Assembly: GCA_937923965.1 (NCBI GenBank)
Contig: CALDTL010000096.1
Span: 1 to 43,520, forward strand
DNA length: 43,520 nucleotides
Direction of reading: 5' to 3'
DNA from: an uncultured Caulobacterales bacterium
Lineage (GTDB): Bacteria > Pseudomonadota > Alphaproteobacteria > Caulobacterales > Maricaulaceae
The position numbers and the translations under genes were made by a program. The notes under the pieces are model-generated. The model searched no databases, was not told the DNA's origin, and saw nothing but the letters and a program-made list of their open reading frames with translations. Below are positions 1 to 43,520 of this stretch, in pieces. How positions within the stretch are numbered: the stretch's first letter is position 1; the number at the start of each line of letters is the position of its first letter.

Positions 1-83
1 AGCGACTCGCAGGCACTGGGCCCTTGCGCGGCCAAATCGGCCACGGCCATCACGGCATATCGTCCTTTTGCGGTCAGTTTCAC
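1..83 (-). CDS. iscR: IscR-type Rrf2 regulator, N-terminal fragment
   Basis: The minus strand starts with GTG at 83 and reads MKLTAKGRYAVMAVADLAAQ and a few more residues before leaving the window. This is the conserved N-terminus of Rrf2-family IscR proteins, the start of the winged helix-turn-helix. IscR senses Fe-S cluster supply by binding a [2Fe-2S] cluster and controls cluster-assembly genes, which usually lie downstream in this class (here off the left edge). A GGAG lies about 12 bases upstream of the GTG; the ATG at 106-108 is out of frame. The cluster-ligand cysteines lie outside the window, so IscR rather than another Rrf2 protein is inferred from the N-terminus and from the IscR-type operator in the promoter (188-200). 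Confidence 0.85.
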   Translation of the reverse strand, partial: MKLTAKGRYAVMAVADLAAQGPSACES

Positions 84-187
84 GGGTCGAAATGGCTCCA
101 AAGTGCATGTTTTTGTTGGTATTTTCCGCGCGCGCTTGATAGAGGCGCGCACGAAATCAAATTCATCGGGCGGGACCTATGTATTCC

Positions 188-200
188 GACTGATTTAGTC
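188..200. promoter_or_regulatory. Type 1 IscR operator in the iscR/hydrolase divergent promoter
   Basis: GACTGATTTAGTC on the plus strand (GACTAAATCAGTC on the minus) matches every position of the type 1 IscR core GACT-RWWWY-AGTC. The flanking AAG on the right (RRS) and CC on the left (YY) fit too. On the minus strand it overlaps a TTGACT -35 element (202-197), with a weak -10 (TAGGTC, 179-174) 17 bases on, so bound IscR would block its own promoter. A TAATAT at 217-222 could serve the rightward hydrolase gene. IscR autorepression through type 1 sites is established in E. coli; use here is inference. Confidence 0.7.
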
Positions 201-258
201 AAGATTAAATGTGGCGTAATATCTGCATCTTTTTGACGCAAAACACAGAGGTGAACAT

Positions 259-939
259 ATGCCTGAAGTCATTTTCAACGGCCCAGAAGGCCGCCTTGAG
301 GGCCGCTATCATCCATCAGATGACCCGCAAGCGCCTTGTGCCCTTGTCTTGCCGCCGCATCCAAAGGCTGGCGGACATATGGATCACCGCATTCCTGTGG
401 CGATGTATGAGCAATATAAGCGCCGCGGTTTCTCTGTGCTGCGCTTTAACTTCCGGGGCGTCGGCCGCTCTGTTGGCACCTATGATAATGGTCAAGGCGA
501 ATTGCAAGACGCGGCCTATGCGCTGGATTACATGCAGAGCTTTAACCAAAACGCGCCGTTCAGCTGGGTTTCCGGCTATAGTTTCGGGGCGTGGATTGGC
601 ATGCAGCTGTTGATGCGCCGACCTGAGATCGCTGGCTTTATCTCCATGAGTCTGCCGACGAACACTTATGATTTTGCGTTTCTCGCGCCTTGCCCAGCCT
701 CTGGCCTCGTGACCTATGGCTCAGAAGATCCAATCGTGCCTTGCGATGATGTAGACCGCATCGTGTCCAAAATTCGTGTCCAAAAAGGGCACGAGATCGA
801 GACATACCGTATTGAAGGCGCCGACCATTTTTACACAAACCACTTGGAGCAAGCGATGGATGTGATTGAGGATTACCTCGATGACACGCTCGACCCGCGT
901 TATTCTCCGCCGCGTGAGCCGAAATTGCTTGAGGGGTAG
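259..939 (+). CDS. Alpha/beta hydrolase, COG2945-like (226 aa)
   Basis: A small cytoplasmic alpha/beta hydrolase without signal peptide. It shows the features of the COG2945 group: an early PPHPKAGGHMDHR segment (residues 32-44, oxyanion-hole side), the GRVG-like FRGVGRS turn near 66-71, a nucleophile elbow GYSFG with Ser108, an acid Asp157 in GSEDPIVP, and His190 in GADHFY. The triad is complete, so it should be active, but the substrate cannot be read from sequence; an esterase or thioesterase role is possible. A GAGGTG Shine-Dalgarno precedes the ATG. It is divergent from iscR and shares its control region. I recall this hydrolase beside iscR in other alphaproteobacteria, which hints at a link to iron-sulfur metabolism. 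Confidence 0.8.
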   Translation: MPEVIFNGPEGRLEGRYHPSDDPQAPCALVLPPHPKAGGHMDHRIPVAMYEQYKRRGFSVLRFNFRGVGRSVGTYDNGQGELQDAAYALDYMQSFNQNAPFSWVSGYSFGAWIGMQLLMRRPEIAGFISMSLPTNTYDFAFLAPCPASGLVTYGSEDPIVPCDDVDRIVSKIRVQKGHEIETYRIEGADHFYTNHLEQAMDVIEDYLDDTLDPRYSPPREPKLLEG

Positions 940-955
940 CTCCTCCCATTGAATA

Positions 956-1030
956 CGTCATTGCAAGACCCCGTTCTTGCAATCCAAAAGTAGCTATCCG
1001 TGGATCACAAGAACAAGTCTTGTGATGACG
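956..1030. repeat. REPIN-like double hairpin between convergent genes
   Basis: Two perfect 9-base-pair hairpins lie in tandem: ATTGCAAGA/TCTTGCAAT (960-968 with 975-983) and ATCACAAGA/TCTTGTGAT (1004-1012 with 1018-1026). The whole 75-base unit begins CGTCAT and ends ATGACG and is an imperfect palindrome: the right half is an inverted copy of the left. Where the halves differ (TG/CA against CA/TG) both arms of the stem have changed, so pairing is kept. This is the layout of paired REP sequences (REPINs). No T-tract follows either hairpin, so it is not a typical intrinsic terminator. Confidence 0.6.
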
Positions 1031-1033
1031 AAG

Positions 1034-2134
1034 TTAGGTCGCATTTGGATACACGACCTTCCCGCCCGGCAACGGACGCGGCGCGCCTGTTGTTTCGGGA
1101 AAGCTGATCGGCAAGCCTTTCAGTGTCCTCACAGCAAGATAAGCAAAGGCCTGTGCTTCCAGCATGTCGCCATCCCAGCCAACATCTTCGGCTGACAAAA
1201 TATCGGCATCGATATGCATGTCCAACATTGCCATGATGGCAGGATTTTTTCGGCCGCCACCGCAGACAATCACATTATCCGCAGCAAAAGTTTGAACATC
1301 TCGCGCCACGGCTTGGGCGCAGAACGAGGCTAACGTTGCTGCGCCGTCCTCAAGGGACATAGCCGTGATGTCGCCCATTACATCAAAGTCATATCTGTCT
1401 GCGCTTCGCGGTATTTGGCGCTGGAAGAAATCTCTCTCAAGCCATTGTTTTATATGATTATGATTTGCGTTTCCTGCGAAAGAATATTTGCCATCAACAT
1501 CGTAATCATGCGGAGTTCGACGGGACACCCAATTATCGAGAGGTCCATTGCCTGGCCCGCAATCCGTTGCCCAAACTATCTTACCGTCCTCAATTGCCGT
1601 AACGTTTGAGACTCCGCCGATGTTTAGTACAGCGGCGCGGCCCTTTATCTTGGAATATCGAACGAGCGCCTCATGGTAAATGGGCGCAAGCGGAGCCCCT
1701 TGCCCGCCTGCCTCCACGTCAGCTGTCCGAAAGTCATATGCGACAGGTATATTTAATTCATCCGCCAAAACCTGCCCGCGCCCGAGTTGTAACGTCTGCC
1801 CCTTCTGTCCGTTAAGTGGTGGATGATGTAAGACCGTTTGGCCATGATATCCAACCAAGTCGGCTTTCATGTCGCAAATTGCGCTAATATGCAGCCTATC
1901 GACGAGTATGTCTCCCTTCGCGAAACTGTTGGGCGCAGGACCGTAGAACTGCCACTTCAATGCGTCTTTCGTAAAAGCTTCCAACATGACTTTATCTATT
2001 CGGCTGTAGATATACTCCCTCGAGGCCTCAAACCCAAAAATATCGATACCATCGGTCTCAATCACGGCCACATCCACACCATCCAGTGATGTCCCGCTCA
2101 TGAGGCCAAGTGCTGTATAAACCTTATCATCCAT
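1034..2134 (-). CDS. anmK: Anhydro-N-acetylmuramic acid kinase
   Basis: AnmK (366 aa, normal length near 370) phosphorylates and opens 1,6-anhydro-MurNAc to MurNAc-6-phosphate in cytoplasmic peptidoglycan recycling. The N-terminal ATP-binding signature GLMSGTSLDGVD (about residues 10-21) is diagnostic, and later segments FRTADVEAGGQGAPLAP, NIGGVSNVT and CGGGRKNP also fit the family. It starts with ATG at 2134, diverging from tyrS with only 47 bases between them, an arrangement common in alphaproteobacteria. The Shine-Dalgarno sequence is weak. Together with the lytic transglycosylase at 23368, which makes anhydro-muropeptides, it points to active wall recycling. Confidence 0.95.
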   Translation of the reverse strand: MDDKVYTALGLMSGTSLDGVDVAVIETDGIDIFGFEASREYIYSRIDKVMLEAFTKDALKWQFYGPAPNSFAKGDILVDRLHISAICDMKADLVGYHGQTVLHHPPLNGQKGQTLQLGRGQVLADELNIPVAYDFRTADVEAGGQGAPLAPIYHEALVRYSKIKGRAAVLNIGGVSNVTAIEDGKIVWATDCGPGNGPLDNWVSRRTPHDYDVDGKYSFAGNANHNHIKQWLERDFFQRQIPRSADRYDFDVMGDITAMSLEDGAATLASFCAQAVARDVQTFAADNVIVCGGGRKNPAIMAMLDMHIDADILSAEDVGWDGDMLEAQAFAYLAVRTLKGLPISFPETTGAPRPLPGGKVVYPNAT

Positions 2135-2144
2135 ACAGAATGCT

Positions 2145-2172
2145 TTGACACGACTCCCCTGCCCGTTAGAAG
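2145..2172 (+). promoter_or_regulatory. Possible tyrS promoter
   Basis: TTGACA (2145-2150) is followed after 16 bases by TAGAAG (2167-2172), giving a predicted start of transcription only a few bases before the tyrS ATG at 2182. The mRNA would then be leaderless or nearly so. The -10 match is only four of six. Confidence 0.3.
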
Positions 2173-2181
2173 CACGAAATT

Positions 2182-3447
2182 ATGACGACTTACGCTTCCA
2201 AATTTATGCAAACCCTTGTCGGGCGCGGATATCTCTATCAATGCACGGATGAAGCGGGCTTAGACAAGCTTGCCGCCACGGATAATCTCGTGGGCTATAT
2301 CGGCTTTGATTGCACAGCGCCGAGCCTGCATGTTGGCTCGCTGGTCCAGATCATGATGCTGCGCCATCTCCAGCAAAGCGGCGGGACACCGATTGTTCTG
2401 CTCGGCGGCGGGACGACAAAGATTGGCGACCCATCCGGCAAAGACAAATCAAGAGCTATGCTCACGCAAGAGCAGATTGACGCGAATAAGGACGGCATAC
2501 GCCGCGTCTTCGCAAAATTTCTCTCTTTCGAAGGCGAGAATGCCGCCATCATGGTGGATAATGATGATTGGCTGGGCGGGCTCGGATATCTTGAATTTTT
2601 GCAGCGGGTCGGAACAGAGTTCACCATCAACCGAATGGTGACAATGGAGACGGTCAAACGGCGCTTGGAAAATGAGCAGCCCATGACCTTCCTCGAGTTC
2701 AATTACCCGCTTCTGCAGAGCTATGATTTCGTTGAACTCTACAAGCGGCATGGCTGCCGATTGCAGCTGGGCGGATCGGACCAATGGGGGAATATCACGA
2801 CGGGAGTCGACCTAACCCGCCGCATGGAAAGCGGTGAATGTTACGGTTTCACGACGCCGCTCATCACGACCGCTTCCGGCGGAAAAATGGGCAAGACGGC
2901 GGATGGGGCCGTTTGGCTCAACGGCGATCCGTCGTTAGGCGAGAATTACACCCGAAGCCCTTATGAATATTGGCAATTTTGGCGAAACACTGAAGATGCA
3001 GACGTTGGTAAATTCCTGCGGCTCTTCACGGACATGCCAGAAAACGACATCGTGAAAATGGAAGCCTTAGAGGGCGCAGAGATAAACCAAGCCAAGACCG
3101 CTCTGGCGAATGCAGCGACCGCTCTGCTACACGGAAAAGACGCCGCCGACAAAGCCGCCGCCGCCGCGCAACAGACTTTCTCGGGCGGCGGGACCTCGAA
3201 AGATTTGCCTTCCGTGGATGTAGCCGCTGCAGACCTCGACGGCATGGGTATTTTGACGGCAACGACGCTTGTGAATCTTGCAGGGTCAAATGGCGAAGCG
3301 CGCCGGCATATCAAGCAAGGGGCGCTGAAGCTAAACGACTCCAAGATCGAAACCCATGAATATGCATTATCCCAGAGCGACGTCATTGACGGCGTCGTAA
3401 AAATCTCTGTCGGCAAAAAGAAGCACGCCCTGCTGAAAGTGACCTAA
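2182..3447 (+). CDS. tyrS: Tyrosyl-tRNA synthetase
   Basis: TyrRS (421 aa) charges tRNA-Tyr with tyrosine in the cytoplasm. The class I catalytic core carries the HIGH-type motif as HVGS (about residue 51) and the KMSKS-type loop as KMGKT. The family block GGSDQWGNI for tyrosine and tRNA recognition is intact, and an S4-like RNA-binding domain closes the protein (GEARRHIKQGALKLN region). There is no obvious Shine-Dalgarno sequence before the ATG, which fits the near-leaderless promoter proposed at 2145-2172. Its TAA stop interlocks with the TAG stop of the converging AsmA-like gene (shared bases 3444-3447), leaving no room for a terminator. Confidence 0.97.
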   Translation: MTTYASKFMQTLVGRGYLYQCTDEAGLDKLAATDNLVGYIGFDCTAPSLHVGSLVQIMMLRHLQQSGGTPIVLLGGGTTKIGDPSGKDKSRAMLTQEQIDANKDGIRRVFAKFLSFEGENAAIMVDNDDWLGGLGYLEFLQRVGTEFTINRMVTMETVKRRLENEQPMTFLEFNYPLLQSYDFVELYKRHGCRLQLGGSDQWGNITTGVDLTRRMESGECYGFTTPLITTASGGKMGKTADGAVWLNGDPSLGENYTRSPYEYWQFWRNTEDADVGKFLRLFTDMPENDIVKMEALEGAEINQAKTALANAATALLHGKDAADKAAAAAQQTFSGGGTSKDLPSVDVAAADLDGMGILTATTLVNLAGSNGEARRHIKQGALKLNDSKIETHEYALSQSDVIDGVVKISVGKKKHALLKVT

Positions 3448-6400
3448 GGCACTTCAACCTGTTTCGGGGCCACGTCTTCGATCGCATCCCTCATCGCATC
3501 ATCGATATCTGACCTGTCGCGCTTGAATATGCCTCTTAAGAACCCTGGCGTGAGAGCCGAGAGCGGGTTTACCGCTATCTGCGTTTTTTCGAATGGGCCA
3601 CTAACTGTATAGGTCAGCGCGAAAAGGCCGCCGCCTTTTTCTTGGGCGAAAATTTCACCTAAAACCGGGATATCACCCAGAATGGAGTTCGCAGAATAGG
3701 CCGGCACCAAGGTCCCGTCGAAATCTAACACCCTCAGATCCAGATTGATGTCGCCATTGCCTGTCATACCTAAGGCCGGCCCATAGAGTCGGGCATCTCG
3801 TATGGCGATATCGTCGCCCAACATCGTGAAAGGCAATTCAAAGCGGTCAAATTGCATGCTCCCGCCGGTCAAGGCGTCAGCAAGGCCTGTGAGGGACGCC
3901 AGCGATAATAGCTGCGCCATAGCGGGCGCTTCCGTGAGCCTAAAGTCCCGCATATCAACCTCACCCACATAAGCCCCCTCTTCGCCCGCCTTGGGAAGGT
4001 TCATCGACACCTCTAATCGGCCGCCCGTTGTATTATTCATCCCTAAGAACGCTGCGACGGCCTTGGAGGCATCGGGCACATTCGCAATGAGTTGACGTTT
4101 AAGGTCATTCCCCGTGGTGAGTTCAAGCTGCAAAGCCTGCCCCTCAGAGAGCGCTTCCAAACGCGCTGTCTCTATAACCTCTCCCGTATGGGAGAAATCA
4201 ACCGCCGCGCTCAATACAGTATAGTCTGGATCTAACACCAATTGATCTATCTCGCCGCGCAAAAGTAGCGGAACATCTAAGTTACTTTGTCTGTCTGCGA
4301 ATAAATCCTCAGTCCAAGGGCTGACGTCCAAAAAACGCGCATCAATCGCAAGGCCTAATTGCCCGATGTCCCGATCCGGCGTGATTTTTACGGCGCCGTC
4401 TATGAGAGAGGCAATCTTAACACTCGACAGATCGATGGTCTGCGCCTTGTAATTTGAGTCAAACGCAACCCGGCCAGCAACATCTATGCCGTCCCCATTC
4501 AGGCGCAAATCATCAATAATATAGCCCATATCGGGCGTGCGTTTCAGATTGCCAATAAGACGCGCAGGCTGAGTCTTGGGCTTCATCCAGACGCGCTCCG
4601 CGCTGAGTTCCGCTTCGGCCAAATCCACGTCCAATGTGGCCGTAACAATATCGCGACCCCGCCCCTCAGCCTCAATGACGACGGCGGCGCTACCATCAAA
4701 CCAACTTCGAGAGGCAAACCCTAATTCGTCCAGCACGTCGGCTGTGACTGTTCCAGACACACCATATTGCGATAAAGCGCCAGTATTGCCGAATGTTTCC
4801 TGCCACCGAACATCGGCGCGCCAAGGTCCGATATCTACCGGGCCGGAGATGATAACACGGTCGCGGTTCGCATCCATCTCCACCGCGCCTTCAGTTATTT
4901 CAAATTGCCCTAACTGGAACGGCGCATTCACCCCCGTAAACTGCCCATTGACTTGGTATGAAATATCCTCACGCGGGAAAAATTCGAGAAGCGGACGCGT
5001 GACTTGGAGCGAAATATTACCTTGCCCATTTAGAGATGCTGGATCGACATTATAGCGATTTGCAATCTCGAAAGGCGGAGAGTTTGCGACCCTTAATAGG
5101 TCCGACGCCTGTCCAGCTCCATTGGCCTGTATGAGAATATCTCCGCCCTTTGGTAACAGAACAGGTATTTCTGCGGTCCCGTCGATCAACCCAACTCCGT
5201 CAATATCGCCGCCGCTATATGAGAGGAAAAGACGATTACCGATGATTTCTCCTACCCCAGCAACGCCAGAAGCTTTGGGAAGAGTCATCATATACTGAAC
5301 ATCCATATTTCGCCCCTCGAACTTCAGTTTGATGCGTTCGTCAGTCAGTGTTGGGGTTTCAAAAAACGCTTCGTCGAGGCGAATTTCGGCTTCCAGCTTT
5401 GTTAGCTCGCCGCTTAAAATGGAGCGCTCCATCCATCTTCGGGCACCGCCAATGGCGTCAACGGGCCAGAGCGACAAAAATTCATCAGGCCGGAGACGTC
5501 CGGACATCGCGCTGTTCAAGACAACCGATTTAAATTCATTGGTGCCGCTAACCTGAACGCTACCATTGAACAGGTGGAGACTATCAAAAAATGCGAACGT
5601 CCCGCGTTCAATTGTGAGACTACGGCTATCGACGTCAGCTTGCCCAACCACGTCCAATTGTTTGATGTTGGTGGATCGCGAGAGTAGCGGCGTCAAATTG
5701 GCCTGAATATCGGCGAAAGACAGATTAAACGTGGGTGAACTATTTTCATCGCCATCACTTAATTTGCCTAATTCAGTCAAAAACCCAGAGGCGTTAAACG
5801 CCAAATTCGGCGAATCCAAGTCAAGCCTTTCAATGTCCATACGCTCTTCACCCAGCGCCAAAGACGAGCGGGTCACGAGACTGTTCAAAGGAAATGTTCG
5901 CGGCTCTGCATTGCGCAATAAGGTGAAACTCCCCGCTTCGACGTCAATGTCAACTTCAGCCGATTTCAGCCCGTCTCGGCGAGAAAAGTCGATAGCAGCC
6001 TCTAAATCCACCGGTGCCGACAGCCCCTGCATTTCCCAAAACCGACCCTTTTTTGGTCCAATTTCATCCAGGCGCGCCCCCTCAATTTTGAGGCGAAGCT
6101 TAATATTCTCCAAGTCTTGATCCAACACGCTCGTCAAAGAAAATGGCATTTCCCCCGAGGGCTGATCGATAAACCCATCTGCAGCGATTGTCAGATCATC
6201 GTCATTGGAAAATGTGGCGCGGAAAGACTCAATGTCCGATTTAATATCAACCGCTGACATGTCATTTTGAATATAGATGATTGCATCACTAATTTGTATA
6301 AATTCAAGGTCTTGAAGTACGTCTCTAAAGTCTAGTTTAGCCTGTGCCGTGTCATCATTTCGATAAACCGGACCAAATTGGCCGACTGTTTCGGGCAAGC

Positions 6401-6923
6401 CCAATCCCGCCACGATGAGCCCGTCCTCATCTTCTATGTAACTTAACACCCCGCCTCTGACTTCAGCGTTCAAAAGCTTTGGGCGAGACATAATATTCTC
6501 CCCTTTGGCTAGAGTGGCGCGGATCAAATCGAAATGTCTCAACCGCGCCCCATCAGCCCCGAGAACTTCTGCATCTTCAATCGTGACCACGAACTGATCG
6601 CTTGCGGGCAGCCATGTGACATCCAGGCGGCCAAATTCGGTATCCCGCCCCTCAAAAGCTTCAGCGAACCAGATTTTTATATTGGGCCTCAAAATTGACA
6701 GATCGGTGGCCTGTCTGTCCAATACAGTCATCGCGATCCAGCTGGCGGCGATTCCCAGGCCCAGAACAACGGCTGTCAGCTCTCCGCCAAGCCGGAAAAT
6801 TCGATAGAATACCGCCGCCATAAAGCCCCGTATCGCGGTGACAGCTTTCGAATCCCAGACGTCACTTACACCCTTGGACGGAGGCGATTCTTCATCAGTT
6901 GATATGTCCGAGGTTGAGCTCAT
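3444..6923 (-). CDS. AsmA-like / DUF3971 envelope protein (1159 aa)
   Basis: A very large envelope protein of the YhdP/AsmA/TamB type. The first 45 residues are polar and presumably cytoplasmic. One transmembrane segment follows at about residues 46-68 (GELTAVVLGLGIAASWIAM), and the rest is a long beta-rich periplasmic region typical of DUF3971. The C-terminal AsmA_2-like block is clear: GTLVPAYSANSILGDIP, then GPFEKTQIAVNPLSALTPG. Members of this superfamily are thought to form hydrophobic grooves that carry phospholipids between inner and outer membrane; that role is inferred by family. It starts with ATG at 6923, divergent from bcp. Its stop overlaps that of tyrS by four bases. Confidence 0.85.
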   Translation of the reverse strand: MSSTSDISTDEESPPSKGVSDVWDSKAVTAIRGFMAAVFYRIFRLGGELTAVVLGLGIAASWIAMTVLDRQATDLSILRPNIKIWFAEAFEGRDTEFGRLDVTWLPASDQFVVTIEDAEVLGADGARLRHFDLIRATLAKGENIMSRPKLLNAEVRGGVLSYIEDEDGLIVAGLGLPETVGQFGPVYRNDDTAQAKLDFRDVLQDLEFIQISDAIIYIQNDMSAVDIKSDIESFRATFSNDDDLTIAADGFIDQPSGEMPFSLTSVLDQDLENIKLRLKIEGARLDEIGPKKGRFWEMQGLSAPVDLEAAIDFSRRDGLKSAEVDIDVEAGSFTLLRNAEPRTFPLNSLVTRSSLALGEERMDIERLDLDSPNLAFNASGFLTELGKLSDGDENSSPTFNLSFADIQANLTPLLSRSTNIKQLDVVGQADVDSRSLTIERGTFAFFDSLHLFNGSVQVSGTNEFKSVVLNSAMSGRLRPDEFLSLWPVDAIGGARRWMERSILSGELTKLEAEIRLDEAFFETPTLTDERIKLKFEGRNMDVQYMMTLPKASGVAGVGEIIGNRLFLSYSGGDIDGVGLIDGTAEIPVLLPKGGDILIQANGAGQASDLLRVANSPPFEIANRYNVDPASLNGQGNISLQVTRPLLEFFPREDISYQVNGQFTGVNAPFQLGQFEITEGAVEMDANRDRVIISGPVDIGPWRADVRWQETFGNTGALSQYGVSGTVTADVLDELGFASRSWFDGSAAVVIEAEGRGRDIVTATLDVDLAEAELSAERVWMKPKTQPARLIGNLKRTPDMGYIIDDLRLNGDGIDVAGRVAFDSNYKAQTIDLSSVKIASLIDGAVKITPDRDIGQLGLAIDARFLDVSPWTEDLFADRQSNLDVPLLLRGEIDQLVLDPDYTVLSAAVDFSHTGEVIETARLEALSEGQALQLELTTGNDLKRQLIANVPDASKAVAAFLGMNNTTGGRLEVSMNLPKAGEEGAYVGEVDMRDFRLTEAPAMAQLLSLASLTGLADALTGGSMQFDRFELPFTMLGDDIAIRDARLYGPALGMTGNGDINLDLRVLDFDGTLVPAYSANSILGDIPVLGEIFAQEKGGGLFALTYTVSGPFEKTQIAVNPLSALTPGFLRGIFKRDRSDIDDAMRDAIEDVAPKQVEVP

Positions 6924-7014
6924 AATTTAAGAACTCCCTATAGGTATGGACCGTATAAATCTATTAATAGACTTATTAACATCTAGCCACGATTGGCAAA
7001 ACTGGAGTGACCTT

Positions 7015-7503
7015 ATGCCTGCAAAATTAACAGACCTAAAAGCCGGCGATACGGCTCCGGCTTTTTCCATGCCCGGAAGCGGCGACAGCGGAGACTTATC
7101 CCTAGCAGATTTCGCAGGCAGATATTTGGTCCTATATTTCTACCCAAAAGACAGCACGCCAGGCTGCACAACTGAGGCGATAGATTTCACATCCCTCAAG
7201 GACGAATTTTCGGCGCTAAACGCTGATATCATTGGCGTTTCGCGCGATAGTCTCAAGAAGCATGAGAATTTTATCGCCAAGAAAGACCTAGGGATTGTCC
7301 TTGGGGCAGATCTGGACGGAACGGTCACAGAAGATTACGGTGTTTGGGTCGAGAAGAGCATGTATGGCAAAACCTATATGGGCATTCAGCGCGCCACCTT
7401 TTTGATTGGCCCTGACGGAAACATTGCTGAGGTCTGGCCGAAGGTTAGGGTAAAAGGTCATGCCGCGGCCGTTTTGGAGCGTCTGCGCGAGTTATCCGCT
7501 TAA
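7015..7503 (+). CDS. bcp: Peroxiredoxin of the Bcp/PrxQ family, 1-Cys form
   Basis: A thiol peroxidase (162 aa) that reduces peroxides in the cytoplasm. The peroxidatic cysteine is Cys51 in the STPGCTTEA motif. In 2-Cys Bcp proteins the resolving cysteine lies five residues on; here that position is Ile56 and the protein has no other cysteine, so an external thiol must resolve the sulfenic acid. I chose ATG 7015, because GGAGTG sits just upstream and the family begins near this point; the frame is open back to 6946 but those 23 residues do not look like Bcp. The DUF455 gene follows after one base (TAAGATG), so the two are very likely cotranscribed. Confidence 0.92.
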   Translation: MPAKLTDLKAGDTAPAFSMPGSGDSGDLSLADFAGRYLVLYFYPKDSTPGCTTEAIDFTSLKDEFSALNADIIGVSRDSLKKHENFIAKKDLGIVLGADLDGTVTEDYGVWVEKSMYGKTYMGIQRATFLIGPDGNIAEVWPKVRVKGHAAAVLERLRELSA

Positions 7504-7504
7504 G

Positions 7505-8311
7505 ATGGGTGTTTTGGTCGATGCCCGCGAGGTGTTGATGACGCCAGATCCCCGGGCAAAGGCGAACCGCGCGCGCCAAATGAGGCGCGAGTGGCTTTCC
7601 AAAAAGACAATAGGCTCGCAGCCGAGCCAGCTCCCCGAACAACCCGCCCGCCCCTCTGAACCTAAGCTCGTGGCCCCCGCAAATGTCCCGCGCCGCAGAC
7701 TCGGCTCCCCTGAGGGACGCGGCGCCCTTTTACATGCCGTCGCGCATATCGAACTCAATGCCATAGATTTGGCGGCTGATATGATTGCGCGCTTTTCAAA
7801 TCATGATCAAATTGACTCAAAAGATGTTCCAGACTTCATCTCCGACTGGGCGTCGGTCTGCGACGACGAAGCTCGACATTTTGTGATGCTGGCCGACAGA
7901 TTGGACGAACTTGGTGTATCTTACGGCGATCATCCGGCCCATAACGGCCTTTGGGAGGCCGCTCAAACCACTTGCGATAATTTTCCGGCGCGAATTGCCA
8001 TTGCGCCGCTAGTATTGGAGGCGCGTGGTCTCGACGTTACGCCCGGCATGATAGGGAAGTTTAAAAATGTTGGAGATCACGTCAGCGCCGATGTTTTGGC
8101 AACAATTTATGAGGAAGAAATCGGCCATGTTGCGATTGGGGCGCGTTGGTTCAAATACCTTGCAAAACAGCAGCCTCTATCCCCCGAATCTTATTTTCAC
8201 ACGCTGGTCAAAGCCCACTTTCGGGGGCGGATAAAATCCCCTTTTAACACTCAAGCTCGCACGCTCGCGGGGCTATCTCGCACCTATTACGAGCCCTTAG
8301 CTGAAAATTAA
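7505..8311 (+). CDS. DUF455 ferritin-like protein (COG2833)
   Basis: A 268-residue protein of the DUF455 family, which adopts a ferritin-like four-helix fold. Recognisable parts are the N-terminal VLMTPDPRAKA segment, the helix HAVAHIELNAIDLAADMIARF, the DEARHFVMLADRL helix and the EEIGHVAIGARWFKYL helix. These give ExxH pairs that could bind a di-metal centre. Function is unknown for the family. ATG 7505 is preferred over 7460, since the longer frame would overlap bcp by 44 bases and add no conserved sequence. Pairing with a peroxiredoxin suggests a role linked to metal or oxidant handling; this is inference. Confidence 0.8.
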   Translation: MGVLVDAREVLMTPDPRAKANRARQMRREWLSKKTIGSQPSQLPEQPARPSEPKLVAPANVPRRRLGSPEGRGALLHAVAHIELNAIDLAADMIARFSNHDQIDSKDVPDFISDWASVCDDEARHFVMLADRLDELGVSYGDHPAHNGLWEAAQTTCDNFPARIAIAPLVLEARGLDVTPGMIGKFKNVGDHVSADVLATIYEEEIGHVAIGARWFKYLAKQQPLSPESYFHTLVKAHFRGRIKSPFNTQARTLAGLSRTYYEPLAEN

Positions 8312-8349
8312 CGATAAAATGGGCCAAAACCCGCCGATAGAATGCAAAA

Positions 8350-8365
8350 TTAAGATAAATTTAAC
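8350..8365 (+). promoter_or_regulatory. CtrA-like box before the M23 peptidase-bactofilin operon
   Basis: TTAAGATAAATTTAAC fits the full CtrA consensus TTAA-N7-TTAAC exactly, in the gap between the DUF455 gene and the M23 peptidase, 82 bases before its ATG. CtrA is the master cell-cycle response regulator of Caulobacterales and Hyphomonadaceae. With nine fixed bases, about 0.3 such sites are expected by chance in a window this size at even base composition (both strands), so position is part of the argument. No convincing -10 was found beside it. Confidence 0.5.
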
Positions 8366-8447
8366 CATAAAAGACGCCAATTCCCCTTGAAGCCAATTAT
8401 GAACCTATGATTAGTAGGAGCGGGCAACCAAACATGTTCGGGGATAT

Positions 8448-9659
8448 ATGTTAAACGACGTAATGAGCGATGTGCGAATGCACATCATGCGCCATTTTCC
8501 AGAGCGCCAGATCTATCTTCGGTCTGGTGGTGAGGTCAAATATTACGTCCTGTCTACGCGCCTGCAAGTCTTGGTAAGTTCTCTTTTTTCGGTCATGGCA
8601 CTTTGGTGTCTCTACACGATGATCAATCTCCTCGTGGGACACAACCCACTCAGGACGTCTGGACAGGAAATCAAACACCAAAAAGCGAATTATGAACGCA
8701 TGGTCGCGGATTTGAAGGCGAAGGAAGAAAACACGCGCCTAATGCTGGCCGAGCAACAAGCCAATTTCCAAACCATGGCCAGCCAGCTTGAACAAAAACA
8801 TCAAACGCTCGCCCAAATTATGGGAACCCAAACCAGCTCAGCCGCTCTGTCTAATCCATCGCCAATAGAATATGTCGATGAGCGCGTTTTGATGTCTCCG
8901 TCAGCTCGGGATACGACCCCGCGGGTTTCGCGTAATGACGTTATTCAAACAGCCTCGCTGACAACCGGTCTGAATTTTGACAATTCCTTGAATGAAATGG
9001 GCGCGAAGCAAGATGCTTTCCTGATCAAAGCTGAATACGAGACTCAAGAGAAAATCGAACGCAACCGCGCTCTGATCCAAGCGACGGACATGGATGTCGA
9101 GACAATTTTAAAAGCCGCGCCTGGCGGTAAAGGTGGGCCTTATCTGCCGCCAAGCGATTTCTCGCAAAGCAAAGATGGGTTTATTTCTCGAGTAGAAGCC
9201 ATTCAAGCCCGGGCAGTTGAAGCGGATGTGCTTGAGGGTGCCATCGAGTCTATCCCCCTGGGTCATCCGGTCGCCGATGAGACCTATAGGACGTCTGGCT
9301 TTGGCTTGCGGCAGGACCCGTTCACGAAACGACCAACCATGCACCACGGATTAGACTTTGGCGGACGGCGGGAAACACCCATCGTTTCCACGGCCGCAGG
9401 TATCGTGACCCGCGTTGGACGTAACGGCACCTATGGCCTTATGGTGGAAATCGACCACGGGCATGGCTTTAAGACACGTTACGCTCATTTGCATAAGACA
9501 TTTGTCAAACGCGGCCAAACAGTAGATAAGGGTGAAAAAGTAGGCGGAATGGGCTCCACGGGTCGGAGTACGGCCACCCACCTTCACTACGAAGTACATT
9601 TCCAAGGTCGGGCCTATGACCCGAGTAAGTTTTTGAAAGCAGGACTTTATGTTCAATAA
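8448..9659 (+). CDS. Membrane-anchored M23 endopeptidase, LmdC-like
   Basis: A 403-residue inner-membrane peptidoglycan hydrolase. A short cytoplasmic N-terminus (residues 1-40) precedes one transmembrane helix (about 41-64), then a coiled-coil rich in Gln/Glu/Lys (about 75-125), a linker, and a C-terminal M23 (LytM) domain from about 280. The zinc ligands are all present: H299-x3-D303 and the HLH pair His378/His380, so it should be active, unlike degenerate LytM factors. The stop overlaps the bactofilin start by 11 bases. In Hyphomonas neptunium a bactofilin (BacA) and a linked M23 peptidase (LmdC) work together to localise wall synthesis for stalk and bud shape; the same architecture and order suggest the same role. 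A CtrA-like box lies upstream. Confidence 0.85.
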   Translation: MLNDVMSDVRMHIMRHFPERQIYLRSGGEVKYYVLSTRLQVLVSSLFSVMALWCLYTMINLLVGHNPLRTSGQEIKHQKANYERMVADLKAKEENTRLMLAEQQANFQTMASQLEQKHQTLAQIMGTQTSSAALSNPSPIEYVDERVLMSPSARDTTPRVSRNDVIQTASLTTGLNFDNSLNEMGAKQDAFLIKAEYETQEKIERNRALIQATDMDVETILKAAPGGKGGPYLPPSDFSQSKDGFISRVEAIQARAVEADVLEGAIESIPLGHPVADETYRTSGFGLRQDPFTKRPTMHHGLDFGGRRETPIVSTAAGIVTRVGRNGTYGLMVEIDHGHGFKTRYAHLHKTFVKRGQTVDKGEKVGGMGSTGRSTATHLHYEVHFQGRAYDPSKFLKAGLYVQ

Positions 9660-10089
9660 AACCAACAGCCCGTCTGCAACGCCCTCTGCAAGCAAAGCGC
9701 CTTCTACGTCAGCTGCACCGCGCGCAATTTCTGGAGGCGCACCTTCAATTCTGGGGCGTGACTTAGTTATTACCGGCGACATCAAGACTGACGGTGACGT
9801 GCAAATCGATGGCCGTTTAGATGGTAATATCACGGCCGGAAACGTCACAATTGGTGAGCAAGGCGCGGTCAATGGAAAAATCAAGGCGCAAAATGTCCAT
9901 ATTCGCGGGAAGGTCTCAGGCAAGGTTGAGAGCAATGTTGTTGAACTCTCGGAAACAGCCAATGTTCAGGCCGACCTCATTCAAGATCAGCTTATGATCG
10001 CAAATGGCGCTTTCTTTGATGGCAAATGTGCTCGGAAATCCTCTTCGCCGACACCTATATCATCCGCGAAACCTGCTAAATCTGCGTAG
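9649..10089 (+). CDS. bacA: Bactofilin (BacA-like)
   Basis: A 146-residue bactofilin, a polymer-forming cytoskeletal protein of the inner-membrane face. A Ser/Ala/Pro-rich disordered N-terminus (1-30) is followed by the beta-helical DUF583 core (about 35-125) with typical turns DVQIDGRLDGNITAGNVTIG and KVSGKVESNVVEL, then a short Ser/Lys/Ala tail. The N-terminus MFNKTNSP has Phe and Lys residues like the membrane-targeting peptides of other bactofilins. Its start lies inside the end of the M23 peptidase gene, so the two are translationally coupled. It probably recruits the peptidase to sites of curvature or growth, as shown for BacA and LmdC in Hyphomonas neptunium. Confidence 0.93.
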   Translation: MFNKTNSPSATPSASKAPSTSAAPRAISGGAPSILGRDLVITGDIKTDGDVQIDGRLDGNITAGNVTIGEQGAVNGKIKAQNVHIRGKVSGKVESNVVELSETANVQADLIQDQLMIANGAFFDGKCARKSSSPTPISSAKPAKSA

Positions 10090-10121
10090 GATTTGTAATC
10101 CAATGATTCGCCTTCGCGGCC

Positions 10122-12407
10122 TTAAAGGCCCCGAGATGGGTCGAAACTCGACTTTCTAGAGAAGCCCCGGGGTGCCATGCGTCCGGCTTGCGCGCGTTTC
10201 CCGACTAGCAAGTTCCAGTCTGGCACGTCTTTACGGCGCGCAGAGGTGTCTAGGAACGTGAGCCCCTCTTCCGACTTGAAGGTCGTAATATCTGATAGAC
10301 CGCCATCCTTGTATTTTTGCAATCTCACACCTTTGCCGCGTGTCATGACGGGCAAATCCTCGACGTCAAAAACTAGAATTTTTCGATTTTCTCCTATAAC
10401 GGCTATTTTCTCGCCTTTTGTTTGAATAACCCGCAAAGCTTCCGAGTCGCCTTTGACATTTAGGGTTTTTCGACCTCCGCGCGTGCTGGCAATAATTTCT
10501 TTTTCAGAGACCCGGAATCCGTAACCATCACTACTGGCGACGATTAACTCGCGCTCAGGATCATGCACAAACATCCCGATTGGGCTGTGGTCATTTTCCA
10601 TATCGACGAGTAATCGAATGGGCTCCCCATTGCCGCGTCCGCCAGGCAGTTTATCTGCGCCGAGCGTATAAAATTTCCCATTGGTCGCGAAAACGATAAT
10701 TTTATCCGTCGTCTCAGCCGGAACTGCGAAAGCCAGCTTATCGCCCTCTTTGAACTTAACGCCGGAGACATCATCCATTTTTCCTTTCAAGGCTCGGATC
10801 CAGCCCTTTTCGGACATGACAACGGTGATGGGTTCTTTGGTGATGAAGGCCGTCGATAAATCGACATCAATGTCAGGCGCTAGCTCAAAAGTCGTTCGCC
10901 GGCGACCCAATTCTGTTTTGGGTCCATAAATATCGCGAACCTCACGAACCTGATCGGCAATCGCGTCCCATTGCAGACTCTCTGTTGACACGAGCTTGTC
11001 CAGCTCATCTCGCTCGGCAGATAACTTATCATGCTCGCCTTTAATCTCGAGTTCCTGCAGCTTGTTCAAAGCCCGTAAGCGCATGTTTAAAATGGCGTCG
11101 GCTTGGCGCTCTGTGAGGCCAAAAGCCTTCATCAGATCTTGCTTGGGGTGATCTTCAAAGCGAATAATCCGGATGACCTCATCCATATTCAGAAAGGCGA
11201 TCATATAACCGTCGAGAATTTCCAAACGGTCTGCGATTTTGGAGAGGCGCTGACCGGAGCGGCGAAGCAGGACCTCGCGTCGATGATTTAGCCAGGATTG
11301 AATCACCTCTCGCAGATCCATGACGCGCGGCGTCCGCGTATCATCGAGTACATTCATGTTTAGACTGGTTCGGCTCTCAAGCTCAGAGATCTTGAACAAG
11401 CTTTCCATCAACAAAGCCGCATCAATATTTTTGCTGCGCGGCTCTAAAACAATACGAATATCCTCAGCGCTCTCATCGCGGACATCTGCTAAACCGGGCG
11501 ATTTTTTCAATTCAATGATCTCTGCCAGCTTCTCGATGAGACGGGATTTTTGAACCTGATAAGGGATTTCTGTTATAATGATTTGATATTGCCCGCGGCC
11601 CGTATCTTCAACATGCCAGCGCGCGCGAACTTTAAAACCGCCCTTGCCGGCTTTGTAGGTCTCAAGCATGGACTCAGGCGTTTCGACGATGATCCCGCCC
11701 GTCGGTAGGTCTGGCCCCAACACGTAATTCATCAAGGTCTCTACGCGCGCGTTGGGCGTCTTTATCAGATGCAGCGCCGCATTGCATAACTCAGCGGCAT
11801 TATGAGGCGGAATAGACGTCGCCATACCAACGGCAATACCTTGGCTGCCATTGGCGAGGAGATTTGGAAAGCCTGCCGGTAGAACCTGAGGCTCGTCATC
11901 CTCCTCATTATAAGTGGGAATGAAATCGACGGCATCTTCATCAAGGCCCGCGAGCAAAGCGACGCCGGCTGCTGTCATCTTGGCTTCGGTGTAGCGCATC
12001 GCGGCGGGGCTATCTCCGTCGATATTACCAAAATTCCCCTGCCCGTCGACTAGTGGATAGCGCGTGGCAAAAGATTGCGAGAGTTTGACGAGTGCGTCAT
12101 AAATCGATGCGTCGCCATGTGGATGATATTGTCCCATCACATCACCAACGATACGCGCCGATTTTTTGTGAGAATTTTCAGGATTCAATTTTAACTGCCG
12201 CATGGCATAAAGAATGCGGCGATGAACGGGTTTCAATCCATCACGGACGTCTGGCAATGCACGCTGCGTTATTGTCGACAGCGCATAAGCCAAATACCGC
12301 GTCGAGAGAGCCGTATCAAAATGCTCCTCGATAATCGCATTATCGGGCACGCCGTTATCGCCGCCGGCGCCTGAAGATTTAGATTTGGTTTTAGGTGTCT
12401 TCGCCAT
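10122..12407 (-). CDS. parC: DNA topoisomerase IV subunit A
   Basis: ParC (761 aa) is the breakage-reunion subunit of topoisomerase IV, which unlinks daughter chromosomes. The winged-helix and tower region carries the catalytic Tyr139 in AMRYTEAKM, and [13 protein letters not shown] marks the quinolone pocket. The residue equivalent to E. coli GyrA Ser83 is Ala100, with Ser101 next to it; Asp104 (the GyrA Asp87 equivalent) is kept. The C-terminal beta-pinwheel from about residue 500 lacks a GyrA box, which favours ParC over GyrA. An N-terminal Lys/Ser-rich leader of about 20 residues is not part of the fold. It lies 75 bases after recO in the same direction, and the gap has two GANTC sites. 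Confidence 0.93.
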
Positions 12408-12482
12408 GAATGCTGCGGGCCTTTCGAATCACTTGAGTCAAGTTACCAAAAGGAAGGACTGCGCGCGCCTCTAACTATAGCT

Positions 12483-13223
12483 TTATTGGGGACGGCTTGC
12501 GAATCCATTCGCGGTCAGGCGTTGAACCATTGCGCCTCGAGCGTCTGGTAGGGTGCGGTTTATCTCCCACTGCACGCGGGTTTCAAGGAAATACCCCGTC
12601 AGGCGTAGCCCCTCCCAAATATCTTCGGGGCCTGCACTGCCCTCTCCGCGCATAAATCCAGGGAGGCTCAACATCTTGTCGCCATATGGCGCGGCCGCCT
12701 CAGTACAAACCGCGCGCCCTGACCGGGGCGAAACATGCGTCAAATTTTCCGTCGTTCCCGTCGCAGCACATTCACTCAGGTCGAGCCCATATCCAAGCGC
12801 TGCGAGCAAGCCTGACTCCCAGCGGATATAAAGTGCGGGCCAAACCTGCGGGTTGTGCAACTGCGAGACAACGATCGAAAATACATCATACAGCGCCGGA
12901 TAAGACTCCCGCTCAGGCAGCAACTCTCGGGTCATCACACAAAGCGCGTTTAATCCGGCTAGGCTTAACCGCTCCTCCATCAACTCGGCGGCGCGGCTAT
13001 CGATAGCTTCTAGGGTGTAGTAACCGAGTTGATCCTCGAGGCGGCCACGCCATTCCACGGTCACATGATTGCCGGGTTGCAGCACGGGCCGCAGTCGGCG
13101 GCCGATGCCGCCCCGCACCAGCCCAGCATGCCGTCCGTGCTCGCGGGTGAAAACCTCAATAATCGCCGATGTCTCGCCGTGTTTCCGGACGCTCAGGATA
13201 TATCCGTCGGCAGACCAATCCAT
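12483..13223 (-). CDS. recO: DNA repair protein RecO
   Basis: RecO (246 aa) works with RecR and RecF to load RecA on gapped single-stranded DNA. The N-terminal OB-fold is clear (MDWSADGYILSVRKHGE, then HAGLVRGGIGRR), followed by the helical domain typical of the RecO C-terminal half with ending GFASRPQ. The length is normal. It follows era by three bases and is the last tightly packed gene of the pyrE-recO block; parC follows after 75 bases. The linkage rnc-era-recO is conserved across many proteobacteria. Confidence 0.93.
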   Translation of the reverse strand: MDWSADGYILSVRKHGETSAIIEVFTREHGRHAGLVRGGIGRRLRPVLQPGNHVTVEWRGRLEDQLGYYTLEAIDSRAAELMEERLSLAGLNALCVMTRELLPERESYPALYDVFSIVVSQLHNPQVWPALYIRWESGLLAALGYGLDLSECAATGTTENLTHVSPRSGRAVCTEAAAPYGDKMLSLPGFMRGEGSAGPEDIWEGLRLTGYFLETRVQWEINRTLPDARGAMVQRLTANGFASRPQ

Positions 13224-13226
13224 TGA

Positions 13227-14180
13227 TCAGACGTCAAACTCCAAGCCCATACCGGTGTAACGTGCTTGGTCGTCTTTCCATTTTTCACGCACTTTCACGA
13301 AAAGGAAAAGATGCACTTTGCGTCCAAGCCAGTCCTGCATATCGCGTCTTGCAGAGGCCCCAATGTTTTTGATGGTCTGTCCGGATTTTCCCAGCACAAT
13401 TGGTTTTTGCGACGACCGACGCACATAAATTACCTGCTCAATGCGGACGTCGCCATTTTTCAGCTCTTTCCAACTCTCTGTTTCGACCATACTCGCATAT
13501 GGAAGTTCATCATGCAGGCGTAGGAATAGCTTTTCGCGCGTGATTTCAGCCGCCATGAGACGCGACGGAATATCTGCGGCTTGATCAATTGGGTATAGAA
13601 ACGGTCCTTCTGGCATGGCCTCCGCAAGGGCATGAGATAAGGCCTCTATGCCTTCTCCATTTGACGCAGAGGTCATGAATATTTGGGAATAGACGTCCAT
13701 TTCATTAAATTCGGCGATTAATGGAAGCACTTGATCATGCGGAATTTCATCCACTTTGTTCAATACGAGAAATGGTTTTTGCTGACGCTTCTTTAGGCCT
13801 TTTGCGACACTCTTCGTATCCTCGACAGAAAGGCGGTCTTGCGCACCGCCCTCGCCGGCGGCATGGCGCAACCACGCCGGTGCGTCGACAACATGGACAA
13901 CTAAGTTACTATCCGATGCGCCTGTCCAGGCGGCGTGAACCATAGATTTTGCCAGACGATCCGACTCATTTGGAGAAAAAATTCCAGGTGTGTCGACCAA
14001 AACAACCTGCGCCGCCTGACCTGATTTTGTCTCGAGCATCGCTATCGCCCGAATCTGAAAACGGGTCGTTTGCACCTTATGGGTAACAATTGAGACCTTC
14101 TCTCCGACAAGTGCATTTGTGAGAGTTGATTTACCGGCATTAGGTGCGCCAACAATGGCGGCAAAGCCTGCTTTGCTCAT
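13227..14180 (-). CDS. era: GTPase Era
   Basis: Era (317 aa) is a ribosome-associated GTPase that binds the 3' end of 16S rRNA and checks 30S maturation. The G1 motif GAPNAGKST lies at about residue 11, G3 is DTPG, and G4 is NKVD; the C-terminal KH domain holds GKSGQTIKNIGASARRDM and the end KVREKWKDD. An acidic/glycine-rich insert between G3 and G4 (AAGEGGAQDRLSVED region) makes it slightly longer than the 301-residue E. coli protein. Its ATG overlaps the rnc stop by four bases (ATGA), consistent with coupled synthesis of two rRNA-maturation factors. Confidence 0.96.
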   Translation of the reverse strand: MSKAGFAAIVGAPNAGKSTLTNALVGEKVSIVTHKVQTTRFQIRAIAMLETKSGQAAQVVLVDTPGIFSPNESDRLAKSMVHAAWTGASDSNLVVHVVDAPAWLRHAAGEGGAQDRLSVEDTKSVAKGLKKRQQKPFLVLNKVDEIPHDQVLPLIAEFNEMDVYSQIFMTSASNGEGIEALSHALAEAMPEGPFLYPIDQAADIPSRLMAAEITREKLFLRLHDELPYASMVETESWKELKNGDVRIEQVIYVRRSSQKPIVLGKSGQTIKNIGASARRDMQDWLGRKVHLFLFVKVREKWKDDQARYTGMGLEFDV

Positions 14181-14881
14181 GTGGGCCAGCTTTCAAGTAG
14201 ATGTGTTGCGGCATATCGTTCTGCATCGCGTTTGGATTTTCCAGTGCCGCTAGCGGCCCCCACCCCCGACACATGAACCTCAATAACGAACAGGGGTTGG
14301 TGATCCGGGCCACTTCGTTTTATGATTTCATAGCTTGGCAACCCATAGTTCGCGGCCATAGCGCGTTCCTGCAGTTCAGTTTTAGGATCTTTCGCAGATT
14401 TTTTGACAACTTCAGCGAGGAGCGGCAACCAATGCGTATCATAAAAGCGCTTTGCAGCTTCATATCCGCCATCAAGATATATTGCGGCGAGAAGAGCCTC
14501 GCACGCATTCCCCAGAATTGAAGTCTTCTCGCGGCCGCCTTGGCGATCTTCCGCAGAAGACAGCAAAAGCGCATCACCAACGCAGATACCCCGAGCCACC
14601 TTTGCGCACGTTTCTTTTCGCACCAAGGCATTCAAACGCCGCGCAAGCGTGCCTTCTGCTTCTGTAGAATAATCATATAACGCCGCTGCCGTCATGAGGC
14701 CCAATACCCTGTCGCCAAGGAACTCCAACCTTTCATTATCCGGTGATATCCGTTGACCATCGCCATAAGAGCTATGTGTCATGGCACGAATAAGCAGGCT
14801 TGGATCATCAAAAGAATAATCCAAGCGCTGTTCAAGCGCCCGCAACCGCGGATAAAGTTCTTCCCCCATTACCGCACTCAT
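14177..14881 (-). CDS. rnc: Ribonuclease III
   Basis: RNase III (234 aa) cleaves double-stranded RNA in rRNA precursors and regulatory duplexes. The catalytic domain has the signature ERLEFLGDRVLGL (near residues 45-57, with the metal-binding Glu and Asp), and the second acidic cluster lies around NACEALLAAIYLDGG. A C-terminal dsRNA-binding domain follows (PKTELQERAMA through GTGKSKRDAERYAA). The start ATGAGTGCG overlaps the lepB stop by four bases and the stop overlaps era by four bases. Confidence 0.96.
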   Translation of the reverse strand: MSAVMGEELYPRLRALEQRLDYSFDDPSLLIRAMTHSSYGDGQRISPDNERLEFLGDRVLGLMTAAALYDYSTEAEGTLARRLNALVRKETCAKVARGICVGDALLLSSAEDRQGGREKTSILGNACEALLAAIYLDGGYEAAKRFYDTHWLPLLAEVVKKSAKDPKTELQERAMAANYGLPSYEIIKRSGPDHQPLFVIEVHVSGVGAASGTGKSKRDAERYAATHLLESWPT

Positions 14882-15654
14882 TCGATATCTTTAAACCAAC
14901 GATCCTTGCGGATATTCAGCCAGGTCCAAGGTTTGAAAAGAACAAAGTCTTCGTTGACAGATAAAAGAACGATTTCAGCACGCCCTATGATGTTTTCCTT
15001 AGGTACAATCCCTGCCCCGCCCTCCGCAACAGTGACGCGGCTATCGTAGGAGTGATCACGGTTATCTCCCATCATAAAATAATATCCGGCGGGCACAGTT
15101 CGAACCTCGGTCCGGTCAAGACGACTATTATTCTGGGCATCCAAAATTTCATGGGATCGACCATCTGGGAAGGTTTCAACGATCAGGTCAGCATTCTCCG
15201 CGCTTCCAAAGCTATTAATGTACTCAAATTTTCCGCGCGTCACAGTTGGAACGAGTTCACCGTTTAAATAGAGCAAGCCATCCTTCACTTGCACCTGGTC
15301 TCCGGGTAGACCGACAACTCGCTTAATGAAGTTTTTGGTATCACCCTCAGGCCGGAAGACAATCACATCCCCCCGATTTAAGTCTCGTTCTAATATACGC
15401 CCTTTTTTGACCGGGAACGGGAACGGGGTCGCTGCAAATTTGCCATAACCGACACTATATTTCGATGTGATGATGTAATCACCCTGCATCAAGCCAGGCA
15501 CCATTGATCCGGACGGGATATGAAAAGGTTGGAAAATAAAAGTTCGGAGAACGAAGGCAATGCCGAGCGCCCAAAGGACAGTTGAAAATAACTCTCCAAA
15601 TCCGCCTTTGGTGTTTTCACCTTTTGCGTCTCTCTCTTTTTTCTGCGTCATCAT
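14878..15654 (-). CDS. lepB: Signal peptidase I
   Basis: LepB (258 aa) removes signal peptides from exported proteins at the outer face of the inner membrane. It has one N-terminal membrane anchor (about residues 23-42), the catalytic Ser50 in IPSGSM, the general base Lys111 in FIKRVVGLPGD, and the conserved box GDNRDHSYDSR. The short form with a single transmembrane helix is usual for alphaproteobacteria. Two ATG codons stand in tandem; the first (15654) overlaps the acpS stop as ATGA and is taken as the start. Its clients here would include the lytic transglycosylase and the second amidohydrolase-like protein; the lipoprotein instead needs LspA. Confidence 0.95.
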   Translation of the reverse strand: MMTQKKERDAKGENTKGGFGELFSTVLWALGIAFVLRTFIFQPFHIPSGSMVPGLMQGDYIITSKYSVGYGKFAATPFPFPVKKGRILERDLNRGDVIVFRPEGDTKNFIKRVVGLPGDQVQVKDGLLYLNGELVPTVTRGKFEYINSFGSAENADLIVETFPDGRSHEILDAQNNSRLDRTEVRTVPAGYYFMMGDNRDHSYDSRVTVAEGGAGIVPKENIIGRAEIVLLSVNEDFVLFKPWTWLNIRKDRWFKDIE

Positions 15655-16061
15655 GACTGTTTAGCGTCTGGAATAGCGTCGGCAATCGCAAAAGCCGTCG
15701 CATAGGGATAATCATCGGACAATGAGAGATGTATATTCAAACTGTGGTTTTCAGGACACACTAAATCCGCCCGCAACTCTGCATCTGCGCTCAATACGGC
15801 CAATGGGCGGCCCGACGGATCATTTTTGACTTCGACGGATGTCCAACTCAAACTCCCCGTATCAGAGCCGGACAGAGCTTTTGCGACGGCCTCCTTTGCG
15901 GCAAATCGTTTTGCGTAGCTCATGGCAGGCCGGGCTTTCGTGTCGCAATAAATCTGCTCCGCTGATGTGAAGGTTTTATCCAAAAAACGCTGCCCGTGGC
16001 GCTCAATGATTTTTTCGATCCGCCGAATGTCGCAAATATCTGTTCCGATCCCAACAATCAT
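15651..16061 (-). CDS. acpS: Holo-[acyl-carrier-protein] synthase
   Basis: AcpS (136 aa) transfers 4'-phosphopantetheine from CoA to apo-ACP and so activates fatty-acid synthesis. The two signatures of the family are present: GIGTDICDIRRIE at the N-terminus (Mg-binding Asp8) and FAAKEAVAKALSG near residue 54 with the metal-binding Glu. The length matches the trimeric AcpS type rather than the larger Sfp type. It overlaps pdxJ and lepB by four bases each, the usual pdxJ-acpS-lepB order of proteobacteria. Confidence 0.95.
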   Translation of the reverse strand: MIVGIGTDICDIRRIEKIIERHGQRFLDKTFTSAEQIYCDTKARPAMSYAKRFAAKEAVAKALSGSDTGSLSWTSVEVKNDPSGRPLAVLSADAELRADLVCPENHSLNIHLSLSDDYPYATAFAIADAIPDAKQS

Positions 16062-16813
16062 GAAGGGCGGGCCTCAGTCACAATCCGGCGCATCTCGGCG
16101 ATTGCGTCATCAATCCCTAAGAAAATCGCTTCGCCGATGATGAAGTGCCCTATGTTAAGTTCCATACATTCTGGAATGGCCGCGATCTCGCCCACATTAT
16201 CAAATGTCAGGCCGTGACCAAAATGCACTTCAAGGCCCAGCTCATCGGCCAGCTTTGCAGATTTAACAAATGTAGCGAGATAATCCTTTGCTTTCTCGTC
16301 TGACCCATCATCCAGCGCATGGGCATAAGCCCCAGTATGAAACTCTACCACTGCCGCGCCAGTTCGCGCGGCGGCTCTAATTTGCGGATCAACCGCCTCT
16401 ATGAATAAGGAAACGCGGGACCCATTCTCGGTCAATTCCCTCACGATTGGGGTGATATGATTATGCCCCGCATCGACATCTAGCCCGCCTTCTGTTGTTC
16501 TTTCTTCGCGGCGCTCGGGGACGATGCAAACCGCCTTTGGTTTTAAATCCAAGGCAATCTTTAGCATTTCATCTGTTGCCGCCATCTCCATGTTCAATGG
16601 AATATTTTCACTCACGCAGAGCTGCTGAAGCCGGACCATATCATCGTCTCGCATGTGACGTCTGTCTTCACGTAAGTGAGCCGTTATCCCGTCCGCCCCA
16701 GCCCTTATCGCAGCGTAGGCTCCAGCAACGGGGTCAGGATGAGCGCCGCCGCGCGCATTTCTAACGGTTGCAATATGATCGATATTGATACCAAGCCGTG
16801 GCAGGTGTTTCAT
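16058..16813 (-). CDS. pdxJ: Pyridoxine 5'-phosphate synthase
   Basis: PdxJ (251 aa) condenses 1-deoxyxylulose 5-phosphate with 3-amino-2-oxopropyl phosphate to pyridoxine 5'-phosphate, the last ring-forming step of the DXP-dependent vitamin B6 route. It is a TIM barrel with the family start [17 protein letters not shown], then [13 protein letters not shown] and the late [17 protein letters not shown]. Key active-site residues in the opening (Asn, Asp, His of NIDHIAT) are intact. It overlaps pyrE and acpS by four bases. Confidence 0.96.
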
Positions 16814-17394
16814 GACAAGCCTCGACTACCCGGTTTAATTGGCGGAATATCGGCAAGTTCAGGCGGTAAATCGTCAGCATCATAATCGGGAAACCGTCTG
16901 GCTGCGAGACTAATAAGAGGCACGCCAATATCGGCTTCCCCGTTGGAGCGGTCAAAAATGCAAGCTCCCGCAATAATCTCAGCGCCCGTTTCTTTCGTAA
17001 TTGCAGCGATGCATTCCCGCGACGACAATCCGGTCGTGACAATATCTTCCACCATAAGGACTTTGCTTCCGGGCTGAATGGAAAATCCGCGGCGAAGCGT
17101 AAACATACCGTCGACCCGCTCGACGAAAAGCGAGTCAACACCCATATGTCGAGCGGTTTCATAGCCGGGAATGACTCCGCCCATCGCAGGTGCGATGATA
17201 ACATCTGGCTCAATCCCCGCCGCTTTGATTTTTTCCGCGAGCGCTTTGCAAACGGTTTCCGTCAGTCTTGGGTTTTTAAAGATCAACGCCTTTTGCAAGA
17301 AAACAGAACTCCGGCGCCCTGATGACAAAATAAAATGCCCTTCCAGCAAAGCCCCAGATTCGCGAAACACGTCTAAAACTTCATCAGTATTCAT
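16810..17394 (-). CDS. pyrE: Orotate phosphoribosyltransferase
   Basis: PyrE (194 aa) makes orotidine 5'-phosphate from orotate and PRPP in pyrimidine synthesis. The PRPP-binding loop [13 protein letters not shown] lies near residues 111-123, and the dimer and substrate segments [17 protein letters not shown] and [10 protein letters not shown] are in the expected places. The C-terminus [16 protein letters not shown] is the usual alphaproteobacterial ending. It starts three bases after the rsh stop and overlaps pdxJ by four bases. Confidence 0.95.
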
Positions 17395-17397
17395 CTG

Positions 17398-19635
17398 TTA
17401 GGCTTTCAAATGGGCTGGCAGCGCATGGCTACGGTTAACTTTGACAACAAAGGGCGAAGCCCGAAGGGCCGCAATAATTGACATGAGGTGCCGGTTATCG
17501 CGGACTTCAATATCGATAATCATATCGAAAAAATCAGAACTACGGTGCATGGTTTTAATATTTGTCACATTCCCTTGAGACTCACCGATGATCTTTGTCG
17601 CATCGGCGATCGCGCCGGGAATATGTTGTAATATGATCATGACACGTCCCGTCGAGGCTGCCTGCGTTGCCGTTCTGCGCCAAGCCAGGTCAATCCATTC
17701 CTCTATCTTATCTTCTTTTGCGGCTAATGCTTCGCAATCAATCGTGTGTATTAGAATGCCGCGCCCCGGGTCTTGAAGACCCACAATACGATCGCCTGGA
17801 ATAGGCGAACAGCAGGACGCTAGGGTAAGGCCGCGTCCAGGGTCCAACCCGTCGCCTTTGACGTAGAGCGCCACAGTCTCATTATCAATCAGATCCAAGT
17901 CTTGTAGGCCGCCCTCGTCCTTGGCCTCGCCCCGTCCTGGGAAAACTGCCTCCACGAATTGTTTCATGGACAAGTCACCGCGGCCTAAAGCTTCAAAAAC
18001 AGAGTTCTCATCCGTCACTTTTAGACGTTTAAGCGCATCGGTAAGGATTGCTGAATCCAGATCCTGCCCGTCTCTCTTGAACGCATGGGACGCGAGCGTT
18101 TCTCCAATTCGGCGAAACTCTTCGGACTCGCCTGTGCGGGTTAACCGGCGCAAAGCTTGGCGGGCCCGCCCAGTAATCACAATGCTCTCCCAGCCAGGCG
18201 GCGGCTCAGCTGTTCCGCCGCGCACGATTTTAACGACATCGCCATTATCAAGGCGTGTGCGCAGAGGCACATCTCTGCCGTTTACAATCGCGCCGATGCA
18301 GGTATCGCCGACCTTGGTGTGAACCGCGTAGGCAAAATCAATTGGCGAGGCCCCGCGAGGTAATGCGATCAAATCGCCCTTCGGCGTGAAGGTGAAAACC
18401 TGATCTGTGAACATTTCAAGCTTCACATTATCTAGGAACTCATCCGCATCACCGCTTTGTTCCATCATCTCAATCAGGGGGCGAATACGCTTTAAGGGAT
18501 CACCGCCGGATGCTTTTGCACTGGCGGGATCATAGGCATAGCTTTCATCCTTATAGGCCCAATGTGCCGCGACGCCTCGGTTGGCGACATCTTCCATACG
18601 TTCCGTGCGGATTTGTATCTCGACGCGGCGGTTCTCTAACGTTCGAATTGTCGTGTGAAGGGATTGATAGCCATTCGGCTTGGGGACAGAAATAAAGTCT
18701 CGAAACCGCGATGGAACCGCTCGAAACGCCTCATGCAAGACGCCCATGGTTTCATAGCATTGCGCTCGGTTTTCTACGATGACTCTAAAGGCATAAATAT
18801 CCGCGACATCGTCAAAACTAATGTTTTGGCGCTGAAGTTTTCGCCAAATTGCATAAGCGCGTTTCTCTCGCCCATACACACGCGCGTCGATACCGGCATC
18901 ACTTAATGTATTTTTCAACGCCGTGAAAATTTCACTGATCGCCTCGCCTTGCGTGGACCGCCACGCCTCAAGTCTTTTTGTGATGCTCTCATATGCAGCA
19001 GGATTAATATGCTCAAATGAAAGCTCCTCCAATTCGGAACAAATTTTATCCAGGCCTATGCGGCGCGCAAGCGGCGCGAATATTTCCAAGGTTTCGCGCG
19101 CAATACGCTCTCGCGATGCAGCTTTCGGATGATGTCCAAGCGTTCGCATATTATGAAGGCGGTCACATAATTTCACGAGCAAGACGCGAACGTCCTTTGA
19201 AACCGCAAGAATGAACTTCTGGAAATTCTCCGCTTGAGCCCGCTCCCTAGAAAGGTTCGGGCGAGACATTTCAACCTGTCCCAATTTTGTAACGCCGTCC
19301 ACGAGCTCTGCTATCTCTGGCGTAAACTCCGTCGCGAGGTCGTCCACTGTCGCATCTGTATCTTCCAAGACATCATGCAGAAGCGCGGTACACACCGTGG
19401 CTATGTCCAAATGTAGTGACGCGACAATTCCCGCCACTTCAATTGGATGAGCGTAATATGGATCGCCGGAGTGCCTGAGCTGTTTTCCGTGGGCTTGCAC
19501 GGAATAAACATAGGCTTTGTTGAGTAACGCCTCATTCGCAGATGGGTCATATTTCTTTACGAGCTCGACAAGTTCATATTGCCGCAGAAATGTTTGCGAT
19601 GATTTGGGCGGGGCTATGTCGATTAGCTTGTTCAC
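17398..19635 (-). CDS. rsh: Bifunctional (p)ppGpp synthetase/hydrolase
   Basis: A full-length RelA/SpoT homologue (745 aa) that makes and degrades the alarmone (p)ppGpp. The HD hydrolase domain is intact (HSGDPYYAHPIEVA, then LLHDVLED with His87-Asp88 and Glu91-Asp92). The synthetase domain has the segment FRDFISVPKPNGYQSLHT with an RFRD form of the RxKD motif that marks bifunctional enzymes. TGS (about 405-465) and C-terminal ACT (about 665-740) domains follow. It is usually the only long RSH in alphaproteobacteria. The start is GTG at 19635 with no clear Shine-Dalgarno sequence; a 14-base perfect palindrome stands just upstream, after the rpoZ terminator. Confidence 0.95.
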   Translation of the reverse strand: MNKLIDIAPPKSSQTFLRQYELVELVKKYDPSANEALLNKAYVYSVQAHGKQLRHSGDPYYAHPIEVAGIVASLHLDIATVCTALLHDVLEDTDATVDDLATEFTPEIAELVDGVTKLGQVEMSRPNLSRERAQAENFQKFILAVSKDVRVLLVKLCDRLHNMRTLGHHPKAASRERIARETLEIFAPLARRIGLDKICSELEELSFEHINPAAYESITKRLEAWRSTQGEAISEIFTALKNTLSDAGIDARVYGREKRAYAIWRKLQRQNISFDDVADIYAFRVIVENRAQCYETMGVLHEAFRAVPSRFRDFISVPKPNGYQSLHTTIRTLENRRVEIQIRTERMEDVANRGVAAHWAYKDESYAYDPASAKASGGDPLKRIRPLIEMMEQSGDADEFLDNVKLEMFTDQVFTFTPKGDLIALPRGASPIDFAYAVHTKVGDTCIGAIVNGRDVPLRTRLDNGDVVKIVRGGTAEPPPGWESIVITGRARQALRRLTRTGESEEFRRIGETLASHAFKRDGQDLDSAILTDALKRLKVTDENSVFEALGRGDLSMKQFVEAVFPGRGEAKDEGGLQDLDLIDNETVALYVKGDGLDPGRGLTLASCCSPIPGDRIVGLQDPGRGILIHTIDCEALAAKEDKIEEWIDLAWRRTATQAASTGRVMIILQHIPGAIADATKIIGESQGNVTNIKTMHRSSDFFDMIIDIEVRDNRHLMSIIAALRASPFVVKVNRSHALPAHLKA

Positions 19636-19644
19636 GGAAAGACG

Positions 19645-19658
19645 ATATAGGCCTATAT
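19645..19658. promoter_or_regulatory. 14-base perfect palindrome upstream of rsh
   Basis: ATATAGGCCTATAT is a perfect palindrome lying 10-23 bases before the rsh GTG and 16 bases from the rpoZ terminator stem. A TACAAT (minus strand, 19662-19657) overlapping its edge could be a -10 element, so the site is placed like an operator. No known regulator is assigned. Confidence 0.35.
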
Positions 19659-19674
19659 TGTAGTATCAGCCAAT

Positions 19675-19704
19675 AAAAAAAGCCGCTTCAAAGAGCGGCT
19701 TTTT
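19675..19704 (-). terminator. Intrinsic terminator after rpoZ
   Basis: An 11-base-pair stem, AAAAAGCCGCT (19677-19687) with AGCGGCTTTTT (19694-19704), and a 6-base loop. On the minus strand the stem is followed by a run of seven T, so it should end rpoZ transcription just after the stop at 19725. The T run on the plus strand also makes it potentially bidirectional. It implies that rsh needs its own promoter or read-through. Confidence 0.85.
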
Positions 19705-19724
19705 CAAATACTCTAATTCTGAGA

Positions 19725-20099
19725 CTAAAAGCGAGATGAGCTATCATTGTCCCTGTCGCCTTGTAGCGCTCTCAGCACATCCGCCTCTGACATTTCGACT
19801 TGAGGCTGAGTCTCGCCATGCTCAAGATTGAGCAATGGAGCCTCTTCTTGCTCATCTGGCAGATCATCATCTTGGATAACGCGCTGAAGGCCGATCACGA
19901 GCGATTCTCGCAGATCATTCAAATCCAGCGTCTCCTCAGCGAGTTCGCGGAGGGCAACAACAGGCGTTTTGTCATTGTCTCTGTCAATCGTTAGCTCTGA
20001 CCCAGCCGCAATGTTGCGAGAACGATGCGACGCAAGCAGCACGAGATCGAACCGGTTAGGGACTTTTTCAATGCAATCTTCAACGGTTACGCGGGCCAT
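19725..20099 (-). CDS. rpoZ: RNA polymerase omega subunit
   Basis: Omega (124 aa) binds the beta' subunit and aids RNA polymerase assembly. The N-terminus [20 protein letters not shown] is diagnostic; [13 protein letters not shown] and the [13 protein letters not shown] segment follow. The C-terminal half is acidic and variable, as in other alphaproteobacteria. ATG 20099 is chosen, because GGAG stands eight bases upstream and the family begins here; the frame is open further upstream (to 20174) but that part contains the hairpin at 20114-20139. rpoZ before rsh is the usual order, and omega has a known role in ppGpp response in E. coli. Confidence 0.95.
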
Positions 20100-20113
20100 A
20101 ATTTCTCCAAAGC

Positions 20114-20139
20114 AAAAAGGCCGCGTGACAACGGCCTTT
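20114..20139 (-). terminator. Terminator-like hairpin between folK and rpoZ
   Basis: AAAGGCCG (20116-20123) pairs with CGGCCTTT (20132-20139) around an 8-base loop. On the minus strand the stem is followed by TTTTT, the form of an intrinsic terminator after folK (stop at 20185). It also lies only 15 bases before the rpoZ start, so it could act as an attenuator or leader structure for rpoZ. Confidence 0.65.
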
Positions 20140-20184
20140 GGAACAAGCCCTCTTATGCTTTTATCGCGGTCCAATCAACCTGTT

Positions 20185-20655
20185 TTACCATGCCCCTTGA
20201 TATCGTGTCTCGCGGATCTTTTCGTCACTCATGAACCGCAAATATCGTAACCATTTCCTCTCTAGCTCCGCCGCCGGCACTAAAACAAAAGCGCGATTGT
20301 TCATGCGCGGATGCGGGAGCGTCAACCTGTCCGTTTTGCAGGTGATATCGCCAAATGTTAATAGGTCTAGATCGAGAGTTCTCGCAGCATTGGGCACGCT
20401 TCGAACACGGCCGTGCGAGGTTTCAATAGATTGGAGCAAGGTCAAGAGCGCCTCGGCGTCCCCGTCATATTGACCTTTGACAACGGCATTCAGATAATCC
20501 GGTTGATCGCTCCCCTCGGGCCATGCAGGTGAACTCCACAGGCCAGACTTACTTATCAGCTTAAACCCCGCTTCACCTAGCGCTTTAAGCGCGAGCTGAA
20601 ACGTCAGTTTAGGGTTGGATAGATTGCCTCCAAATGCGATAAGGCAGTCCGTCAT
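20185..20655 (-). CDS. folK: HPPK, folate pyrophosphokinase
   Basis: FolK (156 aa) transfers pyrophosphate from ATP to 6-hydroxymethyl-7,8-dihydropterin in folate synthesis. The start CLIAFGGNLSNP is the pterin loop, SSPAWPEGSDQPDYLNAVV is the conserved middle, and RTLDLDLLTFG contains the two Mg-binding aspartates. LPHPRMNNRAFVLVPAAEL closes the fold. It stands alone, not fused to folB or folP, ahead of rpoZ, and diverges from the NYN-domain gene with 35 bases between the starts. Confidence 0.95.
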   Translation of the reverse strand: MTDCLIAFGGNLSNPKLTFQLALKALGEAGFKLISKSGLWSSPAWPEGSDQPDYLNAVVKGQYDGDAEALLTLLQSIETSHGRVRSVPNAARTLDLDLLTFGDITCKTDRLTLPHPRMNNRAFVLVPAAELERKWLRYLRFMSDEKIRETRYQGAW

Positions 20656-20690
20656 AACGCTTTGAATCTATAAAAAATCGGTCTCATCCC

Positions 20691-21248
20691 ATGGCTTTCT
20701 ACCCAGACGAGCGCTTCGCAATTTTCGTAGACGGCGCTAATCTTCACTCAACGGTAAAGTCACTCGATTTTGACGTTGATTTCAAGCGCATGCTCGACTT
20801 TTTTAAGGGGAAGGGTCGAATGGTCGCAGCCAGATATTATACGGCGCTCTTGGAGCATGACGATTACTCACCCATTCGCCCTTTGATCGATTGGCTCGAT
20901 TATAATGGCTATCAAGTCATAACAAAGCCCGCCAGGTCATATATTGACCGCGAAGGCCGCAGCCGCATCAAGGGCAATATGGATATTGAGCTCGCCCTGG
21001 ACATGGTTGAGCTCGCTGAGCAGGTTGACCACGTCTTGTTATTTAGCGGAGATGGGGACTTCCGAGCGGCTATCGACGCCTGCCAGAGGAAAGGAACGCG
21101 AGTGTCCGTCATTTCGTCTATGAAGACAAACCCATCTATGCTGTCCGATGACCTCAGACGGCAGGCAAATGACATTATAGAGCTTGCCGATATGGAAAAA
21201 CTCATCGGGCGCCCGCGACGCGAATATTCGGACTATAGCGATGAGTAA
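20691..21248 (+). CDS. NYN-domain protein (LabA/DUF88 type)
   Basis: A 185-residue single-domain NYN protein with the PIN-like fold of putative ribonucleases. The acidic site is complete: Asp14 and Asn17 in FVDGANLH, Asp98 in KGNMDIELALDM, and Asp121/Asp123 in FSGDGDF. The C-terminus is charged ([13 protein letters not shown]-like). Alphaproteobacterial relatives are common and largely uncharacterised; RNA cleavage is inferred from the fold. The stop overlaps the start of the uracil-DNA glycosylase gene by eight bases, so the two are translated from one mRNA. The start codon is 35 bases from the divergent folK start. Confidence 0.88.
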   Translation: MAFYPDERFAIFVDGANLHSTVKSLDFDVDFKRMLDFFKGKGRMVAARYYTALLEHDDYSPIRPLIDWLDYNGYQVITKPARSYIDREGRSRIKGNMDIELALDMVELAEQVDHVLLFSGDGDFRAAIDACQRKGTRVSVISSMKTNPSMLSDDLRRQANDIIELADMEKLIGRPRREYSDYSDE

Positions 21249-21882
21249 TATCAACGCGCCATATACATGCCGAAAATGCCCGCGATTGGCAGACTTTCTT
21301 GATGAACAGAGACAGGCTAAGCCAGATTATTTCAATGGGCCCGTGCCAAATTTTTATACGCCCTCCCCAAAGCTCATTGTCATAGGCCTCGCGCCCGGGA
21401 TGCATGGCGCGAATCGAACGGGAAGGCCCTTCACCGGGGACTGGGCCGGAGATTTACTCTACGCAGCGATGGACAAATACGGGTTCACCTCCGGCACCTA
21501 TGATAAACACGCGGATGATGGGCTCACGTTGAAAGAGGCGATGGTGACAAATGTTGTTCGGTGCGTTCCGCCCCAAAACAAGCCTGTCTCCAGCGAAATC
21601 AACACCTGCCGAGACCATTACCATACGTCGCAATTAGACGCCTTGCCGAATGCCAAAGTCCTGCTCTGTCTTGGAAAAATCAGTCATGATAGCACAATCC
21701 GGGCTCTGGGCCTCAGGCTCGCGGAACATAAATTTGGTCATGGGACTGAACACACCGATGGGCTGGGCCGAACGATTCTCTCAAGCTATCATTGCTCTCG
21801 ATACAACACGAACACGAAACGACTGACGGAAGAGATGTTTTTCGACATTTTCAGTCGGGCAAGGTCGCTTTGTGATGCCTAG
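21241..21882 (+). CDS. Family 5 (UdgB-type) uracil-DNA glycosylase
   Basis: A 213-residue Fe-S uracil-DNA glycosylase that removes uracil and related deaminated bases. Motif A is [19 protein letters not shown] (residues 49-67), whose [12 protein letters not shown] form is that of family 5; it lacks the catalytic Asp of family 1. Motif B is [16 protein letters not shown] with His184. Four cysteines suit a [4Fe-4S] cluster: Cys10, Cys13, Cys108 and Cys123. I chose ATG 21241, inside the end of the NYN gene, over 21184, because TCRKCPRL then lies at the usual distance. Motif B has Cys185 where Pro is usual. Its stop interlocks with that of smpB. Confidence 0.9.
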
Positions 21883-22373
21883 CCTTTTTCGCGCATCAAG
21901 CGAGCTTTCTGTTTCTGCCAATCTCGTTTCTTATCCGTTTCACGCTTATCATAATGCTGTTTGCCCGTCGCCGTGCCGATAAGGAGCTTCGCGATTCCTT
22001 TTTCATTAAAGTATAGCTTCAACGGAACGATCGTGCGCCCTTTACGTTGAGTTTCCCCCATTAACTTGTTGATTTCTCTACGCTTTATCAGCAGTTTTCG
22101 AGGTCGCGTCGGATTATGATTAAACTGACTTGCCGGAGCGTAAATCGGGATGTTTGCATTAATAAGCCAGGTTTCATTGCCCTCAACCGACACATAAGCT
22201 TCCGCAATATTTGCACGCCCTTCCCTAAGCGCCTTTACTTCGGTTCCGACCAGCTGAATGCCCGCCTCCAACGTGTCCTCGACGGCGTAATTATAGCGAG
22301 CGCGGCGGTTATCCGCGAGAACCGTATCCGTGTCTCCGGCTTTCTTTTTACGTCCGCCTGCTTTGCTAGACAT
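21879..22373 (-). CDS. smpB: SsrA-binding protein SmpB
   Basis: SmpB (164 aa) carries tmRNA to stalled ribosomes for trans-translation. The OB-fold is recognisable from [23 protein letters not shown]-type sequence (residues 23-45), then [12 protein letters not shown] and [16 protein letters not shown]. The basic C-terminal tail [22 protein letters not shown] is the part that enters the decoding centre. The start ATGTCTAG overlaps the dapA stop by eight bases; dapA-smpB linkage is common in alphaproteobacteria. No ssrA gene was seen next to it. Confidence 0.97.
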
Positions 22374-23259
22374 TTTCGAAAGAAATTCCGGCCTGTCTCA
22401 TCGCGGCCTTCACAATATCCTTTGTGGACTCGCGACACTCGGTGATAGGTAGACGAACATCAGGCTGCATTTTTCCTAACAGAGATAAGGCATATTTGGC
22501 CGGCCCCGGGCTCGGGTCGACGAATAAATCCTTGTGAAGACGATCGAGCTTTGCATTCCAGTCACGGGCCGCCACGAAATCACCCGCCAATAATGCGTTG
22601 TGGAACGCGGCATATTGCGCTGGGGCAATGTTCGATCCCACTGAAATTGTGCCGTGTCCGCCATGCGCACTGTGCCCTAGAGACGTTGGATCGTCACCGG
22701 AGAGTTGAATAAAGCTCTCTCCACAGCGAACGGTGAGCCCGGCCACACGCGAAATATCACCCGTCGCATCTTTGCAGCCAACAACCGTCGGAAGTTTAGA
22801 GAGCCTCTCCATTGTATCTTGTTCAATATCAACAACACTCCGTCCCGGGATGTTGTAAACGACGATTGGGATGTCGACAGACTCGGATATAGCTTTGAAA
22901 TGTTGAAAGATTCCGTCTTGGCTAGGCTTGTTGTAATAAGGCGTCACGACCAGAGCGGCGTCCGCGCCCATCGCCTTTGCATGTTCGGCATATTTAATGG
23001 AAACGCGCGTTTCATTGGACCCTGCCCCAGCGATGACGGGGACGCGCCCATTCGCCGCCTCGGAGGTTAGCCGAATGACACGCTGGTGCTCTTCATCTGT
23101 CAAAGTTGCACTTTCGCCTGTCGTTCCGCACGGCACCAAACCATGCGTTCCTGAGGCAATTTGCCATTCGACAAAGTCCTGAAAAGCTTGTTCGTCCACG
23201 CGCCCATCCTTGAATGGGGTGACGAGAGCTGTAATTGACCCGCTTATCATATTTGTCAT
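22366..23259 (-). CDS. dapA: 4-hydroxy-tetrahydrodipicolinate synthase
   Basis: DapA (297 aa) condenses pyruvate with aspartate semialdehyde, the first committed step to diaminopimelate and lysine. The TIM barrel carries [14 protein letters not shown] (substrate Thr pair), the catalytic Tyr in VTPYYNKP, and the Schiff-base Lys in [13 protein letters not shown] 23259 is used, with GGA eight bases upstream; the frame also allows TTG at 23265 or ATG at 23250. The gene overlaps smpB by eight bases. Its product feeds the cell wall acted on by the divergent lytic transglycosylase. Confidence 0.95.
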
Positions 23260-23367
23260 TCGCAATCCGGTTGTATAGGCCTTATTAAGTAAGCGGGTGA
23301 TAGCGTCGATTTGGACTTGGGTTCAAGGAATCGTTTCTTACTTTTCATACGCAATGGAATTAAACTT

Positions 23368-25440
23368 ATGTGGCATGACCTAGCGGCCAAAATTAGACCA
23401 AAACTAGCCGCTTTCACGGCCCTTTTCGCCCTGATTTGTGCAACACTCTTGCCTCTGGCAGCGCAAGCGACCGTTCCGGCCCCTCGCCTGAAACCAGCGC
23501 CGCCCGCTATGTCAGCCTATATGAGCGAGTCGGATGCCCGTCGTTTTAGAAAAGGTTTGAGCAATGCCACTGCCCGCCGGTGGGCTAACGTTAGTCAGGC
23601 CATCAATCAAATTAACGACCCAACGGCAAAAGATATTCTGCGCTGGACAAGGGCAGCCAATGATCGGAACGCCCCGATCGAAGTTTTGACTTATGTGCAT
23701 CAGAACTTAGGGGATTGGCCCCGTATGACCACTGTGCGCGCTGAAGCCGAGAGACGCATGTTCGATGAAGCGTGGCCATCAACCCGCGTGTTTCAATGGT
23801 TTACGGGTCAATCCGAACCTGTATCGGGAGAAGGCAGAGCCGCACTGGCTCGCGCTTATTATGCAAAGGGTGATGACGTAAACGGGGATAGATATCTCAA
23901 ATTGGCTTGGCGCGAGAGCCGGTTGACCCGCGATAGGCAGAGGAAAATATTCGGACTGTACCGCGATAGGCTCACGAAAGAAGATCACGCAGCGCGAGCC
24001 GATCACCTCGTTTGGTCAGGATCTCGCCACTTCGAAAAAGCGCGAGCGCTTCTGTCTCACATGAACCGAAAGGACAGAGCCCTGATCGACGCGCGGATGA
24101 AACTTAGTCGAAATTCATCGGGTTTAAACGCTGCCGTCAACGCTATTCCTGATGACTACCTGACCGATCCGGGATTCGTTTATGAACGGGCTCGGTGGCG
24201 CCGGAAGAAAAAATCAAAGTCTTATGCCTTACCTGTCTACCTATCAGCGCGAACGGAACCTGCGTCTGAGCCCGGTAAAAAAGCGATGTGGCGCGAGAAA
24301 AAAATCATGACCTATTGGGCCATCTCTGAAAACGATCTCAAAGAGGCCTATCAACTCACGCTGCATCATGGATTTACCCGGGGGACGGAATTTGCGGAGG
24401 CGGAGTTTCTGGGGGGTTGGTTAGCTCTCACCGGGATGAATGAGCCAGACCGCGCGATTCGGCATTTTACCCGGCTCCGGGATGGTGTGGGCTCCCCCAT
24501 ATCACTTGCGCGAGCAAATTACTGGTTGGGCCGCGCCTCGGAAGCTCAGGGGAATGGGCAACACGTCCAGCATTATAGTCAGGCGGCACAATATCCGAAC
24601 ACCTATTACGGCATGTTGGCAGGGCTAGAGGTAGAGGGGCCGTCTCACAACATCAATCTACCACCAGAATACATTTCCGAACAGGACAAAGCGAGCTTCG
24701 CATCGGATAACCGCATTCATGCTTTGCGCCTGTTGGGGGAAGCTGGAGAGGAGCGTTTCTACTCCCAAATCAGCTATCACATGGACGACGAAGTCGAAAG
24801 CCTCTCCAAGCTCTCACTCCTTTCGGCTTTGGCAAAAGACTATGGTTTTATGCGGCCGTCTCTGCGCGCCGCTAAACAGGCTGGACGTTTCCAAACCATG
24901 CTAACCGAAAGCGGATATCCTCTCGTCGGCGCCATCGACGGTCTATCGAAACAAAAATTCGAGGAAGCCTTTGTCTACGCAATTGCACGTCAAGAAAGTG
25001 AATTTGCGCCCAATGCGGTTAGTTCGGCGAAAGCGTTCGGCTTGATGCAAATGATCAACAGCACCGCAAAGGCCACGGCCAGAAAACATCGCATTCCCTA
25101 TGACGTCAACAAGCTCGCGAGCGATGGCGACTACGCCGCGAAGATGGGGGCTCTACATCTAAATGACCTGCTGAAACAGTGGGATGGGTCCTATATTCTT
25201 GCGGCGGTCAGCTACAACGCAGGCCCTCACCGCGCCAAACAATGGATCAAGAAATATGGCGACCCGCGCGACGGAAATGTTGACGCGATTGATTGGGTGG
25301 AGAAAATTCCATTCTCGGAGACGCGAAACTACGTCATGCGCGTCATGGAAAATATGCAAGTTTACCGCGCGCGGTTGAATAATAATTACGCACCAAATCG
25401 GTTAGAGCGGGATTTAAGACTAGGACAACAAGGCTTTTAG
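23368..25440 (+). CDS. Soluble lytic murein transglycosylase, Slt70-like
   Basis: A 690-residue periplasmic lytic transglycosylase. A signal peptide spans about residues 1-34 (PKLAAFTALFALICATLLPL, ending AAQA). A long alpha-helical superhelix (about 45-520) follows, as in Slt70, and then the catalytic GH23 domain. The catalytic Glu543 is in ARQESEF, followed by AFGLMQM and AVSYNAGP. It cleaves glycan strands to 1,6-anhydro-muropeptides, which AnmK (1034-2134) could help recycle. ATG 23368 has GGAA at the right distance and yields a clean signal peptide; the frame extends to a TTG at 23311 but that adds 19 residues before it. Confidence 0.93.
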   Translation: MWHDLAAKIRPKLAAFTALFALICATLLPLAAQATVPAPRLKPAPPAMSAYMSESDARRFRKGLSNATARRWANVSQAINQINDPTAKDILRWTRAANDRNAPIEVLTYVHQNLGDWPRMTTVRAEAERRMFDEAWPSTRVFQWFTGQSEPVSGEGRAALARAYYAKGDDVNGDRYLKLAWRESRLTRDRQRKIFGLYRDRLTKEDHAARADHLVWSGSRHFEKARALLSHMNRKDRALIDARMKLSRNSSGLNAAVNAIPDDYLTDPGFVYERARWRRKKKSKSYALPVYLSARTEPASEPGKKAMWREKKIMTYWAISENDLKEAYQLTLHHGFTRGTEFAEAEFLGGWLALTGMNEPDRAIRHFTRLRDGVGSPISLARANYWLGRASEAQGNGQHVQHYSQAAQYPNTYYGMLAGLEVEGPSHNINLPPEYISEQDKASFASDNRIHALRLLGEAGEERFYSQISYHMDDEVESLSKLSLLSALAKDYGFMRPSLRAAKQAGRFQTMLTESGYPLVGAIDGLSKQKFEEAFVYAIARQESEFAPNAVSSAKAFGLMQMINSTAKATARKHRIPYDVNKLASDGDYAAKMGALHLNDLLKQWDGSYILAAVSYNAGPHRAKQWIKKYGDPRDGNVDAIDWVEKIPFSETRNYVMRVMENMQVYRARLNNNYAPNRLERDLRLGQQGF

Positions 25441-25482
25441 TGAAGCAAAAAGGTTTTAGCGCGCCCTACGTCAAAAGGTCAC

Positions 25483-25512
25483 TTGACACATAAATATGTT
25501 CAGTGTTTGTTC
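25483..25512 (+). promoter_or_regulatory. SOS-type promoter: TTGACA with LexA box
   Basis: A perfect -35 TTGACA (25483-25488) is followed by GTTC-N7-GTTC (25498-25512), the direct-repeat LexA box of alphaproteobacteria. A -10 placed 17 bases from the -35 (25506-25511) falls inside the box, so LexA would block RNA polymerase. The box has eight fixed bases, so one or so chance matches are expected in a window this size; the promoter position and the DNA-repair gene behind it are the added support. Confidence 0.65.
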
Positions 25513-25571
25513 TGCCCTGAAAGGGTGGAGAACTTTGTGTATAAAATTGGGATAAGTTCATATGCGGCGCC

Positions 25572-27773
25572 ATGCCTGCGCTGATCCATCACTCACATGT
25601 TCGATCTGAACGCCGACGTTTTCGCCGCGCCCAAGAGGGCCGCGCTTGGTCCGTGAAGGACCTACCGCAATTTTATTATCATAAAAACTTTTGTGACATT
25701 ATAAATCGAGTCGAGGCTGATCTGAATAACCTGCTGGGTGGTTCTGCATTGGATTTCATTCAATCATTCAAAAACTTAAGTTTTTCAGAGCAATGCGCTT
25801 ATATCCGGATGTGCGGGCGTAAGGGAAATCTCTTTAATATCGACCGATTTGACTACCCAGAAATTCCAAATTTGGCTGATCAGTTCCAAAGGTTGGCATT
25901 GCATGGCTTTGTTCGGAACGTGGATCGGGAAGACTATAAATCCTACCTTTACAGCCAAACAAAGACTGACCTTACGTTGATGATGTCAGACAGGCTAGGT
26001 GGGAGTCAGTTTAAAAAGTCTTGGAGCAAGGACAAACTTGTCAATACAGCTGTTGATGAAATTGCCTTTGAGGCACTCGCCATATCGGAAAACGTCTGGG
26101 TGCAGTGTCATGTCCAGACGCTCGACTGGATTTTATTTCTGCATTCCGGGTCCCTAGAGGATGGGCTGAAAAAACGCACGCTACGTGATCTTGGCCTTGT
26201 GAAAACACCGAAGTCCGGCCGACTATATGGCAAAAGGTTCGAAACGGCAGAGAGCGCACAAGCGGTTTGGTTTTACGCCACGCGGCTAAAAATGGCATCT
26301 CAACAAACAGACGCTGACCTTACGGCTCAAATAGACTCAATCGACGTTTGGCCTACCCCTTTGTGTAATAAAAGCCGCCGAAATAGAGATGAATGGCTCA
26401 ATAAAATTGGCCGAACCTTTGAGACACAAGGCCAGTCAGATCTTGCTTTACACGCCTATTCACATTCTGACGGTGAGCTTTGTAACGAGCGATGTCTGCG
26501 CCTGCGCTACAAACTAGGTCACAAAGACTGGGTTCAAACCCGCCTGATAGATATGATTGAAAACCCAAGTTCAGACGGAGAACATGGTTTTGCGCAAGAC
26601 TTTTATGCCCGAAAATTCAATAAAAAGCGAACATCCATTGTCACCGATATCTTACGAAATTCGCAAAGCATCACGCTGGACGAAGCGTTTAAACATCAAC
26701 CGGAAACCGCAGCCGTAAAGCACTATAATTCCCAAGGTTTAATCGCCGTGAGAGCGGAAAATGGCCCGTGGAGGGCCCTTTTTGGCTTATTATTCTGGGA
26801 CGAAATCTTTCCAAACCCGGCTTGCATGACTCCCTCCCCATTTCTCAGGACCGGTACGTTTTACGATCAGAATAAAGAGAGTATTGAAGCCAAGCTCGAT
26901 CAGTTAAAATGTCCAGAGAAAATCATTGTCAGACTTTTGAAAACCCTCGCCAGCCATTACGGAACACATCAGAGAATTTTCCGATGGGGGTCACGAAGTC
27001 TAGATCGCTTGCGAATATTGATTGAGCATTCTCCGAAAGGTGCTTTGGCGAAAATGTTGCGCCTCATGGCTCAAAATTGGGAAGAGACGAAAGACGGGTT
27101 TCCAGATCTGATGATCGTCGAGAACGAGATTTGTCGACTGGTTGAAATCAAGGCCGCCGGAGATGTGATCCGGCGGCATCAGTTAACACGCCTAAGACAG
27201 CTAAATTCGGCGGGTTTTCAAGCTGACATCCTTCAAATTGAATGGGCTGTGGACTCGGAGCAAACCTATGTTGTGGTTGATGTGGAAACGACGGGCGGGC
27301 GCCCCGGCCTGCACCGCGTGACCGAAATAGGCGCTGTTAAGATTAAAGGCGGCGACATCATAGAAGAGTGGTCCAGCCTGATAAATCCGCAGCGCTCCAT
27401 TCCCGCTAATATAACCCGGCTCACGGGAATTACCCAAGAAATGGTCGCAGATGCACCGATATTTGCCGAGGTCGTCGACAGTTTCGAGGCGTTCATGGGG
27501 GATGCGATTTTCGCCGCGCATAACGTCAACTTTGACTATGGATTTATCAGCGCTGAGTTTCAAATGGTAGACCGGCGGTTTAGGCATCCAAAGATTTGCA
27601 CATGTGCGTCCATGCGGAAACTCTATCCTGGGCACAGGTCATATTCTCTTAAAAATCTATGCCGGGATTTCAATATTGACCTCACGAGCCATCACAGAGC
27701 CCTCTGCGATGCGAAAGCCGCCGCAGGCTTGCTAAGGCTCATCAATGTGAAACGCCTCGAAAATCAAACCTGA
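25572..27773 (+). CDS. FAN1-like VRR-NUC nuclease fused to DEDDh exonuclease (733 aa)
   Basis: Two nuclease modules in one protein. Residues about 1-560 resemble bacterial FAN1: an N-terminal helical DNA-binding region, then WRALFGLLFWDEIFPNP (about 400-416, just after Glu396), and the VRR-NUC core with PD-(D/E)xK residues Asp512 (FPDLM), Glu525 and Lys527 (VEIKA), and a following HQLTRL. From about 563 comes a DnaQ/ExoX-type 3'-5' exonuclease with all five DEDDh residues: Asp570, Glu572, Asp655, His708, Asp713. FAN1 has 5' flap and 5' exonuclease activity on crosslinked DNA, so the fusion could attack both strand polarities. An SOS-type promoter lies upstream and no terminator is seen before crtE. 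I do not know a characterised protein with this architecture. Confidence 0.82.
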   Translation: MPALIHHSHVRSERRRFRRAQEGRAWSVKDLPQFYYHKNFCDIINRVEADLNNLLGGSALDFIQSFKNLSFSEQCAYIRMCGRKGNLFNIDRFDYPEIPNLADQFQRLALHGFVRNVDREDYKSYLYSQTKTDLTLMMSDRLGGSQFKKSWSKDKLVNTAVDEIAFEALAISENVWVQCHVQTLDWILFLHSGSLEDGLKKRTLRDLGLVKTPKSGRLYGKRFETAESAQAVWFYATRLKMASQQTDADLTAQIDSIDVWPTPLCNKSRRNRDEWLNKIGRTFETQGQSDLALHAYSHSDGELCNERCLRLRYKLGHKDWVQTRLIDMIENPSSDGEHGFAQDFYARKFNKKRTSIVTDILRNSQSITLDEAFKHQPETAAVKHYNSQGLIAVRAENGPWRALFGLLFWDEIFPNPACMTPSPFLRTGTFYDQNKESIEAKLDQLKCPEKIIVRLLKTLASHYGTHQRIFRWGSRSLDRLRILIEHSPKGALAKMLRLMAQNWEETKDGFPDLMIVENEICRLVEIKAAGDVIRRHQLTRLRQLNSAGFQADILQIEWAVDSEQTYVVVDVETTGGRPGLHRVTEIGAVKIKGGDIIEEWSSLINPQRSIPANITRLTGITQEMVADAPIFAEVVDSFEAFMGDAIFAAHNVNFDYGFISAEFQMVDRRFRHPKICTCASMRKLYPGHRSYSLKNLCRDFNIDLTSHHRALCDAKAAAGLLRLINVKRLENQT

Positions 27774-27838
27774 AACGAGGCTTTCACCGCAGCGCCCCAT
27801 GTGTCAAAAGATAGTGACTCGTCTTTAGGATCTACGCA

Positions 27839-28753
27839 TTGGCTATTTCACTTCCAAAAACCGACGCTTTGAGCAACATTGAGACAATCCGCGGGCTCAT
27901 TGAAGCGCGCCTATCTCAAATAGTCCCGTCGGAAACGACATGGCCGGTCAGGCTCCATGAAGCCCAAAGACATGCCCTACTCTCGCCAGGTAAAAGGTTC
28001 AGGCCCCTTCTCTGCGTTTTTATCGCGCAAGGCGGCGGAATCAGAGATGGGCGCGACCTCGATGCAGCGATAACGACCGGTTGCGTGGCGGAGATGGTTC
28101 ATGCGGCGTCCCTTATTCTCGACGATCTACCCTGCATGGATGATGCAGACCTCCGCCGAAATCAGCCAACGACCCATATCGCTTTTGACGAAAGCACAGC
28201 TATTTTGTCAGCGACGGCATTACTCAACCGCGCCTTTGGGGTGCTGTCGAGGATGGATCAAGTCAAAGCCGAGAGGCGTATCGAAATCATCGATCTCCTG
28301 TCTTATGCCGTTGGCTCAAAAGGGCTGATTGCAGGGCAAATGGCGGATCTCGCCAATACCAACCAAGGCACAACAATTGCTGAAATTGAACGATTGAACA
28401 CCCTCAAGACGGGCGCATTATTCGATTTTAGCGTGGACTCGGCTGCTGTTTTGTCCGGAATGCACGCATCTCAGAGAGCGGCCCTCAAGGATTTTTCACA
28501 TCATTTGGGCCTTGCGTTTCAGCTGCTCGATGACGTCAAAGATGCCGTCATGAGCGATGCGCAAGCCGAAAAGTCTGTGAATCGCGATGTGGGTAAAGCG
28601 ACCATATTGGCGATTGCCGGGTCAGATGCCTCAAGGGACAAACTTTCGGATTATCTCCTGCATGCGAAAGCCGCCCTAAAACGCGCGGAATTGTCCAATC
28701 TGGAAACGCTCAACATGATCCTGGATCATCAATTCGCTTTCTTACGCAGCTGA
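27839..28753 (+). CDS. crtE: Geranylgeranyl diphosphate synthase, CrtE-like
   Basis: A 304-residue trans-prenyl diphosphate synthase. The first Asp-rich motif is DDLPCMDD (Asp95-Asp96 to Asp101-Asp102), with the extra two residues typical of bacterial short-chain enzymes, and the second is DDVKD at about 230. The GKRFRP substrate-binding block lies at 51-56. The segment TTHIAFDESTAIL after the first motif resembles CrtE of Pantoea, and the neighbours are crtW and crtZ, which favours GGPP synthase for carotenoids over the general farnesyl synthase IspA. The start is TTG at 27839 with AGGA upstream; no ATG is near. It opens a packed six-gene cluster; 65 bases separate it from the nuclease gene, without a clear promoter. 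Confidence 0.78.
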   Translation: MAISLPKTDALSNIETIRGLIEARLSQIVPSETTWPVRLHEAQRHALLSPGKRFRPLLCVFIAQGGGIRDGRDLDAAITTGCVAEMVHAASLILDDLPCMDDADLRRNQPTTHIAFDESTAILSATALLNRAFGVLSRMDQVKAERRIEIIDLLSYAVGSKGLIAGQMADLANTNQGTTIAEIERLNTLKTGALFDFSVDSAAVLSGMHASQRAALKDFSHHLGLAFQLLDDVKDAVMSDAQAEKSVNRDVGKATILAIAGSDASRDKLSDYLLHAKAALKRAELSNLETLNMILDHQFAFLRS

Positions 28754-28760
28754 TAAAGCC

Positions 28761-29693
28761 TTGCCCGCAACAATTCTAAAAGTGCGTGACCTGACAGTCG
28801 ATTATGGACAGCACCGAGCGCTGGATAACCTATCGCTGGATATACAGTCAGGTGATCTCGTGGGGGTTATTGGCCCAAACGGTGCTGGAAAAACAAGCTT
28901 CATCAGGGCCCTATGCGGACGACTGAAGCTGCAGGGCGAGATCAACATCAACGGCAAAGACCTCAAGGTCGGCACGGACAGACGTCAACATATCGCCCTC
29001 GTTCCGCAAGACATTGGCCTTTACCCGCATCTAACGGCCCAAGAGAACCTGGATGTCATTGGCCGGCTACTTGGCCTGAAAGACAAGCACGCTATTGCGG
29101 CAGCGCTTGAGGCGGTTGAAATGGGCCAGCACGCTAAATTACGCATATCTGAGATGTCAGGCGGCATGAAACGACGCATAAATGTGGCCGCCGCGATTCT
29201 GACAGACCCGTCGCTTATCATTTTCGACGAACCAACGGCAGGTGTCGATGCGCCCGCTCGGGATACTGTACACAGATTGGCGCGCAAGCTCGCCGATGAC
29301 GGAAAAGCCGTCATCTTGATTACCCATGAGCTTGAACAAGCAGAAGCCGTTTGTGACAAGGTTTTGGTGTTATGCGGCGGGAAGCGGCTGGCGTATGATG
29401 CTCCGTCCGAAATTCTGGAGAATAGCTTTCTGGGTCAACGCGAAGTAATGGTTCGCTATAGTCGTCCGCCGGCAGTGAATGTCTTCGATGCGATGAAGCC
29501 CTTTGCGTTTAAGCAAGGCGAGCTTCCGACGATTTGGATAGCTCTCACAAATGCTAATGAGGTAAGCTTCGTCTCGGCCTTTATGACTGCCTTAAATGGC
29601 GCGGACGATCTGGTTCGCGAGATTAGCGTTCGCCGGCCGGGATTAACGGCTCTGATGCACAGGATTGAAAAAACAGGGCAATTGTCACTATGA
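28761..29693 (+). CDS. ABC exporter ATP-binding protein in carotenoid cluster
   Basis: A 310-residue ABC-2-type ATPase. Walker A is GPNGAGKT (38-45), the Q-loop is in VPQDIG (81-86), the signature is MSGGMKRR (132-139), Walker B is LIIFDEP (152-158) and the switch is His189. The methionine/glycine signature is usual in ABC-2 exporters of the NatA/DrrA/YhaQ kind. The start is TTG at 28761, eight bases after crtE, and the stop overlaps the permease gene as ATGA. The C-terminal 100 residues form the extra domain common in exporter ATPases. The substrate is unknown; its place between crtE and crtW suggests a lipid or carotenoid, by inference only. Confidence 0.9.
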   Translation: MPATILKVRDLTVDYGQHRALDNLSLDIQSGDLVGVIGPNGAGKTSFIRALCGRLKLQGEININGKDLKVGTDRRQHIALVPQDIGLYPHLTAQENLDVIGRLLGLKDKHAIAAALEAVEMGQHAKLRISEMSGGMKRRINVAAAILTDPSLIIFDEPTAGVDAPARDTVHRLARKLADDGKAVILITHELEQAEAVCDKVLVLCGGKRLAYDAPSEILENSFLGQREVMVRYSRPPAVNVFDAMKPFAFKQGELPTIWIALTNANEVSFVSAFMTALNGADDLVREISVRRPGLTALMHRIEKTGQLSL

Positions 29694-30784
29694 TTTTTGC
29701 CGTGTTTAAAACTATGTGGCTGAGGCTTTGGCGAGACAAAGGGGCGCTTATTCTCGCTTTTGTCTTACCCGGGTTTATTTTTGCTGTCTTCGCGGCGATT
29801 TTCTCTAATGCCTCAGGCGGAAATCTGGATTTGCGGGTTGCACTCGCAACACAATCCAATTCTGAGCAGACCCTTGATTTTGCAGAAAGAATAAAAACGA
29901 GCGAACTTTTTTCCGTCAGCTTTGATGAAAATTGGACAGAAAGCGACGTCACGCAACGCATTAGATTAGGCCAGGATGATGTGGGCGTCGTTTTATCAGG
30001 GTCGTTCAGCGATCCGAGCGCCGCGCCGATACAAATTATTCAAGACCCCAGCCGAAAGGTCGCTGCAACAGTCTTGAAAGGCCAAATTCGCCAAATGCTC
30101 GCGGGTCAATCTGAAACGGAAAACCGAGATTTATTCAAGACCGTTTCGGCCCTTAAATCCGAGAATGACTCGGCGCTCGAGGACCCAACGGTCACATATT
30201 ATATCGGCGCGACGGCAATTTTATTCCTGCTTTTTTCCGCCATGCAAGGCGCCGCCATTTCGATTGATGAAAGACGAAATGGGATCAGCGATCGCCTCAT
30301 GGTCGGCCCCACGGGCGCTTTCGGTATGCTTTCGGGGAAATTTGTTTTCTTATCCGTTATCGGATTTTTCCAAGCCGCAATCATTTGCGTTGTCGCCGCT
30401 TTATTTTTCGAGGTCCCCGTCCAACAGCATTTTTTCCCTGTCGCACTAGCCTGCCTTGGGGCGTCGGTTTTGGCCTCGGGCCTATCTTTGCTTGTTGCCG
30501 CCTTCTGCGAAACGGAAGCGCAAATGAACACGGTGAGCACCTTTGCCGTCTTACTTCTTTCAGCCATTGGCGGGTCGATGGTTCCGCGATTCATGATGCC
30601 CTCATGGCTTCAACAGATTGGCGTTGCCACACCAAATTATTGGTCAATCGAGGCATTCTACGGCATTTTGGCACGGGGACAATCGATCATTGATCTGCTA
30701 TCGGTGTGGGGCGTGTTGTTTGGCGGAGGGTTTTTATGCCTCGGCTTGGCCGCGCTCGTGTCGCATAAATTGATGAGGGTCTAA
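29690..30784 (+). CDS. ABC-2 type permease in carotenoid cluster
   Basis: A 364-residue ABC-2 permease, partner of the preceding ATPase. One N-terminal transmembrane helix (about 17-38, ILAFVLPGFIFAVFAAIF) is followed by an extracytoplasmic domain of about 125 residues and then a cluster of five or so helices (about 165-360). The segment ISIDERRNGISDRLMVGPTG between helices is the coupling element of this family. The architecture is that of NatB/YhaP-like exporters that move drugs, lipids or ions outward. The gene ends at TAA immediately before the crtW GTG, with no gap. Confidence 0.87.
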   Translation: MIFAVFKTMWLRLWRDKGALILAFVLPGFIFAVFAAIFSNASGGNLDLRVALATQSNSEQTLDFAERIKTSELFSVSFDENWTESDVTQRIRLGQDDVGVVLSGSFSDPSAAPIQIIQDPSRKVAATVLKGQIRQMLAGQSETENRDLFKTVSALKSENDSALEDPTVTYYIGATAILFLLFSAMQGAAISIDERRNGISDRLMVGPTGAFGMLSGKFVFLSVIGFFQAAIICVVAALFFEVPVQQHFFPVALACLGASVLASGLSLLVAAFCETEAQMNTVSTFAVLLLSAIGGSMVPRFMMPSWLQQIGVATPNYWSIEAFYGILARGQSIIDLLSVWGVLFGGGFLCLGLAALVSHKLMRV

Positions 30785-31510
30785 GTGGAAACGCAGACTA
30801 TGAAAGGTAAGCCTGTAAACATGGGACCCGCATATGCGGCGCTCATTTTTATTGCTTGGGCGGCCACCCATTTATACAGCCTTTTCATACATGAGCTGTC
30901 TTCTCCGATATGGATAACGGTTGGCCTTATCGCGCTGCAGTGTTGGCTCTACACAGGTCTATTTATTGTCGCGCATGATACGATGCATGGATCTTTTGCC
31001 CCGGGCAAAGCGCGGCTAAATGCTTTTGTCGGGACGTCCATCTTGTTTATCTATGCTGGATTTAATTGGCGCGAGATGAAAACCGCCCATCACGCCCATC
31101 ACGACTTTCCCGGAACAGATAAAGATCCTGATTTTAACGCAAGCAACCCCGAAGCCTTCTGGCCTTGGTATCTCAAATTCTTTCTGACCTATTTTGGATG
31201 GCGTCAATTCGGCATTCTTTTTGCCTTTACAATTATCTATATATTACTCGGTGCAAGTTATTTGAACACAATCGTGATGTGGGCGGTGCCGGCAATATTG
31301 TCTTCCGTGCAGCTTTTCTATTTTGGGACCTACCTTACGCATCGCCATAAGGCACCATTCCCCGACCATCATAATGCGAGAACGAATGATTTCCATTGGG
31401 TGGTCTCACTCTTGTCCTGCTTTCATTTTGGTTATCATCACGAACATCATCTATTCCCCCATGAGCCTTGGTGGAGACTGCCAAAACGCAAGAAAGCTCT
31501 GAGACCGTGA
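30785..31510 (+). CDS. crtW: Beta-carotene ketolase (CrtW)
   Basis: A membrane di-iron oxygenase (241 aa) that adds keto groups at C4/C4' of beta-ionone rings, giving echinenone, canthaxanthin or, with CrtZ, astaxanthin. All His boxes of the CrtW group are present: HDTMH (64-68), HHAHH (102-106) and HHEHH (218-222), with the CrtW-typical PGTDKDPDF (109-117) and HEPWWRLP (226-233) segments and about four hydrophobic helices. The start is GTG at 30785, directly after the permease TAA; an ATG at 30800 would shorten it by five residues. It overlaps crtZ by GTGA. crtB, crtI and crtY needed for beta-carotene are not in this window. Confidence 0.92.
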   Translation: METQTMKGKPVNMGPAYAALIFIAWAATHLYSLFIHELSSPIWITVGLIALQCWLYTGLFIVAHDTMHGSFAPGKARLNAFVGTSILFIYAGFNWREMKTAHHAHHDFPGTDKDPDFNASNPEAFWPWYLKFFLTYFGWRQFGILFAFTIIYILLGASYLNTIVMWAVPAILSSVQLFYFGTYLTHRHKAPFPDHHNARTNDFHWVVSLLSCFHFGYHHEHHLFPHEPWWRLPKRKKALRP

Positions 31511-32010
31511 GTATTCTCGTAAATACGACCATCGTTATCGGATCCGTAATTGGCATGGAAATCTTCGCGTGGGCGATCCACAAATATGTGATGCACGGCC
31601 CCGGTTGGGGATGGCACGAAAGCCACCACACCGAAACAGAAGGGTTGTTTGAAAAGAACGACCTATATGCGGTTGTCTTTAGCTTTATCGCAGCCGGTTT
31701 TTTTATCCTGGGGTCAATGGGTGTCTCTTGGCTCTGGTATGTAGGTCTTGGCCTAACAATATACGGCTTATTATACGGCATTGTGCATGACGGCTTGGTG
31801 CATCGCCGCTTGCCCTTCCCTAAAAAAGCGCGCGGAGCCTATATGAAACGGCTTGTTCAAGCGCATAGACTCCACCACGCGGCCCACACCAAGGAGGGGT
31901 GCGTCAGCTTTGGATTCCTCTGGGCAGAGGACGTGCGAAAACTGAAAACCCAACTGAAAGCCAACATGTCTGATGAAGGCCTTTCACTTCAGTCAGATAA
32001 AGCAGGGTAA
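31507..32010 (+). CDS. crtZ: Beta-carotene hydroxylase (CrtZ)
   Basis: A membrane di-iron hydroxylase (167 aa) that hydroxylates C3/C3' of beta-ionone rings. Its four His motifs are exact: H25-x4-H30, H37-x2-HH41, H94-x4-H99 and H120-x2-HH124, with FLWAEDV near the end as in proteobacterial CrtZ. I chose GTG 31507, which shares GTGA with the crtW stop and gives a family-length protein. The frame stays open to a TTG at 31468, but those 13 residues are not CrtZ-like. With CrtW it should make astaxanthin or related ketocarotenoids. Confidence 0.93.
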   Translation: MSILVNTTIVIGSVIGMEIFAWAIHKYVMHGPGWGWHESHHTETEGLFEKNDLYAVVFSFIAAGFFILGSMGVSWLWYVGLGLTIYGLLYGIVHDGLVHRRLPFPKKARGAYMKRLVQAHRLHHAAHTKEGCVSFGFLWAEDVRKLKTQLKANMSDEGLSLQSDKAG

Positions 32011-32015
32011 ATAAT

Positions 32016-32603
32016 TTGCCTGAAGGCTTTGGCCCAGACGACCTAATCGCGTGCTACAGACGCGGTGTATTCCCGATGGCAGATAGTCGGGACGATGATT
32101 TTTTCTACCTGGTTGAACCCAAAATGCGCGGTATCTTACCTCTTGACCACCTCCATGTCTCTTCATCGATGAAAAAATTCGCCCGGAAAACCAGCCTGCG
32201 CCTGAGCGTCAATCAAAATTTTCCTGCCGTCATCCAGGCCTGCGCCTCCAATCACGGAGGAACATGGATAAGCCATTCCATCGAAAGCCTATATAATTTG
32301 CTCCATCTCCGAGGAGACGCACATAGTGTCGAAGTTTGGGACGAAGAAGAATTGGTCGGAGGATTATATGGTGTAACACAAGGTAGTGCATTTTTTGGAG
32401 AAAGCATGTTTTCGACTCAAACCAACGCCTCAAAGCTCGCGTTGATTTATCTTGTTAGGCGACTGACTGAGAGAAATTTCGCCTTATTGGATACGCAGTT
32501 TCTAACTAGCCATCTCAAATCACTTGGCGCAATAGAAATTGCCCAAGCAAAATATCTCGAAAAATTAGATAATGCACTAAAAACTGAGGCGTGTTTCGAT
32601 TGA
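32016..32603 (+). CDS. aat: Leucyl/phenylalanyl-tRNA--protein transferase
   Basis: Aat (195 aa) adds Leu or Phe from aminoacyl-tRNA to proteins with N-terminal Arg or Lys and so marks them for ClpS/ClpAP. Family blocks are clear: RRGVFPMAD, RGILPLD, GTWISHSIESLYNLL, AHSVEVWDEEELVGGLYGV, FFGESMFS and LLDTQFLTSHL. It is somewhat shorter than the E. coli enzyme, normal for this class. The start is TTG at 32016, five bases after crtZ, so it appears to be the last gene of the carotenoid cluster. Nothing in its sequence explains that company. Confidence 0.93.
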   Translation: MPEGFGPDDLIACYRRGVFPMADSRDDDFFYLVEPKMRGILPLDHLHVSSSMKKFARKTSLRLSVNQNFPAVIQACASNHGGTWISHSIESLYNLLHLRGDAHSVEVWDEEELVGGLYGVTQGSAFFGESMFSTQTNASKLALIYLVRRLTERNFALLDTQFLTSHLKSLGAIEIAQAKYLEKLDNALKTEACFD

Positions 32604-32634
32604 CGTGGGTTCAGGGATTGCACAAGAGGTAGAT

Positions 32635-33999
32635 ATGAAAAATCTTATCCCCCTTCTCCTTTCAACCGCAGCGCTTGTTGCTTGTGAGCCGAGCACCGGC
32701 ACTTCATCAGAAAATGAGTCTGGCACAGAAAAGGGTGCAGCGTTCCAAAGCACCTATAGCCCTCAGGCGCCGACAAACGTCTTACTTCGAAATGCGACTC
32801 TCATTGATGGTGTGAGTTCCGAAATTCAGACTGGTGATTTACTCGTATCGGATGGAAAAATTGGGTTTGTCGGCTCAGGTGAAATCCCTGAAGGCGTCAC
32901 AGAATTAGATCTAGACGGGCGTTTTGTGACCCCTGGGATTATCGACATTCACTCGCATCTTGGAAATTATCCTTCCCCGAGCGTCCAAGCGCATAGCGAT
33001 GGAAATGAAGTTACAAGCCCAATCACCTCCGAAGTCTATGCCGAGCATGGCGTCTGGCCTCAGGACCCTGGATTCGATGAAGCCCTTCAAGGCGGCGTCA
33101 CCACACTTCATGTTCTTCCGGGTTCGGCAAACCTTTTTGGTGGCCGCGGCGTGACCTTAAGAAATGTTCCATCGCGTACTGTACAGGGGATGAAATTTCC
33201 CGGCGCACCTTACACGTTAAAGATGGCCTGCGGGGAAAACCCGAAGCGGGTTTACGGCAACAAAGGCGGTCCCGGCTCTCGGATGGGCAATGTCGCGGGA
33301 TATCGAAAAAACTGGATCAAAGCCCAAGGTTACAAAGCCAAACGCGACAAAGGGGGAGACTATGATCGAGACCTGCAGCTAGAAACACTCGCCGACGTCT
33401 TAGACGGTAAAATCCTGATTCAGATGCATTGCTATCGGGCCGATGAAATGGTTCAGATTTTAGATCTCGCAAAGGAGTTTGATTACAAGGTTACGACATT
33501 TCACCACGCCGTCGAAGCTTATAAAATTGGAGACTACCTTGCTGAAAACGACACCTGCGCCGCCATGTGGGCGGATTGGGGCGCGTTCAAAATGGAGAGT
33601 TTCGATTACATCAATGAGAATATTCCCTTTGTTCACGCCGCAGGTGCCTGCGCCATGATTCATTCTGACGATCAAAACAATATACAGAGGCTCAATCAAG
33701 AAGTTGCCAAAACTTGGGCCGACGGAAATCGAGCCGGACTCGACATCCCCAAGGCGGACGCTTGGAAATGGTTATCAACCAATCCAGCCAAAGCGCTTGG
33801 AATTTTGGAAGAAACCGGCACCCTTGAAGCTGGCAAACGCGCCGACATCGTAATTTGGGACGGAGACCCCTTCTCTACATATGGCCGACCTGCGACAGTC
33901 ATGGTCGATGGCGTTGTCTTATTTGACCGCGAAACAGGCCTTAAGCCGAAGAGTGATTTCCGCCTTGGCTATGCCGATCTTACGGAGGGCCCGAAATGA
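32635..33999 (+). CDS. Amidohydrolase lipoprotein (imidazolonepropionase-like)
   Basis: A 454-residue metal-dependent hydrolase of COG1228 type. A lipoprotein signal peptide ends in LVAC with Cys17, so it should be anchored in the envelope. The amidohydrolase barrel carries the first metal motif in DIHSHLGNYPSPS, then QMHCYRADEM, TFHHAVEAY and HSDDQNN with the last Asp; ADIVIWDGDPFS closes the composite beta-domain. These give all ligands expected of an active enzyme. AGAGGT precedes ATG 32635; ten more codons upstream (to 32605) are not needed. The substrate is unknown; some relatives act as peptidases or prolidases. The stop overlaps the next gene as ATGA. Confidence 0.88.
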   Translation: MKNLIPLLLSTAALVACEPSTGTSSENESGTEKGAAFQSTYSPQAPTNVLLRNATLIDGVSSEIQTGDLLVSDGKIGFVGSGEIPEGVTELDLDGRFVTPGIIDIHSHLGNYPSPSVQAHSDGNEVTSPITSEVYAEHGVWPQDPGFDEALQGGVTTLHVLPGSANLFGGRGVTLRNVPSRTVQGMKFPGAPYTLKMACGENPKRVYGNKGGPGSRMGNVAGYRKNWIKAQGYKAKRDKGGDYDRDLQLETLADVLDGKILIQMHCYRADEMVQILDLAKEFDYKVTTFHHAVEAYKIGDYLAENDTCAAMWADWGAFKMESFDYINENIPFVHAAGACAMIHSDDQNNIQRLNQEVAKTWADGNRAGLDIPKADAWKWLSTNPAKALGILEETGTLEAGKRADIVIWDGDPFSTYGRPATVMVDGVVLFDRETGLKPKSDFRLGYADLTEGPK

Positions 34000-35228
34000 A
34001 AAAACTTCTACTCATCTCCGCCGCCTTAGCCTTCTCATCTTCCGCAAACGCTCAAACAATCTTTGTCGATGATGCGACTGTTGTCGCGCCAAATGGCGCT
34101 CAATCAAAGGCCGATGTTATCGTTGTTGATGGTGTCATTCAACGCCGCGGGGCAAGACTAGCGGCGCCCGATGGAGCAGATGTCGTCACAGGTGGTTGGG
34201 TCACGCCCGGTCTTTTCGCCTCAATGTCTTCACTCGGGATGAGTGATATTGGGTCATCCGGGCCCGGTAATGATGTCAGCTCCGAATCTTCTGAAACGAA
34301 TGTATCAGAATACGCCGTTGATAGTTTCAACCCTCGCTCGGTTCATATCGCCAACGTCAGACAAAATGGGATAACGCACGCCGTGATCGCCCCGCGAAGT
34401 GGTAGCAATAGTATTTTTGCCGGCACAGGTGCTATCATTTCACTCTCAGGTGGCTTCGATTCTGTTCTCGATCCCGAGGCCTTTGTGATGGTTGATCTCG
34501 GCGAAACCGGCACCCGCCGCGCCGGCGGCTCCAGAGCGGCGGCTATGTCGCAATTCCGTTCTGCCATTGAAGATGCAGAGGGCTTTGCTCGGCGCTATTC
34601 TGAGGCACCGGACGGCGGCGACGTGTTAACCCGCCAAGATGCCAAGGCCTTTACGCGCGCTGTGAGAGGCGAAATTCCTCTTCTTATCCGCGTTAATCGC
34701 GCCGCAGATATGATGCGCCTTATCGACATTAAAAAAGACAATCCTTCAATGAGCATGATATTTGTTGGCGCGGCCGAAGCTTGGGAAGTCGCAGACGACA
34801 TCGCAGCCGCCGATATTCGCGTCATTATTGATCCACTGAAAAACCTGCCCGATTCTTTCGAAAGCGCCGGCTCCAGATTGGACAATGTCATTTTCTTGGA
34901 GAATGCGGGTGTTGATTATGCAATTTCCAACTTGGGCGCACTCGGCGTAACTAAACCCGCAACCTTGGCACAACATGCGGGGGCCGCCGTCGTGGAAGGC
35001 CTGTCTTGGGGCCAGGCCTTTGACGCTATATCCTCAATTCCATCTCAATGGTTTAAGGTGCGCGGAAGATCCGTTGTCGTTTGGGACGGAGACCCGTTAG
35101 AGGTCACATCAGCGCCTATTGCCATGTCCATCGACGGAACGCCCCAATCGATGACATCGCGGCAAAAAGCCCTCCGAGATAGATATAACCCGTCAACCAC
35201 TGATGAACGTCCTTACAAATATCGATAG
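33996..35228 (+). CDS. Amidohydrolase-like protein without metal ligands
   Basis: A 410-residue exported protein (signal peptide 1-19, ending ANAQ) homologous in layout to its upstream partner: TIFVDDATVVAPNG, VTPGLF, and GRSVVVWDGDPLEV near the end. At the place of the metal-binding HxH the sequence reads FASMSSLGM, and the later His, His-His and Asp positions are also missing (LLIRVNRAADM stands where a His is expected). It therefore should not bind metal as its relatives do and may be a non-catalytic partner. The reading frame is intact and coupled to the preceding gene by ATGA, so it is not a decayed gene. Confidence 0.82.
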   Translation: MKKLLLISAALAFSSSANAQTIFVDDATVVAPNGAQSKADVIVVDGVIQRRGARLAAPDGADVVTGGWVTPGLFASMSSLGMSDIGSSGPGNDVSSESSETNVSEYAVDSFNPRSVHIANVRQNGITHAVIAPRSGSNSIFAGTGAIISLSGGFDSVLDPEAFVMVDLGETGTRRAGGSRAAAMSQFRSAIEDAEGFARRYSEAPDGGDVLTRQDAKAFTRAVRGEIPLLIRVNRAADMMRLIDIKKDNPSMSMIFVGAAEAWEVADDIAAADIRVIIDPLKNLPDSFESAGSRLDNVIFLENAGVDYAISNLGALGVTKPATLAQHAGAAVVEGLSWGQAFDAISSIPSQWFKVRGRSVVVWDGDPLEVTSAPIAMSIDGTPQSMTSRQKALRDRYNPSTTDERPYKYR

Positions 35229-35268
35229 GCGCTGAAATTACTCTCCCTTGATTAGCAGTTTACGCCGC

Positions 35269-35296
35269 TTGACCTTATTACAGCGCGCCCTATGTT
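35269..35296 (+). promoter_or_regulatory. Promoter of the DEAD-box helicase gene
   Basis: TTGACC (35269-35274) and TATGTT (35291-35296) are spaced by 16 bases. Transcription would start near 35303 and give a leader of about 50 bases that contains the hairpin at 35315-35334. Confidence 0.5.
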
Positions 35297-35314
35297 GCGA
35301 CAAATTAACAAAAG

Positions 35315-35334
35315 GCCTGCGGCTGCCCGCAGGC
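35315..35334. promoter_or_regulatory. GC-rich hairpin in the helicase leader
   Basis: GCCTGCGG (35315-35322) and CCGCAGGC (35327-35334) form a perfect 8-base-pair stem with a CTGC loop, ending 19 bases before the TTG start. No T-tract follows on the plus strand, so it is not a terminator for the preceding gene; on the minus strand it is followed by CTTTTG, where no gene needs a terminator. A role in translation control of the helicase is possible. Confidence 0.45.
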
Positions 35335-35353
35335 TGAGTCGAAACGAGACACA

Positions 35354-37123
35354 TTGAGCGACATATCCAAGCCTGTTGAAATAGATGCTGACGCGAAGGT
35401 TGACGTAACCTTCTCGGAGCTTGGGCTTGACCCAAAAATTCTCAAAGCCCTCGATGACTTGGGATATGTTACGCCTACCCCAATTCAAGCCGAGGCTATT
35501 CCGGCGGCGCTCAAGCAACGGGACGTTCTAGGCATTGCACAGACAGGCACAGGTAAGACGGGTGCATTCACGCTTCCGACCATGCATAAACTTGCTTCGG
35601 GCCGCGCTAGAGCGCGGATGCCTCGCTGCATTATAGTTTGCCCGACACGAGAACTTGCCGCACAAGTCGCTGAAGATGTTCAAAATTACGGTAAATATTT
35701 GAAGCTAGAGATGGCCCTTTTAATCGGCGGAGTCTCATTTGCCGAACAAGACCGAAAATTGATGAAGGGCGTCGATATCCTTATCGCGACTCCAGGGCGG
35801 TTGATCGACCAATTTGAGCGCGGGAAAATTCTGATGACGGGGGTGCAAACCCTGATCGTTGATGAGGCTGATCGCATGCTGGACATGGGCTTCATCCCTG
35901 ACATTGAAAAGATTTTCGACATGACGCCTTTCACGCGCCAAGTTCTTTTCTTCTCTGCGACAATGCCAAACGAAATCAAACGGCTGGTCGATCAATTTCT
36001 ACACCAACCTGTCAGCATTCAAATTGCACGCAAAAACATGACCGCCAAAACGGTTAAGCAGCGCATTATCCGGATGCCCTCCTCTGATGCCAAACAGAAA
36101 CGCACGGCCCTCCGTTGGCTCATCGACAAAGAAGATGTCGATAATGGCATCATCTTTTGTAACCGCAAACGGGATGTCGATATTGTCGCGAAATCTTTGA
36201 ATGTACATGGTCACGACGCCGCGCCCATTCATGGGGACCTCGCGCAAAGTCTTCGGACGGAAACGCTAGAGCGCTTTAGAAACGGCGAGATAAAATATCT
36301 TGTCGCATCTGACGTCGCGGCGCGCGGTTTAGATGTCCCATCTGTAAGTCATGTGTTTAACTATGATGTTCCGAACCATTCTGAGGATTATGTCCATAGA
36401 ATTGGCCGAACCGGACGCGCAGGGCGCAAAGGCGATGCGATTATGTTGGTCGCACGTTTGGACGAGAGAAATTACGAAGACATTCTGAATTTGATCAACG
36501 TCAAGGCCATTGAAGAAATCGAAATCCCGGGCATTGAAGACTTCCCCAAAGATGACAGAAGTCGAAAACATCGAGGACGCCACGGGGGTAAGGGCCGCGG
36601 ACGACGTGATGATAGCCGGAGCAGGCGAAATCGCGGGCAACGCAATGACGGCTCTTATCACGACAATGCCGTTTCAACAGAGAAGGTCTCAAAAGCGCCC
36701 GCTCAGAAAAGCAAACCTAAAACCATTGAAAAGACCGAAGCTAAAAAGCCCATAGAACGCCGCAGACCTGCGCCAGGCAGAAAAAAAGCGCCGAAGCGCG
36801 ATCGCGAGAACACGGTAGACGAGTCCTCTACGGCGACGGCGGAGCTGCAGGCCGACACAAAGCCGAAGCGACGCACATCCAGACGTAGGGCCGCGCCTGG
36901 AAAAAAATCAAAAAATACTGAGATGCAATCGACTCCTGAAACTCAATCAAAGTCTCAGACGAAAGAACAAAATAATAGTCAGCCTCGTTCCAATTCATCC
37001 GGGACGAAGACAAAGTCAAAACCGGCGAAGCCAAAAAAATCTGCCTCTTCTTCCAAAGGCGGAGCTAAGTCAAAAGGCAAAACACCTTTTGGCGACGATC
37101 TTCCAGATTTCTTGAAATTTTAA
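35354..37123 (+). CDS. DEAD-box RNA helicase, RhlE-like, with long basic tail
   Basis: A 589-residue ATP-dependent RNA helicase. The core (1-395) has the Q motif (FSELGLDPK through TPTPIQ), AQTGTGKT (62-69), PTREL, DEAD (170-173), SAT (201-203), ARGLDVPS and HRIGRTGR (348-355), closest to the RhlE group that acts in ribosome assembly and RNA decay. The last 190 residues are low complexity: an Arg/Gly/Asp-rich part (about 400-430), then Lys/Pro/Ser/Thr/Gln-rich sequence, ending in PFGDDLPDFLKF. The start must be TTG at 35354, as no Met occurs before the Q motif. Its stop interlocks with the converging hydrolase stop at 37120-37123. Confidence 0.92.
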   Translation: MSDISKPVEIDADAKVDVTFSELGLDPKILKALDDLGYVTPTPIQAEAIPAALKQRDVLGIAQTGTGKTGAFTLPTMHKLASGRARARMPRCIIVCPTRELAAQVAEDVQNYGKYLKLEMALLIGGVSFAEQDRKLMKGVDILIATPGRLIDQFERGKILMTGVQTLIVDEADRMLDMGFIPDIEKIFDMTPFTRQVLFFSATMPNEIKRLVDQFLHQPVSIQIARKNMTAKTVKQRIIRMPSSDAKQKRTALRWLIDKEDVDNGIIFCNRKRDVDIVAKSLNVHGHDAAPIHGDLAQSLRTETLERFRNGEIKYLVASDVAARGLDVPSVSHVFNYDVPNHSEDYVHRIGRTGRAGRKGDAIMLVARLDERNYEDILNLINVKAIEEIEIPGIEDFPKDDRSRKHRGRHGGKGRGRRDDSRSRRNRGQRNDGSYHDNAVSTEKVSKAPAQKSKPKTIEKTEAKKPIERRRPAPGRKKAPKRDRENTVDESSTATAELQADTKPKRRTSRRRAAPGKKSKNTEMQSTPETQSKSQTKEQNNSQPRSNSSGTKTKSKPAKPKKSASSSKGGAKSKGKTPFGDDLPDFLKF

Positions 37124-38199
37124 CCCGGTCGCTTTTCGGTTCGCGCCACAGTTGCATCGAGGGCTTCGTAGATACGTTCCAACACGGGGTCAGTTTCTTG
37201 CGTAAGGCAATGCCCAGTATTGGGTATGGCGACAGACACACAATCCGGCATGCGAGTTCCGCAAACGTCTTTGTTGATATCCGTGACAACAAAGTCATCT
37301 CTTTCGGCATGTATCATCGTCACGGGTTTATTCAGGGCCTCAGCATATCCCGGTTGTAATACAAAATTACTACTTCGGTAAAACTCACGCCCCCAATTGA
37401 AAGTTACGCCGCCAACCCTTTGTTCCGGCCTGAGCGTAAAAACCGCATCTCGCATAGGCAGGCGCTCGGGCGAGGATGCACAATATTCGATCCCAGCGGT
37501 CAGAAGATCATCTTCAGTCTCGGGCATCCAATTGGAGTGGCCTGGCAAGTAACGTTTGTCTTTCCCAATTGCGTCGCCAAATTGCAGCAGGCGCGCAGCT
37601 TCCTCAAAACTCATATCTCCAGCTTTTGGACGCAACGCCGGAGCAAGCAGTAAAAGCCCATCCACTAAATCTGGATGATCTGCCCCTACTCGGAACGCGA
37701 CATGACCCCCAAAAGACATCGCCAAGAGAATGACTGGACGGTCTTCAGGAATATTTTGCGCGTCCAGGAACAAGGCGACATCATTAGAATAAATACTAAA
37801 ATTCTCGATGAGAAGTTTTTCAGGCTGTGAAGGACGTGGCCGTTCTGATCCACCCTGCCCGCGCAAATCAAATCCAATGACATGATACCCCCGCGATGCG
37901 ATTTCGCCCGCTTGTTCACCATACATATCCATTGTGGCGGTATATCCAGGAATAATAACCACGGTCGCCTTCGCCGAACCAGAATTACCGGTCTGGCCAT
38001 ACCTCATCTTGATGCCGTCCTCACTGGTGAACATCCGCCATTCCCAATCCGCAGGCATGTCAGGGATGTTGAACTTTTCGACTTGAGCGCGATAGGAATC
38101 ACTCACGACGTAGGGCCTATAGGATTGCTCAGGCCAGGCAAAAAATGCCAAGACAGTTATGATCAGTAACCCCAAGAGGACAAAAATAAACTGTTTCAT
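37120..38199 (-). CDS. Membrane-anchored alpha/beta hydrolase (S33/lysophospholipase type)
   Basis: A 359-residue alpha/beta hydrolase with one N-terminal hydrophobic helix (residues 3-23, FIFVLLGLLIITVLAFFAW) and no cleavage site, so the catalytic domain should sit in the periplasm. The nucleophile is the Ser in LLAMSFGGH; DLRGQGGS, HAERDDFVV (acid) and NTGHCL (His) supply the rest. The Hydrolase_4 fold suggests a monoacylglycerol lipase or lysophospholipase; the exact substrate is unknown. ATG 38199 shares ATGA with the stop of the GST gene; the 22 extra upstream residues possible in this frame would overlap it and are rejected. Confidence 0.83.
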   Translation of the reverse strand: MKQFIFVLLGLLIITVLAFFAWPEQSYRPYVVSDSYRAQVEKFNIPDMPADWEWRMFTSEDGIKMRYGQTGNSGSAKATVVIIPGYTATMDMYGEQAGEIASRGYHVIGFDLRGQGGSERPRPSQPEKLLIENFSIYSNDVALFLDAQNIPEDRPVILLAMSFGGHVAFRVGADHPDLVDGLLLLAPALRPKAGDMSFEEAARLLQFGDAIGKDKRYLPGHSNWMPETEDDLLTAGIEYCASSPERLPMRDAVFTLRPEQRVGGVTFNWGREFYRSSNFVLQPGYAEALNKPVTMIHAERDDFVVTDINKDVCGTRMPDCVSVAIPNTGHCLTQETDPVLERIYEALDATVARTEKRPG

Positions 38200-38801
38200 G
38201 GATTTGATTCGCCATAAGCATTTGTTTCGCGCCAGACAGGCGTTTTTGCGAGGCCAGCGTGCCAAACGCTCAGGTTTGGTGCGGCGGCTTTCCAGTCAAA
38301 ATGCGGGGCTCTATAGCTGGTATAATCCAGCCCGCAGATGATCGCCAGATTTCCGAACGTCCAATCTTCACCGAGCCACGGACTAATTTTCTCTAAGGTC
38401 GCAACAGCATTTTTGATAGCTTGGTTATGCCGCGCTATCATGTCATCCCAATGTAACGCTTTAGGGCGCTTAGTCTCTACGCGGTAATTGTAAACAGCGT
38501 CCGACAAACCATCGCCCAGCGCGTGTTGCCATAGCTGGATATACCGGCTTTGACCCGAGGCGGGAAGCAAAGGCGCATCCCGTAGGCTATCCAAAAATTC
38601 GCATATGACAGGGCTATCAAAAAGAAACTGTCCGGGTTTCCATTCAAGAGCTGGGATTTTTCCTAAGGGATTGTCGCCAGCTTTATAGCCATGCGCCCCC
38701 GCTTTTTCGGGCGCGCATTCCTCCAAAGAAATATCAGACAGGCGCGCCAAAATCATCGCTTTGCGAGCATATGGCGAAATAGGGTTCGAGACTAATTTCA
38801 T
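38196..38801 (-). CDS. Glutathione S-transferase family protein
   Basis: A 201-residue cytoplasmic GST-like protein. The thioredoxin-like N-terminal domain starts MKLVSNPISPYARKAMI, with Ser9 in the position of the catalytic residue, and has NPLGKIPALEW (cis-Pro) and FDSPVICEFLD (glutathione binding). The helical C-terminal domain follows, with FGNLAIICGLDY. It could conjugate or reduce glutathione adducts; specificity is unknown. It follows guaA by 67 bases without a clear terminator and is coupled to the hydrolase gene by ATGA. Confidence 0.88.
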   Translation of the reverse strand: MKLVSNPISPYARKAMILARLSDISLEECAPEKAGAHGYKAGDNPLGKIPALEWKPGQFLFDSPVICEFLDSLRDAPLLPASGQSRYIQLWQHALGDGLSDAVYNYRVETKRPKALHWDDMIARHNQAIKNAVATLEKISPWLGEDWTFGNLAIICGLDYTSYRAPHFDWKAAAPNLSVWHAGLAKTPVWRETNAYGESNP

Positions 38802-38868
38802 ATGTCGAGCTTACGTCTCAATCGCACATAACAAAAGGCGAATGTCAAACGACTCCGGTCCTAACTCA

Positions 38869-40440
38869 TCATTCCCATTCAATCGTCCCCGGAGGTTTCG
38901 ATGTCACATCATAGACAACGCGGTTTACCCCCCGAACTTCATTGATGATGCGCGTGGCCGTCTCGCCCAAAAATTCATGGCTGTAAGGATAGTAATCCGC
39001 CGTCATACCGTCAGTGGATGTGACGGCCCTCAGAGCTAGAACAAAGTCATATGTCCGGCTATCGCCCATGACACCGACCGTTTGCACAGGCAAAAGGACT
39101 GCAAAGGCTTGCCATATATCATTGTATAGACCGTGTTTTTTAATTTGATCGAGATAGACGGCATCGGCTTCCCGCAAAATATCCAAGCGAGTTTTAGTGA
39201 TCTCGCCGGGGCACCGGATCGCAAGGCCTGGTCCAGGGAATGGATGGCGTTCAACGAAATTTGAATGCAAGCCTAGCTCTCGACCGAGGGCTCTCACTTC
39301 ATCTTTGAATAATTCACGTAGTGGCTCAACCAATTCCAAATCCATCCGATCCGGAAGGCCGCCAACATTGTGATGGGACTTGATTGTCACTGATGGACCA
39401 CCGTCAAAGGAAACAGATTCAATGACATCAGGATAAAGCGTGCCCTGCGCTAGGAATTTGGCGCCGCCAATTTTTTTGGCTTCACGTTCGAAAATATCGA
39501 TGAATGTTCCGCCGATAATCTTTCGTTTCTTCTCGGGATCTTTGACGCCCGCCAATAAGGAGAGAAACTCATTACCGGCATCGACATGGATAAGATTGAT
39601 ATCGTAATGATCGCGGAACAAGGCGGTCACTTGATCGCTCTCGCCTTTGCGCATCATGCCCGTATCGACATAAACACACGTGAGTTGTTCACCGATCGCT
39701 TCATGAATGAGGACGGCCGCGACAGAACTATCCACTCCGCCAGACAATCCGCAGATAACCTTCCCATCGCCGACTTGGTCGCGAACGGCCCGTATCATCT
39801 CATCTTTGAAAGACGCCATGCTCCAGTCGCCCTTAAAGCCAGCAATATCATGCGTGAAATTCCGGAGCATTTTGGCGCCGTTAAGCGTGTGGACAACTTC
39901 AGGATGGAATTGAACACCGTAATAGTTTCGGCTCTCATCCGCAATCGCCGCATAGGGCGCATTGGGTGATACACCTATGACCTCAAAGCCTTCCGGGAGA
40001 GCGCTAACGCGGTCCCCATGGCTCATCCAGACTTCTTGACGGTCAGACAGTCCCTTAAAGAGCGGGCTGCTGCCAGAGGTGTCTACAAATGCTCGCCCAA
40101 ACTCCTGCTCATCAGAACTTTCAACACCGCCGCCAAGCTGCGCGCACATCGTTTGCTGTCCATAGCAAATGCCGAGAATTGGAAGGCCAGATGACCAGAT
40201 CGCGTCATCCGCCCGAGGCGTCCCAATCCCGGTCACTGAGCTTGGTCCGCCAGATAGGATGATGGCTTTGGGCTCAAATTTCGCGAGGAATGCGTCATTT
40301 ACTTTATTAAAGGGATGCACTTCGGAATACACGCCGCTCTCTCGCACACGCCGCGCAATTAGCTTTGTAACTTGCGATCCAAAATCAACAATGAGAAGCT
40401 TTTCATGAGCTTTTACAATGTCTTCATGCGAAGTATTCAC
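38869..40440 (-). CDS. guaA: GMP synthase (glutamine-hydrolysing)
   Basis: GuaA (523 aa) aminates XMP to GMP. The N-terminal glutamine amidotransferase has nucleophile Cys92 in GICYGQQ and the His-Glu in GVQFHPEV; the ATP-pyrophosphatase domain has the PP-loop GLSGGVDSS near 236; the C-terminal dimerisation domain ends PPGTIEWE. The start is GTG 40440, which shares GTGA with the rsmB stop and has GGAG upstream. The frame is open 29 codons further, but that part lies inside rsmB in another frame. With guaB, only rsmB apart, both steps from IMP to GMP are made from one locus. Confidence 0.96.
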
Positions 40441-41720
40441 GTTTTTTTCTCCATCACGGCAAAGAAGAAGCCATCTGTATTTGTAGAGGCAGGCGTTAGC
40501 GTAAGGGTGCAGCCATCTGCTGACCAAGGCTTGGGAACATCAATGCCAAAACGATCTTCCCAAACTTCACCTGCCGACAATAGAGTAAAATCAGCGTCCC
40601 GTTCCAAAAAAGCATAGACCTGCGCTTCATTCTCCGCTGCGAGCATTGAGCACGTCACATAGAATAAGTATCCACCGGGCTTCACGAAATGTTTTGCCTC
40701 ATCCAGAACTTTCACTTGTTCCTGCATACGCCGCCCCAGCGCATCCTCGGTAAGGCGCCATTTCGTATCAGGTTTACGGCGCCACGTTCCAACCCCTGTA
40801 CAAGGCGCGTCAACCAAAACACGATCCATAGCGCCTCGCAGATTATTCAGGCTTTTCGCGGGCGGTTGAACGACTTTGATAATCGTTGCCCCGGCCCGCG
40901 CCGCGCGTTCATAGGTTGGTGCGAGGCGGCGTTTATCAATGTCAAAGGCGTGGACGGCGCCCTCATTATTCATATCAGACGCGAGCGCGAGAGACTTCCC
41001 GCCGCCGCCAGCGCAATAGTCGAGTATTTTCTCGCCAGGCTTTGCCGCAACAAGGAGGCTAACGATTTGAGAGCCTTCATCTTGAATTTCGAGCTTGCCG
41101 GTCAGGAAATCTGGATCAGACTGAATATTGGGATGACGCCCGAAGCCTGTGACCGGCTCAAACCGCATGCCAATTGGTGAAATTTCGGTCGGCACAGCTT
41201 TTTCTACATCCAAACCATCGCGCTTAGCTTTGATCGCATTAACGCGGATATCCAACGGTGCGCGGTTTGTTAGAGACGCTCCCTCAATCACTGCCTCTTC
41301 ATCAAAATTCGTCTCAAAGGCAGGCCAAAGCCAATCTGGCACATCCGCCCTCACCCATTCTGGGGCCGTTTTCAGATCAATCTGGCCTTTGAGTTTGGCA
41401 ATTTGATCTTCAGTTAAGGGCGCCCCGAAATGCACATCGTCTTTCGTTTGCTCCAAAATATCCTCGACAGAGACGCCGCCGGAAAACACAGTTGCGCCAA
41501 GGGCGAGCGAACGCGGGCTGTCGTCATTCATGCGAAAAGCTATGGAAGATTTACGCCGCAAAGCGTCCAAAACGATATTTCCAATCGCCGACCGGTCTTT
41601 AGACCCGGCAAAGCGATGCGCCTTGCCCCAATCCCGCAGTGCCATTGTCACGGGCGTACGCCGCTCAGTCACGTCTTCTAGCACTTCAGCTGCCGCCTGA
41701 ATGCGTCCACCAAGTCTCAT
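40437..41720 (-). CDS. rsmB: RsmB/NOP-family RNA m5C methyltransferase
   Basis: A 427-residue RNA cytosine-C5 methyltransferase; in E. coli RsmB modifies C967 of 16S rRNA. An N-terminal helical domain (about 1-130) is followed by the SAM-binding Rossmann fold: [40 protein letters not shown] with the conserved motif IV Cys, and [12 protein letters not shown] with the catalytic motif VI Cys. The NusB-like N-terminal part is divergent, so the exact rRNA position is uncertain. It overlaps the guaB stop by one base (TAATG) and the guaA start by GTGA, and so lies between the two GMP-synthesis genes. Confidence 0.85.
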
Positions 41721-43177
41721 TACGTCGGCATCGAGTAGTTAGGGGCTTCGCGGGCGATATGGACGTCATGCACATGGCTTTCACGTAAGCCTGCGCCTGT
41801 GATTTTCACAAACTCCGCATTTTTGTGGAGCTCTTTAATGGTGTGTGATCCTGTATAGCCCATCGTCGCGCGAATACCGCCGAGGAGCTGATGCAGAATA
41901 GGTGCAACGGGGCCCTTATAGGCAATGCGCCCCTCAATACCTTCTGGCACAAGCTTCATGGTATCGTTGACCTCTTTTTGGAAATACCGATCCGCGGACC
42001 CCCGCGCCATCGCAGAGACAGAGCCCATGCCGCGATAAGACTTATAGCTACGCCCCTGATATAAAAAGACTTCACCAGGAGTTTCTTCAGCCCCTGCCAG
42101 CAATGATCCAACCATCGCGCATTCAGCCCCAGCCGCCAAAGCTTTGGCCATATCGCCGGAGTATTTAATGCCGCCATCCGCGATGACAGGCACATTAGCT
42201 TTCTTGGCCGCTTTGCACGCATCCATAATCGCCGTCAGCTGAGGCACACCAACACCAGCGACGATCCGCGTCGTGCAAATCGATCCGGGCCCTATGCCGA
42301 CTTTAATGGCGTCAGCGCCCGCCTCAATAAGCGCCAAAGCTGCGGCTTCCGTGGCAATATTACCTGCGATAATTTGTGCTTTTGGATAATTTTCCTTGAG
42401 CCGTCTGACCTGCTCAATGACCTTGGAAGAATGCCCGTGAGCCGTATCAATAACAATAGCGTCAGCGCCGGCAGAAATTAGCGCAATCGCGCGGTCATAT
42501 CCTGCATCGCCAACTGTCGAGGCCGCTGCAACACGCAGGCGACCTTTCTCATCTTTACACGCATTTGGATGGCTCTCCGCTTTATCCATGTCTTTTACGG
42601 TGATCAGCCCCACGCAACGGTAATTATCGTCGACAACAATCAGGCGCTCAATTCGGTGCGTATGCAGCAGCGCCCTAGCCTCTTTTTCGCTCGCTCCGAC
42701 CTTTACGGTTACAAGATCCGTCGTCATCAGGTCTGAGACCCTCTCCCTAGGGTCAGTTGCAAATCGGACGTCACGATTCGTGACAATACCCACCAACTTT
42801 CCATCATCTTCAACGACTGGAATGCCTGAAATATTGTGGTGACGACCCAGTTTACGGATTTCTTCTAGGGTTGCCTCTGGCCCAATCGTAATCGGGTTGA
42901 CGACCATACCCGACTCAAACCGTTTAACCTTACGAACTTCCTCGGCCTGCTCTTCAATCGTCAAATTCCGATGAATAACGCCGATCCCGCCAGTCTGCGC
43001 CATTGCGATTGCCAGCGGCGCTTCGGTCACGGTGTCCATTGCCGCGGATACCAAAGGCACGTTAATGTCTATACCTCTTGTGAGCCGCGTTCTCAGCGAC
43101 GCATCAGCAGGTAATATGTCAGATGCCTTGGGTTGCAAAAGGACATCATCGAAGGTGAGGCCTTCTCGAATCTCCAT
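41720..43177 (-). CDS. guaB: IMP dehydrogenase
   Basis: IMPDH (485 aa) oxidises IMP to XMP with NAD, the committed step to guanine nucleotides. The barrel start [15 protein letters not shown], the catalytic Cys in [15 protein letters not shown], and the flap-side YRGMGS are all present. Two CBS domains are inserted at about residues 90-200 ([11 protein letters not shown], then [10 protein letters not shown]), the site of adenine and guanine nucleotide control. I prefer ATG 43177, with GGAG six bases upstream, to the ATG at 43189, which has poor spacing. A possible promoter (TTGCAC at 43233-43228) is weak. rsmB and guaA follow without gaps. Confidence 0.96.
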
Positions 43178-43277
43178 GGGAGTCTCCATCTCTTTTGCAA
43201 GCGGGAGTTATCAGCCTTATTCGATAGGTGCAAAGGGTTTCCTGAGTTGAATCCCCTCTGTCCACAGTTAAGGGGCG

Positions 43278-43520
43278 TTATTCGTCTCGACTCTGTAAAT
43301 TCAGGGCAACGAGGTATATTTCGGGGCTACCTTTGCGCGAACTTTCGGGTTTAGCGTGCTGAACTTTCTGGAAGTTACGCTTTAAGCGATTCAAGAGTTT
43401 TTTCTCGGCACCTCCCTGAAAGACCTTCGTCACGAAATGACCGCCAGGCCGCAGGGTCTGCATGGCAAAATCAGCTGCGGCCTCGACAAGGGCGACTGTC
43501 TTTAAATGATCCGTTTGACG
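43278..43520 (-). CDS. rlmE: 23S rRNA 2'-O-methyltransferase RlmE, C-terminal part
   Basis: The minus strand reads in frame from the right edge: RQTDHLKTVALVEAAADFAM, then LRPGGHFVTKVFQGG, and ends with the conserved KPESSRKGSPEIYLVAL block. This is the C-terminal third of RlmE (FtsJ/RrmJ), which methylates U2552 of 23S rRNA using SAM. The catalytic Lys of the K-D-K-E tetrad is in FVTKVFQGG and the final Glu in GSPEIYL. The N-terminus lies outside the window. It runs toward guaB with a 100-base gap. Confidence 0.93.
   Translation of the reverse strand, partial: RQTDHLKTVALVEAAADFAMQTLRPGGHFVTKVFQGGAEKKLLNRLKRNFQKVQHAKPESSRKGSPEIYLVALNLQSRDE

Follow-up and report, generated by a model that had tools for sequence, protein, structure and literature searches.

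The window, a stretch of 43,520 nt from an uncultured Caulobacterales bacterium, carries a gene fusing FAN1 to a DEDDh exonuclease at positions 25572–27773 of the forward strand. It is an open reading frame of 733 aa and was assigned by Pfam and alignment. A lytic-transglycosylase-like (slt-like) gene lies upstream (23311–25440) and a polyprenyl-synthase-like gene downstream (27839–28753), both on the forward strand and both named from sequence reading. A LexA/SOS-type box, GTTC-AGTGTTT-GTTC (25498–25512, forward strand), begins 74 nt before the ATG of the fusion gene and is a perfect match to the consensus.

All parts of the protein are given with their positions on the forward strand. The N-terminal part is a FAN1_HTH domain (residues 34–114, 25671–25913), detected with Pfam PF21315 at an E value of 1.4e-16 and 60.5 bits, against a cut-off of 27. 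It is followed by the FAN1 helical middle (residues 115–448, 25914–26915), which was delimited by alignment and the structure model. The codon of the catalytic E396 is inside this helical middle (26757–26759) and was located by alignment. The VRR-NUC domain (residues 449–555, 26916–27236) contains D512, E525, and K527 and was matched by Pfam PF08774 with an E value of 2.1e-12 and 47.6 bits (cut-off, 23.8). A linker (residues 560–565, 27249–27266) separates model strands 550–559 and 566–573 and leads to the DEDDh exonuclease domain (residues 567–720, 27270–27731), which matched RNase_T (PF00929) with an E value of 8.7e-37.

Residues 31–561 aligned end to end with Pseudomonas aeruginosa FAN1 (5y7g, E 2.9e-11), and residues 378–555 aligned with human FAN1. 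The presence of the N-terminal FAN1_HTH domain indicated that residues 31–561 are a full-length FAN1. About 170 residues continue past VRR-NUC and form the DEDDh domain; lone bacterial FAN1s (n = 21) end at VRR-NUC. The FAN1 part of the fusion qualifies as FAN1 despite the extra C-terminal domain. No GIY-YIG domain was among the five Pfam families listed for the fusion up to E = 1. Pfam also found no polymerase part in the chain, which differs from the proofreading setting of PolC and Pol III epsilon. The genome carrying the fusion has one VRR-NUC match. A second DnaQ-like exonuclease is encoded on another contig of the same genome (G000:C167), so the fusion is not the sole gene of that kind there.

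The original prediction had placed a FAN1-type nuclease and a DEDDh exonuclease in one chain, and Pfam, alignment, and structure match all agreed with it. The VRR-NUC match over the region that it named was significant, and the residues that it listed (D512, E525, K527, D570, E572, D655, H708, and D713) were all found in place. E396, the N-terminal FAN1_HTH domain, and the LexA-type box were additions to that prediction.

The 3D structure was modeled using AlphaFold2 from a 40-row alignment, with a mean pLDDT of 88.9 and a pTM of 0.79. Residues 28–563 matched P. aeruginosa FAN1 bound to 5'-flap DNA (5y7q; Z 21.7, rmsd 4.2, 522 residues), and the model matched the human FAN1 structure 4ric with a Z of 21.3. 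Residues 561–729 matched the DEDDh domain of Staphylococcus aureus DinG (9ii8; Z 23.1, rmsd 2.0, 167 residues). The next match of this half was Pol III epsilon (2gui, Z 21.1). The last VRR-NUC strand ends at residue 559 and the first DEDDh strand starts at residue 566, leaving a six-residue joint. The linker was also six residues long in the other fusions that were compared (31/31 in total), mostly as 'xDPxQx'. Because this distance was common to all of them, the constant linker length suggests a fixed joint and no flexible tether. Near the joint, the model blocks had pLDDT values of about 92–94, a score that does not include inter-domain error.

The fourth FAN1 catalytic residue, E396, aligned with the glutamate in the 'HGEG' motif of human FAN1; by our own count of the construct numbering, we take this glutamate to be E834. 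E396, D512, E525, and K527 were identical in 52 of 52 aligned FAN1s (31 fused and 21 lone). In the exonuclease, D570, D655, H708, and D713 were identical in all 31 fusions, and E572 was kept in 30. The exception was L072, which carried E572G in an otherwise intact domain, indicating that the exonuclease is not indispensable everywhere. Both active sites were complete, as had been predicted (FAN1 site, 52/52; DEDDh site, 30/31). The mean pairwise identity among the fusions was 0.62 for the DEDDh domain, whereas it was 0.38 for the HTH, 0.35 for the middle, and 0.42 for the VRR part. The DEDDh domain is hence the most conserved part of the fusions.

The origin of the fusion was analyzed with trees of its two halves. 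The set contained 31 intact fusions (21 alphaproteobacterial and 10 gammaproteobacterial) and 21 lone FAN1s. L032 (same genome as L003), L078 (gene interrupted), and repeat loci of genomes already used were left out, and the plasmid matches H2, H4, and H5 were outside the set. The lone FAN1s were 15 of 37 lone loci, picked from those with a match to the window along most of the gene, plus six of seven from other lone genomes; G997, with a broken frame, was dropped. Further lone loci from the order of a gammaproteobacterial carrier were outside the 21.

In the tree of the FAN1 part, a single branch set all 31 fusions apart (100/100; recovered in 100% of 200 bootstraps). None of the 21 lone FAN1 genes in this sample fell among the fusions. 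The tree is unrooted and the lone row L120 was flagged as a long branch, so strict monophyly depends on the root position. In the tree of the exonuclease domain, the 31 fusion domains grouped together (99/98), apart from one PolC-like frame and 18 DnaQ-like domains that were matches from the window's order. The gammaproteobacterial MAG L034 grouped with alphaproteobacterial rows (92/78), its binning being taken as given. The simplest account of these trees would be that the fusion arose once and was then inherited, with some transfer between Alphaproteobacteria and Gammaproteobacteria.

How widespread the architecture is had been left open by the original prediction. In an order sample of 200 genomes, the full-length fusion was present in its own genome, in 7/7 others of the genus, and in 4/32 other genomes of the family, with 0/160 in genomes from other families. 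FAN1_HTH was found in 4/385 genomes of a class sample, and all four, the own genome included, were fused. It was found in 55/398 genomes of a phylum sample; 11 of the 55 were of fused length, including one interrupted fusion (G214), and the other 44, with frames of 539–687 aa, were the size of lone FAN1s. The lone genes of the phylum sample that were outside the tree were classed by frame length. In the order of one gammaproteobacterial carrier, FAN1_HTH was present in 24/148 genomes, with eight fused (one interrupted). All these genome samples were within the window's own phylum. A contig scan by short peptide patterns, which reached beyond the phylum too but detects close relatives only, gave three loci.

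Plasmids and phages were searched with tblastn. Four of 431 matching plasmid records, two from Bradyrhizobium and two from Pseudoalteromonas, covered at least 80% of the query. In the Bradyrhizobium japonicum plasmid record, the gene was annotated as 'exonuclease domain-containing protein' with a later start codon. None of the 195 matching phage records covered 80% of the query. Two phage matches, H11 and H12, had apparent VRR-NUC and DEDDh coverage in tblastn. H12 was rejected as a fusion, as its 1264-aa frame had the exonuclease mid-chain and its layout was read as PolC-like. Taken together, the fusion was sporadic in Alphaproteobacteria and present in some Gammaproteobacteria, with other phyla hardly sampled.

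The neighborhood was compared with that of the 12 nearest fused relatives. Most neighborhood rows had about 1.5 kb of flank per side. The polyprenyl-synthase-like gene was located 3' of the fusion in nine of the 12 (seven of the same genus, G153, and L033), and the slt-like gene was located 5' of it in three (L003, L004, and L033). Longer flanks were available for L033 and for L032, which is from the same genome as L003. Their gene order was the same as that of the window, namely smpB-dapA-slt-fusion-polyprenyl synthase-ABC transporter-crtW-like (names from sequence reading). Fusions of other families were without these neighbors, save for an ABC-transporter-like match in L072. With the polyprenyl-synthase-like gene downstream in nine of 12, the place looks settled. 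Near the window, the fusion looks like a settled chromosomal gene.

The Caulobacter LexA consensus is GTTCN7GTTC, according to passages of PMC12700426 and PMC4211646. LexA-type boxes were searched at the 52 gene starts of the tree set, between −250 and +90 relative to the open frame and in either direction. Equal windows from the same loci, with the window's own sequence left out, were used as controls. An exact alpha-type box was found in 18 of 21 alphaproteobacterial fusions and in 1 of 379 control windows (Fisher p 3.4e-27; the rows are related, so the p-values of these box tests are too small). When one mismatch was allowed, the counts were 20/21 and 67/379, respectively. L005, L009, and L011 were without an exact box; L005 and L011 had a one-mismatch site, and L009 had none. 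The spacer letters, the direction, and the distance varied among the relatives, indicating more than the shared descent of one stretch. The exact alpha-type box was found in 0/10 gammaproteobacterial fusions.

The gamma-type LexA consensus is CTGTN8ACAG. This box was exact in 3/10 gammaproteobacterial fusions and in 0/264 control windows. With at most one mismatch, it was present in 9/10 gammaproteobacterial fusions and in 28/264 windows (p 5.4e-8), whereas 1.07/10 were expected from dinucleotide shuffles. L034 was the gammaproteobacterial fusion with neither box type. In alphaproteobacterial fusions, the gamma-type box had no clear excess, either exact (1/21 vs 1/379) or with one mismatch (3/21 vs 24/379). 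For lone FAN1s, the exact gamma-type box was found in 2/21, against 0/304 windows (p 0.004); with one mismatch, it was found in 4/21, which was not above the control (30/304). The exact boxes of some lone FAN1s indicated that damage control is not confined to the fusion.

A narrower pattern, GTTCN5TTGTTC, was searched in the whole genome carrying the fusion. It gave nine sites, and the reversed pattern gave six. As the genome count was hardly enriched, the regulatory case rests on conservation. The genes at these sites were more telling than their number. One site was 115 nt before recA. Others adjoined an RmuC-family gene, two near-identical YifB/ComM-like genes, and the fusion itself. A further site lay where a DNA polymerase III alpha-like gene begins, and another was by an ImuA-like protein, whose match of 37.9 bits fell short of the curated cut-off (150). 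The last two, one near an AAA protein and the other near a weak match to cupin, were not beside known repair genes. Judged from the conserved boxes, the fusion is probably under LexA/SOS control. Because the LexA-type boxes fit the host class, a role in DNA damage gains independent support. The conserved boxes, alpha-type or gamma-type in keeping with the host class, would place this class of FAN1 in the SOS response. The box bears on damage control and not on crosslink specificity.

DinG is a helicase-family protein. Its DEDDh domain from S. aureus (PDB 8zef and 9ii8) was the top solved match of the exonuclease half, with Z values of 22.8–23.1 and 33–34% identity. A difference is that the exonuclease is at the N-terminus of DinG and behind FAN1 in the fusion. 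P. aeruginosa FAN1 (PDB 4r89, 5y7g, and 5y7q) has the same order of HTH, helical middle, and VRR-NUC and the same E-D-E-K site. However, it is about 20% identical and ends at the VRR-NUC domain without an exonuclease. Passages of PMC12796719 identify it as PA1865, which is induced by UV-C and ciprofloxacin, is repressed by hydrogen peroxide, and is outside three known damage regulons. The bacterial FAN1 described in the literature that we found was that of Pseudomonas. Human FAN1 is alike in its aligned catalytic residues and overall fold, whereas its domains, as described in part of PMC9635880, are UBZ, SAP, TPR, and VRR-Nuc, without a DEDDh part.

Two other systems have related arrangements. 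In Cho+Exo fusions, as here, a lesion endonuclease is tied to a related epsilon-type 3' exonuclease. These fusions occur in Mycobacterium, other Actinobacteria, and a few Betaproteobacteria. According to passages of PMC1564403, the exonuclease is proposed to digest the damaged strand onward from the incision. Unlike our fusion, Cho+Exo has a GIY-YIG endonuclease fold and an N-terminal exonuclease. MrfB of Bacillus subtilis is likewise a DEDDh 3'–5' DNA exonuclease and is needed for mitomycin repair, as stated in passages of PMC11194089. In contrast to the fusion, MrfB is a separate protein with a TPR tail and a partner of the helicase MrfA, and its presumed lesions are monoadducts or intrastrand crosslinks.

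A literature search of open-licence PMC found no study of a fusion of VRR-NUC or FAN1 with DEDDh. Within open-licence PMC, this fits the earlier statement that no characterised protein of this kind was known. In the portions seen, the PMC matches on FAN1 or VRR-NUC dealt with FAN1 without such a fusion, VRR-Nuc effectors, other VRR-NUC fusions, or other subjects. PMC12721341, which mentions both VRR-NUC and exonuclease, was set aside, since its relevant passages concern other fusions (BRO-N with VRR-NUC and a helicase with PolB). Each half belongs to a known family; as far as we have seen, the combination and its LexA-type box are undescribed.

We consider it likely that the fusion is a damage-induced bifunctional DNA repair nuclease, which combines cutting of FAN1 polarity with 3'-end trimming. 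We infer both activities, their order, crosslinks as the main substrate, and the LexA control itself. Upon DNA damage, LexA would leave the box at 25498–25512 and the gene would be turned on. The N-terminal 560 residues would bind branched DNA, that is, a 5' flap, a gap, or a fork. The FAN1 half would then incise the flap strand past the junction, in the 5'-to-3' direction. Known FAN1s cut a 5' flap a few nucleotides past the junction and have 5'–3' exonuclease activity, according to passages of PMC4103454 and PMC9635880. In known FAN1s, such cutting can step past an interstrand crosslink and unhook it. The DEDDh half, on its fixed six-residue linker, would degrade 3' ends. Most simply, its substrate would be the 3' end that the FAN1 nick exposes, or else a damage-blocked 3' end. 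The 3' end at a FAN1 nick is out of reach of a 5'–3' activity, which would give a role to a DEDDh exonuclease in the same chain. The gap would be opened both ways by one protein, and a clean primer end would be left for repair synthesis.

It is plausible that, as the original prediction suggested, one polypeptide could deal with both strand polarities at a crosslink or a stalled fork. The precedents of MrfB and Cho+Exo favor a two-polarity excision enzyme. FAN1 is important for human crosslink repair and also matters in repeat-expansion disease. Its natural joining to a 3' exonuclease suggests what further activity FAN1 may require once the incision has been made.

A nuclease for damage tolerance or recombination is a serious alternative that we rate just short of an even chance. 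Here, the FAN1 half would cut flaps and forks generally, with crosslinks as one substrate among many, and the DEDDh half would trim 3' overhangs ahead of recombination or translesion synthesis. In the genome carrying the fusion, the box is shared with recA and with further genes for recombination or polymerases, 5' flaps are cleaved by FAN1s in vitro (passages of PMC4103454), and nowhere do the sequence features point to crosslinks alone. Against it, P. aeruginosa FAN1 is described as guiding crosslink unhooking in passages of PMC12796719, which cites Gwon 2014 and Jin 2018.

More specialized would be a dedicated SOS-induced enzyme that excises crosslinks in both polarities on its own, with no need of UvrABC or a glycosylase of the AlkZ type. 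Working from the 5' side, the FAN1 half would unhook the crosslink; the 3' side would be removed by the DEDDh half. The AlkZ-type crosslink glycosylase family (PF06224) was not found in the genome carrying the fusion, which is 91% complete, and was found in 5/14 control genomes. We put this forward tentatively and regard it as rather doubtful.

The bifunctional repair nuclease, which we prefer, assumes a catalytic DEDDh domain acting together with FAN1. The domain might instead be an add-on for structure or DNA holding, or a separate housekeeping exonuclease unlinked mechanistically to the FAN1 half. The E572G substitution of L072 speaks for this alternative, but 30 of 31 fusions retain the complete five-residue site, and no other part of the protein is as well conserved. 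In addition, an invariant six-residue linker is unexpected for modules acting apart. We therefore regard this alternative as unlikely.

An anti-phage defence nuclease is highly improbable. The DEDDh part did match DEDDh models in PADLOC, but the four matches were confined to the exonuclease domain (residues 562–728), and both the apparently settled place, next to the polyprenyl-synthase-like gene in nine of the 12 nearest relatives, and the LexA-type box at the gene argue against defence. Finally, the joining of two separate genes by a sequencing or assembly error, which the original prediction had allowed for and which now has practically no probability left, was refuted by the relatives, as the 31 intact fusions span several families in two classes and were united as one group in the trees of both halves.

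A perfect copy of the alphaproteobacterial LexA-type box was found at positions 25498-25512, upstream of the fusion gene. The majority of the fusion relatives keep a LexA-type box, and its type matches the class of the host. In the genome from which the window comes, two near-identical YifB/ComM-like genes share one box sequence, GTTCTTGATTTGTTC, ahead of each, and are located on two contigs (L131 on C119 and L135 on C202). This pair may represent a duplication or a strain mixture left in the assembly.

Downstream of the fusion, the genes at 27839-31510 were named by sequence reading: one is polyprenyl-synthase-like, two form an ABC transporter pair, and another resembles crtW, a carotenoid ketolase gene. 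Together they look like a portion of a carotenoid cluster.

One genome, G233, contains the fusion twice (L070 and L071), at separate places on its single contig. A natural variant at locus L072 (2703-4964, + strand) has Gly in place of E572 in the first exonuclease motif, and its exonuclease domain is otherwise intact. In a gammaproteobacterial genome, the fusion gene of L078 (G214:C4:3196000-3204000) is split by an insertion coding for a transposase-like protein, read from its sequence as IS3-like, and the remnants are two frames of 118 and 613 aa.
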